From assembly GCA_947449575.1 (NCBI GenBank), contig CANFRV010000002.1, forward strand, positions 62,001-126,000: DNA of 64,000 nucleotides, read 5' to 3'. The notes below the pieces were generated by a model, which worked only from the letters and a program-made list of their open reading frames with translations, was not told the DNA's origin and ran no database searches. Origin of the DNA: Flavobacteriales bacterium (GTDB taxonomy: Bacteria; Bacteroidota; Bacteroidia; Flavobacteriales_D; Crocinitomicaceae). Positions within the stretch are counted from its first letter, which is position 1; the number at the start of each line of letters is the position of its first letter. A program made the position numbers and the translations under genes. Positions 1-64,000 of this stretch are shown one piece after another.

Positions 1-760
1 TTCGAAAGATTTATCGAATCTAATTTTCACCACTTCTATTTTTACAAACAAAGAGCGCTATATTGCTTTTTTGAAATCAATCAATGGAGAGTCTATGACT
101 GCGGCTATGAAAGACATTGGATTTTCACATTGGAAAACGATTTTCTCTAATTTTCAAGAGAATGTAATACCTAAAGCAAGATCTTTTAATTCAAAAATGA
201 CTGAATTGCTAAAAGTGTATGTCGAAGGTAAATATACAATGTTTCCAAATGTGAAGCATTGGTCAGACGCTAATAGCACGTTAAGATTGACCTATGGTAA
301 GTTAGAAGGATCTGCGCCAACGGATGGCATGGTTTATTTAGAACATACAACAACGGACGGAATACTTCAAAAATACAATACGGGAAATGCCGATTTTGAT
401 TTATTACCAGGTTTATTGGATAAGTATAATAAAAAGGACTTTGGAGAATATGCGCAAGACGGCGAGTTGTGGGTTTGTTTTACGGGTTCTAATCATACCA
501 CAGGTGGTAATTCGGGTTCTCCAGTATTAGATAAAAATGGACATTTAATGGGGCTTAATTTTGACAGAAGTTGGGAAAGTACCATGAGTGATTACATGTT
601 TGACCCTTCTCGTTGTCGCAATATTGTTGTTGATATTCACTACGTTCTTTGGGTAATGGATAAATATGCAGGCGCAAAACATTTGGTGGATGAAATGAAG
701 TTAATGAAGGAGAAAAAGTTTCTGTTTTTTAAAAGGAGCAAGGAATTTAAAATTCAATAG
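1..760 (+). CDS. S46 family dipeptidyl-peptidase, C-terminal part (DPP11-like)
   Basis: The reading frame is open from base 2, so this is the 3' part of a gene that begins left of the window; about 252 residues of a roughly 700-residue family are present. The serine-nucleophile motif GGNSGSPV is clear, followed by LDKNGHLMGLNFDR. S46 enzymes are periplasmic or surface dipeptidyl-peptidases that release dipeptides from peptide N termini in asaccharolytic Bacteroidota. In the family, the residue 18 positions after the catalytic Ser separates DPP7 (Gly, hydrophobic P1) from DPP11 (Arg, Asp/Glu P1); here it is Arg, so acidic P1 specificity is inferred. The His and Asp of the triad lie outside the window. 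The next gene is convergent, 6 bases away. Confidence 0.9.
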   Translation, partial: SKDLSNLIFTTSIFTNKERYIAFLKSINGESMTAAMKDIGFSHWKTIFSNFQENVIPKARSFNSKMTELLKVYVEGKYTMFPNVKHWSDANSTLRLTYGKLEGSAPTDGMVYLEHTTTDGILQKYNTGNADFDLLPGLLDKYNKKDFGEYAQDGELWVCFTGSNHTTGGNSGSPVLDKNGHLMGLNFDRSWESTMSDYMFDPSRCRNIVVDIHYVLWVMDKYAGAKHLVDEMKLMKEKKFLFFKRSKEFKIQ

Positions 761-766
761 AATTTT

Positions 767-1699
767 TTAGTTTTTGCTTTCTTGAAGCTTGAGTAAATAT
801 TCCTGTTCTTTCTGTCCTTTTGTTGAAAATAATTCGTTTTCAACTTCTAAAACAGTTATATCCATAATCGTAGAATAACCAGATCTCGAAATAATTTTTT
901 CAGCTTGCAGAATGATAGAATCTGTCTGTTTCCAATCGATTGAAGGGAATATTTCTATTTGCATAGAGTTAGATTTGGTCGGATAATTTTTGGGAACAAT
1001 AAAAACGGTTTTTTCTAATCTTTTAGTTGCTAATTCAAATTGTTCTTTAAAAAATTGTTTTGCATAGGGCTCGGGACCGCTAACAATTATTACCAATGGT
1101 AGCACTTTTTCTGTTTTCTCATAGAGCGAAAAGCGTGAGTAACAGCCAATATATTCTGCGTTTTTGAAATGGTCATTAACACTTAATTTTCCTGCAAATT
1201 TTGAATCTGGGGTATCTAGTATCCAAATCGAGCTAAATGATTTCAGTAGTTTTTTGTGGAGCTTGTCTATTAATTTTAAATAGGGGGACACCGGAAGATT
1301 GACTTGATGAGTGATGAATATTGAGTTGCATTTTTTAGAAAAAAAGCCATATCGATGATCGGAAAGGACTAGTTCTATTTTGTGTTTTTCGACTAACTTT
1401 TCAACTTCTTTTTTTTCACGATTGAACCGCCTGTATAATGGAAAGAATCTAAAAATTAGATCTTTTTCAAAGTTTCCTGATCCAGTAAATCTAAAAGGAT
1501 ACCCTTCCTGTTTTTCGTACAGAAGTTCGGGAAAATAATTTCTAAAAATTTCCTCTTGCTCTTTTGAACAAGCAATTATAACGGTATTTTTTTGCTCTAA
1601 AAGTTGATGAATTATGGCAATGCATCTAGTCACGTGCCCCATTCCCCAATTCAATGGAGAAAGTAAAATTGTCTGATTTTTTATCGCTTCAGGCCTCAT
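767..1699 (-). CDS. MurG-like glycosyltransferase family protein
   Basis: This 310-residue protein starts with a nucleotide-sugar-transferase-like strand and loop, LLSPLNWGMGHVTRC, the glycine/histidine loop seen at the N terminus of GT28/MurG-type folds. A second Rossmann-like half follows (LPLVIIVSGPEPYAKQF, then IILQAEKIISRSGYSTIMD), where the SGYSTIMD segment resembles the donor-binding loop of GT-B enzymes. Family members in Bacteroidota are annotated only as glycosyltransferases; acceptor and sugar are unknown. Its start overlaps the end of the upstream GT9 gene by 11 bases, so the two are probably translated together and may act on the same envelope glycan. No signal peptide or membrane segment is seen, which suggests a cytoplasmic or membrane-peripheral enzyme. 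Confidence 0.75.
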   Translation of the reverse strand: MRPEAIKNQTILLSPLNWGMGHVTRCIAIIHQLLEQKNTVIIACSKEQEEIFRNYFPELLYEKQEGYPFRFTGSGNFEKDLIFRFFPLYRRFNREKKEVEKLVEKHKIELVLSDHRYGFFSKKCNSIFITHQVNLPVSPYLKLIDKLHKKLLKSFSSIWILDTPDSKFAGKLSVNDHFKNAEYIGCYSRFSLYEKTEKVLPLVIIVSGPEPYAKQFFKEQFELATKRLEKTVFIVPKNYPTKSNSMQIEIFPSIDWKQTDSIILQAEKIISRSGYSTIMDITVLEVENELFSTKGQKEQEYLLKLQESKN

Positions 1700-2669
1700 T
1701 TGGATCGAGTGACAAATCTATTTCATTGCCACATTTAAAGTGTCCTTTTGGACAAGCTTTGTGACCGTGAAGACCACATGGGCGACAATCCAAGTTGTCA
1801 ACTTCTCGTACAATTTTATCATCAGAGAGTGGACCAAAACCAAAACTTGTTACAGTTGAACAGAAGAAAGCAGTGACAGGCGCATTCATTGCAGAGGCAA
1901 TATGTAACGGACCCGAATCATTGACAAAATTTCGTGTTGCTTTAGACATCAATGCTGCGGATTCTAATAAATTCAGTTGACCTGCTAAATTAATACTGGT
2001 TTTTGCGGTGGTTTGGGAAATAATTTCTTCACAAAATAGGTGATCTCCTTTTCCTCCGAGGATATAGACTGTCCCCAGTTGATTATAATTGTCAATCAAT
2101 TCAACCCATTTTTCTTTTGGCAATTGTTTTGTAAACCATACGGATGCAGGCGCCATACAATAAAATGGTTCTTGTATTATTTGCGTTACAATACTAAAAT
2201 CTTCTTCTGAAGGAAAAAGTTCTGGACGACGAATAGTTACAGCGCCAAATTCGGCAATAATAGAAAGATTTCTTTCCACCTCATGCTGACCATTTCCAAT
2301 TAAATGGTCGAATTTTTTTGTAAAAAGGAATGAAAATGGATTTTTCTTGAAACCATATTTTTTCTTTGCACCTGAAAAGGCGGTTATAATTCCCGAACTA
2401 CCAAATCTGTGAAGATTAATTGCAAGGTCATATTTTTCTTTTTTAAACTGTTTTATTAGCCGAAAAATGGATTTGTATTTACCTTCGGTTTTATCTAATG
2501 TGAATGTTTTTCTGAGATGTGGATTGTTTGCCAATAAACTTTCATTTCCTTTTCGCACTAAAACATCAATATCCGCTCCAGGAAAAATACGTTTTAATTC
2601 AGAAATAACGGGAGTTGCTAATATAACATCGCCTAAAAATGCTGTTTGTATGATTACAATTTTTTTCAC
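1689..2669 (-). CDS. glycosyltransferase family 9 (heptosyltransferase-like)
   Basis: The protein has 326 residues and the GT9 layout: N-terminal KIVIIQTAFLGDVILATPV (the conserved GD[VI] loop after the first strand), a middle acceptor domain, then MAPASVWFTKQLPKEKWVEL and the donor-site segment FVNDSGPLHIASAMNAPVTAFF. GT9 enzymes transfer heptose or related sugars to lipid A-core or other envelope glycans from the cytoplasmic face. The start codon is GTG, chosen because the first strand begins directly after it. A Cys/His-rich tail near residues 295-315 (DCRPCGLHGHKACPKG) is common in this subfamily. It overlaps the next gene by 11 bases, indicating an operon. The exact sugar cannot be read from sequence. 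Confidence 0.88.
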   Translation of the reverse strand: MKKIVIIQTAFLGDVILATPVISELKRIFPGADIDVLVRKGNESLLANNPHLRKTFTLDKTEGKYKSIFRLIKQFKKEKYDLAINLHRFGSSGIITAFSGAKKKYGFKKNPFSFLFTKKFDHLIGNGQHEVERNLSIIAEFGAVTIRRPELFPSEEDFSIVTQIIQEPFYCMAPASVWFTKQLPKEKWVELIDNYNQLGTVYILGGKGDHLFCEEIISQTTAKTSINLAGQLNLLESAALMSKATRNFVNDSGPLHIASAMNAPVTAFFCSTVTSFGFGPLSDDKIVREVDNLDCRPCGLHGHKACPKGHFKCGNEIDLSLDPNEA

Positions 2670-2754
2670 ATTGTAAAAATAGCGATTTTAATTTTCACTG
2701 CTGAATGTTTACTATTGAATTTGGGGAATTCTCACATTCAATCAATATCATTTT

Positions 2755-4878
2755 TTATTTTAGGAGATTGATGTGCCCTCGCTTGATAATTTCTGTACCT
2801 TCTCCATTTTTAAGTGATAAAATATAGAGATACGTTCCTGGACAGGCCATTTTACCGGTTGAATTAATCATTCCTGCCCAGCCTTCAATTGAATTTGTAG
2901 AAGAAAAAATAGCATGTTCCCAACGGTCAAAAATGGTTAAATTATAACTTGTATAATCATAAAATGACACGATTGGTAAAAATGTTTGATTATTAACGTC
3001 GCCGTTTGGAGTAAAAGAATTGGGTATGTAAATCAGTGGTTGAAGAATGGGGCAAACTTCATTTGACTGACTATTTTCATTAAATCCATACAGGTTTGCA
3101 CCTTCAATAGCCCGAACGTAATAGCAGGTTTTTGCGATCGTGTCTTCTTCCGGGAGGATATCTTCATAATAAAATTGATCATTGGATAAATAGGCTAGGG
3201 GATAAGGGCTGAAGTACCCGTCAAATCCTCTGTAGACATTGTATCCTAAAATTGGACCATTGAATACCGAGTATTTCGACCAGTTTAAATAGTTAATTCT
3301 TTGATCGTCAAATGTTTTTACCGTGAGTAAAATGGTTGATGCCGTATTAGAAATGGCTCCATCGTTTCCACAACTATCAATGACAACTACTCTGTAGGTG
3401 TAGGAATATTTGTCTACAAAAACAAGCGAATCAATAAAAGTATTGTTGGCTGAATTTACAGCCATTTTTCCAATTTCTTCAAAAATATTCTTGGCATTCA
3501 ATCGTTGAAAAGAAATAAATTTCACCCCTCCAACTACGTCAATTAAATGGCGTAATTCAATTTTATTTGCGTTCACAGTAGCCACTTGTAAATAATGTAT
3601 AGAAGGCTGTGATGGTGCAATAATCGTCAGGCAAAAACGATTGGAAAACGATTCTACTCCATCGTCAGCAACTGCTTTGATTGCAAAGCAATAGTTTTGC
3701 AATGGACTTCCAGGAATTGCATATGTTAAAGCACTTGTTGATCCAAATTTTTGCCAAGGTAAACCAACGATATGACCCCACACTTCATAGGTTGATAAAT
3801 TATCCCAACCAAGATAGGGAGTCCAATTCAATTGAACCATATTATTACAAATTCCAACAACGCCACGCAGATAAACAGTCGTGTGAGGATTTGCTTTCGC
3901 CGACGTTTGGTAGGAAGGAATTAATGATGATGTTAGGCACGAATCAAAGGCTGCAATGGAATAAGTCAGTGGGCCGGCATTCACATCTGTATTGTAGGTA
4001 TAACTTGTATTTTCTACTCCCCAAACGGTATCAATTTCAGTTGGAAATCCATTGACATCAATCGAATAAATAATGTATCCGTAGGTGTCTGATTGCCCAT
4101 TTTGATTCCAAGTCACCGTCACATTTCCTGTTAACGTATCAATTGTAACCCATGAAATTGTTGGGATATCAGGCGTTAATTTGTCCTTAAAATTATCACC
4201 ACAGGTATTAGAAATAAAATCACATGGAAGATTAGAAACGATTATCTTATAACTCAGAAATGCTTGACAAATGTCAATGGTATCCTTATAAAAGCGTATT
4301 GCAAAAGGAACACTATCTCTAATTGTCCAAGTACCTGCAGGATATTCTCTATAGATTTTAGTATACGCATTCATCGAAGATAAAGGAGCTGTAGAAGGAT
4401 TATTCCATGTTAAGTTGGCGGTACCATCGGAAGGATTATTTAAGTTTAAATGAATATTCTCAAGTGTATCGCTATATGTTTGCGTTAAACCGCCCGCGCC
4501 AGAAATAGCAACAATGTAATAATCATTAATCAAGCTCAATCCTATTTCAGAAAAAGTGGTAGTATTGATCGCCGGAATTGTTCCTAATAAACCATTTTCT
4601 GTGGAGTAAATTTGATATTCAACGAAATCACCTGCTACATCATTGAAGGGAGTCCAAGTAATGGTTGTCGTGTTGAGCACATCTGTTTGAATGCAATTGA
4701 TGGCAAAACCGATTGACTTTTCTTGCGTTTCTGCAGAAGAATGAGTTTTAATAGAATCAGGCGAAAATAGAAAGTGAGAAGTAGATTTATTGATCAGTTG
4801 CCCTGCTTGCAAATGAAAAGCAAATAAGGATAGAAAAGCGAAATATATAATTAAATGAAGGTACTCTTTATTTTTCAT
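2755..4878 (-). CDS. secreted fibronectin-type-III-like protein with T9SS type B C-terminal domain
   Basis: This 707-residue protein begins with a hydrophobic signal segment (residues about 7-25) and ends with a classic type B sorting domain: IYIPNSFTPNGDVNNQTF, then YNLTIFDRWEHAIFSS, and a final KRGHINLLK. In Bacteroidota this C-terminal domain directs export by the type IX secretion system. The middle consists of several roughly 90-residue beta-rich segments with repeated W-x-P/Y-x-VY patterns (for example INYLNWSKYSVFNGPILGYNVYRG), which look like fibronectin type III domains. It stands alone on the minus strand with a TATATTTG box upstream. An adhesive or structural surface role is plausible; no enzymatic motif was recognised. 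Confidence 0.85.
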   Translation of the reverse strand: MKNKEYLHLIIYFAFLSLFAFHLQAGQLINKSTSHFLFSPDSIKTHSSAETQEKSIGFAINCIQTDVLNTTTITWTPFNDVAGDFVEYQIYSTENGLLGTIPAINTTTFSEIGLSLINDYYIVAISGAGGLTQTYSDTLENIHLNLNNPSDGTANLTWNNPSTAPLSSMNAYTKIYREYPAGTWTIRDSVPFAIRFYKDTIDICQAFLSYKIIVSNLPCDFISNTCGDNFKDKLTPDIPTISWVTIDTLTGNVTVTWNQNGQSDTYGYIIYSIDVNGFPTEIDTVWGVENTSYTYNTDVNAGPLTYSIAAFDSCLTSSLIPSYQTSAKANPHTTVYLRGVVGICNNMVQLNWTPYLGWDNLSTYEVWGHIVGLPWQKFGSTSALTYAIPGSPLQNYCFAIKAVADDGVESFSNRFCLTIIAPSQPSIHYLQVATVNANKIELRHLIDVVGGVKFISFQRLNAKNIFEEIGKMAVNSANNTFIDSLVFVDKYSYTYRVVVIDSCGNDGAISNTASTILLTVKTFDDQRINYLNWSKYSVFNGPILGYNVYRGFDGYFSPYPLAYLSNDQFYYEDILPEEDTIAKTCYYVRAIEGANLYGFNENSQSNEVCPILQPLIYIPNSFTPNGDVNNQTFLPIVSFYDYTSYNLTIFDRWEHAIFSSTNSIEGWAGMINSTGKMACPGTYLYILSLKNGEGTEIIKRGHINLLK

Positions 4879-4911
4879 ATTGAATTAAACGCTCAACTGT
4901 TAACTTTAGTA

Positions 4912-4919
4912 CAAATATA
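4912..4919 (-). promoter_or_regulatory. Bacteroidota -7 promoter box (TATATTTG)
   Basis: TATATTTG on the minus strand matches the TAnnTTTG -7 consensus of Bacteroidota primary sigma factors and lies 33 bases before the start of the type B secreted protein at 4878. No clear TTG -33 element is present at the expected spacing, so only the -7 box supports the call. Confidence 0.4.
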
Positions 4920-4944
4920 GTGAAGCAGTTTCTTAATCGGGGTT

Positions 4945-5667
4945 TTATGTTTTTTTAATTTTATTCAAATATGAAATTATTTTGACTAGTAAAACATCTC
5001 CGCCGGCATAAAAAAAGATAGCTCCCATCGGAGGATTTGCAGTTGGAATGAGGCTAAATGTTTTAGTTGCCCAGGTCCAACATTTGAAATATGTCCCGAC
5101 TAATTCAATAAATAGCACGCAAAGAGCGATAAAGCAGTATAGATTTTGCCATTTTTTTCGCTTCAAAATAACGAAGAATAAGGCGCCAAAAATCAAGGAG
5201 AAAACATCATTTAAAAAATATCCGACCGCTATAAAGAGAAGGATAAAAAAAGCAATAAATAGTCGACGTACTCTTTTTTCATGCTTGATAGCCCAATTTG
5301 TGTGAGCAAAAACGTATCCTGAAGCATAGACAATCGCGTGTCCAAAAGGAACATAGAGCGGGATCATTTCTGTTCGATAATGGTACATTCCCAGCAAAGT
5401 GCAAAAAATGATTTCTCCAATATAAGAAAGTAAAACCATCAACAGCATCAATTTTTTCAATGTGCTATCAGAAACATAGAAAAATAATGAAAAGTATGCA
5501 ATGGCTAAAACATTTGTGATTTGTCTGCCATCAAAAAAACTGGAAAGAAACGAAACAGAATCTATTCCAAGGGCAATAACCGTAAAAATGGTAAAGAAGA
5601 AAGCGTAAAATAATTGTTTCTTTTGATGATAATTTGCATCATTTAGAAGAAAAATATTTTTTCTCAT
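4945..5667 (-). CDS. integral membrane protein of unknown function
   Basis: A 240-residue protein made mostly of hydrophobic helices. About seven membrane segments can be drawn, starting near residues 18-40, 50-65 and 70-92 and ending with a helix at 205-230. Charged loops such as WAIKHEKRVRRLF and KRKKWQNLY give a cytoplasmic-positive pattern. No catalytic motif was recognised; a conserved-looking stretch near the C terminus, TANPPMGAIFFYAGGDVLL, may line a site. It lies between the M16 peptidase operon (15 bases downstream of that stop) and the type B secreted protein, on the same strand, and may be cotranscribed with the peptidases. Function is unknown. Confidence 0.7.
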   Translation of the reverse strand: MRKNIFLLNDANYHQKKQLFYAFFFTIFTVIALGIDSVSFLSSFFDGRQITNVLAIAYFSLFFYVSDSTLKKLMLLMVLLSYIGEIIFCTLLGMYHYRTEMIPLYVPFGHAIVYASGYVFAHTNWAIKHEKRVRRLFIAFFILLFIAVGYFLNDVFSLIFGALFFVILKRKKWQNLYCFIALCVLFIELVGTYFKCWTWATKTFSLIPTANPPMGAIFFYAGGDVLLVKIISYLNKIKKT

Positions 5668-5682
5668 TTCACCATTTTATGA

Positions 5683-7110
5683 TTAACCTGCAGAAACGAT
5701 TGTCATCTCATCCCAAACAAGATGTTTAATCGCCAATTCTTGAATTCTTTCAGGCGTGATGGCATGAAGATCTTTTATCGCTTGATTGTAGAACTCAAAA
5801 TCCAAGCCTTGCGCTTCCGCACTTAAATATAAATCCATCATTGAATACGGTCCATCTGCACTTTTTAGAAGTTGACCCAATAAATAATTTTTTATCAAAT
5901 CTAGTTCTTCTTGCGGAACCAATTCTGTTTTTAATTTTTCGATTTCGAACTGAATTTCAGTTAAAGTATCCTCTTTTACTTCGTTCCCAACTTCAGTGGC
6001 AATCATGAAATATCCGATATGATTATACTCAGCCACCATGGATCCAATTCCGTAGGTATATCCTTTTTCTTCGCGAATATTTGACATTAATCTACTTCCA
6101 AAATAATCCCCAAGAATCGTATTTAGAACCATGAAATCATTAAAATCTTCATGTGTTTTATTGAATAATATTTTCCCGATTCGGATGGCTGTTTGAACGG
6201 CATTTTCTTTGGTGATATGAATTTGTCCCGGTAGATTTTGTATATTTTTTTCAAATTCGCAGCTTCCTTTTTTGACCCATTTACCCAAGGTGTCAATTAT
6301 TTCATCTACGGAATCTTGTTCAATATTTCCAACCACAACCACTTTGGTTAATCCATTTTGATAGTGTTCTTGAAAGAATTTTTTCAAATCGGAAATAGAT
6401 ACATTATCATAATAATCTTCCGTTGCGATTGAGGAATATTTTTCTGACGAATGGAATAAGCGCTGTTGAAAAGCTCTTTGAGCCAAATAACTTACTTTCT
6501 CCATGTTCATCAAGAAGGATTGTTTTTTGTCCGCTAATAGTTCATTAACTTCTCTTTCATGAAAAGATACATTGTCAATTGCATTTGTTAAAACATGAAC
6601 AATGGGAAGTATATTTTCGCGCAGACAATACATGGTAACAACAGAAGTCTCGGAAGAAATCCCACTTTCCATGAAACCTCCTAAAGCATCAATTTCATTG
6701 TTAATTTCAGTTGAATTTTTTTCATCCGTTCCAGAAAGTAATAAACTACTCACAAAAGTGGGAATTCCTTTTTTGCCTCTTGTATTTCCTCCGTCAAAGT
6801 AAAGCTCAATTCTAGCTGTTTCATTTGGAACATCTTTCATGAAAAATAATTTCACCTCTGAAGTGATGTCGTAAATAGTTGGGTTGACAAAATCAATTTT
6901 ATCAACTGCTTTTAACTCGGGTTGTATCTTTCGATTTAACTTATCTTTTGAGGGAGTGTCGTAAATAGTCGGGTTGACAATTTTTTCAACGCCTTTTAAC
7001 TTTGGTTTTATCGTTTTATTTCCCTTCGCTTCTGCTGGAGCTTCGTAAATAGGCGGGTTGACAATTTTATCAACTGTTTTTAAATCTTCTTGTTTCGTTT
7101 TATTTAGCAT
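5683..7110 (-). CDS. M16-family peptidase-like protein, non-catalytic subunit, with N-terminal tandem repeats
   Basis: This 475-residue protein has the two-domain M16 layout (LFFMKDVPNETARIELYFDGG near residue 90, KTELVPQEELDLIKNYLLG near 400), but where active members carry HxxEH it reads GIPTFVSSLLLSGTD, so the zinc site is missing. Such inactive subunits pair with an active partner, here the upstream gene, whose end it overlaps by 11 bases. The N terminus is odd: residues 10-37 and 38-65 are two extra copies of a 28-residue unit (LKxVDKIVNPxIY...) that also forms the normal domain entry at about 66-95. The family normally has one copy. It probably acts as the accessory half of a periplasmic or cytoplasmic processing peptidase; no signal peptide is visible. 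Confidence 0.85.
   Translation of the reverse strand: MLNKTKQEDLKTVDKIVNPPIYEAPAEAKGNKTIKPKLKGVEKIVNPTIYDTPSKDKLNRKIQPELKAVDKIDFVNPTIYDITSEVKLFFMKDVPNETARIELYFDGGNTRGKKGIPTFVSSLLLSGTDEKNSTEINNEIDALGGFMESGISSETSVVTMYCLRENILPIVHVLTNAIDNVSFHEREVNELLADKKQSFLMNMEKVSYLAQRAFQQRLFHSSEKYSSIATEDYYDNVSISDLKKFFQEHYQNGLTKVVVVGNIEQDSVDEIIDTLGKWVKKGSCEFEKNIQNLPGQIHITKENAVQTAIRIGKILFNKTHEDFNDFMVLNTILGDYFGSRLMSNIREEKGYTYGIGSMVAEYNHIGYFMIATEVGNEVKEDTLTEIQFEIEKLKTELVPQEELDLIKNYLLGQLLKSADGPYSMMDLYLSAEAQGLDFEFYNQAIKDLHAITPERIQELAIKHLVWDEMTIVSAG
6871..7080 (-). repeat. in-frame tandem repeat, 84/90 bp units
   Basis: Three copies of a unit containing the plus-strand core GTAAATAG(T/G)(T/C)GGGTTGACA begin at 6871, 6961 and 7045, giving periods of 90 and 84 bases. 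The difference of 6 bases corresponds to two extra residues (DF) in the copy next to the M16 domain. All spacings are multiples of three, so the repeat expands the N terminus of the M16-like protein without breaking its frame. Confidence 0.85.
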
Positions 7111-8347
7111 CTTGTGTCGCTTTAACTTTTAATAAAGTGCAATTTGTTTTCACTAAAATACACTTTGCCATTTCAAGTATATGTTCGGATTCTATGGATT
7201 GGTAAATTTCTTTTTCCTCATTTATTCCATTCGCATCTCCTAATAATTCGAAAGTACAAAGATTCATTGCTCTATTCAGCAAACCTTGTTCCGAAAATTC
7301 TTTTTCAGTTCTAATTTTAATCATCAATCTTGCTAATTCCTCTTCAGACATTTGATTCTTTTTTAGCTCATCAATTACTTCCCAGAGTGCATTATCTAGT
7401 TCTTCAAATGTTCTTCCATTATTTAATTTTCCTGAAACAACTAGCAGACCATGGTCAATTGAGCCTGTAATATAGGCTCCAATGCTCGATACTATTTGTT
7501 TTTCTTTTTTCAATGAAATATATAAGCGGGACGACTTTTCTCTACCTAAAGCATCCGAAAGAATATCCGTAATATAATAAGCAGGATCGCGACGTTCAGG
7601 CATTTTGAAAGCATAATAAAAAGCATCGGTAGGAACATTTCGTTCTATCGTTTTTTCTTTGAATTTCTTTTGTGCAGGTTCAAGCGGTAATATTCTAGCA
7701 GGTTTTTTTCCAGAAGGAATGTTCCCGTACCATTTTTGAACAAGGGATTTGACATATTCTAATTCAAAATTTCCAGCAATACATAGAATCGCATTGGAAG
7801 GGTTGTAATGTTTTTGAAAAAAGGCTTTTACATCCTCCATCGTGGCATCTTCGATATGACTTATTTCTTTACCTATGGTTGCCCATTTGTAGGGATGAAC
7901 CTCGTAGGCTAATGGCCGTAATTCTAACCAAACATCACCATACGGTTGATTTAAATAGCGTTGTTTGAATTCTTCAATGACAACATTTCTTTGTACCTCT
8001 AAACTTTTTGGAGTAAAGCCTAATGATAGCATTCTATCACTTTCGAGCCAAAGAGCCGTTTCTACATTATAATTAGGAAGGACGTTGTAATAATTAGTTA
8101 TGTCGTTGGATGTGAATGCATTACTTTCTCCTCCGGCGTTTTGAAGAGGAGCATCAAAGTCAGGAATATTTACTGAACCACCAAACATGAGGTGTTCGAA
8201 TAGGTGTGCAAAACCAGTTTTATCTTCCGATTCATCTCTTGCCCCGACATCAAATAAAGTATTTACAACTGCCATCGGTGTTGTCACATCTTTATGAAAA
8301 ATGACTGTTAATCCATTATCTAATTTAAATCGTTCAAATTCAATCAT
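7100..8347 (-). CDS. M16 family zinc metallopeptidase, catalytic subunit
   Basis: A 415-residue M16 peptidase with the inverted zinc motif HLFEH at residues 48-52 (TGFAHLFEHLMFGGS) and the downstream acidic region (VIEEFKQRYLNQPYGDVW) expected for the third ligand. Family members cleave peptides inside a clamshell formed by two M16 halves; here the second half is supplied by the following gene. The gene is sandwiched in a tight operon: its ATG overlaps the stop of the nitronate monooxygenase-like gene by 4 bases and its end overlaps the inactive partner by 11 bases. No signal peptide is obvious, so a cytoplasmic location is possible. Confidence 0.93.
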   Translation of the reverse strand: MIEFERFKLDNGLTVIFHKDVTTPMAVVNTLFDVGARDESEDKTGFAHLFEHLMFGGSVNIPDFDAPLQNAGGESNAFTSNDITNYYNVLPNYNVETALWLESDRMLSLGFTPKSLEVQRNVVIEEFKQRYLNQPYGDVWLELRPLAYEVHPYKWATIGKEISHIEDATMEDVKAFFQKHYNPSNAILCIAGNFELEYVKSLVQKWYGNIPSGKKPARILPLEPAQKKFKEKTIERNVPTDAFYYAFKMPERRDPAYYITDILSDALGREKSSRLYISLKKEKQIVSSIGAYITGSIDHGLLVVSGKLNNGRTFEELDNALWEVIDELKKNQMSEEELARLMIKIRTEKEFSEQGLLNRAMNLCTFELLGDANGINEEKEIYQSIESEHILEMAKCILVKTNCTLLKVKATQDAK

Positions 8348-9300
8348 TCGAATATGTATTTAGGAGAATTTTGTTCGTTTTTGGCGAAGTTAAACTCAGA
8401 TATTATTTCTTTTACTATTTCTGCAGCCGGTTTTATTTCATGAATTAGTCCTGAAATTTGACCAATTTCAAGTTCACCTTCCGTTAAATCACCCTCAAAC
8501 ATGCCTTTTTTTGCTCTTCCTCTGCCCAATAGTTCTAGAATTTCTGTTTCAGTCGCACAATTTTTATACGCCTCTTGAAGTTTCTGAAAAAATGGATTTT
8601 TGATGAGTCGAACAGGTGTTAATTCTTTTAATGTCAACAAGGTGTCGCCTTCATTCGAATCACAGACAATTTTTTTGAAATTTGCATGCGCGCTGGATTC
8701 AGGAGTAGCAACAAATCGACTTCCAATTTGAACAGCGTCAGCACCTAAAACCATTGCTGCTAGCATCCCACGTCCTGTACCGATTCCTCCTGCAGCAATT
8801 AATGGAATTTTAACTTGCTCGGCTACCATTGGAATTAAGCACAAAGTGGTGGTCTCATCTCTTCCGTTATGTCCGCCCGCTTCAAATCCTTCAGCAACAA
8901 CGGCATCCACTCCAGCTTCCTCTGCTTTTTTAGCAAATTTCACACTTGAAACAACGTGAACAACGGTAATTCCGTGAGATTTTAGCAGGGAAGTATATGT
9001 TTTTGGATTACCAGCCGAAGTAAAAACGATCGGAACCTTGTATTTGATTATTAAATCGATGTGTTCTTGAATATTGGGATAGAGCATGGGCAAATTAACA
9101 GCAAAAGGCTTGTCGGTAGCTTGCTTACATTTAATCAAATGTTCTTCTAAGATTGCGGGATACATAGATCCTGAACCAATAATTCCCAGTCCGCCCGCAT
9201 TTGAAACGGCAGAAGCTAATTCCCACCCTGAACACCAGATCATACCTGCCTGAATAATTGGAAATTGTATATTAAAAAGAGAAGTAATTCTATTTGTCAT
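8344..9300 (-). CDS. nitronate monooxygenase / FabK-like flavoprotein
   Basis: A 318-residue FMN-dependent TIM-barrel protein of the nitronate monooxygenase (2-nitropropane dioxygenase) and enoyl-ACP reductase II family. The N-terminal FPIIQAGMIWCSGWELASAV, the central AEGFEAGGHNGRDETTT with the His typical of the family, and the phosphate-binding LIAAGGIGTGRGMLAAMVLGADAVQIGSRF are all clear. Substrate cannot be told from sequence: nitronate oxidation and flavin enoyl reduction both occur in the family. It is the first gene of the operon with the two M16 peptidases (ATGA overlap), though no functional link to them is evident. Confidence 0.88.
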   Translation of the reverse strand: MTNRITSLFNIQFPIIQAGMIWCSGWELASAVSNAGGLGIIGSGSMYPAILEEHLIKCKQATDKPFAVNLPMLYPNIQEHIDLIIKYKVPIVFTSAGNPKTYTSLLKSHGITVVHVVSSVKFAKKAEEAGVDAVVAEGFEAGGHNGRDETTTLCLIPMVAEQVKIPLIAAGGIGTGRGMLAAMVLGADAVQIGSRFVATPESSAHANFKKIVCDSNEGDTLLTLKELTPVRLIKNPFFQKLQEAYKNCATETEILELLGRGRAKKGMFEGDLTEGELEIGQISGLIHEIKPAAEIVKEIISEFNFAKNEQNSPKYIFE

Positions 9301-9483
9301 ACTGTTTTATTGATAACTACGAAAGTAAGTTTTTTGAAGTGATATTTTAGAAAAATAATATGTTTTTGTGAACTTAATTATGTGAATGAGAAAATATAAA
9401 AAATGATTTAAACATTATTTCAACTTAGACTTGTAATTATCATAAGAAAATGAGTTGAATACAAACAAAATTTATTCTTTCCT

Positions 9484-9514
9484 TTGGATTTTTTAAACAT
9501 AATACGTATATTTG
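9484..9514 (+). promoter_or_regulatory. Bacteroidota-type promoter of the toxin-antitoxin operon
   Basis: TTG at 9484-9486, then 20 bases, then TATATTTG at 9507-9514 matches the TTG-N19-21-TAnnTTTG consensus. The antitoxin ATG is at 9532. A small palindrome, ACACGTGT, lies between the -7 box and the start codon and could be an operator for autoregulation by the antitoxin. Confidence 0.6.
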
Positions 9515-9531
9515 AATAAAAAACACGTGTA

Positions 9532-9774
9532 ATGACAACAAAATTAACGTTAACGCTTGAAAAATCTATCATTGAACGAGCAAAAGTATATGCTAAAAGT
9601 ACGGGTAGAAGTTTATCTGATATTATTGAAAAATACCTGGAAACGATAACGGAAGAAGAAAGTGATCAAAAAGTGTCACCGAAACTTAAAAAGATAATTG
9701 GAGCTGTTAAACTTCCGAAGGATTTTGATGAAGATAAAGAATTGGCTTCTTATTTTGAAAAGAAACATTTATGA
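9532..9774 (+). CDS. antitoxin of a VapBC-like toxin-antitoxin pair (DUF6364-like)
   Basis: An 80-residue protein with an N-terminal ribbon-helix-helix-like segment, TTKLTLTLEKSIIERAKVYA, followed by STGRSLSDIIEKYLE, the pattern of DUF6364-type antitoxins. The acidic C-terminal tail (LPKDFDEDKELASYFEKKHL) is typical of the segment that wraps around a PIN toxin. Its last four bases, ATGA, overlap the toxin start, giving translational coupling. It is expected to neutralise the toxin and repress its own promoter through the ribbon-helix-helix dimer. Confidence 0.8.
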   Translation: MTTKLTLTLEKSIIERAKVYAKSTGRSLSDIIEKYLETITEEESDQKVSPKLKKIIGAVKLPKDFDEDKELASYFEKKHL

Positions 9775-10184
9775 ATAAAATATTTGTAGACACGAATATA
9801 CTGGTCGATCTGATAGCGGACAGGAGACCGTTTAGTAAATTCGCCGTAGATCTTTTCAGTAAAGCGGAAGAACATAAAATTGAACTTTACACATCGTCTC
9901 ATTCTATTGCGACAACGCACTATTTATTGAAAAAGTATCTAGAAGAGAGGGAGTTGCGAAAAGTTCTCTACCAGTTATTAGACTTTATTCAAGTGATACC
10001 CGTGGATGTCGATGTGATTAAAAAAGGACTTAAATCAAAACATAAAGACTTTGAAGATGCAATTCAAATGTTATGCGCCTATTCCATTCAAAATATGGAT
10101 TGTATAGTTACTCGGAATACAAAAGATTTCAAGGGATGCGAGCTTTTGGTCTTGGCGCCAGATGAGCTTTTAAATAAAATATAA
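9771..10184 (+). CDS. PIN-domain ribonuclease toxin (VapC-like)
   Basis: A 137-residue PIN protein. It starts with FVDTNILVDLIADRRPF (Asp7), has the second acidic cluster HKDFEDAIQM (around Glu95/Asp96) and the third, TRNTKDF (Asp119), which together form the Mg-binding active site. PIN toxins of VapBC modules cleave tRNA or rRNA when freed from their antitoxin. It overlaps the antitoxin by four bases. Length and motif spacing are normal, so it is probably active; the RNA target is not predictable from sequence. Confidence 0.85.
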   Translation: MNKIFVDTNILVDLIADRRPFSKFAVDLFSKAEEHKIELYTSSHSIATTHYLLKKYLEERELRKVLYQLLDFIQVIPVDVDVIKKGLKSKHKDFEDAIQMLCAYSIQNMDCIVTRNTKDFKGCELLVLAPDELLNKI

Positions 10185-10272
10185 AATAGCTTCTGTTCTG
10201 ATGAAGTTTCTCACCAATTAATCAATATTTTAGTATTTCTTTTTTTTTCACTACTTTTAATTCAAAGTTTTG

Positions 10273-13200
10273 ATGAAAATGAAACAGATAGTAACCTTTT
10301 TTGTCCTTTTATTGCTCTTTCAAAATAATTTTTTTTCTCAGGAAATAAATCATTCACATTCCATACATCATGCTTTTATTGAAAATAAAGGGCAATGGGA
10401 TAAAAATGTATTATTTAAGTCTAAATTTCAGGGAGGCAATCTATGGATTCAGCAAAATAAGTTTGTATTTCATTTACAAGACTTTTCCGCTGTTCATAAT
10501 GCGCATGCCAATTTTAAAGATTCTCTCCTTGATACGGAATTGAAGCAAACGGTGGTTCATTTGAATTTCGTGGGATCCAATAAAATAAATACAATTACGA
10601 AAATAAATCAAACAGAGCAATATTTCAATTATTTTATTGGTAATAAAAAGGAAAAGTGGGCGTCGGATGTTCATGGATATAGTGAAGCTAATTTAGCGGA
10701 ATTATATGATGGTATCGATATGAAATTAATTGAACATTTGGAGGAATTAAAATATGAATTTCATGTCAAACCGAAAACGGATCCAAAAATAATTCAACTG
10801 GAGTACGTGGGGCAAAAACAACTTCAAGTAGATACAAAAGGAGCCTTGATTATTTCAACAGATCTGGGGAATATTATTGAGCAAAAACCGTATTCATATC
10901 AAATTATTAATGGAAAAATAATTGAAATTCCCTGCGCTTTTGTCCTGAATGATAATCAGGTTTCTTTTCGATTGGGAAAATACAATCCAGAGGTTGAGTT
11001 GGTGATCGATCCCGTGCTTGTTTTTGCCACCTACAGTGGATCTATCACGGATAATTTTGGTATGACCGCTACGTATGGGCATGATGGGAAAGCATATAGT
11101 GGCGGGACAATTTTTGGAAATGGATATCCTACTCCAGATAACTTAGCTTTTGATGTTACCTCAAATTTCACAGTGGTTACCGGACCAAATTATGGAATAA
11201 CAGATGTTTTTATTTCCAAGTATTCCTCCGATGGTACTTCCATGCTTTGGACATCTTTTATGGGAGGTGGCGATGAAGTGCAAGGAACGGAAATTGTGAA
11301 CAGTATGATTACGGATTTGTCTGATAATATTTATTTTTTCGGGGCAACATCTAGTGTAGATTTTCCAATTCAAGGAGGGTATCAACCAACGCATGCAGGT
11401 GGAGTGGCAGGATTAAGTTTTCTTCAAAATGGGGTATATTATACCGATCAAGGAACAGATATTTATGTCGCTAAATTAAGTGCAAATGGCCACGCATTAA
11501 TGGGTTCAACGTATATGGGTGGCTCTGGAAATGATGGTGTAAATTACAAACTTTCATCTGGCATCTATAGTTCAGCGTCTTCTTATGATTCTCTAACATA
11601 CAATTATGGTGATTCTTCAAGGGGAGAAATAATGTTAGATGAAAATGGGAATTGTGTCATTGCTTCAAGTTCTCGATCAACAGATTTTCCGGTGCTAAAT
11701 GCTTTTCAACCGGCGAATGCGGGAATGCAAGATGGCGTTATTTTCAAATTATCGAATGATTTATCTGCTCTAGGATGGTCAAGTTATTTTGGAGGTTCTA
11801 ACAATGATGGCTGTTATTCTGTTAAAATAGATTCCAGTTTTAATATCGTTTTTGCGGGAGGAACGAGCTCAAATAATTTGCCACAAACCGCAGGGAAATT
11901 TTTACCAATTTATAGCGGTGGAATCGCCGATGGTTTTGTGGGGAAAATAACACCTTCTGGACTAACTTTATCGGGAGTTAGTTATATCGGTACTTCTGAT
12001 TATGATCAAGTGTACATTGTTGAAATTGATCGAAATGACAATGTTTTTGTCGTTGGTCAATCGAAGGGTGGACTGTTTCCTGTGATTAATTCAGGATATG
12101 TAGACGCAAATAGTAGTCAGTTTATCTGCAAGTTAAATCCTTCACTGACAACGGCTTTGAACTCTACGGTTTTTGGGAATGGAAGTCCTTTGGTGAATAT
12201 TTCTCCCGCAGCATTCTTAGTGGATGTTTGTGGAAATATGTATGTTTCTGGTTGGGGTGGAAATATCTTGACAGGTGCAGCATTGACAGGCATGCCGACC
12301 ACTCCTGATGCGTTTCAAGCAAGCAGTGACGATGGATTTAATTTTTATCTTTTTGTATTGGATAGAACGTTTAATTTTAAGATTTATGCGTCCTACATTG
12401 GAGATCCTCATTCTGCTGAACATGTCGATGGAGGAACTTCTCGTTTTGACAGGAATGGCGTTGTTTACCAATCCGTTTGTGGCGGTTGCGGCGGACATAG
12501 CACATTTCCGACGTATCCAAATCCGGGAGCTTGGTCAAATTCAAACTTAAGTTCAAATTGCAATAATATTGTGTTTAAATTCGATTTCGCCATTATTCCA
12601 AAAGCTGAATTTGTGGTGGGAGATAATTTAGGGTGTACTGATTTTGAAGTTATTTTTGAAAACACCTCTTCTGCGTCGGATAGTTATCTCTGGGATTTTG
12701 GCAATGGAGACACAAGTACTATTATTTTCAATCCAATTATCACCTATTCAGATCCTGGTATCTACGACGTGTTTTTATATGTTACGGATAGTATTTGTAA
12801 CTTAACGGATACTGCCAAAATTGTCATCACGGTCGCTGAATTAACGCAATTAACTGTTTCTCCTGATGTTGAGCAATGTTACCCAAGTACTCAAATCTTA
12901 ACAGCTAATAGTTTCGGTACCGCAAGTAGCTTTGTTTGGTCTTCATCAATTAATTTTTCTGACACTTTAAATACCAATGTGTTAGATTCTACATTGACCG
13001 TAAATTCGGAGGTGAATACGACCTACTATGTGATGGTAAATAATCTAGGGAATTGTCCAAAAATTGATTCGGTCCAAATTCATTTTACGAGTTCAGATCT
13101 AGATCTTACGGGAGTTGAAGCCATTTGTTCTGGGGATATTGTGGAGATTTCAGCTATTAATACAAATCCTGCGTTGACCTTTACGTATGCTTGGTCTCCT

Positions 13201-13860
13201 GCTTCAATAATCGTGACTCCTTCGACTACAAATCAAGTATTTGTTGCACCGCCGGTTAGTCAATATGTGTATTTGACGGCAACAGCTTCCAATGGATGTA
13301 TTCTTGTGGATTCCCTTTTTATTGCGGTAAGTGTTGTAAATCCGGCTGAGGTGATCGCATCTGTTTCAGACAATCTAGTTCCAGAAGGGACAACCGTTGT
13401 ACTGACAGCTCAGCCAGATGGATTGTCCTATTCTTGGACACCGAGCGCAGGAGTGGAGAGTCCTACTTCGCAGACGACGAATACATTAGTCAACGTTACG
13501 ACTCTTTTCACCTTGTTTGTGACCGATGGAATTTGTACGAAGATGGATACTATTTGGGTGAAAATTTTCCCTTTTATCTGCAATGAACCTTCTCTGTTTA
13601 TTCCAAATGCCTTTTCTCCCAATGGTGATGGGCAAAATGATGTTTTGTATGTACGAGGCAAAATGATTAAAGATATGACATTTAGGGTATTTAATCGATG
13701 GGGAGAACTGATGTTTGAATCTTTTGAACGATCAGTGGGTTGGGATGGAACGTATAAAGGAAAAAAAATGGAGCCAGATGTATATGATTACTACTTAAAG
13801 GTAACGTGCATAGATAATGTGGAATCCATCGTTAAAGGAAATGTTACGCTTTTAAAATAA
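10273..13860 (+). CDS. large secreted protein with DUF7948 domain, PKD domain and T9SS type B C-terminal domain
   Basis: About 1195 residues from the ATG at 10273; a TTG three bases upstream is a weaker start. A signal peptide (MKQIVTFFVLLLLFQ) is followed by the HAFIENKGQWDKNVLFKS opening typical of DUF7948 proteins, then repeated GG-rich beta segments of SBBP type (LMGSTYMGGSGNDGVNY, LGWSSYFGGSNNDGCYS). A PKD domain follows near residue 790-860 (SYLWDFGNGDTSTIIFNP), then Ig-like modules, and a type B sorting domain at the end (LFIPNAFSPNGDGQNDV, FRVFNRWGELMFES, VKGNVTLLK). It is expected to be secreted by the type IX system. The M42 peptidase gene starts 6 bases after its stop. Confidence 0.9.
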   Translation: MKMKQIVTFFVLLLLFQNNFFSQEINHSHSIHHAFIENKGQWDKNVLFKSKFQGGNLWIQQNKFVFHLQDFSAVHNAHANFKDSLLDTELKQTVVHLNFVGSNKINTITKINQTEQYFNYFIGNKKEKWASDVHGYSEANLAELYDGIDMKLIEHLEELKYEFHVKPKTDPKIIQLEYVGQKQLQVDTKGALIISTDLGNIIEQKPYSYQIINGKIIEIPCAFVLNDNQVSFRLGKYNPEVELVIDPVLVFATYSGSITDNFGMTATYGHDGKAYSGGTIFGNGYPTPDNLAFDVTSNFTVVTGPNYGITDVFISKYSSDGTSMLWTSFMGGGDEVQGTEIVNSMITDLSDNIYFFGATSSVDFPIQGGYQPTHAGGVAGLSFLQNGVYYTDQGTDIYVAKLSANGHALMGSTYMGGSGNDGVNYKLSSGIYSSASSYDSLTYNYGDSSRGEIMLDENGNCVIASSSRSTDFPVLNAFQPANAGMQDGVIFKLSNDLSALGWSSYFGGSNNDGCYSVKIDSSFNIVFAGGTSSNNLPQTAGKFLPIYSGGIADGFVGKITPSGLTLSGVSYIGTSDYDQVYIVEIDRNDNVFVVGQSKGGLFPVINSGYVDANSSQFICKLNPSLTTALNSTVFGNGSPLVNISPAAFLVDVCGNMYVSGWGGNILTGAALTGMPTTPDAFQASSDDGFNFYLFVLDRTFNFKIYASYIGDPHSAEHVDGGTSRFDRNGVVYQSVCGGCGGHSTFPTYPNPGAWSNSNLSSNCNNIVFKFDFAIIPKAEFVVGDNLGCTDFEVIFENTSSASDSYLWDFGNGDTSTIIFNPIITYSDPGIYDVFLYVTDSICNLTDTAKIVITVAELTQLTVSPDVEQCYPSTQILTANSFGTASSFVWSSSINFSDTLNTNVLDSTLTVNSEVNTTYYVMVNNLGNCPKIDSVQIHFTSSDLDLTGVEAICSGDIVEISAINTNPALTFTYAWSPASIIVTPSTTNQVFVAPPVSQYVYLTATASNGCILVDSLFIAVSVVNPAEVIASVSDNLVPEGTTVVLTAQPDGLSYSWTPSAGVESPTSQTTNTLVNVTTLFTLFVTDGICTKMDTIWVKIFPFICNEPSLFIPNAFSPNGDGQNDVLYVRGKMIKDMTFRVFNRWGELMFESFERSVGWDGTYKGKKMEPDVYDYYLKVTCIDNVESIVKGNVTLLK

Positions 13861-13866
13861 ATTGGA

Positions 13867-14946
13867 ATGAAAAAAATTATCACGAAAGAATCACAAAAAT
13901 TTCTAGAAAATTATTTAAACAATGCTTCGCCGACAGGTTTTGAAGTCGAAGGGCAAAAATTATGGTTAGAGTATATCACGCCTTATATCGATGAATACTT
14001 TACAGATAATTATGGAACAACCGTTGGAGTGATAAATCCGAAGGCGGAATACAAGGTAGTTATTGAAGCCCATGCAGATGAAATATCCTATTTTGTTCAT
14101 TACATAACGAAGGAAGGGTTTATTTATGTAAGAAGAAATGGAGGTTCAGATCACATGATTGCACCTTCAAAACGAGTAAATATTCACACCGACAAAGGAA
14201 TTGTAAAAGCTGTTTTTGGTTGGCCAGCGATTCACATGCGACAAGAGAAAGAGGAAACACCCAGCATGAAAAATATTTTTTTAGATTGCGGTTGTGCTAC
14301 AAAAGAAGAAGTAGAAGCGTTGGGTGTGTATGTTGGGTGTGTGATTACGTATGAAGACGAATTCATGATTTTGAATAAAAATCGATATGTAGGTCGTGCG
14401 CTTGACAATAGAATGGGTGGTTTTATGATTGCTGAAGTTGCTCGTTTATTGAAAGAAAATAAAGTAGAATTACCGTTTGGATTATACATCGTAAATTCTG
14501 TTCAAGAAGAAGTGGGATTGAGAGGTGCGGAAATGATTGCGCAGCGAATTAAGCCAAATGTGGCCCTTATTACAGATGTTTGTCATTGTACGCAAACGCC
14601 CATGGTGAATAAGATTGAGCAAGGCGATTTACATTCCGGAAATGGTCCCGTACTTACAGTGGGTCCAGCCGTGCAGAATAATTTACTCAAACAAGTATTG
14701 AAAGTAGCTGAAAAGCACAAGATTCCGTTTCAAAGAGCAGCAGTTTCCCGAGCTACTGGTACTGATACAGATGCGTTTGCCTATTCAAACAATGGTGTGC
14801 CTTCGATGTTGATTTCATTGCCATTGCGATACATGCACACAACCGTTGAAATGTGCCGGAAAGAAGATGTAGAAAATACAATACAGTTGATCGTTGAAGC
14901 CATAAAATCGATCAAAAAAGATCAGGATTTTAGATATATGAAGTGA
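13867..14946 (+). CDS. M42 family metallopeptidase (aminopeptidase)
   Basis: A 359-residue M42 peptidase. Metal ligands and catalytic residues are visible in order: VIEAHADEISYFVHYI (His and nearby Asp), RALDNRMGGFMIAEV (bridging Asp), VNSVQEEVGLRGAEM (catalytic Glu and ligand Glu), ALITDVCH (Asp ligand) and LRYMHTTVEMC (His ligand). Family members are cytoplasmic, usually dodecameric tetrahedral aminopeptidases that trim peptides after proteasome- or protease-type breakdown. It follows the secreted type B protein by 6 bases and may share its transcript, though the two products work in different compartments. Confidence 0.92.
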   Translation: MKKIITKESQKFLENYLNNASPTGFEVEGQKLWLEYITPYIDEYFTDNYGTTVGVINPKAEYKVVIEAHADEISYFVHYITKEGFIYVRRNGGSDHMIAPSKRVNIHTDKGIVKAVFGWPAIHMRQEKEETPSMKNIFLDCGCATKEEVEALGVYVGCVITYEDEFMILNKNRYVGRALDNRMGGFMIAEVARLLKENKVELPFGLYIVNSVQEEVGLRGAEMIAQRIKPNVALITDVCHCTQTPMVNKIEQGDLHSGNGPVLTVGPAVQNNLLKQVLKVAEKHKIPFQRAAVSRATGTDTDAFAYSNNGVPSMLISLPLRYMHTTVEMCRKEDVENTIQLIVEAIKSIKKDQDFRYMK

Positions 14947-15100
14947 TTATCTGAGATAAAGTCATAGGATAATATCTTAAAAAATAAGGTTTTACCCTCT
15001 TATCTCTTCAAAAAAAATAGGATTTCAAGAGTAGCGCAATTCGTGTTCGTTTTTTTACTCTTTTCCGTTTATATTTACAATGTCTTAAACTTAAATAACG

Positions 15101-17135
15101 ATGACTATGAAAAAAATTACTTTTTTAGGATCAATTTTTTTATCCTTATTTTCTCAAGCACAGACGTTTACGGATAATTTTGATTCGTATACTGCGGGGT
15201 CGCTACTTGGCCCTCAAAATTGCTGGTCAATGGTCCACATGGTCTGGGGCTGTGGGAGGTACTGATGATGTTTTGGTATCGAATGCTGATGCTTTCAGTG
15301 GTGCAAATTCTCTTCACTTTGTTTCAACCGCTTCTACTGGAGGACCATCCGATGTGATCCGTAATTTTGGAGTTCTGAATACGGGTCAGTTTTCAATGGC
15401 TTTTAATATGAAAGTGGCTAGTGGAGCTGCTGCTTATTTTAATTTACAAAAAACAGCAGTACCCGGTGTTACGTATGCATTAGATGCTATTTTTAATGAC
15501 GATGGCACATTGGTTTTTAATCAACAGGCAGGATTTATAGCTAATTACCCTCAAGGATCTTGGTTTAACTTCCGCCTTGATATTAATTTTAATACAAATA
15601 AGTGGGAAGTATTCTTTGACAATGTTTCTCAAGGATCTTTTTCTAATTCTGTGAATCAGATTGCTGCTATTGATATCTTTCCTGTAGATAATGTGACTCC
15701 TTTTAATGCTAATTATTTCATTGATGATTTCACAACCACAGTAACTCCTTATGTATTGCCTGCTGTAAATGCTGCTGTCACCTACACTAGTTTTGATGGT
15801 GCAAATATTGCAGGAAATTCAGTTCCAGTTTCGTTTAAAGTAAGAAATTTAGGAATTGGAGCTGTCACCAGTTTTGATATTGCAGCAAATTACAATGGAA
15901 TTACTGAAAATAAATCATTTACGGGATTATCAATGGCTTCATTGGCAGAGCAATCTTTTACAATGACTAATAATATTACCCTAATCGCCAGTTCATATCC
16001 TATGATAATCACTTTAAGTAATGTGAATGGAGCGGGTGCCGATGGAGATCTAACGGATAATGTGGGTGATCTTTTGGTTGATCCAATTTTGCCTGCCGCT
16101 GGAAAAATGGTTGTGACAGAAGAAGGAACAGGTACTTGGTGTGGTTGGTGTGTTAGAGGTTCTGTTTACATGGGCTTGATGACGGATAAATACCATGACT
16201 ATTGGGCAGGAATTGCTGTTCACAATGATGATCCAATGATGGATTCTATTTATAATGCAGGACTTGCTGTTACTAGTTTTCCAACAGCACTTGTTGATCG
16301 GGTTGCAGGAATTGATCCATCAGCCATGGAAGGTTCGATTTTAACACGTTTGCAGATAGCACCAAAAGCATTAATTACCAATGGAGCAACGTATGATGCA
16401 ACCACAAGGACTTTGCATGTATCAGTGTCAGCAAATTTCACTTCAAGTGCGACAAATGCCTATAAATTAGCATGTGTATTGACGGAAGATGGAGTTCATG
16501 GTACTGCTTCTGGGTACTATCAAGCAAATTATTATCAAGGAGGAGGATCAGGTGTAATGGGAGGTTTTGAGTTACTTGCAAATCCTGTCCCTGCTTCGCA
16601 AATGGTTTACAATCACGTGGCACGACAAATACAACCTTCATTTGTTGGTTCTGCAGCTGCTTTTCCAGCTACGATTGCAAGTGGAGCAACGCATACAATG
16701 GATTACACATTTGTTCTTCCAGCAACGTGGGATGAAACAAAAATTGATATCATTGGGATGTTAATTGATGGTACAGGAAAAGTTGACAATGCTGGACGTG
16801 CAACAATTGCTGAAGCAGTTACCAATGGTTTTGTTGCAGGATATGAATACGTTGGAGTAGAAAATTTACAAACAAGTCAATTTGATGATGTTTTTACAAT
16901 CTATCCAAATCCAGCTACTACAAGTGCTATGGTTACTATTAATTTGAAAAAAGAATCAAAAGTAGAATTAAGAGTTATCGATATGTCAGGAAAAGAAGTG
17001 GCTGCGCGAAACTACGGTTCAATGAGCGGTGCTTCGAATATCCAGATGAACACTTCTTCGCTAGAAGCAGGAATGTATTTAGTAGAATTGACCATTAATA
17101 ATGAAAAAACAACCAAACGATTAGTAATTAGATAA
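15101..17135 (+). CDS. Omp28-related secreted protein with T9SS type A signal, apparent frameshift near 15220
   Basis: A good start and signal peptide (ATG at 15101 or 15107, KKITFLGSIFLSLFSQAQTF) lie in one frame, which ends at a TGA near 15263. The rest of the protein lies in the next frame. Removing one T at 15220/15221 joins them as GSLLGPQNAGQWSTWSGAVG, a sensible sequence. The body has beta-sandwich repeats and an Omp28/thioredoxin-like segment with CxxC (EEGTGTWCGWCVRGSVYMG). The C terminus is a type A sorting domain (YPNPATTSAMVTINLKKESK to KRLVIR). Either the gene is broken or there is a one-base sequence error; the rest of the frame is intact for 635 codons, which favours a recent event or an error. 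A terminator follows. Confidence 0.75.
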
Positions 17136-17154
17136 TCGCAGTAAGAATGTATAG

Positions 17155-17183
17155 AAAGGGAGGCGAATGTCTCCCTTTTTTTA
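17155..17183 (+). terminator. rho-independent terminator
   Basis: AAAGGGAG, an 8-base loop, then CTCCCTTT followed by further T residues. It starts 20 bases after the stop of the Omp28-like gene and closes that transcript. Confidence 0.75.
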
Positions 17184-17300
17184 TGGCTTTATTTTGAGAA
17201 AACGGGTCTATTTCATTGAAAAATAATACTATATTTAACTCATTTTTAATACCCTATTAACAGTACTTCGAAAATTTGCGACTAATTTTATCTAAAAAAA

Positions 17301-18830
17301 ATGAAGATAAGCTTCCATTTAATACTCTGTTTATTACTTTTACAAACAGTTGGAATTGCACAAGAAAAACTCAATATAGATCAAGATTTACTGCCTTTTT
17401 TAGATCCATCGAAAGCCCCTTTTTATCATGGTGTTGCAAGCGGTGATCCGACAGAAAATACTGTGGTGATTTGGACAAAAGTTACACTTGGAACGTCGGT
17501 AAAAAAGGCCGTGATTACCTATGAAATCGCTACTGATTCTTTGTTCAATTCAATTGTTCAAAAGGGAAATTCAGTAACAGATGAAACAAAAGATTTCACG
17601 ATAAAAGAAAGAATTCAAGCATTAAAATCGAATCATATTTATTATTATCGTTTCACGTATAATTCTATTTTTTCAATTATTGGAACGACCAAAACGCTTC
17701 CCTCAAAAGTGGAATCGTTTAACATTGCATTTGCATCTTGCAGCAATTATGAATTTGGCTATTTCACCAATTATAAATTAATAGCGGAAGACGAGGCAAT
17801 AGATCTAGTAGTTCATCTAGGTGATTACATTTACGAATATGGAGTTGGGGTATACGGAGACACCACCATTGGTCGGTTCAATATTCCTTCACATGAAATT
17901 ATCACCTTAGCAGATTATAGAACACGTTATTCCTTGTATCGATTGGATAAAGATTTAATGAAATTACATCAATTAAAACCAATCATCACCACGTGGGATG
18001 ACCACGAAATTGCGGACAATGCCTATATGACAGGAGCACAAAATCACCAAGAAAATGAAGGAAGTTTCTTGAGCAGAAAAGATGCTGCAAAAAAAGCATA
18101 TTATGAATGGCTACCCATTACACCCAAAGAAAACGAGCCATTATACAGATCGTTTTCTGTTGGATCGCTCATCAACTTAATTGTCTTAGATACAAGAATA
18201 GAAGAGAGATCGAAACAAGTGGATAGTATGGAAGTATCCAATTATTACGATTCTACTCGAACAATTCTTGGAAAAAAGCAGTTCGGTTGGCTGCAGCAAA
18301 ACCTTCGTAAAAATCACACCTGGAAAATTATTTGTAATCAAGTCCCAGTTGGTCCGATGTATTATCCTTCCATTTTAAAAGGTGAAAAATACATGGATGG
18401 TTGGGATGGATATCCTTTTGAAAAAGAGAAATTTATTTCATACCTGCAACAACAAAATATTCAAAACACCATTATTGTCACAGGAGATTATCATAGATCG
18501 ATCGCTATGGAAACAGATTTAAACGGAACAAAGGAAAAGGAAGATAATGTTGCTGTAGAATTTGTAGTAACTAGTATCACCTCTGCCAACGATGATGAAT
18601 ATTATTCAAAAGAAATAGCTGAAACACGCAAGGCGTTGTATTTAAAAAATAATCCGCACATGAAGTACTGCAATAATACCGAACATGGCTATTTGACACT
18701 CCATATCACTCCAGAAGAAATTATTGCCAACTACACCAATATTACCACAATAAAAGAAAAAAATGGCAAGAAAAAGATAGATAAAACGTTTTCAGTAATC
18801 AACGGAAAAAGTGAACTTATTGAGAAATAG
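17301..18830 (+). CDS. PhoD-family alkaline phosphatase / phosphodiesterase
   Basis: A 509-residue exported protein: signal peptide at residues 1-20, the PhoD N-terminal domain (FYHGVASGDPTENTVVIWTK), then the metallophosphatase core. Metal-binding motifs are NIAFASCSNYEFGY, VVHLGDYIYEYG, TTWDDHEIADNAYM and VTGDYHRSIAM. PhoD enzymes are Ca/Fe-dependent secreted phosphomonoesterases or phosphodiesterases used for phosphate scavenging. Unlike many PhoD proteins, the N terminus looks like an ordinary Sec signal with no twin-arginine motif. It is followed by a 230-base gap and seems to be monocistronic. Confidence 0.9.
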   Translation: MKISFHLILCLLLLQTVGIAQEKLNIDQDLLPFLDPSKAPFYHGVASGDPTENTVVIWTKVTLGTSVKKAVITYEIATDSLFNSIVQKGNSVTDETKDFTIKERIQALKSNHIYYYRFTYNSIFSIIGTTKTLPSKVESFNIAFASCSNYEFGYFTNYKLIAEDEAIDLVVHLGDYIYEYGVGVYGDTTIGRFNIPSHEIITLADYRTRYSLYRLDKDLMKLHQLKPIITTWDDHEIADNAYMTGAQNHQENEGSFLSRKDAAKKAYYEWLPITPKENEPLYRSFSVGSLINLIVLDTRIEERSKQVDSMEVSNYYDSTRTILGKKQFGWLQQNLRKNHTWKIICNQVPVGPMYYPSILKGEKYMDGWDGYPFEKEKFISYLQQQNIQNTIIVTGDYHRSIAMETDLNGTKEKEDNVAVEFVVTSITSANDDEYYSKEIAETRKALYLKNNPHMKYCNNTEHGYLTLHITPEEIIANYTNITTIKEKNGKKKIDKTFSVINGKSELIEK

Positions 18831-19050
18831 AAAATGCATTTGAATTGTCGATTTAAAAGATAAATTTATTATCTCCACAAAAATACGACTTGATTCATAA
18901 AAGTGAAAAAATAGTAACCGATTTAGATTTGAGTGTTATATAAGAATAGCAGATTTGCAAGATCATGGCGTTCGTTCCCGAATTTTAAAGTTCCCTTTCT
19001 ACATTCTTGAAAAGTCTTTCGCAAATTACTTTTAATCGTGTATCTTTTCC

Positions 19051-19058
19051 TATTTTTG
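19051..19058 (+). promoter_or_regulatory. -7 promoter box almost touching the start codon
   Basis: TATTTTTG matches TAnnTTTG and ends 4 bases before the ATG at 19063, implying a leaderless or very short-leader transcript. No TTG was found at the -33 distance. Confidence 0.4.
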
Positions 19059-19062
19059 CAGA

Positions 19063-19629
19063 ATGAAATGGATTGGTCAACGTATAAGTTTTTTAGAAGA
19101 TAAGCAAAAATCAACATTTGTGATATATCCAGCAGCTACAACCATTGTCAAAGCGCTAATGGGCGCTTGGATTGGAATGTGGATGGTCATTGGTATTTCT
19201 GTTATTCTCTATAGTCTCCAATTTAAATTAAGTGATCAAGAGAATATTATTGTGGTTGTATTTCTAGCTTTTTGGTTGTATTACGCTTATAAAGTAGGTA
19301 GATCTTACTTTTGGTTGTTGTGGGGGAAAGAATTAATTAAAATAAATGAAACCGCTTTTGTGTACAAACGTTCGATCAAGAATTACGGCAAAGCAACTCC
19401 TTATTATATAGAGAATATTAAAAAAATGAGAATGCATCAACCCAAAGAAAATTCTTTGCAAGCCGTGTGGGAAAATTCTCCGTGGGTAAAAGGAGGGGAA
19501 AGAATGGAATTTGATTACATGGGCAAAACAATTCGATTTGGTCGAAAATTGAATGAAAAAGATGCTAAATTGTTTTTCGCGCTGTTGACAAAAAAGATAG
19601 AAGAAAGATTGCGGAAAGTAAAGAATTAA
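19063..19629 (+). CDS. membrane protein of unknown function with two helices and a soluble C-terminal domain
   Basis: A 188-residue protein. Two hydrophobic helices are visible at about residues 25-50 (IVKALMGAWIGMWMVIGISV) and 60-78, followed by a roughly 100-residue beta-rich soluble part (ELIKINETAFVYKRSIKNYG, MEFDYMGKTIRFGRKLNEKD). The topology of two helices followed by a beta domain resembles small bacterial PH-like membrane proteins, but this is only a resemblance. The gene starts 4 bases after a TAnnTTTG box and ends 16 bases before a convergent acetyltransferase gene. Function not recognised. Confidence 0.7.
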   Translation: MKWIGQRISFLEDKQKSTFVIYPAATTIVKALMGAWIGMWMVIGISVILYSLQFKLSDQENIIVVVFLAFWLYYAYKVGRSYFWLLWGKELIKINETAFVYKRSIKNYGKATPYYIENIKKMRMHQPKENSLQAVWENSPWVKGGERMEFDYMGKTIRFGRKLNEKDAKLFFALLTKKIEERLRKVKN

Positions 19630-19645
19630 GTGCTGAACGTAGCGG

Positions 19646-20083
19646 TTATTTTAACTCCTTCTCCATCAAATAGTGTTGTAAAATATCAAATAATTTGTAC
19701 GATTCGCCCAATAAGGTGTAGTCCAACTTTTCATAAAATTTAACCGCATAATCTCTCGCATGCAGAATCATTTTAGAATTCCCATCTGCCTTCGCTTTCT
19801 GTTCAACTGCGTTCATAATCAATTTACCGAAGCCTTTTCCTTGGGTGGTTAGTTCCACTGCAACAAAACGAACTTGTGCAATTCCGGGTTCTGAAGTGTC
19901 TAACCGAGCAATCGCTTGAAGAATTCCGCTTTCATACAACGCAAAATGCTGTCCAAGCGCATCTCCTTCATTTTTTTCAGATCCTCTTGGTTTTTGCAAA
20001 GGTTCTCTCATTACTCTGTAGCGAAGATCATAGTACACGTTCCACTCCAGTTCTGTTTTCGGCGATCTGATTTCTATTCCCAT
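19646..20083 (-). CDS. GNAT family N-acetyltransferase
   Basis: A 145-residue GNAT protein. The core motif A is clear: AQVRFVAVELTTQGKGFGKLIMNAV, with the Q/R-x-x-G-x-G/A pyrophosphate loop for acetyl-CoA (QGKGFGK), followed by motif B (MILHARDYAVKFYEKLDYTLLG). The substrate is not predictable. The start overlaps the end of the CaiB/BaiF gene by 10 bases, so the two are translationally coupled. Confidence 0.85.
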   Translation of the reverse strand: MGIEIRSPKTELEWNVYYDLRYRVMREPLQKPRGSEKNEGDALGQHFALYESGILQAIARLDTSEPGIAQVRFVAVELTTQGKGFGKLIMNAVEQKAKADGNSKMILHARDYAVKFYEKLDYTLLGESYKLFDILQHYLMEKELK

Positions 20084-21132
20084 CTAAAAGCGATTGATGA
20101 AATTCTTTGTGTGGGCGTTCCTGCAATTTCTTCTTTTAAAATGGATGACTGCAAATCTTCATTTTGAAATACTTCCTCTAAATTTTTTACTTTTCCAGCA
20201 GGTACATGAAAAGCATTCATTTCTGAAAGAATATCTGAAGTGGATAATTTGCCTATTTCGTTTTGAAGAATACGTTGCAATTCTTCCCGGTTTGAAACAC
20301 GTGATTGATTCGTACTGAATTCCGGCTTTTTGGTTAAATTTTCTAAATGAAGGTACGTACAAAGTTTTGAAAAATGTAAATCATTGCCAATCGCAAAAGT
20401 GATTAAGTCCTTTTCTTTCGTTTCAAAAAGTTCTCCATAAGGAGCAATATTTGGGTGTAAACTTCCAATTCTCTGAGGTATATGATTGTTCATCAAATAA
20501 TTCGAAGCCTGGTTAACTAAACTGGAAACAGCTGCATCGTAGAGAGAAACGCTTACTGTTGAGGCAACACCTGAATCTTTCTTTTTTAACATTGCCAGCA
20601 GAATTCCTTCCTTCAGATGATGAGCTGCTAGCACGTCGATTAAAGCGACAGGCATCTTGACCGGTCCGCTTTCTGGTGTTCCATTCATGGACATAAAGCC
20701 CGTTTCCGCTTGTAAAATTAAATCATAGGCAACGCGATCGCTTTCTTTTCCGAACCCATTGATTTTTCCAATAATTAATCCAGGATTACACCTTCTTAAA
20801 TCGGCATCCTCAATTTTCAGTTTCTCTTCGTCTCCTTTTTTGAAATTAGAAATTAAAATATCTGAAACCTTAATTAGATTTAAGAATTGAGTATGATGTT
20901 CTTCCTTTTTCAGGTCCAATTGAATATATTTTTTTCCAAAATTGACACTGGAAAAATACGATGAAATGATTGAATTCGCATCTTCTGTGGGTAATTTCCA
21001 AGACCGTGTAACATCATAGGATGATGCATTTTCCACCTTAATTACAGTAGCACCAAGTTCTGCAAAAAAAGTACCTACAGAAGGTCCTGCAAGAACAGTT
21101 GATGCGTCCACCACAAGTAATTTTGAAAACAT
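20074..21132 (-). CDS. CaiB/BaiF (class III) CoA-transferase family protein
   Basis: About 352 residues from the ATG at 21132. The N-terminal LLVVDASTVLAGPSVGTFFAELGATVIKVE is the family signature for CoA binding. VALIDVLAAHHLKEGILLAML and VSLYDAAVSSLVNQASNYLM follow. The family's nucleophilic Asp is expected near residue 165-175 and the segment ALIDVL supplies a candidate. It is slightly shorter than the usual 380-430 residues, mainly at the C terminus. The CoA donor and acceptor cannot be inferred. It lies between a cytochrome gene and the GNAT gene on the same strand with gaps of 9 bases or less. Confidence 0.85.
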   Translation of the reverse strand: MFSKLLVVDASTVLAGPSVGTFFAELGATVIKVENASSYDVTRSWKLPTEDANSIISSYFSSVNFGKKYIQLDLKKEEHHTQFLNLIKVSDILISNFKKGDEEKLKIEDADLRRCNPGLIIGKINGFGKESDRVAYDLILQAETGFMSMNGTPESGPVKMPVALIDVLAAHHLKEGILLAMLKKKDSGVASTVSVSLYDAAVSSLVNQASNYLMNNHIPQRIGSLHPNIAPYGELFETKEKDLITFAIGNDLHFSKLCTYLHLENLTKKPEFSTNQSRVSNREELQRILQNEIGKLSTSDILSEMNAFHVPAGKVKNLEEVFQNEDLQSSILKEEIAGTPTQRISSIAFRWE

Positions 21133-21141
21133 CAAAAAATA

Positions 21142-21432
21142 TTATTGTTTAGCACCATTTAGAACGTAGGCAAGAATCAAATCAGATTTTTGCGTATCAA
21201 TTTTAGCTTTTTTAGCCATTACAGGTACCTCATGATTCCATTTAGATACAGAAAATTCAGAAGGAGCAAACGCTTTGTGGCATTCTATGCAGTATTGTGC
21301 ATATAATGCTTTTCCTTGTGCAATTTCTTCAACGGAAGCTTTCTTTGTTTCCACCGTTGAAATGGTGGCCGTTGTTTTTTGAGAACAAGAAAATAGAACG
21401 ATTGTGCTAAGAAGAATAAATGATTTTTTCAT
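21142..21432 (-). CDS. small c-type cytochrome lipoprotein
   Basis: A 96-residue protein with a lipoprotein signal peptide (FILLSTIVLFSCSQK, lipobox LFSC) and one haem-binding motif CIECH in GKALYAQYCIECHKAF. A candidate distal ligand is the Met in NHEVPVMAKKAKID. The C-terminal DLILAYVLNG helix is typical of short class I cytochromes. It should sit anchored in the outer or inner membrane facing the periplasm and shuttle electrons. Its partner is not evident from the neighbours. Confidence 0.8.
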   Translation of the reverse strand: MKKSFILLSTIVLFSCSQKTTATISTVETKKASVEEIAQGKALYAQYCIECHKAFAPSEFSVSKWNHEVPVMAKKAKIDTQKSDLILAYVLNGAKQ

Positions 21433-21517
21433 AATGAGCTATTTTATTTGTACCGCTTATGTCTTTCAATAATGGCTGTTTATACGTGTCTTTTATTAGT
21501 TGCTAAATGTACGGAAT

Positions 21518-21886
21518 TTATTTGGCAGAAGGAGCTGTAATTGATTCAATTTTCACCTTTGCGAATCCATTTTTAACAAAATTTAAACGATTTGCCGCTT
21601 TTAAGGTAAGATCAATTACATAGGGAGAGGATTTACTCAAACGATCATTTATTTTAACAACAACCGTGGAATCATTTGCTACGTTTGTCACTTTGACGAG
21701 TGTACCTAATTTCAGTGTTTTATGCGCAGCAGTTAAGTTTTCTTGCGAGAACACTTCACCAGAACTCGTTTTTTTTCCATTAAATTTATTCGCATAATAG
21801 CAAGCTTTTCCAGTTTCAGAAAACGATGTTTGATACGTAAAACCAAACGTACTGATTGAAATTAATACGATAATTAAATACTTCAT
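21518..21886 (-). CDS. RlpA-like double-psi beta-barrel protein
   Basis: The best start is the ATG at 21886, giving signal peptide KYLIIVLISISTFGF; an upstream in-frame ATG at 21907 adds seven residues without a reason. The mature part is one RlpA/DPBB domain: GKACYYANKFNGKKTSSGEV, TAAHKTLKLGTLVKVTN, INDRLSKSSPYVIDLT. RlpA family proteins bind or cleave denuded peptidoglycan in the periplasm. There is no SPOR domain, so this is the short form of about 120 residues. The Asp in INDR and the His in AAHK are conserved positions. It stands alone. Confidence 0.85.
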   Translation of the reverse strand: MKYLIIVLISISTFGFTYQTSFSETGKACYYANKFNGKKTSSGEVFSQENLTAAHKTLKLGTLVKVTNVANDSTVVVKINDRLSKSSPYVIDLTLKAANRLNFVKNGFAKVKIESITAPSAK

Positions 21887-22052
21887 TTTAATCAAGTTGA
21901 GCATCAAAAGTATAAAACTATTCGTTTACACACGTTAATTTAATGAAGTTTAACAGTATTTACGCGTTCTACATGTCAAAATATTTTTAAACCGTTTCGT
22001 TTTCTGCCTTCGATAATTATCTATAGCTTTACTGTTCGAAATCTGACAAATA

Positions 22053-24167
22053 ATGACAACAATATGCTTTGTACAAGTACATACGAACATTAACGAAAAA
22101 TCAATAATAAACACCTTATCACTTCTTCAAGAAGGTGCCACAGTTCCTTTTATTGCGCGTTATCGGAAAGAAATGACCGTTGGGTTAGATGAGGTGCAAA
22201 TTGCAGATATTCGGGATTATTCAAAAAAGTTTGAAGAAATCTGTAGTCGTCAAAAAACGATTCTTTCGTCGATTGAAGAGCAAGGGAAATTAACGACTGA
22301 ATTGCAAGAAAAAATTGGAAATTGCTTTGATTCTGTTGTTCTGGAAGATTTATACTTGCCATTTAAGCAGAAACGGCAAACAAAAGGGGATAAAGCGAAG
22401 AAATTAGGGTTGGAACCTTTAGCTAAGATGATTATGTCGCAAAAAGGAGGAGACCCTTTTGTAATGGCGGATAAATTTATAAAAGGTGATGTTATTGATG
22501 AGGAAATGGCTCTTTCTGGCGCGAAAGATATTATCGCAGAATGGGTCAATGAAAATACGATTGCAAGAGCGAGAGTTCGGACATTATTTCAACGCAAATC
22601 GATTCTTACCACTAAACTAGTTAAGGGCAAGGAAGCAGAGGGGGCAAAATACAGAGATTATTTTGATTTTTCTGAACCGCTTTATAAATGTGCCTCTCAT
22701 CGTTTTTTAGCCTTGTATAGAGCAGAGCGTGAAGGGATTTTATCACTAAAAACTCAGCCTTCAAAAGAAGAAGCATTGGAAAGTTTAGAACGTTTTTTTG
22801 TAAAAGGAAATGACGGTTGTGCGGATCTCGTTTCTGAGGCATGCGCTGAATCCTACAAAAGATTGATGTGTCCTTCGTTGGAAACAGAAACCATGAATGA
22901 AGCCAAAGAAAAGGCGGATAAAGAATCTATAAGAGTTTTTTCAACCAATTTGCGCCAACTTTTATTAGCTCCGCCATTGGGAGCCAAGCGAATATTAGCA
23001 ATCGATCCAGGTTTTGCTTCAGGTTGCAAAGTCGTTTGTTTGGATGAATCTGGAGAATTATTGACCAATGTAAATATTTACCCTCATGCTCCTCAAAAGG
23101 AGGTGGAAAAAGCAAGTTCAAAATTGTTTCAATTAGTTCAAGCCTATAAAATTGATGCCATAGCAATTGGCGATGGCACAGCAGGAAGAGAAACAGAGGC
23201 TTTAGTTAAAAAAGTAAAATTTGACAGAGATTTAGATGTTTTTGTGGTGAATGAAGATGGGGCCTCCATTTATTCAGCTAGTTCAATCGCTCGGAAAGAA
23301 TTTCCAAATTTTGATATCACTGTCAGAGGTTCTGTTTCGATCGGTCGCCGTTTGATGGATCCATTGGCTGAATTAGTGAAGATAGATCCAAAATCAGTAG
23401 GAGTGGGCCAATATCAACATGAAGTAAATCAGGTATTATTGAAAAATGCCTTGGACGATGTAATTGTATCTTGCGTAAATACGGTTGGTGTAGATCTAAA
23501 TACTGCTTCACCTTATTTATTGAGTTATGTTTCTGGTTTAGGCATTTCAATCGCTGAAAATATTGTCCTTTATCGCACAGAAAACGGTGGAATTAAATCG
23601 AGAGAGGATCTGAAAAAAGTCAAACGATTGGGAGACAAAGCATTTGAACAAGCAGCGGGTTTTTTACGAATTCGGGATGCTGTGAATCCGTTAGATAATT
23701 CAGCGATTCATCCAGAAAATTATAAAGCTGTTGAAAAAATGGCGAAGCAATTGAAATTAAAAGTTCCGGAATTGATTGGAAATGAAACGGTTTTGAAAGA
23801 AATTAAAAAAACGGATTTCCCCGATATGGACGGCTATACGTTCGATGACATACTTAAAGAATTAAAAAAACCAGGTAGAGATCCACGGAAAAAAGCAACT
23901 GTGGTGGAATTTGATTCAAGAATTCGCTCCATTGAGGATTTACATGTTGGAATGATTTTACCCGGGATAGTGACGAATGTAACAGCTTTTGGAGCTTTCG
24001 TAAACATCGGAATTAAAGAAAATGGATTAATCCACAAATCGAATTTAGCAGATGTCTATGTGACCGATCCATCTCAATACATTTCATTGCAAGAACAGGT
24101 GCAAGTGCAAGTTTTAGAAGTGGATGCGCCACGAAAGAGAGTAGGGTTGAAGAGGGTGAATGGGTAG
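22053..24167 (+). CDS. tex: Tex-type S1 RNA-binding protein
   Basis: A 704-residue Tex homologue with all core modules: N-terminal helical region (EGATVPFIARYRKEMTVGLDEVQI), a YqgF-like RNase H fold (LAIDPGFASGCKVVCLDESG), helix-hairpin-helix repeats (VGVDLNTASPYLLSYVSGLG to FEQAAGFLRI) and a C-terminal S1 domain (VGMILPGIVTNVTAFGAFVN). Tex binds nucleic acids and influences transcription. The last 35 codons are also present as a decayed copy near 25456, on the far side of the fic gene. The fic stop lies 5 bases after the tex stop on the other strand. Confidence 0.93.
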   Translation: MTTICFVQVHTNINEKSIINTLSLLQEGATVPFIARYRKEMTVGLDEVQIADIRDYSKKFEEICSRQKTILSSIEEQGKLTTELQEKIGNCFDSVVLEDLYLPFKQKRQTKGDKAKKLGLEPLAKMIMSQKGGDPFVMADKFIKGDVIDEEMALSGAKDIIAEWVNENTIARARVRTLFQRKSILTTKLVKGKEAEGAKYRDYFDFSEPLYKCASHRFLALYRAEREGILSLKTQPSKEEALESLERFFVKGNDGCADLVSEACAESYKRLMCPSLETETMNEAKEKADKESIRVFSTNLRQLLLAPPLGAKRILAIDPGFASGCKVVCLDESGELLTNVNIYPHAPQKEVEKASSKLFQLVQAYKIDAIAIGDGTAGRETEALVKKVKFDRDLDVFVVNEDGASIYSASSIARKEFPNFDITVRGSVSIGRRLMDPLAELVKIDPKSVGVGQYQHEVNQVLLKNALDDVIVSCVNTVGVDLNTASPYLLSYVSGLGISIAENIVLYRTENGGIKSREDLKKVKRLGDKAFEQAAGFLRIRDAVNPLDNSAIHPENYKAVEKMAKQLKLKVPELIGNETVLKEIKKTDFPDMDGYTFDDILKELKKPGRDPRKKATVVEFDSRIRSIEDLHVGMILPGIVTNVTAFGAFVNIGIKENGLIHKSNLADVYVTDPSQYISLQEQVQVQVLEVDAPRKRVGLKRVNG

Positions 24168-24172
24168 GAGTA

Positions 24173-25249
24173 TTATCTTTTGCTGTTGTGAAGAGTTAAC
24201 ATTTGAATAAGATCATTGTTTACATAATAATTTGTTTTTCCAATTTTATGTTTTATTAATAATTGACCTGTTGTTAATTGATTTAAATAACTAGAAGCTG
24301 TTATTCGGCTAATATTTAAATCTTCCATTAAGAATTCTATTTTAGTATAAGGTTTTTTAAATAAATGATTTAGCAATTCATGGCTGTAAAATTTATAATT
24401 GTCTCTTAAATTGTATTTAAGATTAATCATTAGATTATTAATTTTAGAAATAAGTATTATCGTATCCTGAGCAGTTTTTTCGACAGCTTCAATCATATAC
24501 AAAAGCCATTCTTCCCAATTATTAGAATCTCTTACTTCTTGCAATAAGCGATAATAATCACTTTTATTTTTTATTATGTAATTACTTAAATACAAAATTG
24601 GTAAATCGAGTAAATCATTTAATACAAGATACAATATATTTATTATTCTCCCTGTTCTTCCGTTTCCATTATAGAAGGGATGTATACTTTCAAACTGAAA
24701 ATGTATAATAGCCATTTTTATAATCGGGTCATAATCACTTATTGTTGTGTCATTGATGAATTTTTCAAGGTTACTCATTAATGAAATTATCTCTTGAGAA
24801 TCTTGTGGTGGTTCAAAAATAATTTCACCTTTTTGATTTTTTAAATTAGTTCCAGGCATTTTCCGCAATCCTGCATGGTTTTTTTCTAGTACACTTTGAA
24901 TTTCGATAATGGTATTAATTGTTAATATTTTTTTTGTTTTAACAATGTCATACCCCTTTTTCAAAGCAGATCCATAGTTTTGTACTTCTTTAGTTGCAGG
25001 AGATATGTAATTTTCAATTGTAAGTGAACTCTTATACAGTTCATCGTGAGTAGTGACAATATTTTCTACTTCTGAACTATCTTTTGCCTCTTGAAAAGTT
25101 AACATATTAATTAAAATATCTTGTTGAGGTAAACTTCTTGCCAGTCCTTTTAGTTCAGCTAATGCTCTATGCGCGCTCGTTAATTTCTTTAAAACTATTT
25201 TGGTTTCAAGTTCTACATCATAAGGCAAGTTCGAAGGTTTCCAACTCAT
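24173..25249 (-). CDS. Fic family AMPylator-like protein with C-terminal winged helix
   Basis: A 358-residue Fic protein with the full active-site motif HPFYNGNGRTGR at residues 190-201, so the catalytic His and phosphate loop are intact. The N-terminal helix carries SSEVEN (residues 58-63), matching the [S/T]xxxE[G/N] inhibitory motif of class II Fic proteins, which blocks productive ATP binding. Residues about 290-350 (HLFKKPYTKIEFLMEDLNIS, then TASSYLNQLTTGQLL) form a winged helix-turn-helix. Proteins of this layout transfer AMP to proteins and may regulate their own promoter. It is inserted between the tex stop and a decayed tex 3' copy, and upstream of it lie 41-bp repeats with internal inverted repeats. 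Confidence 0.92.
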   Translation of the reverse strand: MSWKPSNLPYDVELETKIVLKKLTSAHRALAELKGLARSLPQQDILINMLTFQEAKDSSEVENIVTTHDELYKSSLTIENYISPATKEVQNYGSALKKGYDIVKTKKILTINTIIEIQSVLEKNHAGLRKMPGTNLKNQKGEIIFEPPQDSQEIISLMSNLEKFINDTTISDYDPIIKMAIIHFQFESIHPFYNGNGRTGRIINILYLVLNDLLDLPILYLSNYIIKNKSDYYRLLQEVRDSNNWEEWLLYMIEAVEKTAQDTIILISKINNLMINLKYNLRDNYKFYSHELLNHLFKKPYTKIEFLMEDLNISRITASSYLNQLTTGQLLIKHKIGKTNYYVNNDLIQMLTLHNSKR

Positions 25250-25312
25250 AAATAGTTTAATTTGTATCTACTGATAGTAGGTACGATTTTATGTAAAGAT
25301 AAATTTATTTTT

Positions 25313-25404
25313 TATACATATATTATTTTTCATGTATAGTTTTTTCAATTTTCTATACATATATTATTTTTCATGTATAGTTTTTTCAATTTTCTATACA
25401 TATA
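25313..25404. repeat. 41-bp tandem repeat (2.2 copies) with internal inverted repeat
   Basis: Two identical 41-base units start at 25313 and 25354 and a third, truncated unit starts at 25395. Each full unit carries TATACAT, a 12-base spacer, then ATGTATA, so each copy has a hairpin or dimer-binding palindrome. It is 64 bases upstream of the fic start and is a candidate operator for a winged-helix regulator such as the Fic protein itself. Confidence 0.85.
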
Positions 25405-25455
25405 AAGTAAAAAAAAAGAAGTTTATAGGAAGTTTTTTTAAAGATATTGTAAAAT

Positions 25456-25518
25456 GGACTGATCCATCTCACTATATTTCATTGCAAGGAAGATAGTAGG
25501 TTTGAACAGGGTAAATAG
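25456..25518 (+). pseudogene. decayed copy of the tex 3' end
   Basis: The segment GATCCATCTCACTATATTTC and its surroundings match 29 of 33 bases of the tex coding sequence at 24061-24093. After a deletion of about 43 bases, AGATAGTAGGTTTGAACAGG matches the final tex codons (AGAGAGTAGGGTTGAAGAGG), down to a TAG. It is in the same orientation as tex but 1.3 kb further on, beyond fic. It is non-coding now. Confidence 0.8.
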
Positions 25519-25951
25519 AGATTAGACAGCAAGACATTAGGCCGCTTTGCTCAAAGACTGATGTGGGTCAATACCGAAAGTTGGGGAGCCTATTATAAAA
25601 TATCAAAAAAATGAGTCACTAATTAAATTCATTTCGAAGTGAAGTTGAAATGGTCTTTCCACAGAATTAGTTGTAAATTTTTCCGTAATCGCGTTTCGCT
25701 TTTTACGCGAAAAAAAGCGTGAAGGAAAGTATTTACGAACGGTTTTACGAAATGGAATGCAGTAAAAAATTCCTTGGAAAGATCCTTGATTTTTGCTTAC
25801 TTTTCATCAAGGAAAAGTGAGGAAATGAAAACAAAAGTAGATTTGAAGGTTATTTGAGAGTAGTAGATTTGAAAGTAATTTTTCTAGCACCCCCCACAAC
25901 ATTCGGGTTTGATCCAGACTGATGCTGTATTATCGAAAGTTATTGATAAAA

Positions 25952-25980
25952 AAAAGGGAATCTCATTGAGATTCCCTTTT
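25952..25980 (-). terminator. rho-independent terminator of ahcY
   Basis: A perfect 13-base-pair stem, AAAAGGGAATCTC / GAGATTCCCTTTT, with a 3-base loop, 52 bases after the ahcY stop. It is A-rich on one side and T-rich on the other, so it could act in both directions. Confidence 0.85.
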
Positions 25981-26032
25981 GTATTTTATGTCAACTAGCA
26001 AATCTGTAATTTGCTAATTTTCCAATTTGCAA

Positions 26033-27343
26033 TTAATATCTGTATTCATCAGATTTGAATGGACCAGCAACTGGAACTCCGATATAATCCGCTTGTTCTT
26101 GCGTTAATTCCTCTAATTCTACAGAGATTTTTGCTAAATGCAAACGAGCTACTTTTTCATCTAAATGTTTTGGTAAAACGTATACATCATTTTCATAATT
26201 CGCACTGTTTTCCCATAACTCTAATTGAGCCAATGTTTGATTAGTGAAAGAATTTGACATTACGAAAGAAGGGTGACCAGTAGCACAACCAAGGTTTACT
26301 AAACGACCTTCCGCTAAAACAATAATGTCTTTTCCTGCGATTGTGTAGATATCAACTTGTGGTTTAACCGTGTTTTTAGTATGACCGTGATTTTCATTTA
26401 ACCAAGCCATATTGATTTCATTGTCGAAGTGACCAATGTTACAAACGATCGCTTTGTCTTTCATGTTTTCGAAATGACGACCAACAATAATGTCTTTATT
26501 TCCAGTTGAAGTAACGATGATATCACCTAACCCAATAACAGTATCTAATTTTTTAACTTCAAATCCGTCCATTGCTGCTTGTAAAGCACAAATTGGATCA
26601 ATTTCAGTAACGATAACTCTCGCTCCAGCTCCAACCAATGAAGCAGCAGAACCTTTACCAACGTCTCCGTATCCACAAACGATAGCCACTTTCCCAGCCA
26701 TCATAACATCCGTAGCACGACGAATAGAATCTACTAAAGACTCTTTACATCCGTATTTGTTGTCAAATTTAGATTTAGTTACTGAATCATTTACATTGAT
26801 TGCAGGCATTACCAAAGTTCCGTTTTTAACACGTTCATGTAATCTGTGAACACCCGTTGTCGTTTCTTCAGATAAACCTTTAATTCCAGCAGTTAATTCT
26901 GGGAAACGGTCAAAAACCATATTTGTTAAATCACCACCATCATCTAAGATCATGTTTAATGGTTGACCATCTTTAAAAGCGAAGATTGTTTGTTCAATAC
27001 ACCAATCAAATTCTTCCTCATTTAAACCTTTCCAAGCATAAACAGGAACACCTGTAGCAGCGATAGCAGCAGCAGCTTGATCTTGTGTAGAAAATATATT
27101 ACATGAAGACCAAGAAACTTCAGCTCCTAAAGCAGTTAAAGTTTCAATTAATACAGCCGTTTGAATCGTCATATGTAAACAACCTGCGATACGAGCACCA
27201 GTAAGTGGTTTTGCAGCACCAAACTCTTCACGAAGTGACATTAAACCTGGCATTTCAGCTTCCGCTAACATTATTTCTTTTCTTCCCCATTCAGCCAAGC
27301 TGATATCTTTTACTTTGTAACCTAATTTCTCAGTTGTGTTCAT
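26033..27343 (-). CDS. ahcY: adenosylhomocysteinase
   Basis: A 436-residue S-adenosyl-L-homocysteine hydrolase, full length. The family signatures are present: [35 protein letters not shown], the NAD-binding [20 protein letters not shown] and the C-terminal FKSDEYRY with the conserved Lys-x-x-x-Tyr-Arg-Tyr. It hydrolyses S-adenosylhomocysteine to adenosine and homocysteine, relieving inhibition of methyltransferases. It is monocistronic, with a TAAATTTG -7 box upstream and a strong terminator downstream. Confidence 0.97.
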
Positions 27344-27374
27344 AAAATATTTTTTTATTTATTTTTTTACTCTG

Positions 27375-27382
27375 CAAATTTA
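27375..27382 (-). promoter_or_regulatory. -7 promoter box of ahcY
   Basis: TAAATTTG on the minus strand, 31 bases before the ahcY start, fits TAnnTTTG. No good -33 TTG was found. Confidence 0.4.
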
Positions 27383-27420
27383 CGAACTACTTTTGAATTA
27401 AAAAATTGTAGTTTACTATA

Positions 27421-30400
27421 TTATATTAAATCTTTTATTGATGCCTCTTCCTTCTTGTTTCTTTTAGACTTAAAAAAGTCTTTTATTTGATCAATAATGT
27501 GATACATAAATGGAACAAATAAAATTGTAATAAACATAGAACTTGTCAAACCTCCGATCAGAACCCATGCTAGACCATTTTTCCATTCTGCTCCAGAGCC
27601 TTTCGCTACAGCAATTGGAATCATCCCGATAACCATTGCAATGGTTGTCATCAAAATAGGCCGCATTCTTTCTCTCACGGCTTCCAGAAGAGCATCGAAA
27701 GTATTTTTTCCTTGTGCTTTTAAGTGATTCGTAAAATCAACAATTAAGATGGCATTTTTAGCAACCAAACCAAGCAACATAAGCATCCCAAGCATGGTGA
27801 AAATTCCCATATTTGAGGAGGATAGGTTGAGGGCAAACATGGCACCGTAAATTGCTCCGAATAGTGAGAAAACAACCACTAACGGATAAATGTAATCATC
27901 GTAAAGAGCAATCATAATCAGGTAAACAAGAATTAAGCCAATTAACATAGCTGTTCCCATGGCACCCATTCCTTCTTTTGATCTTTTCACTTCTCCACCC
28001 CAAATCATTTTTACATTGTTAGATAATGGTTTTTCTTTCAAATACTCTTCAATTTTTTGAGCCACTGTTCCAGCAGCTGATCCTTGAATATATGCACGAA
28101 TCGTGGTTGAACTTAGTCGATTTTTACGTTCCAAAGAGGCAAAGCCATTTCCAAGCGTAATTTTCGCAAATTCTTCCAGAACGACCGTATTTCCTTTGAC
28201 AGAAGTAAAACTCATATTTTTAATATCATCCACATTCTTTCTATCACCTTGGTCTAACATTACTCGAATATCATATTCATTGTTGTTTTCAGAAAAATTA
28301 GATTCAGAATTTCCTGACAAGGCATTTTGCAATTGCATACCAACTACAGCAATAGGAAGTCCTAATTGCCCCATTTTTTCACGATCTAGTTCAATCCTAA
28401 TTTCAGGAGTAATATCATCTGTTGAAATAGTTGGATCTTTCGCCCCTGGTATGTGAAGAATCGCATCTTTTAGCCTGCGCGCTTCATCCATTAATAACTC
28501 AGTATCGTTGGAAGCTAAAAAGATTTCGATGGGAGCTTCTTCCGATTCTACCATTCCAATATTAATCGCTTTTACTTCTATACCAGCATGCATTTTTTCG
28601 ATTTTCTTTCGAATTTCATTCATGTAATTACTGGTGGTAATTGTGTCCTGCACTTTATCTTTCAATTTGACCGTAAGTTCTGATTTTGATTCATTACCAA
28701 AAGAAGATGCTCCCATTCCAGCACTTGGTCCACCAATATTAGAAAAAACCATTTTCACCTGAGGTTGCGCCAGAATCATTTTTTCAATGTTTAGAGTTGT
28801 AGCATTGTTTTCGTTAAAAGGAGTACTTTTATCGTATTTCAATTTAATCATAAATTTCCCTTGATCTCCTTGAGAAACAAATTCTTGTCCAACGATTCCT
28901 GTTTTCATCATCATTACTAAAGCAAAAGGAAGAACTACAAGAATTACTAAAAATCCAACCCATTTGTGTTTCAGAACCCACCCTGTAAGTTTTACGTATT
29001 GCTCTGTAAACAGAGTAATTCTGCGTTCAAACCAAATCAATATGATATGAAATGGATTCTCTTTCCTCAATTTTGTTTCTTTCGCTAATCTTGAAGCCAA
29101 CCAAGGAGTTAATGTGAAACAAACAAATAAGGACATAATTGTAGAGATGACCACTACAATGGAGAACTGTTTTAAAATATCAGAAATTGTTCCTTCAACA
29201 AAGACAACGGGCAAGAACACAACCACATCCACAAGTGTAATTGCCAGGGCAGTAAATCCAATTTCATTTCTACCATCCAAGGCCGCCTGTCGACTCGTTT
29301 TTCCCATTTTTAGATGCCTATAAATATTCTCCAGCACAACAATTGAATCATCCACTAGAATACCAATTACTAAAGACATTGCTAGTAAGGTCATTAAATT
29401 CAGTGTATACCCAAGAAGATACATGGCGATAAAAGTCGCTATTAAAGATGTTGGTATAGAAATTAATACGATTAGTGCATTTCTGATACTGTGTAAAAAG
29501 AGCATCATCACTGCTGCAACTAATAGGATTGCTAATTCTAAATCATGAAAAACAGCACCAACAGCCTCAACAGTTGGAATTGACGTGTCTGTAGCAACAA
29601 CAAATTTTAAGCCTTCTTTTTTGTATTTTTTTTCTAATTCAGTAAATTTTTCTCGTGTCACTTTTGACATTTCAACAGCATTCGCATCGGATTGTTTTTT
29701 GATCCTCATTCCAATCCCATTTACGCCATTATATCGACTAATAGTCAATTGGTCAACAGCTCCGTCATATACTTCTGCAACGTCCTTGAGGCGAATAGTC
29801 GAATTTCCAGTTGATGATAAAATTAGGTTTTGAAGATCTTCGAGTGTCTTGTATTTTCCCGCTAATCGAACGGTCATTTGTTCATTTAAATCTTTCACTT
29901 TACCCGTTGGAAATTCAATGTTCGCTGCAGAAATAGTTTGATTAATGGAGGCTAATGAAAGTCCTAATAATTTTACTTTGTCTTTGTCAATATTCACACG
30001 AATTTCTCGCTCTTCACCACCTAAAATATTGATTTCGGCAACTCCTTTTGTTTGTTTTAACAAAGGAAAAATATCTTCTTTCATTAATTCAAAAAAGGCG
30101 CGGTCACTTAGGTTTTTACACGTAGCGCTAACTTGCAATACAGGAGAGGCATTCGGTTCAATCTTCGAAATAACAGGAGTTTCTGACCCGTCTGGCAACA
30201 TTCTTTTTATACCTTCAATCTTTCGTTGCGCATCTTGCATCACCGTTTCCAGGTCCACAGAATGATTAAATTCTAACAGCACAATGGATGCATTTTCAAG
30301 AGAAAAAGAAGTTACCTCTTTAATGTTTTCAAGTCCGCTTAATGCGTCTTCCATTTTTTCGGAAACTTGAGATTCTACAATGGCGGGAGATGCTCCTGGA

Positions 30401-30552
30401 TAAGGAGTAGTTACCGTTATTATCGGAGGCGAAAAGTCAGGTAATAACTGATAGCTGAGTTGTTTGTAACTTAATAAACCACCACCGATAAGTATTGTAA
30501 ATATTACAATAATGATGGACGGTCTTTTAATTGCTAGTTCTGTAAGCGTCAT
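27421..30552 (-). CDS. RND efflux transporter permease (HAE1/AcrB family)
   Basis: A 1043-residue inner-membrane RND pump with the usual two-fold layout: TM1 (SIIIVIFTILIGGGLLSY), a large periplasmic domain, then TM2-6, and the same again in the second half. The motif MSLVIGILVDDSIVVLENIYRHL in TM4 carries the paired Asp residues that relay protons (GILVDDSIVV). GMLMLLGLVAKNAILIVDF in TM10 has the matching Lys. Length and topology are normal. It is the last gene of a tolC-adaptor-pump operon; the gap to the adaptor gene is 12 bases. Substrates (drugs, dyes, lipids) are unknown. Confidence 0.95.
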   Translation of the reverse strand: MTLTELAIKRPSIIIVIFTILIGGGLLSYKQLSYQLLPDFSPPIITVTTPYPGASPAIVESQVSEKMEDALSGLENIKEVTSFSLENASIVLLEFNHSVDLETVMQDAQRKIEGIKRMLPDGSETPVISKIEPNASPVLQVSATCKNLSDRAFFELMKEDIFPLLKQTKGVAEINILGGEEREIRVNIDKDKVKLLGLSLASINQTISAANIEFPTGKVKDLNEQMTVRLAGKYKTLEDLQNLILSSTGNSTIRLKDVAEVYDGAVDQLTISRYNGVNGIGMRIKKQSDANAVEMSKVTREKFTELEKKYKKEGLKFVVATDTSIPTVEAVGAVFHDLELAILLVAAVMMLFLHSIRNALIVLISIPTSLIATFIAMYLLGYTLNLMTLLAMSLVIGILVDDSIVVLENIYRHLKMGKTSRQAALDGRNEIGFTALAITLVDVVVFLPVVFVEGTISDILKQFSIVVVISTIMSLFVCFTLTPWLASRLAKETKLRKENPFHIILIWFERRITLFTEQYVKLTGWVLKHKWVGFLVILVVLPFALVMMMKTGIVGQEFVSQGDQGKFMIKLKYDKSTPFNENNATTLNIEKMILAQPQVKMVFSNIGGPSAGMGASSFGNESKSELTVKLKDKVQDTITTSNYMNEIRKKIEKMHAGIEVKAINIGMVESEEAPIEIFLASNDTELLMDEARRLKDAILHIPGAKDPTISTDDITPEIRIELDREKMGQLGLPIAVVGMQLQNALSGNSESNFSENNNEYDIRVMLDQGDRKNVDDIKNMSFTSVKGNTVVLEEFAKITLGNGFASLERKNRLSSTTIRAYIQGSAAGTVAQKIEEYLKEKPLSNNVKMIWGGEVKRSKEGMGAMGTAMLIGLILVYLIMIALYDDYIYPLVVVFSLFGAIYGAMFALNLSSSNMGIFTMLGMLMLLGLVAKNAILIVDFTNHLKAQGKNTFDALLEAVRERMRPILMTTIAMVIGMIPIAVAKGSGAEWKNGLAWVLIGGLTSSMFITILFVPFMYHIIDQIKDFFKSKRNKKEEASIKDLI

Positions 30553-30564
30553 AGTTTTACTTAA

Positions 30565-31620
30565 TTATTTTGTAACAACCTGTGAATTGTTCTGAATATT
30601 TATTTGTCCTTGAATGACTATACGGTCACTACTTGTTAATCCATTTACGACTTCAATGTATTCTCCGTCGCTAGTACCTGCTGTGAAAGAGGTTAAGATC
30701 GATTTACCATTTTTAACCACATAAACACGTGGTTCTTTGGAAGATCCAACTAATGCTTTTCTAGGAATTGAAAGTGCAACAACAGGTTTTGAATTTTCTA
30801 ATTTAACAGACCCATACATTCCGGCCATGATAGGAGTTTCTTGACTATTTTTCAGTAGTACTTCCACTTTAAAATTGTGATTTGCATCTGCTTTTACCCC
30901 AATATTCGATATTTTACCTTTGAACTCTTTATTTTCATAGACATCAACATTGACAATCACTTCTTGTCCATTTTTGAACTTTAAAATATCACGTTCAGGA
31001 ACTGAAATGTTCAATTTAAGCGATGAAATATCTGTCAATTCCAATACAGGACTCCCAACACTTAAGACACTTCCTAAGTCGATCATTTTTTTAGTTACTG
31101 TGCCTGAAAAAGGGGCAGACAATGATGTGTTTCTCAATTGTTTTTTGATTTGTTTTACTTGTGTCTCAGAAGATTTTAGTGCTAATTTTGTTTTCTCACT
31201 TTGAACTCCTGTCACGACATTTTCTTTGATCAAATTTGAGTTTCTCGCATCATCATTTCTTTGACCTTCGACATTTATTTCTGCATTTTCTAGTTGAATA
31301 GATAGCATTTCATCGTCCAGTTTAAGTAAGAATTGACCTTCCGAAATTCGATCACCCTCTTGAAAGCCTAAACGCGTAACTTTTCCCGATCCGTCTGAAC
31401 CAATTATATTTTGTCTAAATGGATCAAATGTACCCAAGAAGGAAAATGAATTTTCAAAAGAATGAGTAGAAGGCTGACCAACTTCAACAAGGATCGCTGA
31501 CGATGCGTCATGGATATACAATTTGCTGGTTACTTTTTCTTTGTTTGAATTTAATTTAACAATGCTAATCACTAATAAAGCGATTGTTATTCCGATAATG
31601 ATAATTACTCTTTTGTTCAT
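30565..31620 (-). CDS. RND efflux periplasmic adaptor (HlyD/AcrA family)
   Basis: A 351-residue membrane-fusion protein with an N-terminal membrane anchor (VIIIIGITIALLVISIV), a barrel-sandwich/lipoyl segment (GSGKVTRLGFQEGDRISEGQ and SLSAPFSGTVTKKMIDLGSV), a short hairpin and beta-barrel plus membrane-proximal parts (GMYGSVKLENSKPVVALSIP). It links the RND pump to the outer-membrane TolC channel. The helical hairpin is short, as in many Bacteroidota adaptors. It sits between tolC and the pump gene. Confidence 0.93.
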   Translation of the reverse strand: MNKRVIIIIGITIALLVISIVKLNSNKEKVTSKLYIHDASSAILVEVGQPSTHSFENSFSFLGTFDPFRQNIIGSDGSGKVTRLGFQEGDRISEGQFLLKLDDEMLSIQLENAEINVEGQRNDDARNSNLIKENVVTGVQSEKTKLALKSSETQVKQIKKQLRNTSLSAPFSGTVTKKMIDLGSVLSVGSPVLELTDISSLKLNISVPERDILKFKNGQEVIVNVDVYENKEFKGKISNIGVKADANHNFKVEVLLKNSQETPIMAGMYGSVKLENSKPVVALSIPRKALVGSSKEPRVYVVKNGKSILTSFTAGTSDGEYIEVVNGLTSSDRIVIQGQINIQNNSQVVTK

Positions 31621-31704
31621 ACGTGTTCGTTTTTTTCTTTAAAAAATAATTTTTTCTGGAGGATTCGAAATCCGGTTTATTTTGTTTTAATTGAGAATGG
31701 TTTT

Positions 31705-33018
31705 TTATTTTAAATTACCTGTAGATTTTAGATAATCTAATTCCGCTTGACGCAGTTGAACGTAGGATGAAATAACATTCGTTTGCGCTTGATTTAAATC
31801 ATTTTCCGCTTTTATTAAATCGTTAGAGGAAGTAATTCCTTGATTGAATGAAATTTCAGTTTGCTGGTAAATTTTTTCAGATAAAGACAATTGCTCTTTT
31901 GAAATCATTAATGAATTAATTTGAATTTCAACCTGTTTTTTTGCGTTTAATGTTGCCATTTCTAGCTGTTGATCCACCAATTCAAGTTGATTGTTTAATT
32001 TTTCTGATTGAATTCGATTTACTTTTGATTTATTCCGTTTTTCAAAACCATCAAAGAGCGTCCAATCGATTCGAATACCAACAAAAGAAGAATTAATTCC
32101 TTTTGAGAAGTTTGTTTCGGGGCGGATATTATAACTGTAATTATATGCTGCATAAAAAGTAAACGTTGGTAGATACCCCATTCTTAGTCCCGTTTTTTCG
32201 TTTTGATTTAACTCTTTTTGAAGATTTATCACTTCTAATTCAGTATTATTTCTTTCGATTTTATCAATTAAAATAGTTTTTTCAATGAGATCATCTGTGG
32301 CTAATTGTATCGAACTATTTGCATCTAATCCAATTAATATTTTTAAAAATTGTTCCAATTGTTCTTTTGAAGCTGACAGTTTTTGTTGTTGGTTAACAAG
32401 ACTTAAACGATTCACTTTTAACTTATCTTCCTCAATTGGAATCAGTAATTTTTGAGAAATCAGAAGACCAATGTTTTTAATTGTTTTGTCAATATTGATT
32501 AGATTACTTTCAATAAAAAGTAATTGTTTTGACATTGCTTGAAGATTGAAAAATGTCTGATAAACTTGATATTCAATATTTTGAGTTGTTATCGTAGATT
32601 GTAATTCAATGATTTTTTGATTTAATTCTAGCGAGTTCAGACTTGATTTCAGCAAAGGATTATACAATGTTTGATTCAACTGCACGGTATTTCCAAATGT
32701 ATACGGAACACCAAATTGAACCACCGTGTAGGTACCTGGTTGTCCACCTGAAAACTGGGCTGGAAATAAAGAACCTGGAATTGAGGCATAATATCGATAA
32801 TCTCCTGAATAATTCACTTTCGGAAGCAATGCCGCTTTGAAGGCTTTAATTTGTTCAGTGTTACTCTGAGCATCCAGGCGTGAATTTCGAATGGTTAAAT
32901 TAGCTGTATCAGCCATTTTTAAACATGTGTTTAAATCTAATGTTTGACTGTAACTTAACGAACTAACGAAAAGAGTGAACAAGAATAGCGAGTACTTTGT
33001 ACGTTGTAATAAATTCAT
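31705..33018 (-). CDS. TolC family outer-membrane efflux channel
   Basis: A 437-residue protein with a signal peptide (LFLFTLFVSSLSYSQT) and the two OEP repeats of TolC-like channels: LDLNTCLKMADTANLTIRNS in the first half and the second beginning near ELEVINLQKELNQNEK. Long heptad-like helices (AQTNVISSYVQLRQAELDYL) complete the coiled-coil barrel. It opens the efflux operon. Only two bases separate its start codon from the stop of a 58-codon regulator-like remnant, suggesting it was once translated after that gene. Confidence 0.92.
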   Translation of the reverse strand: MNLLQRTKYSLFLFTLFVSSLSYSQTLDLNTCLKMADTANLTIRNSRLDAQSNTEQIKAFKAALLPKVNYSGDYRYYASIPGSLFPAQFSGGQPGTYTVVQFGVPYTFGNTVQLNQTLYNPLLKSSLNSLELNQKIIELQSTITTQNIEYQVYQTFFNLQAMSKQLLFIESNLINIDKTIKNIGLLISQKLLIPIEEDKLKVNRLSLVNQQQKLSASKEQLEQFLKILIGLDANSSIQLATDDLIEKTILIDKIERNNTELEVINLQKELNQNEKTGLRMGYLPTFTFYAAYNYSYNIRPETNFSKGINSSFVGIRIDWTLFDGFEKRNKSKVNRIQSEKLNNQLELVDQQLEMATLNAKKQVEIQINSLMISKEQLSLSEKIYQQTEISFNQGITSSNDLIKAENDLNQAQTNVISSYVQLRQAELDYLKSTGNLK

Positions 33019-33020
33019 TT

Positions 33021-33197
33021 TTATGAATTTTTAGGGAATAAATAATTAATAAGCATTTCGGTTACATATTGTTTATGTACCATCAAGTGTTCGTTGTATT
33101 GATCATCTTCTAATGAATGAATCGTTTTAATCATTGGTTTTGCCATAAAAGAGAAATGGCAATTGGACATGATCAATAGCATGTAAGAAGAATTCAT
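33021..33197 (-). pseudogene. probable C-terminal remnant of a TetR/AcrR-type regulator
   Basis: A 58-codon open frame whose stop is 2 bases before the tolC start. Its translation contains FMAKPMIKTIHSLEDDQYNE and then HKQYVTEMLINYLFPKNS, an amphipathic helical pattern like the last helices of TetR family repressors. In Bacteroidota a tetR gene often precedes tolC-adaptor-RND operons at this exact place. Upstream in the same frame is a stop codon and no helix-turn-helix could be found in the next 150 bases, so the DNA-binding half has been lost. A small real gene is the alternative; the family assignment is inferred from pattern and position, not from a match. Confidence 0.45.
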
Positions 33198-33347
33198 CGA
33201 AGGTCATTATGATTTCAAAACTAAATAAAATTAATGTTTTGAATATTGGCTTTGAAAATACCTGAAAAAGGTTACAGAATGCAGTTATTGAAAAATGTAA
33301 ATCAACGTCAATCTATAACATTCTAATTTTCAAAAGCTAAAATCAAA

Positions 33348-34184
33348 TTAATCAAAATTGATGTATGGATTTTCTTTAACCAAATCCTTTAAATCAGACC
33401 AAGTAATAAAAACTTCTGGGGCTCCATTGGCATATGAACTTATTTCATACGTATTGTAGATGAAGCGAAGACCTTTTCGTTCAATGGCGATGTTTTCAGA
33501 TAATTTAAAATTAGTAAGATTTGAAAATTCCCATCCATCCTTACCATTACTTTTTATGAATTTTTTCATAACTATACTTTTCAGTGATTTCATATAATTT
33601 TCAACCAAAACATCTTTGATGCTAATGGTGGAACCTGTTTCAAGATCAAAATTTAAAATGGTCATATTCGTATTGGGATGAGCAGCCATGTAAACCATAT
33701 TATTTGAACCAATACCCACACACAACAAACGATTGGTTGAATCAATCACAGAACACGAATATTCTTCAGCGGATGCCTCTTCAATGTCATTCAGTGATTT
33801 TACCTTATTCACAAATGCTTTGAGGTTCGTATTGTTCTTTTTTCCCGTAATTGCTGATGCAATTTGGTTGTTAATTTTCTCTGCTACACTAGGCTCTTTA
33901 AGGGCAATTTTTAGCAAATTAATTTCAATTGATGCACAAAACGGCTCAGGCTGCTCTTCCATCCAATCCTCCATAGGAACATCTAGGCAATTTTCAGCTT
34001 TCATTTTTTCATTTTTTACTGATAACCCAGATAACCAGATGGGTTCTTTCAATTCAGTCTCTTGAATATTTTTAGTCGCATTTGAAGAATTTACTGAATT
34101 AGAAGGAGATTTCTTTTCGTTTGCTTCTGAACCACAAGATAAAAAAAGCATAGTCGTGATTACTGAGTAAAATATTTTTTTCAT
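33348..34184 (-). CDS. lipoprotein with DUF3298 (RsiV-like) domain
   Basis: About 278 residues from the ATG at 34184, which places the lipobox correctly (KKIFYSVITTMLFLSCGS); an ATG 36 bases upstream would add a non-signal extension. The mature part matches the DUF3298 layout: LDVPMEDWMEEQPEPFCASI, YMAAHPNTNMTILNFDLETG, and the closing NTYEISSYANGAPEVFITWS. DUF3298 proteins are anchored lipoproteins; some act as anti-sigma factors or lysozyme-binding proteins, but here only an envelope location is supported. The gene is isolated, with a 513-base gap upstream. Confidence 0.8.
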   Translation of the reverse strand: MKKIFYSVITTMLFLSCGSEANEKKSPSNSVNSSNATKNIQETELKEPIWLSGLSVKNEKMKAENCLDVPMEDWMEEQPEPFCASIEINLLKIALKEPSVAEKINNQIASAITGKKNNTNLKAFVNKVKSLNDIEEASAEEYSCSVIDSTNRLLCVGIGSNNMVYMAAHPNTNMTILNFDLETGSTISIKDVLVENYMKSLKSIVMKKFIKSNGKDGWEFSNLTNFKLSENIAIERKGLRFIYNTYEISSYANGAPEVFITWSDLKDLVKENPYINFD

Positions 34185-34220
34185 AAAGTAACTTTTGTTA
34201 AAATTAATAATAAAATTCAT

Positions 34221-34733
34221 TCAAGAATTGCAATGGTGAATCATTAATTCAGCATGCTTTGCCTCATTTTTCATAATAAAAATTTCAAGAACATATTATA
34301 AAGAACTATCAATGTTTATAACAATTCTAATGGTAGTAATTTGTTCCATTTTTGTTTCTTTTTGATAGATCTCTTTCCATTATTATTCAAATCCGTAACA
34401 AATCTACTACTTTTATTAAACACGTGTTTAACTATTGGGTGTTATTTTATAAATAATCCCTCTCTAATGATTTAAATTATTTAAAATTAGCTCATTATGT
34501 AGAGTATTTTTTTGATAATTTTTCAAGAATAAAAGTGTGCACTAGTACTTGAATAGGAATACTTATTTGACTATTTTAAAAGGTCAAAATGGATTATATT
34601 TCTTAAAAAATAATCTTTATTTAGAATGCTAAATGATTGTTTAAAAGTAAGAACTATACTCGATAATGACCACTTACTTTATTATATACACCAACACAAA
34701 TTAAAATAGAAGAGCGATTATTTATTTTTTCAA
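34221..34733. other. 513-base AT-rich intergenic region
   Basis: No gene or RNA was recognised between the DUF3298 lipoprotein gene and hemH. The most structured element is a perfect 16-base palindrome, TTAAACACGTGTTTAA, at 34416-34431, which could bind a dimeric regulator. The rest is A/T-rich without clear ORFs or terminators. Confidence 0.6.
34416..34431. promoter_or_regulatory. perfect 16-bp palindrome, possible operator
   Basis: TTAAACACGTGTTTAA is self-complementary along its whole length. It lies 232 bases upstream of the DUF3298 lipoprotein start and 303 bases beyond the hemH stop. Binding protein unknown. Confidence 0.35.
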
Positions 34734-35762
34734 TTAGATTAATCGCGTTTTTACCAACTCTTCCAAACAATCCACAAATTTTGGATGATCATTTGTACTT
34801 GGTACTAGCTGAATTTTATGTCCTCCATGTTCTTCAAAAATTTCTTGGTATTCTCCTCCAATTTCAATGATGGTTTCTAGGCAGTCGGCAACAAACGCTG
34901 GACTAAATACCAATAATTTTTTAGCTCCTTTCTTTCCCCATTCAGCAACTACTTTATCGGAGAAAGGTTCTAACCACTTTTTGGTCAATCGAGATTGAAA
35001 ACAAACCGTATAATCCGATTCTTTCAAACCTATTTTTTCAGCTATTAAGCGTGTAGTGGCATACGAAGTAGCTTTGTAACAATATTTATTGGTCTCATTA
35101 ATTTCTTTTTCGCAGGGATGATCTTTGCAGGTATCTGTTTCACCATCATACACTTTATCCACTTGACAGACAGGTAATCCGTGGTATGAGAAAAGAACAT
35201 GGTCATAGTCATCCAATTTAAACGCTTTACTTCTTTCAACAATCGCCTCGATAAATGAAGGATTATCATAGAATTGACTCACTATTTTTATTTCAGGAAT
35301 GACCCACCATTTTTGAATAATTTTCATCGCTTTTTCAACTGCAGAACCGGTTGAGGCACTTGCATATTGAGGAAATAAAGGAATGATAATAATTTGATCG
35401 TACAAGTCAGTTTTCATGCGCTCTAATACCACATCCATGGAAGGGTTTTGGTATCGCATTGCCATTTCTATTTTAACTTCTCCAGCATTAAATCGCGCTT
35501 GAAGAAGTTTTTTTAAACTTTCTGTATGTGTCATTAATGGTGAAACGCCATCTCCAAATTTCCATAATTCTTTATAGATTTTGGCAGATTTTGGAGCTCG
35601 AAACGGAACGATAATCCCATTGACTAATAATTTTCTTGGCAGCCAAGGAATATCAATAACGCGCGGATCGTTTAAGAATTCTCGAAGATAAATTCTTACA
35701 TCTTTTACACTTGGACTATTTGGTGTCCCTAATTGGATCAGTAATACGCCTGTTTTTTTCAT
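34734..35762 (-). CDS. hemH: ferrochelatase
   Basis: A 342-residue ferrochelatase with the family motifs KTGVLLIQLGTPNSPSVKDV at the N terminus, VLFSYHGLPVCQVDK with the metal-binding His, and FSPAFVADCLETIIEIGGEY with the active-site Glu. It inserts ferrous iron into a porphyrin in the last step of haem synthesis. The Cys residues in DTCKDHPCEKEI and KYCYKATSY are worth noting as possible iron-sulfur ligands, but the usual C-terminal cluster arrangement is not certain. It is the third gene after an MsbA-like ABC transporter and a binding-protein-like gene, 10 bases from the latter. Confidence 0.95.
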   Translation of the reverse strand: MKKTGVLLIQLGTPNSPSVKDVRIYLREFLNDPRVIDIPWLPRKLLVNGIIVPFRAPKSAKIYKELWKFGDGVSPLMTHTESLKKLLQARFNAGEVKIEMAMRYQNPSMDVVLERMKTDLYDQIIIIPLFPQYASASTGSAVEKAMKIIQKWWVIPEIKIVSQFYDNPSFIEAIVERSKAFKLDDYDHVLFSYHGLPVCQVDKVYDGETDTCKDHPCEKEINETNKYCYKATSYATTRLIAEKIGLKESDYTVCFQSRLTKKWLEPFSDKVVAEWGKKGAKKLLVFSPAFVADCLETIIEIGGEYQEIFEEHGGHKIQLVPSTNDHPKFVDCLEELVKTRLI

Positions 35763-35772
35763 CTTAATTTTT

Positions 35773-36636
35773 CTAAAATAATTTTGTTCTCCAATTTTCC
35801 GATTCTTCTTGGCTTATTAAATTCAATTTCAATAAATATTGAATTGTTTGCTCAAAAGCCAGTGGATATTCAATTCCTTTATAATTCCAATCAGTTTCTG
35901 ACAACCATTTTTCCACTTGATCTGAGCGTAAATTATATCTCCAACTCATTACCTCCACGGTGTCCTCATCATTTTTAACTGAATAGGCTTTCTTATTTAC
36001 AATCGTGCACATTGCTTTTAATTCATTGAAATATTTTTCATATACTTCAGTTCTAGCAGCAATGACAAAACAGGGCCAAGGGGTTACAACTTCATCAATA
36101 AAGCGACATTTTTCTTGCTCAGTATGCGGAAATGTTGTGTATTTTTCCCACAAGAAAGCCTGCGCTTCATTGTGTTCTAACGCCCATAATCCGCCATAAA
36201 TATCACCTACAACATTGAATTTTAGGTTATCTGTTTCCCAACCCTCTTGATCTGCTTTTACATACGACATCAGGTGAGACCCTGAACCTTCCCTCGAAAT
36301 AGCAAAAGTTTTATCTTTTAAATCGTCCATTGTTTGAATAGAAGAACGAAAAGGAACATGTATTCCCCAGTGCAGAGGAGTGGTAACGTACACTTGAATG
36401 ATTTTAACATCCAAACCTTGAAGCACGGCTTTGGTAATTCCTTCCGTCAACAAAATGGCCACATCCAACGAACCTGTTTCAAGTCCACGAATCATTTGCC
36501 CAGTTCCGCCTCCCATGTCACTCCAGTGTAATTTTAGTCCAATATTACTAAAAGCTCCTTCTTCGATGGCTAATCGCCAAGGCAAGTTGAAATGTTCAGG
36601 AACTCCTCCTATTTTTAATCCTATTAAATTATCCAT
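35773..36636 (-). CDS. cytoplasmic substrate-binding-protein-like protein (NMT1/SsuA-like fold)
   Basis: About 287 residues from the ATG at 36636; its ATGGATAA overlaps the stop of the upstream ABC transporter by 8 bases, which decides the start over a TTG or ATG further up. The sequence has periplasmic-binding-protein type II features (LKLHWSDMGGGTGQMIRGLE, SLDVAILLTEGITKAVLQGL, DDLKDKTFAISREGSGSHLM) but no signal peptide or lipobox. Cytoplasmic members of this fold exist and their role is unclear. It lies between an exporter and ferrochelatase. No ligand can be named. Confidence 0.75.
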   Translation of the reverse strand: MDNLIGLKIGGVPEHFNLPWRLAIEEGAFSNIGLKLHWSDMGGGTGQMIRGLETGSLDVAILLTEGITKAVLQGLDVKIIQVYVTTPLHWGIHVPFRSSIQTMDDLKDKTFAISREGSGSHLMSYVKADQEGWETDNLKFNVVGDIYGGLWALEHNEAQAFLWEKYTTFPHTEQEKCRFIDEVVTPWPCFVIAARTEVYEKYFNELKAMCTIVNKKAYSVKNDEDTVEVMSWRYNLRSDQVEKWLSETDWNYKGIEYPLAFEQTIQYLLKLNLISQEESENWRTKLF

Positions 36637-38404
36637 TGTTTTGCTGTTCTGCGAATTGTTTGGTATATAATCGTTTGTAAAAACCGTCAAATTTTAGTAA
36701 TTCTGAATGTGTTCCTTGTTCTTTTATTTCTCCTTTTTCAAGCACAATTATTTGATTTGCTTTTTGAATGGTTGATATTCTATGGGCAATTACAATGGAA
36801 GTTCTTCCTTTTGTCAGTTCTTCTGTTGCCTTTTGAATCATTTCTTCCGATTCATTATCAACGCTGGATGTTGCTTCGTCTAAGATCAAAATGGTTGGAT
36901 TATACACATACGCCCTAATAAAAGCTAGTAATTGCCTTTGTCCGCTTGATAAAACACCTCCTCTTTCTCCTACATGATAATCATATCCTTGGGGCAGTTG
37001 CTCGATGAATGAATGAGCACCAATGGCAGTTGCTGCTGTGATAACTTGATCTCGCGTAATCTCTTCGTTTCCAAGTGTGATATTGTTGTGAATCGTGTCT
37101 GAAAATAAAAAAACATCTTGTAAAACGATAGCAATATTGTGTCGTAAATAGGTTAATTCAAGGTCTCTAACATTGATATCTCCGATGTAAATTTCTCCTT
37201 TTTGAAATTCATAAAATCGCCCCAATAAATTTACGATCGAAGATTTTCCAGCACCTGTAGCGCCTACAAATGCTACCGTTGAGTTCGGTTGAATGGTCAG
37301 ATCTATATTTTTTAACACCCATTCTTCATTTTGATAGGCAAAGGAAATGTTTTCAAATTTAATTGGTTGATTAAAATCGCATTTTGAGATGTTTCCTTCG
37401 AACTGAATATGCTCGTCTAGGTCAATGATTTCAAAAACTCTTTCTGCTCTAATAACTCCTCTTTGCAAGATGTTAAATTTATCCGCTAATTGTCGAATAG
37501 GACGAAAAAGCATACTAATCCAAAAGGTGAATTTTATTATTTCCAGGTATTGAGAATGCATATCTTCACGTTTCACACCCTCAATTTGAAAAGCAATATA
37601 GACTAATAAAAATGCAACGGATAATGAACTTAATATTTCGACTATTGGGAAGAATATAGAAAAAGCCCAGATGGCACTTAGATGTGCTTTTCTGTGTGCT
37701 TTGTTTATTTCTTTAAAATTTTCAAATTCTTCTTTCTCACGGTTAAAAAGTTGAACGATCGACATGCCCGTAATTCGTTCTTGAACAAATGTATTTAATC
37801 GGGTAACTTGGAGTCGTTCCTGAATGAAAGAATTATTCATTGATCTGGCAAAAATACGAGTACCAATCATCAACAATGGTATAGGAATTAACACGAGTAA
37901 AGTTAAGTGCCAATTGACGATAAACATCGTAATTAAAACGGCCAATAGTAATATTAGGTCACCAACAATATCTATTAATCCGGTTGAAAAAACTTCAGAA
38001 ATAGCTTCCATGTCCGAAACTACTCTTGTCACTAAAGCGCCTATGGGTGTTTTGTCAAAGTAGCGCATTTTAAAAGACATAATATGAGCAAAAAGTTTTT
38101 TACGTAAATCACTAATAATATTTTGCGCTAATAGATTGCTGAAATAAGAACTTGTGAAAAGTAAAACAACTTCGATGAGCAACATTCCAATAATGGTCAT
38201 TGTCCAGAAGAGTAAAGCTTCCCCATTTTTACTTTTAATAACATATTTATCCAACATGTCAGCGATCAATAAGGGGCGATATATACTGCTTAGAGCAATT
38301 AAAATAACGCAAAAAAGAGCTGTAAAAAAAAGTTTTCTATATGGTTTAGCGTACGTTACGAGACGCTTGAAAATAGAAACACTAACTTTTGATTTCTCCG
38401 ACAT
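36629..38404 (-). CDS. ABC transporter, fused permease and ATPase (MsbA-like)
   Basis: A 591-residue half-transporter: six membrane helices in residues about 20-310, then a nucleotide-binding domain with Walker A (VAFVGATGAGKSSIVNLLGR), signature (GERGGVLSSGQRQLLAFIRA), Walker B (PTILILDEATSSVD) and the H-loop (TSIVIAHRIST). It forms a homodimer or heterodimer exporter of lipids or drugs. The signature LSSGQ deviates slightly from LSGGQ. It has a TATCTTTG box 5 bases before the start codon and is the first gene of an operon with a binding-protein-like gene and hemH. Confidence 0.93.
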   Translation of the reverse strand: MSEKSKVSVSIFKRLVTYAKPYRKLFFTALFCVILIALSSIYRPLLIADMLDKYVIKSKNGEALLFWTMTIIGMLLIEVVLLFTSSYFSNLLAQNIISDLRKKLFAHIMSFKMRYFDKTPIGALVTRVVSDMEAISEVFSTGLIDIVGDLILLLAVLITMFIVNWHLTLLVLIPIPLLMIGTRIFARSMNNSFIQERLQVTRLNTFVQERITGMSIVQLFNREKEEFENFKEINKAHRKAHLSAIWAFSIFFPIVEILSSLSVAFLLVYIAFQIEGVKREDMHSQYLEIIKFTFWISMLFRPIRQLADKFNILQRGVIRAERVFEIIDLDEHIQFEGNISKCDFNQPIKFENISFAYQNEEWVLKNIDLTIQPNSTVAFVGATGAGKSSIVNLLGRFYEFQKGEIYIGDINVRDLELTYLRHNIAIVLQDVFLFSDTIHNNITLGNEEITRDQVITAATAIGAHSFIEQLPQGYDYHVGERGGVLSSGQRQLLAFIRAYVYNPTILILDEATSSVDNESEEMIQKATEELTKGRTSIVIAHRISTIQKANQIIVLEKGEIKEQGTHSELLKFDGFYKRLYTKQFAEQQNNG

Positions 38405-38408
38405 AGGA

Positions 38409-38416
38409 CAAAGATA
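38409..38416 (-). promoter_or_regulatory. -7 promoter box of the MsbA-like operon
   Basis: TATCTTTG on the minus strand fits TAnnTTTG and ends 4 bases before the ATG, implying an almost leaderless transcript. Confidence 0.4.
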
Positions 38417-38590
38417 CTTATTTGGATGTTTAATGGTTTATGTTTGCGGTTTGATTATTGATGTTTTTTCATCATTTTATCTTTTTCGAAAGATTCTTTA
38501 AGGTTCTTTAACAAATAAAAGATACCTCAAACAGCTAGAAATAAATTGTGTTTTTAATTTTTCTCTTAACTTTAACAAAAAACTAAAAAG

Positions 38591-39238
38591 ATGATTCATA
38601 ATTTATCAAAAACCAATTCAATTTTAGGAAATTTCTTGTCAGAAATTAGAAATGTTTCAGTGCAAAAAGATTCTATGCGTTTTCGAAGAAATTTGGAGCG
38701 AATAGCAGAAATTTTAGGGTATGAAGTATCAAAAAAGTTTGAATTTGAAACAATTTCAGTCACAACACCTCTAGGTCAAGCATCTGTTAATGTACTAAAG
38801 CATAAACCTGTTTTAGCAACGATTCTGAGAGCTGGACTAGGAATGCACCAGGGATTATTAAATTATTTTGATGCTTCTGATTGTGCATTTGTATCAGCTT
38901 ACAGAAAGCATACAACTGCTGAAGATTTTGAGATTCATGTGGAGTATTTAGCTTCACCAGATTTAACAAATAAAATCGTGATTATAAGTGATCCAATGTT
39001 GGCAACTGGCGCGTCAATGGTGACGGTTTATAAAGCACTATTGAAGCAAGGAAAACCTTCAAAAATTTACATTATTGCTGCCATTGCATCACAAGAAGCG
39101 TTAGATTATGTGGCAAAGCATTTACCTGAAACAACAGAGATTTGGGTTGGTGCGGTGGATGAAGAATTAACAGCACAATCCTATATTGTTCCAGGCTTAG
39201 GAGATGCAGGAGATTTGGCTTTTGGCGTGAAATGCTAA
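38591..39238 (+). CDS. upp: uracil phosphoribosyltransferase
   Basis: A 215-residue UPRTase of usual length. The C-terminal PRPP-binding motif VIISDPMLATGASMVTVYKA and the uracil-binding region IYIIAAIASQEALDYV and VPGLGDAGDLAFGVK are clear. It converts uracil and PRPP to UMP in pyrimidine salvage. The substrate-loop segment SAYRKHTTAEDFEIHVEYLA differs from the Gammaproteobacterial form, as in other Bacteroidota. It is the first gene of a plus-strand group; a small membrane-protein gene follows after 25 bases. Confidence 0.95.
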   Translation: MIHNLSKTNSILGNFLSEIRNVSVQKDSMRFRRNLERIAEILGYEVSKKFEFETISVTTPLGQASVNVLKHKPVLATILRAGLGMHQGLLNYFDASDCAFVSAYRKHTTAEDFEIHVEYLASPDLTNKIVIISDPMLATGASMVTVYKALLKQGKPSKIYIIAAIASQEALDYVAKHLPETTEIWVGAVDEELTAQSYIVPGLGDAGDLAFGVKC

Positions 39239-39263
39239 CTATTTATTAAATCAATTAAAATAC

Positions 39264-39728
39264 ATGAAATTTGGAGTTTACAGTGGTTTCTTCTTAGTAT
39301 CAATGATTAAGTTTTTGTTTGCTCCACTTGCTGGGCCAGATGCTAATTTGTCATTTTTTGAAACATATTTTGTTTGTGTTGCAGGTGCCTTATTTAGCTC
39401 CGGCATTTTTTATTTTATGAGTGAAATTTTTTTAAAGAAGGCCGCTAAAAAAAGAACAGAATTAAGGCTAGGTGCTCTTGAAAAAGGAATAGAACTCCCA
39501 AGAAAAAATAAGTTTACGAAAACAAACAAATTTATTGTGCGCATGAAAATGAGATTTGGAATTTATGGAATTTCCATGTTTGCACCTTTGTTATTATCAA
39601 TTCCATTAGGTACAATTGTGGCTGCTAAATTTTATGGAAAGGAACGTAAAACTTTTTTTATTATTATGCTGGGTATTGTCCTTAATGGATTTTTAACTAC
39701 AGGATTAGCATTTTTAATTAGAGGATAG
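39264..39728 (+). CDS. small membrane protein of unknown function
   Basis: A 154-residue protein with about four membrane helices: residues 4-20, 30-54 (FFETYFVCVAGALFSSGIFYF), 96-122 (GIYGISMFAPLLLSIPLGTI) and 130-152. A basic loop (FLKKAAKKRTELRLGALEKG) separates the pairs. No catalytic motif was recognised. Its last base and stop overlap the GTG start of the following nucleotidase gene by one base, so they are coupled. Confidence 0.7.
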   Translation: MKFGVYSGFFLVSMIKFLFAPLAGPDANLSFFETYFVCVAGALFSSGIFYFMSEIFLKKAAKKRTELRLGALEKGIELPRKNKFTKTNKFIVRMKMRFGIYGISMFAPLLLSIPLGTIVAAKFYGKERKTFFIIMLGIVLNGFLTTGLAFLIRG

Positions 39729-40441
39729 TGAGTCAAAATTTTCATCTTTTTTTCGATTTAGACAGAACTTTGTGGGATTTTGAGAAAAATTCTCAGCAGG
39801 CATTACGTATTCTATATCGTGAGTTAGAAATCCAAGAAAGAATAGGCAATTTTTACGATTTTTATCACAAGTATAAGAATGTAAATGCAGACTTATGGGT
39901 TGCTTATGGACGTGGAAAAATTACAAAAGACGAGTTAAGAAATACCCGTTTTGAAAAAACACTCAAAAAATTTGGAATTGAAGACGAAGAATTAAATCAA
40001 GCTTTGAGTGATGGATATATTGAGATCTCACCCAATCAAACGAATATTTTTCCATTTGCTATTGAAACATTAAGTGAGTTAAAAAAGGACGGCTTTAATA
40101 TGCATATTATCACCAATGGATTTAAAGAGGTACAGCATCGTAAGCTGAAAAATTGTGGTTTTACTGACTTTTTTGATGTTATTGTTTGTTCTGAAGAAAT
40201 TGGAAAAAACAAACCAGAACCGGAAGTTTTTCACCATGCGATGGAAAAAGCAGGAGCATCACCATCAAAAAGTGTGATGATTGGTGATGATTTTCAAGTC
40301 GATATTATTGGAGCGAATAATGCTGGAATGCGAACAATTTTATTTGATCCAGATGATCGATACCGCAGAAGAAAGGGCGATTACCACATAAAATCTTTAA
40401 ATGAAATTCCTGGGATTCTTCCTTGGGTATTTAGAAGCTAA
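39728..40441 (+). CDS. HAD-superfamily noncanonical pyrimidine nucleotidase (YjjG-like)
   Basis: A 237-residue HAD hydrolase with all four motifs: I (FFDLDRTLWDFEKNS, with the nucleophile and acid Asp), II (MHIITNGFKEVQHRKL), III (Lys in IGKNKPEPEVFHHAME) and IV (MIGDDFQVDIIGANNAG). The cap is the four-helix type. Length and order match YjjG-type pyrimidine nucleoside 5'-phosphatases that remove noncanonical nucleotides. The start is GTG. It is one base from the preceding membrane-protein gene, and upp lies further up, so the group may serve pyrimidine salvage and housecleaning. Confidence 0.88.
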   Translation: MSQNFHLFFDLDRTLWDFEKNSQQALRILYRELEIQERIGNFYDFYHKYKNVNADLWVAYGRGKITKDELRNTRFEKTLKKFGIEDEELNQALSDGYIEISPNQTNIFPFAIETLSELKKDGFNMHIITNGFKEVQHRKLKNCGFTDFFDVIVCSEEIGKNKPEPEVFHHAMEKAGASPSKSVMIGDDFQVDIIGANNAGMRTILFDPDDRYRRRKGDYHIKSLNEIPGILPWVFRS

Positions 40442-40465
40442 AATTCAGACGTAAATAGTTGAGAA

Positions 40466-42286
40466 TTATTCTTTAATAAAATAGATTCTACTACGTTCAA
40501 CTTCAATTTTTTGTCTTTCAGGATTCCAAAAATAAATTTTAAGTACGTCTGATGGGATTATTCCTTCAGGTATAGCAAAGGCCATGAAAAAATCGGATGG
40601 TTTACCAATTTCATGTAATTTTGCTTGATCATACGCTTGATATAATAGAATTTCTTTATCGTTTCTTTCAATTGCTGCTACAAAATACACGGGAGAAGTT
40701 GCAGAAAGTATTCCTGTAGCTTTTAATAATATATAGTGTTCAGGTTCAATTCTGGCCAAAATCGTTTTTAAATCAATCTTTGATTCTCCAATAAATTCAG
40801 CTGAAGATTTTATTCTGTGTGTCTTTTTTAATAGTCCTTTTTGCTCCTTTAATTTTCTCTGCCCATTTTTGGAATATAATCGAAAAGCACTTCCAAAATA
40901 ACTCTCTTGATTTTCTGTGTATGGAAAGTACTTTTGAATTACTTCATAATACATGGGAAGTTGAAAGCTATTGCTGCATGTATATAAAAAGAAATTTACT
41001 TTTGAAGTACGCGCCCTTTCTGAAAGTTGATACACAACATCTTGTTTTGACCAATCAGAAATCGATTCGTGAATGGGTGATTCAAGGTAATAATTTAAAT
41101 ATTCTACATTGTTATAATTCGAGGCAATTGTGCAATTTTTTCGTCCGATTTTTTTGTCTGTTTCATTTATTTTCACTCCTATTTCTCTAAACACAGAGAA
41201 GTTTTTAGGTTGCAAGAGATGACCATATGAGATAGATAATACGCCTAAAATGACAGGAAATGAAACAAAGAAAATAGATGTTTTCTTCACTGAAATTAAT
41301 TGAAATCTTCGAAAGATAAAAATGAAAAGAAAAGGCAGTAGATATAACATGACTAACTCTCTTAGAATCGGAGTATAAAATAAACTGATAAAATGAGCCG
41401 CTACATAGGTGAAAATGAAAATTGAAAATGAAAATTTTTCTTCTGGAGTTCTTAATTTTGATTCGGTTTTATAAAATAAAAGTCCAAATATTAGTGCGCA
41501 AAAGAGAGCAATTCCCCACGAATTATTGAAGAATAAATGAGTAAAGTCGATTAGCCAATTTAGCTTAGGTGGAGGAAGCCAGCCTAATCCACCCGTATTT
41601 AATTGATATTGAGTTATAGGCCAATGAGGAATAAAGGAAATTATTGCAAGAAGACCACAAAGTAGAAGATCTATTTTTCGATTCTTTTGAACGTAGATTA
41701 AGCCAATACATCCAATCACTCCTGCAGTTAAAAACGCAAAGTAATGGGAAAGCATTGCCCCTAAAAATCCTACAATTATTCCGATGTGCCAGGAGGTTAT
41801 TTTTTTCGAAGATCTATTTATTTCTACTATGGATAAAAATAGTAATAAAAGGAAAAATGTTCCTGAATTGTAAGGGCGGGCAAGGGTTGTATTGATAATG
41901 GTGAACGTAAGGCAACTGTATAACGCGATAATACCTAGACCTGTGTTTTTTGAGAAAAATCGGTTACAAATCGTATAAATTAGCAAGGAATTGGAGGCAT
42001 AGAATAATAAGCCTGTTGCTCGAAGTGAAAATTCTGAATCACCAAATAGAGTGACCCAATACTTTAAAAAAGCTTGGTAAAAAAAAGGGTGCATGTCCCC
42101 CGTTTTTACCCCTAAATTCCAAAATGAATCCCAGTCGACATAACGTGTTCTGAACCATGCGCTCAGTTCATCATTAGAAAGACCTTGATGTTCTATAAAT
42201 AAAATACGTAAAGTAAAACCACACAGCATCAACCAAATGAAGATGGCATGTTTTTTTAAGAACGCATTTTTATAACATCTAGCCAT
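40466..42286 (-). CDS. membrane glycosyltransferase, GT39/ArnT-like
   Basis: About 606 residues from the ATG at 42286, which overlaps the rlmB stop by 8 bases. An N-terminal helix is followed by the acidic loop LSNDELSAWFRTRYVDWDS, like the DE motif of GT39/ArnT-type polyprenyl-sugar transferases. About ten more helices are visible to residue ~360, then a soluble C-terminal domain of about 240 residues. Family members transfer sugars from a lipid carrier to lipids or proteins at the periplasmic side. Acceptor and donor are unknown. It is downstream of rlmB on the same strand. Confidence 0.78.
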   Translation of the reverse strand: MARCYKNAFLKKHAIFIWLMLCGFTLRILFIEHQGLSNDELSAWFRTRYVDWDSFWNLGVKTGDMHPFFYQAFLKYWVTLFGDSEFSLRATGLLFYASNSLLIYTICNRFFSKNTGLGIIALYSCLTFTIINTTLARPYNSGTFFLLLLFLSIVEINRSSKKITSWHIGIIVGFLGAMLSHYFAFLTAGVIGCIGLIYVQKNRKIDLLLCGLLAIISFIPHWPITQYQLNTGGLGWLPPPKLNWLIDFTHLFFNNSWGIALFCALIFGLLFYKTESKLRTPEEKFSFSIFIFTYVAAHFISLFYTPILRELVMLYLLPFLFIFIFRRFQLISVKKTSIFFVSFPVILGVLSISYGHLLQPKNFSVFREIGVKINETDKKIGRKNCTIASNYNNVEYLNYYLESPIHESISDWSKQDVVYQLSERARTSKVNFFLYTCSNSFQLPMYYEVIQKYFPYTENQESYFGSAFRLYSKNGQRKLKEQKGLLKKTHRIKSSAEFIGESKIDLKTILARIEPEHYILLKATGILSATSPVYFVAAIERNDKEILLYQAYDQAKLHEIGKPSDFFMAFAIPEGIIPSDVLKIYFWNPERQKIEVERSRIYFIKE

Positions 42287-43124
42287 ATAATTCTTGGCGC
42301 GTTTTCTCGTACAAAACAATTGCGGCAGCAACTCCAACATTCATAGATGCAATTTCTCCTCGCATTGGAATTTTCGCTTTAATATCTGCCATATTTAAAA
42401 AGTCATTCGTTATTCCATCTTCCTCTGATCCAAGAATGATAACAACTGAACCACGTAAATTTACAGTGTACAAAGGAATATTTGTTTTTTCTGTACAAGC
42501 GATAATTCGCATGCCACACTGCTGAAGATAAAATAAAGTGTCTTTAATATTATCTGATTTACACACTGGAATTCTATTTAAAGCACCTGCCGAAGTTTTT
42601 ATAGCATCTGAAGTAACTTGAACAGATCCTCTTGAAGGAATTAAAATAGCATCAACGCCTTGACATTCAGCTGTTCGTGCAATAGCGCCAAAATTCCGAA
42701 CATCAGTAATTCGATCGAGCACCAAAACTGTAGGCTTTTTACCTTGCTCCATCATTTCCTCGACTAATTTTTCAACTGAGCCATAGGTGATTGGGGCAAC
42801 AAAAGCAATTACGCCTTGGTGGTTATTATCTGTGATTTTATCTAATTTTTCAACAGGAACAAATTGTAAATAATAATTTTTATTGGCTAAAATATCTTTC
42901 AGCTCTTGGAATAAATCTTTGTTCATTCCCTTCAAAATCATGATTTTATTTATTTCACGGTCTGCTTTTATCGCTTCTATAACGGCACGAACACCAAAAA
43001 TAAATTCGTCGGCAGATTCTTTACGTTCCCGCTTTTGAAAATCACGAGGTTTGAAATCGTCTCTATTTGGATATGAATCTCTGCTCGGGTATGATTCTCT
43101 TTTGTTGTATTTTTTGTTTTCCAT
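42279..43124 (-). CDS. rlmB: 23S rRNA (guanosine-2'-O-)-methyltransferase RlmB
   Basis: A 281-residue SPOUT methyltransferase with the N-terminal substrate-binding domain (FIFGVRAVIEAIKADREINK) and the three SpoU motifs: VLDRITDVRNFGAIARTAE, VIILGSEEDGITNDFLNMAD and IPMRGEIASMNVGVAAAIVL. It methylates the 2'-O of a conserved guanosine in 23S rRNA. The first 35 residues are a basic, polar tail (KKYNKRESYPSRDSYPNRDD) unlike the compact family core, possibly an rRNA-binding extension. It overlaps the GT39-like gene by 8 bases. Confidence 0.93.
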   Translation of the reverse strand: MENKKYNKRESYPSRDSYPNRDDFKPRDFQKRERKESADEFIFGVRAVIEAIKADREINKIMILKGMNKDLFQELKDILANKNYYLQFVPVEKLDKITDNNHQGVIAFVAPITYGSVEKLVEEMMEQGKKPTVLVLDRITDVRNFGAIARTAECQGVDAILIPSRGSVQVTSDAIKTSAGALNRIPVCKSDNIKDTLFYLQQCGMRIIACTEKTNIPLYTVNLRGSVVIILGSEEDGITNDFLNMADIKAKIPMRGEIASMNVGVAAAIVLYEKTRQELYG

Positions 43125-43158
43125 TTTTTTTATTGCTAATTCTCTGCAGTACAGATGA

Positions 43159-43563
43159 TCAATATTTTATATCAAATTCTACTTCAACATTCGTCCCTAA
43201 TGTTTGCGCAACAGGACAAGCTTTTCCTGCTCGGATCACTTTTTCGGCCGTTTCTTCATCCCAATTATTACCTGAAAAATCCATTTTTAAAACGATTTTA
43301 CTCACTCTTCTTGGATTTGTGCCCATTATTTTAATAACATCAGATGTTCCATGTGTAAAATGTATCGAATTGGCTTCACAATAAATCCCCATGATAGTAA
43401 TCATGCAGGATGCATAAGCGGTTGCTAATAAGTCAGTTGGTGAGAAAAATTCTCCTTTCCCGTTATTGTCTACAGGGGCATCCGTAATAATTTTTGTTTG
43501 CGACTTGGTATGCGTGCAGCTTGTCCGAAGTCCTCCTAAATATTCTACTGTTGAAGTTGTCAT
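43159..43563 (-). CDS. OsmC family protein
   Basis: A 134-residue OsmC/Ohr-type protein. Cys53 (TAYASCMITIMGIYC) and Cys116 (GKACPVAQTLG) occupy the two conserved positions. GEFFSPTDLLATAYASC is the family signature. OsmC proteins reduce organic hydroperoxides via these cysteines. It is a single gene, 34 bases from rlmB and on the same strand. Confidence 0.88.
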   Translation of the reverse strand: MTTSTVEYLGGLRTSCTHTKSQTKIITDAPVDNNGKGEFFSPTDLLATAYASCMITIMGIYCEANSIHFTHGTSDVIKIMGTNPRRVSKIVLKMDFSGNNWDEETAEKVIRAGKACPVAQTLGTNVEVEFDIKY

Positions 43564-43727
43564 CTGTAATAAACTATAATGTTGTAACTTTGCGCCGTAT
43601 TTATTTTAATAAAGACGATTCAGGCTGTAAAAATACGACATTTTATTGCTTTTTTCATTGAAAATAGAGATGAATACGTATAAGGTAGGTAAATTAACCG
43701 TTTTAACTTTTTAAAAAAGAGTTGTAG

Positions 43728-44603
43728 ATGATTGGAATAGAAGAAGCAGGCAACATGCCAGAACGTATTAAAAAACCGAAATGGCTAAAAGTCAAATTGC
43801 CAACAGGAGAAAATTACAAGAAAGTAAGAGCTTTAGTTACTGAACATAAATTGCATACTATTTGTGAAAGTGGTAGTTGTCCAAACATGGGAGAATGTTG
43901 GGGAGAAGGAACCGCAACATTTATGATATTGGGTAATATTTGCACACGATCTTGTGGTTTTTGTAACGTAAAAACGGGTAGACCTTTAGCGGTAGATACT
44001 TTTGAACCGGGAAGAGTTGCACAGAGCGTAAAATTGATGCAAGTGAAACATGCTGTTATAACTTCTGTTGATCGGGATGATTTAAAAGATGGTGGATCAG
44101 ATATTTGGGCTCAAACTATTCGCGCAATCCGTCATCAATCTCCAACGACAACGATGGAAACATTGATTCCAGATTTTGCTGGTAAATGGGATAATCTTCA
44201 AGTTTTAATTGACGTAGCTCCAGAAATTGTTTCACATAACATAGAAACCGTCCGAAGATTAACAAAACAAGTCAGAATTCAAGCAAAATATGACCGAAGT
44301 TTGGAAGTTCTTTCTCGCTTGAAAGCAGGAGGAATGAAAACGAAATCGGGCATTATGTTAGGTTTGGGAGAAACACATGAAGAGATTATCGAATCTATGC
44401 AAGATTTAGCAAATGTTGGTGTAGATATTCTAACAATTGGCCAGTATTTACAACCATCTGCAAAACATTTACCCGTTGTAGAATTTGTTACCCCTGAAAG
44501 ATTTGAAGTATACAGAGTATTGGGATTAGAAATGGGATTTAGATATGTAGAAAGTGGACCGCTTGTGAGATCTTCTTATCATGCTGAGAAGCATTTGTTT
44601 TAG
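43728..44603 (+). CDS. lipA: lipoyl synthase
   Basis: A 291-residue radical-SAM enzyme with both cluster motifs: the auxiliary cluster cysteines at 46, 51 and 57 ([12 protein letters not shown]) and the SAM cluster CTRSCGFC at 72-79. The C-terminal SSYHAEK supplies the Ser ligand of the auxiliary cluster. It inserts two sulfur atoms into octanoyl groups on lipoyl domains. Lpd, the E3 of lipoate-using complexes, is encoded about 9 kb downstream. A TAACTTTG box at 43585-43592 could be its promoter, though 135 bases away. Confidence 0.96.
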
Positions 44604-44629
44604 TAATTGTAAGTAAAATCATTTTTAAA

Positions 44630-46102
44630 TTGTTATCAAAAGAAGATATAGAAAGCATTATTTATTCAGGTGAAGGTTATAATGCCGAATTCAAAGTTAG
44701 AATCCCTAGTAAAGTGAAGGATTTAACTGAAGAAATTTGTGCTTTTGCTAATGCTTCTGGAGGCGTTTTGCTTATTCGTGTAGACGATAACAATAATATT
44801 CACGGAGCTGATATTGATAATGGTAAGCGGTCCTCTATTCAAAATTCAATCAATTAGGTAAATCCTCATCTTACCACTGAAATATATTCAGTTGAAATTG
44901 ATAACAAGACGATTTGGGTTATTGAAGTTAATTCAGGAAATCAAAAACCTTATGCGCTTTCAGGAGCAATTTATGTTAGACAAGGTCCAAATACTCAAAA
45001 GCTAACTTCTGTTGAGCAAATGAGAGATTTTTTTCAACAATCAAATAGAATATATTTTGACGAAACTCCTTGTATAGATTTCAATAAAGAGGTAGACATT
45101 GATGAAGAGTGGTTTGCTGATTTTAAAATAGATGCGAAATTATCACAATCTGTTTCAAATGAACAAATTATCAATAATTTGAGGTTGAATGGTGAAAATG
45201 GAACGTTAAAAAATGGAGGTGTTTTATTTTTTGGAAAGCAACCTGATCAATTTATTGATTCAGCTGTAATTCGTTGTATTGCCTTTGAAGGGGTCACGAA
45301 AACTCAAATCATTGATGACAAGACTTTTAACGGGCCATTAATGAAGCAATATCTCCAAAGTATTCAATGGATTAGATCTAAATTGAATATTCGTTACGAA
45401 ATTGAAGGAGTAGGACCTAGAAATGAAATAGTAGAAATACCAGAAACAGTATTTAAAGAAACGATTATAAATGCGCTATCTCATAGAGATTATTACGATA
45501 AAGGAGCTAAAATCACAATAGAAGTATTTAGCGATAGAGTAGAAATAAGTAATCCTGGTGGATTAACAAGTGCTATTTCCCCATCAGAATTTGGAACAAA
45601 AAGTCATAGTAGAAATCCTTTGATTTTTGGATTATTCGTACGATTAAATATGGTTGAACAGGTAGGTTCAGGAATTGGAAGAATTAAAAACTTATTATCT
45701 GAAGCTCATTTACCGGCTCCTATTTTTAAAACAGAAGGTATTTTTTCGGTTGTATTTCAAAGGATAAATACACTGAAAAGTTCGGAGAAAAGTTCGGAGA
45801 AAGGTTCGGAGAAAGGTTCGGGGAAAAGTTCGGGGAAAAGTTCGGGAAAAGCAGGTCTTACAGCTTGGTTAAAACGTAAAGAATTAATTCTGGAAAAAAC
45901 TACTTTAAAGCTTTCTAACAGTGGGATTCAGATACTTGAGTTAGTTCACTTTTCGCCTGAAATAACCATATTTGAAATGTCAAAAAAAATAAATATTTCA
46001 GAGCGTGCAATTGAAAAAAATCTTCAAAAATTAAGAGAAAAAAATCTACTAGAAAGAAGAGATGGAGATCGAGGTGGTTTTTGGAAAATATTGGTGGATT
46101 GA
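44630..46102 (+). pseudogene. AlbA_2-type ATP-binding transcriptional-regulator-like gene, broken by in-frame TAG
   Basis: Two open frames, 44630-44857 and 45020-46102, are in the same reading frame and are separated by a TAG at 44855-44857. Translation reads through it naturally: IQNSIN-stop-VNPHLTTEIYSVEID, where the stop stands where a Gln (CAG) would be expected. The protein would be about 490 residues: an AlbA_2 domain (AEFKVRIPSKVKDLTEEICA), a central ATP-binding-like region (NALSHRDYYDKGAKITIEVF, SGIGRIKNLLSE) and a C-terminal winged helix (ERAIEKNLQKLREKNLLERR). The start is TTG. Between domains lies a low-complexity SSEK/GSGK repeat. It is a recent nonsense mutation, a suppressed codon, or a sequence error. 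Confidence 0.8.
45780..45850 (+). repeat. 12-bp tandem repeat coding for SSEK/SSGK
   Basis: Six imperfect copies of AGTTCGG(A/G)GAAA in frame, encoding SSEK, SSEK, GSEK, GSGK, SSGK, SSGK. This makes a flexible linker between the ATP-binding region and the C-terminal winged helix. Confidence 0.85.
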
Positions 46103-46167
46103 TCTATTTCAAAACTCAACCCACATTAAAAAAAGATTTGTATTTTTAAGGTATAATTCAAAATAAA

Positions 46168-46851
46168 ATGAAAGTAGAAATTTGGTCGGATATCATGTGT
46201 CCTTTTTGTTACATCGGGAAAAGAAATTTTGAAGCTGCTCTGAATGAATTTTCAGGGAAAGATGAAATTGAAATTGAATGGAAAAGTTTCCAGTTAGATC
46301 CGACTATTCCGCGAAATTTTGAGAGGAAAATAAGCACGTATGAATATCTTGCTGAAAAGAAAGGAATGTCCATCGAGCAATCAAAACAACTGCATCTAAA
46401 TGTGATTGAAACAGCCAAAAAAGTTGGCTTGACATATGACTTTGAGAAATCAATAGTTGCCAATTCTTTTGATGCTCACAAATTAATTCAATGCGCAAAG
46501 GCATATGGGCTTGGCGATGCCGCCGAAGAAAGTTTATTCAAAGCTTATTTTTCAGAAGGAAAAGATATGAGCGATCATTCAACATTAATTTCAATTGGCA
46601 AGGAGATTGGTTTGGAAGAAAGTGAAATCATTTCTGCTCTTTCGAGTGAAGATTTTTCTCAGAAAGTCAATGCAGACATCAAAGAAGCAAATGAAATTGG
46701 TGTAACAGGTGTTCCATTCTTTGTTTTTGATAGAAAGTACGCTGTTTCGGGAGCGCAGCCCAAAGAAAGTTTTTTAAATGCTTTACAACAATCTTTGTCG
46801 GAATCTAAAAATGAAGGATCAAGCTGCTCGCCTGGCGGGGGGTGTTGTTAA
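46168..46851 (+). CDS. DsbA family oxidoreductase (FrnE-like)
   Basis: A 227-residue thioredoxin-fold protein with CPFC at residues 11-14 (IWSDIMCPFCYIGKRNFEAA) and the cis-Pro loop GVTGVPFFVFDRKYAVSGAQ. The insertion domain is helical as in FrnE/2-hydroxychromene isomerase relatives. No signal peptide is present, so it is cytoplasmic. The C-terminal tail GSSCSPGGGCC has three extra Cys residues, a feature seen in this subfamily and possibly a second redox or metal site. It stands alone, followed by a weak terminator. Confidence 0.9.
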   Translation: MKVEIWSDIMCPFCYIGKRNFEAALNEFSGKDEIEIEWKSFQLDPTIPRNFERKISTYEYLAEKKGMSIEQSKQLHLNVIETAKKVGLTYDFEKSIVANSFDAHKLIQCAKAYGLGDAAEESLFKAYFSEGKDMSDHSTLISIGKEIGLEESEIISALSSEDFSQKVNADIKEANEIGVTGVPFFVFDRKYAVSGAQPKESFLNALQQSLSESKNEGSSCSPGGGCC

Positions 46852-46871
46852 AAAAAGGCACAACCTTTTTG
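46851..46871 (+). terminator. weak rho-independent terminator
   Basis: AAAAAGG, CACAA loop, CCTTTTT directly after the DsbA-like gene stop. The stem is short and A/T-rich, so it is only moderately convincing. Confidence 0.45.
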
Positions 46872-46917
46872 TTATTATTTCGTCTATTTTTTATCATTCA
46901 ATTTTACACTTCTTCTA

Positions 46918-47913
46918 ATGTTTCGAAAAAAAATCTCTTTGCTCGTTTCTTGTTTTCTTTCATTTTGGACGTTTTCTCAGGTTCCGGATTATTTTCCAGT
47001 TGGGGCTGTTTGGCATGAAGTCTATAGAGAAGAAACCGGAGGAGATATGAGTTCAGTGTGTGGCTCCGTTTCTTCGTACAATCTTTCGGTGGAAGAAGAA
47101 GTTTTACTGGGATCAAAAATATACACGAGAATTCATCAAAATGGACTTTTAATTTCTCATTATTCACTCGCTCTTCCGCCAAACCCATCGAGTTCGGGAT
47201 GTAATTTTACTACTGAAATTCATCACGATTATTATGTTAGACAAGATAGTTTGAAAATCTATGTGTATTTATCGGACACAACGGAACACTTATTATATGA
47301 TTATGACTTGAATGTAGGAGATACTTTTCATTTTTCTGGCTTGTATCCATCTTCTGTAAATAGCAATTATACAATGAATGCAGTACAATGTGTGGTGGAT
47401 AGTATAGGAAGTATTCCCGTTGATGGTTCTTTCAGGAAAGTTTTTTACCTATCTCATGATAATTATGGAGGAATGTCAGGAATTAATGATACCAACAGCG
47501 TCTTTATGGAAGGAATTGGAAATTTAGGAGGCTTTTTTTGTGGAATTTCTCGATTTTCTGAATTCACCGATCGAACGCTGCAATGCTTTGGAATAAATAA
47601 CAATCCTTATTGGACAGGTGCGGATGGGTTTTGTAATCTGAGTGTTGGGCTAAAAAATAGTGAAAATAAGAGTCTTTTAGAGTTTTATCCAAACCCTGTT
47701 TTTGATGAAATACACGTGCAACTCCCGGAAAATTTTGACATTAATAAGATTGAAATCGTAGATTTACTGGGTCAAAATAATGAAGTGAATGCCAGTTACA
47801 ACCAGACAAAAGATGTAACAGTTGATTTATCTGAATATCATCCAGGTATTTACTTTTTAAAAATAACGGATGTTTTTTTGAATGTGTTTAAATTGAAGAT
47901 TATTAAACTATAA
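46918..47913 (+). CDS. secreted protein with T9SS type A C-terminal domain
   Basis: A 331-residue protein with a signal peptide (KISLLVSCFLSFWTFSQ) and a type A sorting domain at the end (LEFYPNPVFDEIHVQLPENF, IVDLLGQNNEV, GIYFLKITDVFLNVFKLKII). The middle has no recognised catalytic motif; several Cys (CGSVSSYNL, SSGCNFTTE, LQCFGINN) may form disulfides. Many small secreted Bacteroidota proteins have this layout. Function unknown. It is followed by the sensor kinase gene after 73 bases. Confidence 0.82.
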   Translation: MFRKKISLLVSCFLSFWTFSQVPDYFPVGAVWHEVYREETGGDMSSVCGSVSSYNLSVEEEVLLGSKIYTRIHQNGLLISHYSLALPPNPSSSGCNFTTEIHHDYYVRQDSLKIYVYLSDTTEHLLYDYDLNVGDTFHFSGLYPSSVNSNYTMNAVQCVVDSIGSIPVDGSFRKVFYLSHDNYGGMSGINDTNSVFMEGIGNLGGFFCGISRFSEFTDRTLQCFGINNNPYWTGADGFCNLSVGLKNSENKSLLEFYPNPVFDEIHVQLPENFDINKIEIVDLLGQNNEVNASYNQTKDVTVDLSEYHPGIYFLKITDVFLNVFKLKIIKL

Positions 47914-47940
47914 AAGGTAAAAATTAGTTGTAGAATTCAG

Positions 47941-47948
47941 TACATTTG
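47941..47948 (+). promoter_or_regulatory. -7 promoter box of the sensor kinase operon
   Basis: TACATTTG fits TAnnTTTG and lies 38 bases before the kinase start. The -33 element is unclear. Confidence 0.4.
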
Positions 47949-47986
47949 TTCTTTTTAAAGAATATTGAGAACAAAATCATCTACAC

Positions 47987-50900
47987 ATGGATAGTGAATT
48001 ATTAAGTACTTTATCAGATATTGAACAATTGATTGAAAGTTTCACGGCGATTGAAAATCACGATCTTTTGGTCGAAAAAATAGAAAGCCATATTCAATTA
48101 ATTGCTGATTTCGATAGAGTAGAACTTTATTTATGTGATGAAGAACAAACATTAAAGTTATTTTCTTCGATAGGATTTTCAGAAAAAGAAAAAGCCGAAG
48201 AAAAAGGTATGGAAATCTTGGCTGCAGAAGTGCATAGATCAGGAGAAATTGTATGGGAAAACAATCATTCGACTGAAAAATCGCCAATATTTTATTCAAA
48301 AATGGTTGTTCCTGTTAAGCTAAATACAGAGATTATCGGTGTGTTCGGTTTTCAAAGTAAGTCCCCAAATGCATTTTCCGAGAAAAATCTAGCGCTGTTG
48401 AAAGTATTTGCTTCCTTGATTGGCGATTCTTTTAGTTCAATTAAGAAAGATACGGAAATAAAACGACAAATCGATGAAAATGAAAAACTTTCTATTTTAA
48501 TTCGAAATACGACAAATAATGTTATTTATGCTGATAAAGAGGGTAGAATCACCTGGGTAAATAAGCATTTTGAAGAAAGTACGGGTTTTCTATTGGATGA
48601 TATCATCGGGAAAAAGCCGGGAAGTTTTTTATGCGGTGAAGCTACTGAAATTGAAAAAACAAACGAATTAAGAACGGCGATTCAGCAAAGAAAAAAATGC
48701 CAACTTACCATTACAAATTATAAGAAAAACGGTGAATTATTTAAAGTTGACATTCAATTAATTCCTATTTTTCATTCAAGTGGCGAATTTTATCAGTTCG
48801 TATCGATTCAAGAGGATATCACTCGATTAGAAGTTCAGAAGACAGAAATTGAGCACAATCAAAAGGAGATTCAAGGCAATCTCTTAAAAATTGCCATAAA
48901 AGAAAATTTGTATAGTAGTCTTGTGCAAACAACACACGATTTAATTTCTACAATTGATAAAAATGGGATTATTACGTTTGTCAATAATTCATGGGTGAGT
49001 AAAATGGAATATTTGCCATCGGAGGTAATTGGAACACTCTTATTCAATTATATTCATCCAGATTCTCAAGAGCATTGTATTTCATTTTTTAATGAGTTAA
49101 CAACACAAAACATAAATTCAACTTTTGTTGCCTATAGTTTGATCAACAGAGATGGAATCAAAATTGACATAGAAGGAACGCTTATATGTGAGCATGAAAA
49201 CAATGAATTAGTGAAAGTCAATTCATTTTTTAAAGATGTAACTGAAGTCAATAAAATCAAGGAGGAAAATGATCGGAAAGAGGAAGAAAAAAAGATTTTT
49301 GCAGTAACATTAACAGAAATTTCTTTAATTAATTTCTTAGAATATGATTCTTTTAAGTCTGTTTTAGAATATATTAGTTCAAAAGCAAGCATTTGTCTCT
49401 CTTCTTCATTTGTTTTTATTAGTCGTTATTCGGGTAATAGTATTCTCAGTGAAAATTGTTACAATGCAAAAACGGATGAACATTTTATAGGAAGAGAAGT
49501 GTTCGAAAATGAGTACCCTTTGTATTTCGAAGGTCTAAAAAAACTATTATATATTTCATCAAATGATAGTCATGCAGATCTTTACATTAAAGATTTTACC
49601 GCTGCCTTTCTAGATCCTTTGGGAATAAAATCTACCTTAAATATCCCTATAAAAATAAATAATAAACTGTGGGGAGTAATTTGCTTTGCTAATCTAGATT
49701 TAAAAAATGATTGGACGCAAGAAGAAATTTCATTTGCAAAAGCAATTGGTGATTGTATAAGTAATGTTTCATCTTCTTTTAAAATCCGGGAGTCGAGTGC
49801 AAAATTAGAACGTGTATTAAGTTCGTTAACTGAAACGGTTTGGGGAATAAGTTTACCTGACTATAAATTAGAATATATTAGTGAATCAGCAGCAGAACTA
49901 TATGAAGTTCCAATTGAAGAATGGTACAAGAATTTAAATTTATGGTCGGATGCAATTCATCCAGAAGATAAAGAACGGGTTTTAAAGGAAACGGAGGATC
50001 TATTTATAAAAGGACAAACTAATTTAGAATACAGAATCATAACACCTTCCAATAAAATAAAGTGGATTTATAGTAATACGAAAATTATTAAAAATGAAAG
50101 CGGAATACCCGTTTTAATGACAGGGATTTCAGATGATATAACAAGCAGGAAATTCACGGAACAAAAATTAATAAATTATAAGCATGCGATTGATGAATCT
50201 GCAATTGTAAGTATTACTGACACAAAAGGTATAATTACCTATGTTAATGACAAATTTTGTGAAATATCAAAATATTCAAAAGAAGAATTAATAGGCCAAA
50301 ATCATAGGATTATCAATTCAGGTTTTCATTCGAAAGATTTTTTTGACAATATGTGGAGCACAATTTCTTCGGGAAATGTATGGGAGGGTGAAATAAAAAA
50401 TAAAACCAAGGAAGGTCAAGAATATTTTGTAGAATCCACAATTGTTCCTTTTATGAATGAAGGAAAACCTATCCAATATATCGCAATTCGTTACGAATCG
50501 ACTGAAAAAGTAAAAAGTAAAATCGAAATTGAATCCCAAAAAATATTTTATGAAAGTATTTTAAATAATATTCCTGAAGATGTTGCCGTATTTGATAAAA
50601 ATGGCGTTTTTCAATATCTCAATCCTTCCGCAGTTAAAGACCCCGTTCTGCGTAAATGGTTAATTGGCAAAACGAATTATGATTATTGCGATTACAGAGG
50701 GATTTCTAAAAGTTTTGCTGACGCAAGAAAATTGCAATATGAAGATCATTTCAAAGCAGAAAAAGCGAAAGAATTTATTGAGGAGAAACTTTTAGAAAAC
50801 GGAGAGATAGAGTATGTGAAAAGACAATTATTTTCTTTTGATTATCTCGACAGTCGTCTCACAGTAGCTTATGGGATGGATATTACTGAGATTAAATTAA

Positions 50901-51907
50901 ATGAAAAAAATATTTATAATTTAAAACATTTTTACGAGCAAATAATAGATAATATTCCTATCGATATTGCTGTTTTTGATGATAAACACAAGTACATTTT
51001 TGTAAATAAAGAAGCAATTAGGGATGAAAAATTGAGAAAATGGATTGTCGGAAAAGATGATTTTGATTATGCTACATTGAAGAATTTACCCACTCAATTT
51101 GCGCAAGAAAGAAGAGATTTTTTCATGAAAATGTTACATTCCAATGGCGAATACTTATGGATGGATAAACAAGTAAATGCTTTAGGAGAAGTAAAATACA
51201 AGGAGCGTCGATTTTATACCTACGACGACAAAAAATTTGTGATTGGCTATGGTGTCGATGTCTCTGTATTTAAAGAACAAGAAATATTATTGTCGACATC
51301 ACTAGAAGAAAAAGAAGCGCTTTTGGGGGAAGTTCATCACCGTGTAAAAAATAACCTTGCACTGGTTTTAGGCTTAATAGAAATGCAACAAATTAGCACA
51401 ACAGATGCGATTGTCACTTCTCAACTTTCAGAAATTAGAAACAGAATCACCACCATGTCTTTAATTCATGAAAAGCTCTATAAGTCATCGAATTTCGCTA
51501 AAATTGATTTAAAAGATTATTTAGAAGATTTAGTGAAATTTTTGAGTAATTATTACAACAAAGGCAAAGAAATAACTTTAAACTTTGATCTCGAACAAAT
51601 TTTTGCAATTACAGACAAAGCAATACCCATCGCACTTATCGTAAATGAATTGATTACCAATTCGTTTAAATATGCGTTTGAGCAGAAAAAAGACGGTATA
51701 ATTTCCATCAAGTTAAAAGAAATGGATGGCGAAATTCATTTAATTGTTTCAGATAATGGCCCTGGGCTCCCTGATAACCTAAATTTATTAAAGTCGGACT
51801 CTCTTGGTTACAAATTATTAAATATCTTTGTAAGACAAATCAAGGGTTCATACGAATATGAAAACAATCATGGTTTATCAATTAAAATAAAATTTAAAAA
51901 TGACTAA
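47987..51907 (+). CDS. cytoplasmic multi-PAS/GAF sensor histidine kinase (HisKA_2 type)
   Basis: A 1306-residue soluble kinase with no membrane helix. In order: GAF (about 10-160), PAS (165-285), PAS (300-425), a second GAF (440-600), PAS (605-725), PAS (730-845), two paralogous PAS domains (NIPEDVAVFDKNGVFQYLNP at ~865, NIPIDIAVFDDKHKYIFVNK at ~990), HisKA_2 with the phosphorylated His1117 (GEVHHRVKNNLALVLG) and an HATPase domain (ALIVNELITNSFKYAF, SDNGPGLPDN). It probably senses intracellular redox, light or ligands. It overlaps the next response regulator gene by 8 bases (ATGACTAA), so the two are coupled. Confidence 0.92.
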   Translation: MDSELLSTLSDIEQLIESFTAIENHDLLVEKIESHIQLIADFDRVELYLCDEEQTLKLFSSIGFSEKEKAEEKGMEILAAEVHRSGEIVWENNHSTEKSPIFYSKMVVPVKLNTEIIGVFGFQSKSPNAFSEKNLALLKVFASLIGDSFSSIKKDTEIKRQIDENEKLSILIRNTTNNVIYADKEGRITWVNKHFEESTGFLLDDIIGKKPGSFLCGEATEIEKTNELRTAIQQRKKCQLTITNYKKNGELFKVDIQLIPIFHSSGEFYQFVSIQEDITRLEVQKTEIEHNQKEIQGNLLKIAIKENLYSSLVQTTHDLISTIDKNGIITFVNNSWVSKMEYLPSEVIGTLLFNYIHPDSQEHCISFFNELTTQNINSTFVAYSLINRDGIKIDIEGTLICEHENNELVKVNSFFKDVTEVNKIKEENDRKEEEKKIFAVTLTEISLINFLEYDSFKSVLEYISSKASICLSSSFVFISRYSGNSILSENCYNAKTDEHFIGREVFENEYPLYFEGLKKLLYISSNDSHADLYIKDFTAAFLDPLGIKSTLNIPIKINNKLWGVICFANLDLKNDWTQEEISFAKAIGDCISNVSSSFKIRESSAKLERVLSSLTETVWGISLPDYKLEYISESAAELYEVPIEEWYKNLNLWSDAIHPEDKERVLKETEDLFIKGQTNLEYRIITPSNKIKWIYSNTKIIKNESGIPVLMTGISDDITSRKFTEQKLINYKHAIDESAIVSITDTKGIITYVNDKFCEISKYSKEELIGQNHRIINSGFHSKDFFDNMWSTISSGNVWEGEIKNKTKEGQEYFVESTIVPFMNEGKPIQYIAIRYESTEKVKSKIEIESQKIFYESILNNIPEDVAVFDKNGVFQYLNPSAVKDPVLRKWLIGKTNYDYCDYRGISKSFADARKLQYEDHFKAEKAKEFIEEKLLENGEIEYVKRQLFSFDYLDSRLTVAYGMDITEIKLNEKNIYNLKHFYEQIIDNIPIDIAVFDDKHKYIFVNKEAIRDEKLRKWIVGKDDFDYATLKNLPTQFAQERRDFFMKMLHSNGEYLWMDKQVNALGEVKYKERRFYTYDDKKFVIGYGVDVSVFKEQEILLSTSLEEKEALLGEVHHRVKNNLALVLGLIEMQQISTTDAIVTSQLSEIRNRITTMSLIHEKLYKSSNFAKIDLKDYLEDLVKFLSNYYNKGKEITLNFDLEQIFAITDKAIPIALIVNELITNSFKYAFEQKKDGIISIKLKEMDGEIHLIVSDNGPGLPDNLNLLKSDSLGYKLLNIFVRQIKGSYEYENNHGLSIKIKFKND

Positions 51908-52253
51908 GACAGTTTTAATCGTTGAAGACAATATGCTTATTTCACATTTGATGGAAGGCTATATTAGTAATAGTGATTGCTGTGAAGTAATTGGCTGTGT
52001 TGATAATGGTGAAGATGCGATCGAGATAGCTAAAAACCTTCATCCAGATTTTATTTTAATGGACATAAGAATAGAAGGTGATAAAGATGGTATAGAAACA
52101 GCGACGATCATAAATAGTGATATTCCGATCATTTATGCTTCTGGTAATTCAGATGAAAAGACCGTTGAGCGTGCGAAGAAAACAAATATGCTAGCTTTTC
52201 TTGTGAAACCTCTCGTTGAGACCGAACTGCTTAAAATAATATGTAGTAAATAG
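51900..52253 (+). CDS. single-domain response regulator (CheY-like)
   Basis: A 117-residue receiver domain. The acidic pocket (Glu9, Asp10 in IVEDNM), the phosphoryl-accepting Asp55 (DFILMDIRIEG), the Thr/Ser position (IYASGNSDE) and Lys in VKPL are present. It has no output domain, so it may relay phosphate or bind partners. It overlaps the sensor kinase by 8 bases and lies 32 bases upstream of a second regulator. Confidence 0.9.
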   Translation: MTKTVLIVEDNMLISHLMEGYISNSDCCEVIGCVDNGEDAIEIAKNLHPDFILMDIRIEGDKDGIETATIINSDIPIIYASGNSDEKTVERAKKTNMLAFLVKPLVETELLKIICSK

Positions 52254-52285
52254 AAAGACTCAAATATGCCTTATCTAGATAAAAA

Positions 52286-53428
52286 ATGAAAAAGAAAATT
52301 GTTATTGTCGAAGATAATTTAATAATTCAAGAGTTGCACAAACATTATGTGCTCAACTTAGGGCATGAAGTGGTGGCTTGCTTCGAAAATGGGCAAGATG
52401 TGATTGATTTTTTTAAAGAAGAAACAGCCGACTTGATTCTAATGGACATTAGGTTGGGGGATGATATTGACGGTGTGAAAGCTTCGCAAGAAATAAGTGA
52501 AATGATCCCTGTTCCTATCGTTTTTGTGTCAGCAAATTCTGATGACAGTACCTACAAGAGAGCTATTTCTTCGAATATGAAGGGTTTTTTGTCAAAACCA
52601 ATTTCAGCCAGTGAATTAGAATCGGTCTTAGAAGATTTATCAAATCTAAACGACTCAATTTTATATGCCGAACGTATTCAAAAATCTTTTTTTCCTCAAA
52701 GCGCAGAAATAACAGCTTGTTTTGGGGATAATATTTATGTAAACAGACCAAAAGATGTAATTAGTGGTGACTTTTGTTTTTTTCAACACACCCAAGAAAA
52801 CGTTGTTGCTTTAGTTGGTGATTGCACTGGACATGGTGTGCCTGGGGCATTGTTGTCAATTCTTTGCGCCCAATTAGCAAGTAATTCATTTGTAGAGTCG
52901 AGTGAAATTCATAGTATTGTTGAAAGTTTTAAAAATAGATTACAAAATGTTTTGGCTCGTGGTAACAACGAATACCAAATGCAAGATTCATTAGATTATA
53001 TCATTTTTAAAATAAACAAAAAAAAATCGGTCATTGAAATTACGGGATTAAATAGATCTTTTATTTATTTTGATTCGCAAAAGGGTAAGCATATTGTCAT
53101 ACAAATTTCTGATAAAGAAAAAATTGATAAAAAAGGAAAATTAAAGAAGCATACGAAGAATTTTACCGTCAAGTATAACAAAAATGATTTATTCTACTTT
53201 TTTTCAGATGGTATTTCCGACCAGTTTGGGGGTGAAAATGATAAAAAATTGACCTTAAATAGATTCGTTGATTTTTTAGATAGTATCGTTGAAGTGAAAG
53301 ATTTAAATGAAAAACAACTTCTATTTAACCTGTTCCTTCGAAAATGGCAAGGAAATAAAAAACAAACAGATGATATGATTTTATTAGCTATTTGTCCGGC
53401 TAATTTAAAAGATAAAATTTCAGCATGA
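52286..53428 (+). CDS. response regulator with SpoIIE/PP2C-type phosphatase domain
   Basis: A 380-residue protein: receiver domain at residues 1-118 with Asp54 (LILMDIRLGDD) and Lys in LSKPIS, then a PP2C-like SpoIIE domain from about 130 (AERIQKSFFPQSAEI, VISGDFCFFQ, LVGDCTGHGVPGALLS, FFSDGISDQFGGENDKK, KQTDDMILLAI). The metal-binding Asp residues of SpoIIE phosphatases are present. Such proteins dephosphorylate anti-sigma antagonists in partner switching. It lies in an operon with a kinase and a CheY-like regulator; no antagonist or anti-sigma gene is nearby. Confidence 0.9.
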   Translation: MKKKIVIVEDNLIIQELHKHYVLNLGHEVVACFENGQDVIDFFKEETADLILMDIRLGDDIDGVKASQEISEMIPVPIVFVSANSDDSTYKRAISSNMKGFLSKPISASELESVLEDLSNLNDSILYAERIQKSFFPQSAEITACFGDNIYVNRPKDVISGDFCFFQHTQENVVALVGDCTGHGVPGALLSILCAQLASNSFVESSEIHSIVESFKNRLQNVLARGNNEYQMQDSLDYIIFKINKKKSVIEITGLNRSFIYFDSQKGKHIVIQISDKEKIDKKGKLKKHTKNFTVKYNKNDLFYFFSDGISDQFGGENDKKLTLNRFVDFLDSIVEVKDLNEKQLLFNLFLRKWQGNKKQTDDMILLAICPANLKDKISA

Positions 53429-53561
53429 TAACTTGGTGAACACCCCTTTTTTTATTTCACTAGTCTCAACACCGTATTTTTAAAATCAACATCAATATTT
53501 TTACTTCGCTTAATCGAAATTTTTAATTTAGAAATTCTAACTTTACAAAAAAATAAATAGA

Positions 53562-54965
53562 ATGAGTACATACGATATTACAATTATTGGATCTGGACCT
53601 GGTGGATATGTGGCGGCAATTCGTTGTGCACAATTAGGATTAAAAACGGCTATCATTGAAAAATATGATACTTTGGGCGGAACTTGTTTAAATGTTGGTT
53701 GTATTCCTTCGAAAGCTCTTTTGGATTCTTCTGAACATTTTCACAATGCGAAACATAATTTTGCAGAACATGGAATTGAAGTGAGCGGATTAAAAGCAAA
53801 TTTAGAGCAAATGATTGCCAGAAAAGCTGATGTTATCGCACAAACATGCAATGGGATTAAGTTTTTGATGGATAAAAATAAAATTGATGTCTTAACAGGC
53901 GTTGGGTCAATTGTAGACAAAACTACGGTTAAGGTAACCGATAAAGATGGAAAAGAGTCGTTAATTACGACCAAAAATATGATTTTGGCAACTGGTTCAA
54001 AACCGAATTTCTTTCCAGGAATGGAGCCAGATAAGAAACGAATTATTACTTCCACAGAAGCCCTAAAATTAACTGAAATTCCCAAAAAGATGTTGGTTAT
54101 TGGTGGCGGTGTAATCGGCTTAGAGTTAGGTTCTGTATATGCTCGCCTAGGAACAGAAGTAGAGGTAATCGAATTCGCGGACACTATTATTCCAACCATG
54201 GATAGATCCCTAGGAAAAGAGTTGACAAGGGTTCTTAAGAAGGAAGGGTTTAAATTTAATTTGCAACATCGCGTTCAAAAAGTGGAGAATCTGGGGAAAA
54301 GTGTGAAAGTGACAGCTTTGAATAAAAAAGATGTTGAAGTGACATTTGAAGCAGATATTTGTTTAGTTGCTGTTGGTAGAAAAGCCTATACCGCTGGCTT
54401 AGGGTTAGAAAATGTAGGGCTGAGCGTTAATAGCAGAGGTCAAATTGATGTGAACGATCATTTACAAACGGCTGTACCGAATATTTATGCGATAGGCGAT
54501 GTAATTCGTGGTGCTATGTTAGCGCACAAAGCGGAAGAAGAAGGTGTTTTTGTAGCAGAAACAATCGTTGGTCAAAAACCACATATGAATTATAATTTGA
54601 TACCAGGTGTTGTATATACTTGGCCAGAAGTTGCTTCAGTTGGTAAAACAGAGGAAGAATTGGTCGCTGCTGGTGTAGAATTCAAAGTAGGATCTTTTCC
54701 TATAAAAGCATTGGGAAGAGCAAGAGCAAGTTTGGATACGGCAGGATTAATAAAAATTCTTGCAGATAAAAATACAGATGAGGTGTTAGGCGTTCACATG
54801 ATCGCAGCGCGCGCAGCTGACTTAATTATGGAAGCAGTTGTTGCGATGGAATACAGAGCCTCAGCGGAAGATATTGCAAGGATTTGTCATCCACACCCAA
54901 CCTATTCGGAAGGAATCAAAGAAGCCGCGCTAGATGCAACTGAGAGCAGAGCTTTACATGCCTAA
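53562..54965 (+). CDS. lpd: dihydrolipoyl dehydrogenase
   Basis: A 467-residue FAD disulfide oxidoreductase, full length. The FAD fingerprint IIGSGPGGYVAAIRCAQLG, the redox disulfide Cys42/Cys47 (GGTCLNVGCIPSKALL), the NAD fingerprint VIGGGVIGLELGSVYARLG and the C-terminal active-site base HPHPTYSEGIKEA are all there. It reoxidises dihydrolipoyl groups of pyruvate and 2-oxoglutarate dehydrogenase complexes or the glycine cleavage system. It is monocistronic and ends with a terminator. Confidence 0.97.
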   Translation: MSTYDITIIGSGPGGYVAAIRCAQLGLKTAIIEKYDTLGGTCLNVGCIPSKALLDSSEHFHNAKHNFAEHGIEVSGLKANLEQMIARKADVIAQTCNGIKFLMDKNKIDVLTGVGSIVDKTTVKVTDKDGKESLITTKNMILATGSKPNFFPGMEPDKKRIITSTEALKLTEIPKKMLVIGGGVIGLELGSVYARLGTEVEVIEFADTIIPTMDRSLGKELTRVLKKEGFKFNLQHRVQKVENLGKSVKVTALNKKDVEVTFEADICLVAVGRKAYTAGLGLENVGLSVNSRGQIDVNDHLQTAVPNIYAIGDVIRGAMLAHKAEEEGVFVAETIVGQKPHMNYNLIPGVVYTWPEVASVGKTEEELVAAGVEFKVGSFPIKALGRARASLDTAGLIKILADKNTDEVLGVHMIAARAADLIMEAVVAMEYRASAEDIARICHPHPTYSEGIKEAALDATESRALHA

Positions 54966-55015
54966 GTGCAGCAGTAATAAAATTAAAAAAGAAGAAATCT
55001 TCAAGAATAATACTT

Positions 55016-55050
55016 TAAAATACACTTCACAACTGAGGTGTATTTTTTTT
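55016..55050 (+). terminator. rho-independent terminator of lpd
   Basis: AAATACACTTC, an ACAACT loop, then GAGGTGTATTT followed by a T run. The only imperfect pair is a wobble. It is 51 bases after the lpd stop. Confidence 0.8.
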
Positions 55051-55111
55051 GTAAAAAAAGTTGAGTTAATTTACTGAATCTTTGAAATTTTAACAATCGA
55101 ATAGTGCGAGA

Positions 55112-56989
55112 TTACTCTGCAAATTCGGCTAATTCTAACCAGCGATCTGCTTTGTGTTCCAATTCTTTTATAACGTCTGTCAAACGATTTCCAGCATTCA
55201 TTAATTCCGCGTTGGAAAGCGAAGAATTTGATAATTTTTCCGTTAATTTAGCTTTTTCAAGTTCCAAATTCTCGATATCTTTTTCCATGTTTTTGAATTC
55301 GACTTTTTCCTTGAAATTTAACTTTCTCTTTTCAGCTTCTTTTTCTTTAACAGCAGTGATAATAGGTTCAATCACCTTTTTATCATTTGTACCTTTTCGC
55401 TCATCTTTTAAAAGTTGGGCTATATTTTGGCGATAGACTGTATAATTTCCAAAAATATCTTTGATTTCACCTTCGCCATCAAATACAAACAAATGGTCAA
55501 CCATTTTATCCATGAAATAACGGTCATGTGAAACAACAATCAAACATCCTTGGAAGCTTCGCAAGTAATCCTCCAAGACACTCATAACGAATATGTCTAA
55601 GTCATTTGTTGGCTCATCTAAAATTAAGAAATTTGGGTTTTTCATTAAAATGGTCATCAATTTTAGACGACGTTTTTCACCACCACTTAATTTATAGACA
55701 TAATTATGGTGCATGGATCTTGGAAATAAAAATTTCTCTAGAAAACTTGCTGCACTCATCGTTTTGCCTTTTTCAAGTGGAATAAATTCAGCAATATCTC
55801 GAATTACATCAATGACCTTTTTCTCTTCATCTACTTTTATTAGTTCTTGATTGAAGTAACCAAAAACAATCGTATCTCCCACAGAAACCGTTCCTTTATC
55901 TAACGTTTCGAATCCTTGCACCATGTTTAGAAAAGTCGATTTCCCTGTCCCATTATTGCCCACAATCCCAACGCGTTCTTGACGTTTGAAAACATACGAA
56001 AAGTCATTAATTATTTTTTTCTCTCCGAATGCCTTGTTCATTTTATGAATCTCAACTATTTTAGATCCTAGCCGCTCCATTTTGATTGGAATTTCTAATT
56101 CATCTTCATCAATACGTTGAGAGGCAACAGCTTTTAAATCTTGAAAAGAATCGACGCGTGCTTTTTGCTTGGTGCCACGAGCCTTAGGTTGTCGTCTAAT
56201 CCAATCCAATTCTTTGCGCATCGTATTTCGCGCTTTGTCAATTGTTGAGCCTAACTGTTCTTGTCTTTCTGCTTTTTTCTCCAAATAATAGGAAAAATTC
56301 CCCTTGTACTTATAAATCGTTTGATCTTCCATCTCTAGAATCGTATCACATACAACTTCAAGGAAATAGCGATCATGCGTAACCATTAAAATAGTTGATT
56401 TTGATTTTGAAAGGTATTCTTCTAACCACTCAATCATATCCAAATCTAAATGATTGGTAGGCTCATCGAGGATTAAAAAGTCAGGTTCTCCAATTAAAAC
56501 TTTTGCGAGTGCCACTCTCTTTTTTTGTCCACCGGAAAGGCTTGAAATCATTTGAGTTGTATCTTCTAATTTTAAAACGGCTAGAATCTGATGAACTTTA
56601 TTCTCAGTATCCCAAGCGTTTAATTCAGTAATAGCCTCAAAAGAATCACCAATTAATTTCTCGTTACCTGAAATCATGGCCAAATTATACGCTTTTACAG
56701 CTTGTAGTTCTGGTAAATCATGTGAAAAAACCTCTTCCATGATTGTATGCGTTTCATCTAAGTTTTCGGTTTGTTCCATGAAAGCGACACGAATGCCATT
56801 TCTGAAAACGATTCTACCGTCATCTACTTGTTCTAAACCAATAAGGCAGCGAAGAAGAGTCGTTTTTCCACTCCCATTTTTTGCAACTATCGCTACTTTT
56901 TGACCTTGATCTACACCAAATGTTAGGTCATTAAAAATCGCACGGGCACCAAACGTTTTGGTGATATTTTCAACAGAAAGAAGATTCAT
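55112..56989 (-). CDS. ABC-F family ATPase (Uup-like)
   Basis: A 625-residue soluble protein with two ATP-binding domains. Walker A (VAIVAKNGSGKTTLLRCLIG; VGIVGNNGTGKSTFLNMVQG), signature (SLSGGQKKRVALAKVL; KLSGGEKRRLKLMTIL) and Walker B (PDFLILDEPTNHLDLDM; PNFLILDEPTNDLDIF) occur twice. There are no membrane segments. The C-terminal coiled coil (about 550-620, KNMEKDIENLELEKAKLTEK) resembles Uup. ABC-F proteins act on ribosomes or in DNA repair. A DUF4293 gene lies just upstream, 3 bases away. Confidence 0.93.
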   Translation of the reverse strand: MNLLSVENITKTFGARAIFNDLTFGVDQGQKVAIVAKNGSGKTTLLRCLIGLEQVDDGRIVFRNGIRVAFMEQTENLDETHTIMEEVFSHDLPELQAVKAYNLAMISGNEKLIGDSFEAITELNAWDTENKVHQILAVLKLEDTTQMISSLSGGQKKRVALAKVLIGEPDFLILDEPTNHLDLDMIEWLEEYLSKSKSTILMVTHDRYFLEVVCDTILEMEDQTIYKYKGNFSYYLEKKAERQEQLGSTIDKARNTMRKELDWIRRQPKARGTKQKARVDSFQDLKAVASQRIDEDELEIPIKMERLGSKIVEIHKMNKAFGEKKIINDFSYVFKRQERVGIVGNNGTGKSTFLNMVQGFETLDKGTVSVGDTIVFGYFNQELIKVDEEKKVIDVIRDIAEFIPLEKGKTMSAASFLEKFLFPRSMHHNYVYKLSGGEKRRLKLMTILMKNPNFLILDEPTNDLDIFVMSVLEDYLRSFQGCLIVVSHDRYFMDKMVDHLFVFDGEGEIKDIFGNYTVYRQNIAQLLKDERKGTNDKKVIEPIITAVKEKEAEKRKLNFKEKVEFKNMEKDIENLELEKAKLTEKLSNSSLSNAELMNAGNRLTDVIKELEHKADRWLELAEFAE

Positions 56990-56992
56990 TAA

Positions 56993-57469
56993 TTAACGTA
57001 GACGATTCAAAGAATCGATCAATTTTTTGTCGCGTTTTATGCCATTATTGGCAAGGATAAGGGCTGGAAGTCCAATACAAAGTATAAAAAAACCAGTTGT
57101 AAATTGTGAATTAAGTTGAACCTTATCAATTTTCAAATCGTTGAAAAAATAAATTATCGTCACTATTGCTATTAATAATAGATATAAAGCCATTGAAATT
57201 TTGATTAAAAAGCTTTGTCTTTTAAGATTTTTAAATGACAAAAGTCCAAAAGCAAGCAAAGTAATTAATACGAAGAAAAAGATGTACAAGGGTAAATTAA
57301 ATACACTAGAAGAAGGCGTTTGCTCTTGATTAGCAATTCCATACGCAGTTAATTGAAATCTCTCCATGGTAGTACCAAAAAAGATAATGATGGTCGTTTT
57401 TCCAAATGCTAAGATGGAAAGGCAGGCAATGGAAATCAAAAGATAAATAGTTTGAATACGTTGAATCAT
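56993..57469 (-). CDS. DUF4293 membrane protein
   Basis: A 158-residue four-helix membrane protein beginning MIQRIQTIYLLISIACLSIL, the typical opening of DUF4293 proteins found in Bacteroidota. The helices are about residues 7-25, 62-82 (LPLYIFFFVLITLLAFGL), 93-113 and 128-145. No motif for activity is known. It starts 18 bases after a TATCTTTG promoter box and is followed after 3 bases by the ABC-F gene, so the two are probably one operon. Confidence 0.85.
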   Translation of the reverse strand: MIQRIQTIYLLISIACLSILAFGKTTIIIFFGTTMERFQLTAYGIANQEQTPSSSVFNLPLYIFFFVLITLLAFGLLSFKNLKRQSFLIKISMALYLLLIAIVTIIYFFNDLKIDKVQLNSQFTTGFFILCIGLPALILANNGIKRDKKLIDSLNRLR

Positions 57470-57487
57470 ATAATTTGTAATTTTTTA

Positions 57488-57495
57488 CAAAGATA
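57488..57495 (-). promoter_or_regulatory. -7 promoter box of the DUF4293/ABC-F operon
   Basis: TATCTTTG on the minus strand fits TAnnTTTG, 18 bases before the DUF4293 start. Confidence 0.4.
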
Positions 57496-57700
57496 GGAAA
57501 GTCTGCTCTATTGAAGTATAATTAATGAAAATCTGATGATTTATTTTCTGAAGTATAATCGCTAAATTCTACACGATACAAATGACAAAAATAGTTATGC
57601 ATTTTACTAAAATTGTTCTTCTAACTTTTCAATAATTTTAGTGTAAATAATTGATGTACATGTTTCTATATAAATCGTGATTTTGTAAAGATGGATTGAA

Positions 57701-58927
57701 TTATTTTTTTTTCAAACTGAAATTATAAATCGGCATTGCAGCTAAAGTTGATAAAACAGCTAATAATACCAATATCGAAAATAAATTTTGGTTGATAATT
57801 TCACATTCTAATCCAATGTTCGCAACAATTAATACCATTAGACCTCTCGCATTTATGAGTCCACCAATTGCAGAAGATTCACGCCAAGAGTAACCAAAAG
57901 TTTTCATGGTTAATAAAACAGATCCGTATTTAGAGATAAAGGCAAAGCAAAGAATGATGACACTTGGAAGCAAGGTCTCTGCCGAGAATAGTACCAAAAT
58001 ATTCGTTTTTAACCCGGAAAAAGCAAAGAACAAAGGCAATAGAAACACGACCATCACATCAAGTAATTTATCTTTCATTTGTGATTTAAACAATTCAGTT
58101 TTAGGCATGTTTAAACCCAATATGAATCCTCCAAAAACGCTGTATAAGCCAATTTTATCAGTAATTACCGCAGCAACTAATAAAGAGATCATAATTATGG
58201 CGAACTGATTTTGACTTAATTTCCCCGTTTTCATTAACGATTTATTGATGTTTTCCATTATTGGCTTCCCTAAATATCTGACCAAAAGGACAAATAATAC
58301 CGCTCCTCCTAAAGTATAAAAACCATTAATGCTGCTACCTGTCGCTGCAATGGATGTAATAAAAGCTAGTAAAATCCATGTAACTACATCTTGAATACTT
58401 GCAGAGAGTAAACTTAAAGCCCCTAGTTTCGTATTGATCAGTTGATGTTCTTCTAGTATTCTAGCCAGCATAGGGAAAGCCATAATAGAAAAGGCTGTGC
58501 CTAAAAACAGCATAAATAAAATGAGTGGAACACCTGGTATTTGAAATTGTTGATAAAATAAAAAGGCACTAAATGAACCAAAAATAAAAGGAACTGTTGT
58601 TGAAATTATGGAAAGGATGTAGGATTGTTTTCTAGTTTTTTTATCAATATTTGAAAGGTCTAAATCCATTCCAACTAAAAACATGTAAAAAGATAAACCA
58701 ATATTTCCTAGCACATAGATATAGGATTGCGTTGATGAAAATAGAAATTCTACCGCCTCTGGAAAAATTGCTCCAAGAAATGTAGGTCCAAGAAGTACAC
58801 CTGCAATCATTTCTCCAACGACTCTCGGTTGTTTAATAAATTGCATAAGATTACCCATAAGACGAGCCGTTACAATTACAGCAATGATTGCGTAAGCTAC
58901 ATGTATGAAAATTTCTAAATTGTTCAT
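57701..58927 (-). CDS. cation/proton antiporter (CPA2 family)
   Basis: About 408 residues from the ATG at 58927 (NNLEIFIHVAYAIIAVIV); an upstream ATG at 58993 would add a 22-residue polar lead. Twelve or so helices are visible. The family signatures VVGEMIAGVLLGPTFLGAIF near the N terminus and LSASIQDVVTWILLAFITSI with the transport-site Asp are present, as is GFILGLNMPKTELF. CPA2 antiporters exchange Na+ or K+ for H+ across the inner membrane. No regulatory RCK domain is present. It is monocistronic. Confidence 0.88.
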   Translation of the reverse strand: MNNLEIFIHVAYAIIAVIVTARLMGNLMQFIKQPRVVGEMIAGVLLGPTFLGAIFPEAVEFLFSSTQSYIYVLGNIGLSFYMFLVGMDLDLSNIDKKTRKQSYILSIISTTVPFIFGSFSAFLFYQQFQIPGVPLILFMLFLGTAFSIMAFPMLARILEEHQLINTKLGALSLLSASIQDVVTWILLAFITSIAATGSSINGFYTLGGAVLFVLLVRYLGKPIMENINKSLMKTGKLSQNQFAIIMISLLVAAVITDKIGLYSVFGGFILGLNMPKTELFKSQMKDKLLDVMVVFLLPLFFAFSGLKTNILVLFSAETLLPSVIILCFAFISKYGSVLLTMKTFGYSWRESSAIGGLINARGLMVLIVANIGLECEIINQNLFSILVLLAVLSTLAAMPIYNFSLKKK

Positions 58928-58993
58928 GTTTTCAATTGCCAGATTTTGATTGGGTATCGTAAATATTTTTTTTAAGAATTTTATAAAACTCAA

Positions 58994-59330
58994 ATGTAAT
59001 CTTTTATTAATGTTTACGTTAATTTTATCGAGATGAATAAATTAGGGAAAATAAATACGAATTCGATAAAATTTAAGATTTTTGAGAATGTAAAAATACT
59101 ATAATATATAGAATAGCGAATGAAATTAATAAAGAAATAGATTGTTATTAGATTTTTTGTGAATGTAATACTGGTTTCATAAATGATTTCTCATTTTGTC
59201 TTCTTTAGCGCCATTTATTTTTGTAATTGACTCCCTTTTATTTAAAAAAAATAATTCAATATTTGAAATTAATAATTCAAGATAAAAACAACTCTTAGGT
59301 TGTCAAAAACAAAGGTAATAGAATTAATTT
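58994..59330. other. AT-rich intergenic region upstream of the RiPP-like operon
   Basis: The gap between the divergent antiporter gene and the oxygenase operon is very A/T-rich. Both strands were read for short peptides that could be a precursor: the longest plus-strand frame is 23 codons at 59033-59104 and the minus-strand frames are shorter still. None ends in a believable core. No terminator or RNA gene was recognised. Confidence 0.6.
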
Positions 59331-59332
59331 TG

Positions 59333-59363
59333 TTGGCAAATTCATTTTAATTTTTTAAATTTA
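59333..59363 (+). promoter_or_regulatory. promoter of the 2OG-oxygenase / lasso-type operon
   Basis: TTG at 59333-59335, 20 bases, then TAAATTTA at 59356-59363. This matches the Bacteroidota consensus except for a final A instead of G, and lies 20 bases before the first start codon. Confidence 0.5.
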
Positions 59364-59382
59364 CGCTTTTTAATTTTACATT

Positions 59383-60021
59383 ATGTTTGCCATAAATACT
59401 AATAATTGTTTTATTCAAATTTCAAAAAAAGGATTTATTACTGCTGATGAAACTGTTTTAAAAAAATATAAAGAAGAATTTGAAGTGGTCAATTGTATTT
59501 TATTACCTCAGTTTATTTGTCAAGATTTAGTTAGTAAGATGTTGTCATTATTTGAAAAATCGGAAGTGTTTGAAAATGAGCATGTAGATAATGAGAATAA
59601 AAAATTTGCTAGCGATTTAACTGTAAGAAATAATTTACTCCAACATTTTATTACATTTTCACTGAGTGATAAGAAGCTTTTTAATGCTATAGAATATATT
59701 ACTGGTTGTCCTGAAATTAAAAGTTTTAATTGTAGAATTTATATTAATAATCCTAAATCTAATCATTATTTAGATTGGCATGATGATTTGCAAGATTCAA
59801 CGCGTCTCGTCGGAGTTAGTATTAATTTAAGTCAATATAAATATAGCGGTGGAAGTTTTCAAATTCGGAAAAAATCAAATTTGAAAATTTTAAGAACAAT
59901 TGAATGTGGTAATCTTGGAGATATGCATGTTTTTAAAATTTCTTCAAGTTTGGAGCATAGAGTTACCGAAACTTCAGGAGATTATGCACGAATAGCAGCT
60001 GCCGGATGGTTTGTAACATAG
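59383..60021 (+). CDS. 2OG-Fe(II) oxygenase family protein (first of two paralogues)
   Basis: A 212-residue protein with a C-terminal cupin-like oxygenase domain. The iron ligands His133-x-Asp135 (YLDWHDDLQ) and His192 (SLEHRVTE) and the 2OG-binding Arg203 (DYARIAAAGWF) are visible, as is SQYKYSGGSFQIRKK between them. Such enzymes hydroxylate or otherwise oxidise peptide or small-molecule substrates. It lies 24 bases upstream of a paralogue with the same layout and opens an operon with a PqqD-like protein, a B2 protease and an asparagine-synthetase-like cyclase, so a peptide substrate is likely. The N-terminal 100 residues match no known domain. Confidence 0.82.
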   Translation: MFAINTNNCFIQISKKGFITADETVLKKYKEEFEVVNCILLPQFICQDLVSKMLSLFEKSEVFENEHVDNENKKFASDLTVRNNLLQHFITFSLSDKKLFNAIEYITGCPEIKSFNCRIYINNPKSNHYLDWHDDLQDSTRLVGVSINLSQYKYSGGSFQIRKKSNLKILRTIECGNLGDMHVFKISSSLEHRVTETSGDYARIAAAGWFVT

Positions 60022-60044
60022 AATTAAATAGATAAATAATAGAG

Positions 60045-60641
60045 ATGTCATTTATAAACTTAAATATTGAAAAGGCTCAATTATTAATTGAAGAATTTGA
60101 TTTAAACAAATGTGTAATTATTCCTTCTCTTATTGATGAAATTGTACTAAAAAAAGTTATTCCAGATTCTGAAAATATTGATTTCCGAGATAAATTGGAA
60201 TCTGATAATGATGGTAAATTTGGAAAGATTTTAGCTATCCCATACAATGAAACAGCTTTAAAAAAGTTTAATTTTATATTTAATAGTATGGAGTTATTTC
60301 GGTATTTGGAGCTAATTTCAGGTTGCGCTAAAATTGATAATTTCACAGGGAGAATACACAAAAGTGAATCATCGTGTGGACATTATATCGACTGGCATGG
60401 AGATAATTCAGATAATCGAATGATAGCAATGACGATATGCTTGAGTACTACAAAATATAAAGGAGGCCATTTTCAGTTAAGATATAAAAATGACACCACG
60501 AATTTGCTAGATATTGGACAACTTAATTTTGGAGATGCTATTTTGTTTAAAATTTCACCCGACCTTGAACATCGTTTAACAGAAGTTACAGAAGGGGAAA
60601 GACTCGTTGGCGTTGGATGGTTTCGTCAAAAAAATGAATAA
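60045..60641 (+). CDS. 2OG-Fe(II) oxygenase family protein (second of two paralogues)
   Basis: A 198-residue protein clearly related to its upstream neighbour: shared ISGC/ITGC-x(6)-NF/FN core, His118-x-Asp120 (IDWHGDNSDN), a G-G-x-FQ segment (YKGGHFQLRYK), His176 (DLEHRLTE) and Arg186 (GERLVGVGWF). All ligands needed for iron and 2OG are kept, so both copies look active. The substrate is unknown; being next to lasso-type maturation genes suggests hydroxylation of a ribosomal peptide. The gap to the PqqD-like gene is 26 bases. Confidence 0.82.
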   Translation: MSFINLNIEKAQLLIEEFDLNKCVIIPSLIDEIVLKKVIPDSENIDFRDKLESDNDGKFGKILAIPYNETALKKFNFIFNSMELFRYLELISGCAKIDNFTGRIHKSESSCGHYIDWHGDNSDNRMIAMTICLSTTKYKGGHFQLRYKNDTTNLLDIGQLNFGDAILFKISPDLEHRLTEVTEGERLVGVGWFRQKNE

Positions 60642-60667
60642 GAATTACTAATATAAAAAATATAAAT

Positions 60668-60952
60668 ATGGAATCAGTTTTTGGTCTGAATTCGAAATTC
60701 AGCATTTCTGAAAATGCTATTGCTCAAACTATGCCTGAGGAAACAATAATTTTAGATCTTGAAAGTGAAGAGTATTTCAGTTTGAATTCTCTGGGGACAA
60801 TGATATGGGACTTAGTAGTAGAAGACATAAGTGTGCAAGAAATAATTGGAAAAATTGCAGCGAAATGTGAAGTAGATGTTCAAATTTTAGAAAAAGATGT
60901 CATAAAATTCTTATCTAAATTATTAGAGAAGAAAATTATTACTGTAAAATGA
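60668..60952 (+). CDS. PqqD-family RiPP recognition protein (lasso B1-like)
   Basis: A 94-residue protein with the PqqD/RRE winged-helix pattern: TIILDLESEEYFSLNSLGTM with the family's L-x-x-x-x-Y-F-x-L-N segment, then IWDLVVEDISVQEIIGKIAA and a terminal helix. RRE proteins bind a precursor peptide leader and bring it to the modifying enzymes. In lasso clusters the B1 protein has this size and lies directly before B2, as here; the B2 gene starts within a few bases of its stop. This placement is strong evidence that the operon makes a ribosomal peptide. Confidence 0.85.
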   Translation: MESVFGLNSKFSISENAIAQTMPEETIILDLESEEYFSLNSLGTMIWDLVVEDISVQEIIGKIAAKCEVDVQILEKDVIKFLSKLLEKKIITVK

Positions 60953-60955
60953 TTA

Positions 60956-61399
60956 TTGAATTTGGTAAATGCTCTTATGAGGAAATTAACGTTAAGTGAA
61001 TATTTTCTTTTTTTTAAGGTTTTTATTTTGGCAATAACTGCAAGAGCTTTATTAAAAATCATACCTTTTAAAAAAATAATATTTATTTTAAATAAAATTT
61101 TGATTTTACATCGTGTAAGACCTTGTCCTGATGCTCCAGATAAGAAATTTGAAAAAGTTATTGCTAAATTAAAACTTAAGCAACCAAAGGTTTTGAATTG
61201 TTTTTCTATATCAATAGCAATGTGGTATTTTTTGAAAAAAGAAGGGTATCCTGTTAATATCGTTGTTGGATTAAGAAAGGATGAATTGGGAATGTTGAAA
61301 GGTCACTCATGGCTCTATATGAATAAGGAGCCATATTTAATTGATGAAAATATGGTTTCCTTGTATACTATTTTCAAATTTAATATTGTCTATGAATAA
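60956..61399 (+). CDS. lasso-type B2 protein (transglutaminase-like leader peptidase)
   Basis: A 147-residue protein (TTG start at 60956; the ATG at 60977 gives a seven-residue shorter form). The catalytic Cys82 (KVLNCFSISIAMWYFLKKEG), His117 (LKGHSWLYMN) and Asp130 (YLIDENMV) fit the Cys-His-Asp triad of lasso B2 proteases. The N-terminal FKVFILAITARALLKIIPF is the usual hydrophobic helix of the family. B2 cuts the leader from the precursor before ring closure. It overlaps the next gene by 8 bases (ATGAATAA). Confidence 0.85.
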   Translation: MNLVNALMRKLTLSEYFLFFKVFILAITARALLKIIPFKKIIFILNKILILHRVRPCPDAPDKKFEKVIAKLKLKQPKVLNCFSISIAMWYFLKKEGYPVNIVVGLRKDELGMLKGHSWLYMNKEPYLIDENMVSLYTIFKFNIVYE

Positions 61400-63212
61400 A
61401 AAACATATCTTGCAATTTTATGGGTCAATAGACTTGTCTAATTCAGCCGAATATGATTTTGTCGAAATATGTTCAGGGCAAATTTCAAATGAGATTGTGT
61501 CCCTCAATGGTTGGTTGATTATTGGGAAAATTAGAATTGATAATAGACAAGAACTTCTATCAAAATTAAATATTGATTCAAATTCGTCTATCTGTGATAA
61601 ACAATTAGTGTTGAATTGTTTTTTTAAATGGAATAAGGATTTATCTAATTATTTAAGTGGGGATTTTACGTTTACTGTTTTTTCGCCAACTTGTAACCAA
61701 ATTTATAGTAGTCGAGACCATTTTGGAATTGAACCATTTTATTACTATTTACATAACAATAATTTTATATTTGGGAACGACATCAATATTATTCTTGAAC
61801 GTGGAAAAATAAATACTCAACTTAATTTAAATAAAATATTAACTACAATTGTTCCTCTTTCAGCGGTACAATATAGAAATGAGACATGGTTTAAAGATAT
61901 AGTAAATCTGCCTGCTGGTAATTATTTATGGATAGAAAAAGGGGAATTTAGCAAGAAGAAATATTGGACCCCTCAAATAGGAAAAGAGTTAATTTTTAAA
62001 AATGACGAAGAATTTATAGAAGCTTTTCAAAGTGTTTTTGAGCAGTCAATATCAACAAGAATGAATAGTGATAAACCAATTTCTGCGCTTTTAAGTGGTG
62101 GGCTTGATTCATCAGCTATCGTTGGTATGTTGGCTAAAATACTTGAGAAAAAGAATCAAACCTTAAATGTTTTTTCTTCCGTACTTCCTGAGGATCAAAA
62201 GACAAAGTTTAAGGATGAAAGATATTACATCGATCAATTTAAAGATAGATCGAATATCAATATACACTATGTTTCTGATTCCAATTTAGGAGTGATGAGT
62301 AGTAAATTGTTTTCAGAAACGCAATTGATTAACCCTTTTTTTTCGTCTAGAATTTTTTTGTATGAAGCATTTGAAGAAAAGGCAAAACAATTTGGATCCG
62401 AAATAATTTTTGACGGTATAAGGGGAGAAATTGGACCATCTTGGAATGCGAATGGATGTTACACTGAAATGTTTTTCGGAGGAAAATGGTTGATGCTGAA
62501 AAATGAATTGTTAGGTAACAGTAAGCTAAAATCAAGATCTTTGATAAATTCAATAGGTAGAGAATTGGTAAAACCAATTTATAATTCTTTGGCAAATAAT
62601 GGTGTGATTTCAAAAAAAACGATTTCTAACGTTTCAAATAGTCATTGTTTAACTGAAGAGTTTGTGCGTTATCTTTTTGATTGTAAAGATGTTAATAGTG
62701 TTATTGAATTGCGTAAACACAAGGGATCCTTGTTTAGTGAGAAGGAAAACCATTTAGAAATATTAAGAAAAGTACAGGAAAAAGCTAATTCAAGACAACA
62801 AAGCCCTAATGTTGAATATATGCTTCCATACACTGATGTCAGATTAATTGAATTTTGCTTAAATCTGCCACTCCATTATAAAGTAAGAAATGGATATCAA
62901 CGTTTTCCTATTAGATTAGGGCTAACTGGCTTAATACCAGAGGAAATACAGTGGAGAATATCAAAAATGCCTTTTTCTCCAGATTATTATCGAAGATACA
63001 ATCAACAGCTAAATTTAATGTATACTTTTATCGATGATATTCCTCCAGAAGATGAGGTCAGAAAGGTTGTTGATTTTGTTAAATTGAAATCATGGTTGGA
63101 TGTTAAAATTAATGACAATGAGATTAGGCCAGTGGAACAAAATATTGCTTTGTTTTTGGTTCCTTCTGCTATTTTTTTGATTCAATTTCTTCGCAGATTT
63201 AAATCCTTTTAA
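61392..63212 (+). CDS. asparagine-synthetase-like protein (lasso cyclase-like)
   Basis: About 606 residues from the ATG at 61392, chosen because it overlaps the B2 stop by 8 bases; the longer frame from 61341 adds residues read inside B2. The N-terminal half is a glutaminase-like fold (SSRDHFGIEPFYYYLHNNNF) but lacks the Cys2 nucleophile of true glutamine amidotransferases. The synthetase half has the pyrophosphate loop SGGLDSS at about 235-241 and the late VEYMLPYTDVRLIEFCLNLP. This is the layout of lasso cyclases, which adenylate an Asp/Glu side chain to close the macrolactam. Another amide-forming reaction is possible. Confidence 0.88.
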   Translation: MNKKHILQFYGSIDLSNSAEYDFVEICSGQISNEIVSLNGWLIIGKIRIDNRQELLSKLNIDSNSSICDKQLVLNCFFKWNKDLSNYLSGDFTFTVFSPTCNQIYSSRDHFGIEPFYYYLHNNNFIFGNDINIILERGKINTQLNLNKILTTIVPLSAVQYRNETWFKDIVNLPAGNYLWIEKGEFSKKKYWTPQIGKELIFKNDEEFIEAFQSVFEQSISTRMNSDKPISALLSGGLDSSAIVGMLAKILEKKNQTLNVFSSVLPEDQKTKFKDERYYIDQFKDRSNINIHYVSDSNLGVMSSKLFSETQLINPFFSSRIFLYEAFEEKAKQFGSEIIFDGIRGEIGPSWNANGCYTEMFFGGKWLMLKNELLGNSKLKSRSLINSIGRELVKPIYNSLANNGVISKKTISNVSNSHCLTEEFVRYLFDCKDVNSVIELRKHKGSLFSEKENHLEILRKVQEKANSRQQSPNVEYMLPYTDVRLIEFCLNLPLHYKVRNGYQRFPIRLGLTGLIPEEIQWRISKMPFSPDYYRRYNQQLNLMYTFIDDIPPEDEVRKVVDFVKLKSWLDVKINDNEIRPVEQNIALFLVPSAIFLIQFLRRFKSF

Positions 63213-63213
63213 A

Positions 63214-64000
63214 ATGGAAAATGAAAAGATAGTATTTATTTTAGGGATAATGCCTAGGTCAGGAACCCATTTTATAGCAAATTTAATCTGTAAACATCAA
63301 AATTGTCAAAGTACGCTAATACCAGAAGATTTTTTTATTGCAAATGTTAAAAATTTAAATAGATTTTCAAATGATTTAGTTCATACATGGAAAAAGCAAA
63401 AACATTTTGAAATTGAAAATATCAGCGAACTTCAAAGGGCTTTAAAATTCAATCTAGGAAGGTCAATTACTGAATTTATAGTTAACTCAGTACACAAAAA
63501 AAAAAAATGGGATGATAAGAAGAACAAAGATTTGTTTTATGTTACAAAGACCCCTTCAACGGAAGGTATTCAATTTTTTGATGATTTTTTTAATGATCAA
63601 AAGTTAATTGTTATCATAAGAGACATACGAACGTTAATGGAATCTTTTCAAAAATCATTTGCTAATGATTTTGAATTAATTGCGAGAGAATGGGTAAAAC
63701 AAGCAAGAGCTTTGATGTTTTTTTCAACTAAAAAATCTAAATATCATCTCGTTAAATATGAAGAATTACATACTGATTACAAAAAAGAAATTACAAAGGT
63801 GATTCAATTTTTAGGTTTAAGCATGGAGGAATATGATATGAATTCTGCTGAAAAACTTCCAGTTGTAGGTTCGTCTAATTTTAAAAGAGGGGAGGGGAAG
63901 ATTCATTGGACACCTGTTAAAAAGGATGATTCATTCCAACCTTTAAATTCAGCAGATAATTGGCCAAGGTGGAAACACGAAAGAATAAATTGGATGTGTA
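63214..64000 (+). CDS. sulfotransferase family protein, 5' part (cut by window edge)
   Basis: The frame opens with ATG at 63214, one base after the cyclase-like gene stop, and runs off the window; 262 codons are present. The PAPS-binding loop is VFILGIMPRSGTHFIANLIC near the N terminus, and the second PAPS contact is LIVIIRDIRTLMESFQKSFA in the middle. SKYHLVKYEELHTDYKKEIT follows, as in sulfotransferases. They move a sulfuryl group from PAPS to a hydroxyl. Its position directly after the cyclase suggests tailoring of the same peptide, perhaps at a hydroxyl made by the upstream oxygenases; this is inference. Confidence 0.82.
   Translation, partial: MENEKIVFILGIMPRSGTHFIANLICKHQNCQSTLIPEDFFIANVKNLNRFSNDLVHTWKKQKHFEIENISELQRALKFNLGRSITEFIVNSVHKKKKWDDKKNKDLFYVTKTPSTEGIQFFDDFFNDQKLIVIIRDIRTLMESFQKSFANDFELIAREWVKQARALMFFSTKKSKYHLVKYEELHTDYKKEITKVIQFLGLSMEEYDMNSAEKLPVVGSSNFKRGEGKIHWTPVKKDDSFQPLNSADNWPRWKHERINWMC

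Follow-up and report, generated by a model that had tools for sequence, protein, structure and literature searches.

We propose that fic entered this genome together with a foreign tex tail by recombination anchored in the tail, through either a single crossover or homology-facilitated illegitimate recombination (HFIR), and that the old tex end was thereby displaced downstream, a reading to which we assign a probability of roughly 0.55. The locus lies within the window (the whole stretch of 64,000 nucleotides analysed here) and is made up of the following features:

22053 to 24167, plus strand: tex, encoding a transcription accessory protein of 704 aa with Pfam Tex_N, Tex_YqgF, HHH and S1 domains
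22479 to 23519, plus strand: divergent tract inside tex, ~15% from the sister species G002, presumably a separate recombination tract in either lineage
24056 to 24167, plus strand: present (divergent) tex tail, 15% from G002 versus 2.2% just upstream
24173 to 25249, minus strand: fic, 358 aa, SoFic family, with Fic_N, the Fic motif HPFYNGNGRTGR, the inhibitory motif SSEVEN and a C-terminal winged helix
25291 to 25401, minus strand: 41-bp units repeated in tandem ahead of fic and containing the palindromes ATGTATAG-N13-CTATACAT, a probable operator
25457 to 25518, plus strand: decayed second tex tail with a 40-bp frameshift deletion, apparently the displaced resident end
25521 to 25558, plus strand: post-tex-like stretch, similar to the sequence that immediately follows tex in G001, the relative whose gap is empty
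25564 to 25916, no strand assigned: MITE-like dispersed repeat of 353 bp, whose inverted ends are imperfect and which is flanked by an 8-bp target duplication, probably a later insertion
26033 to 27343, minus strand: ahcY, adenosylhomocysteinase-like and named from sequence, the right boundary of the variable gap, with synteny in five congeners

The initial annotation had placed fic between the tex 3' end and a decayed copy of that end, and this arrangement was confirmed. A direct repeat joins 24062-24093 to 25457-25488 (29/32 identical, spacing 1395), and a search of 24062-24093 against the whole 3.5-Mb genome returned a single second copy, at 25457-25488 (E = 1.8e-5). Aligned locally against the following 6 kb, the tex tail reached a top score of 26 (≤18 in 500 shuffles), and the second arm of the decayed tail, past its deletion, scored 19 (≤14 in 2000 shuffles), so that both arms beat all shuffles; chance similarity is ruled out by these scores together with the E-value of the genome search. 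The deletion removed 40 bp and shifted the frame, with CAAG-like sequence at each of its ends, and beyond it stand the last tex codons, whose in-frame reading ends AAT AGA GAT TAG. Of the earlier description of this segment (29/33 bases, then a deletion, then the final codons to TAG), the deletion stood, the identity had to be corrected to 29/32, and the match of the final codons held only after one more small gap was allowed.

The sequences of the two tex tails mark them as separate coding alleles, not as a gene and its recent copy. Across the 64 comparable sites to which the tail-versus-tail comparison extends they differ at 10, and because 8 of these are third codon positions, neither tail is likely to have been copied recently from the other. 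At four sites the decayed tail shows the G002 state against the present tail, at five it shows the state of the present tail, at three it is private and at three more all sequences differ. A recent in-place copy of the present tail is ruled out by the four sites in agreement with G002 and by the mostly synonymous differences. Two states (24071 A and 24089 G) are common to the present and decayed tails and occur in no other congener compared, and the tails are probably sister alleles.

Comparison with G002 places a change of allele within the anchor gene itself, at the junction. Differences from G002 number 12/536 in 23520-24055 and 16/106 in 24056-24161 (Fisher p = 6e-7), an abrupt rise from 2.2% to 15% at 24056, within a few bases of the start of the duplicated segment (24062), and those in the present tail fall mainly at third codon positions. 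Across 11 congeners the tex orthologues share 97-75% amino acid identity. Other divergent stretches were seen: the tract of ~1 kb at 22479-23519 is ~15% divergent from G002 versus 2% on either side, and parts of 28000-31700, a region of efflux-type genes downstream of ahcY, exceed their surroundings in divergence from G002 (up to 16/106), as further mosaic tracts.

On the basis that sequence of the type that follows tex in G001 stands behind the decayed tail, this tail looks like the displaced resident tex end. With the 353-bp MITE-like insertion set aside, the 38 bp behind the decayed tail match the G001 post-tex sequence at 30/38 positions without gaps (score 22 versus ≤17 in 2000 shuffles). 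Counting against our best explanation, the post-tex motif is a loosely dispersed short sequence type, with two copies of its 16-mer core CGCTTYRCTCAAAGAC in the window's genome (G000) and ten in G001. The MITE-like repeat is bounded by the target duplication GACTGATG (25556-25563 / 25917-25924), and other copies have target duplications of their own (AAAACTAG and GAGAAGGG); matches number ~40 each in G000, G002 and G001 and 16 in G007, the remaining congeners have few matches or lack them, and several copies were seen at contig ends. The initial annotation had taken the intact tail for the true end and the second for a by-product copy, a polarity that is probably reversed, given the resident-type sequence behind the decayed tail and the abrupt divergence of the intact tail from G002.

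The initial annotation had suggested an alignment with relatives that lack fic, and this comparison, run on five congeners, yielded five different gap contents, one of them empty. In G000 and in these five congeners the gap is bounded by tex and the convergent ahcY; it contains fic in G000, a gene for a T9SS-sorted protein in G002, for a secreted esterase in G006, for an outer-membrane-like protein in G007 and for a NAD-binding-fold protein in G004, while in G001 it is empty and ~140 bp long. None of the congeners carries fic in this gap, and the existence of an empty site agrees with the earlier view that fic came from outside and was inserted at the 3' end of tex, the second tex end being a by-product. 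Among the ~90 tex loci examined, 80 named tex loci included, fic stands beside tex only in G000; weak Fic-like matches near tex in L184 and L169 were 33% and 26% identical and were rejected. Conversely, no tex was found near fic in the fic loci examined, the relatives of fic at 60-72% identity lying elsewhere.

The fic gene is convergent with tex, its stop codon (24173-24175) lying 5 bp past that of tex. By its sequence it encodes a SoFic-type adenylyltransferase, a putative phage-defence gene of the known single-gene anti-phage kind. All three Pfam domains (Fic_N, Fic and SoFic-like_C) scored above their cut-offs, the PADLOC SoFic model (PDLC03963) matched at full length (residues 4-351, E 1.2e-114), and matches to SoFic structure chains (PDB 3eqx, 3zcn, 9tc4) were about 1e-77. 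The translation retains both the catalytic Fic motif and the inhibitory SSEVEN intact. The NCBIfam SoFic equivalog cut-off was missed (369 vs 550 bits), and the protein is classed as related to the SoFic group, not as an equivalog of it. SoFic proteins have been reported to protect against phage via abortive infection (PMC12249575), and the gene described here resembles them in its canonical Fic motif, its inhibitory S-x-x-x-E-N motif and its C-terminal winged helix. A downstream counterpart of the antitoxin AS1 of that study (PMC12249575) is absent, since the fic-tex interval leaves no room for a gene. A phage origin of fic was considered and rejected, a single 55% match having emerged among 50,697 phage records.

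Upstream of fic, the ATGTATAG-N13-CTATACAT palindromes lie at 25332-25360 and 25373-25401, with a degenerate third at 25291-25319, and these tandem units are a probable operator of fic. Comparable palindromic units stand beside fic relatives in Bacteroidota and Gammaproteobacteria, sometimes downstream of the gene (L140, L141), and their half-sites vary between genomes with both arms covarying; the search was a simple exact-arm scan in which several more distant relatives show few units or none. Autoregulation of fic through the C-terminal winged helix would fit this arrangement, and autoregulation is a demonstrated property of the Fic protein CccR (PMC9755527).

In the explanation that we favour, the tex-ahcY gap would be a variable site driven by recombination, at which incoming DNA from a related lineage, with fic standing behind a tex tail, underwent recombination with the resident tex at ~24056-24065, and the other end of this DNA joined within the resident tex tail at ~25456. 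A circular molecule with a short piece of tex could have joined through a single crossover, or linear DNA through homology-facilitated illegitimate recombination. Either would leave tex intact but ending in a foreign tail, followed by fic with its operator, a 5'-truncated resident tail and the resident downstream sequence. The remnant tail would subsequently have lost 40 bp, and the MITE-like repeat would have inserted behind it. Alternatively, the event may have taken place in a donor lineage, from which homologous recombination then brought in the complete block. The observations are the non-identity of the two tails, the abrupt divergence, the varying gap content, the empty relative and the lack of an integrase nearby; the direction of transfer, the singleness of the event and the type of join are what we infer from them. 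Against this explanation stands the G002 tail: it is equally distant from the present and decayed tails, and the decayed tail is just as distant from it as from the present one. Under the favoured explanation, either the G002 tail must have been replaced as well or the whole block must have been imported ready-made. The consensus of the source assembly (69 contigs) may, moreover, include strain mixing. Neither the 12 congeners, nor a search for fic in 150 family genomes, nor the 80 named tex loci yielded a donor with tex followed by fic, a sampling thin enough that the missing donor lowers rather than excludes the probability of a tail-anchored insertion.

A tandem duplication of the tex tail with its downstream DNA, after which fic either inserted between the tails or took the place of the first downstream copy, would also produce two tails, and we regard it as unlikely. 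It stays a rival because a clear tandem duplication elsewhere in the family starts in the tex tail: in L189 (JAGNZC010000051.1, 8000-10195) the tex tail and the following secreted-protein gene are duplicated, and the second tail is decayed. In the window, however, the tex stop lies 5 bp from the fic stop and no first copy of the post-tex sequence remains, and the divergence between the tails (10/64, mostly synonymous) is far above the 2% background to G002. Improbable, too, is a reversed assignment of the tails in which the intact one is resident and the incoming block, placed behind tex, consisted of fic, a truncated foreign tex tail and the sequence downstream of that tail. The states 24071 A and 24089 G speak for it insofar as, being common to both tails and seen in no other congener compared, they prevent the foreign tail from being identified from the tails alone. 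Yet such a block requires a donor in which fic already preceded a truncated tex tail, and it leaves unexplained why divergence from G002 starts where the repeat starts (24056 vs 24062).

The initial annotation had suggested that fic arrived on a mobile segment using tex as its site. Integrases acting at tRNA genes and at some gene ends let an element rebuild the gene end and displace the old one. A small fic element that integrated site-specifically, using an attachment site located within the 3' end of tex and a recombinase supplied in trans or since lost, would accordingly give a rebuilt tail and a displaced old end in the classical geometry, and fic relatives do occur on plasmids, some of them near recombinase genes. 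The insert of 1.4 kb, however, consists of fic and its promoter repeats only. No recombinase gene lies between tex and ahcY, the nearest matches to the phage-type integrase family (PF00589) on the contig are >55 kb away, and no PF00589 gene was found near tex in 12 congeners. A scan of ~90 tex loci for insertions at the same 3' site revealed no second integration, no other fic and no other such junction, the sole other tail copy being the L189 duplication. Uninterrupted identity between the tails extends over no more than 11 and 13 bp in the two longest runs, with one tail decayed, and fic relatives elsewhere neither sit at tex nor have a common end sequence: no significant tail-like repeats flank those at 57-72% identity, and the repeats that do adjoin some more distant ones are of unrelated sequence. 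We therefore consider this route quite improbable, and the mobile-segment proposal found no backing in either the site or the integrase searches. Two fic loci with flanking similarities were seen in passing: in G010 similar terminator-like hairpins lie on either side of fic (repeat test not significant), and in L152 (G012) a near-identical direct repeat of ~250 bp flanks a more distant fic (47% identity).

Among close tex pairs across the family, the mean excess of tail over body divergence was 0.079 if the downstream gene differs and 0.017 otherwise. This link between a changed downstream gene and a divergent tex tail is a trend (p = 0.08, non-independent pairs) and only a hint. It is conceivable, and we put it forward tentatively, that the tex 3' end serves as a recurrent recombination anchor in the family, where accessory genes, defence genes included, would be exchanged along with a piece of the tex tail and without a dedicated recombinase, occasionally leaving a displaced tail as a fossil.

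The locus preserves well the traces of an event whose kind is already known, the order of its steps being uncertain. Displaced gene ends can be readable fossils of single accessory genes having entered a chromosome unaided by a mobile element; in the present case a stand-alone putative phage-defence gene forms the cargo, and anchor, empty site and remnant are all visible. The tex-ahcY gap would thus offer a convenient test of whether defence genes move via recombination in flanking core genes. Recombination hotspots without mobile elements have been described in many bacteria (PMC5635113), and the gap resembles them in its fast turnover between fixed core genes, the absence of an integrase and the excess recombination in a flanking core gene, though here six genomes were compared and there is about one gene per gap. 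Mosaic donor tracts have been described for transformation (PMC13344027), with which the second divergent tract in tex (22479-23519) may be compared. An experiment in E. coli mainly yielded products in which the end of the anchor gene was partly duplicated (109-950 bp) by single crossovers (PMC3240628). Our locus shares with these HFIR and single-crossover tail duplications the one homologous end, whereas here the event is deduced from sequence, the anchor is ~106 bp long and ~15% divergent, and no donor is known. In the T6SS arrays of V. cholerae, effector genes are displaced sequentially and old gene ends with them (PMC5361080). There as here, a module anchored in a conserved gene appears to push the old 3' end downstream, where a remnant persists, except that at our locus the anchor is the housekeeping gene tex and the cargo a putative phage-defence gene.
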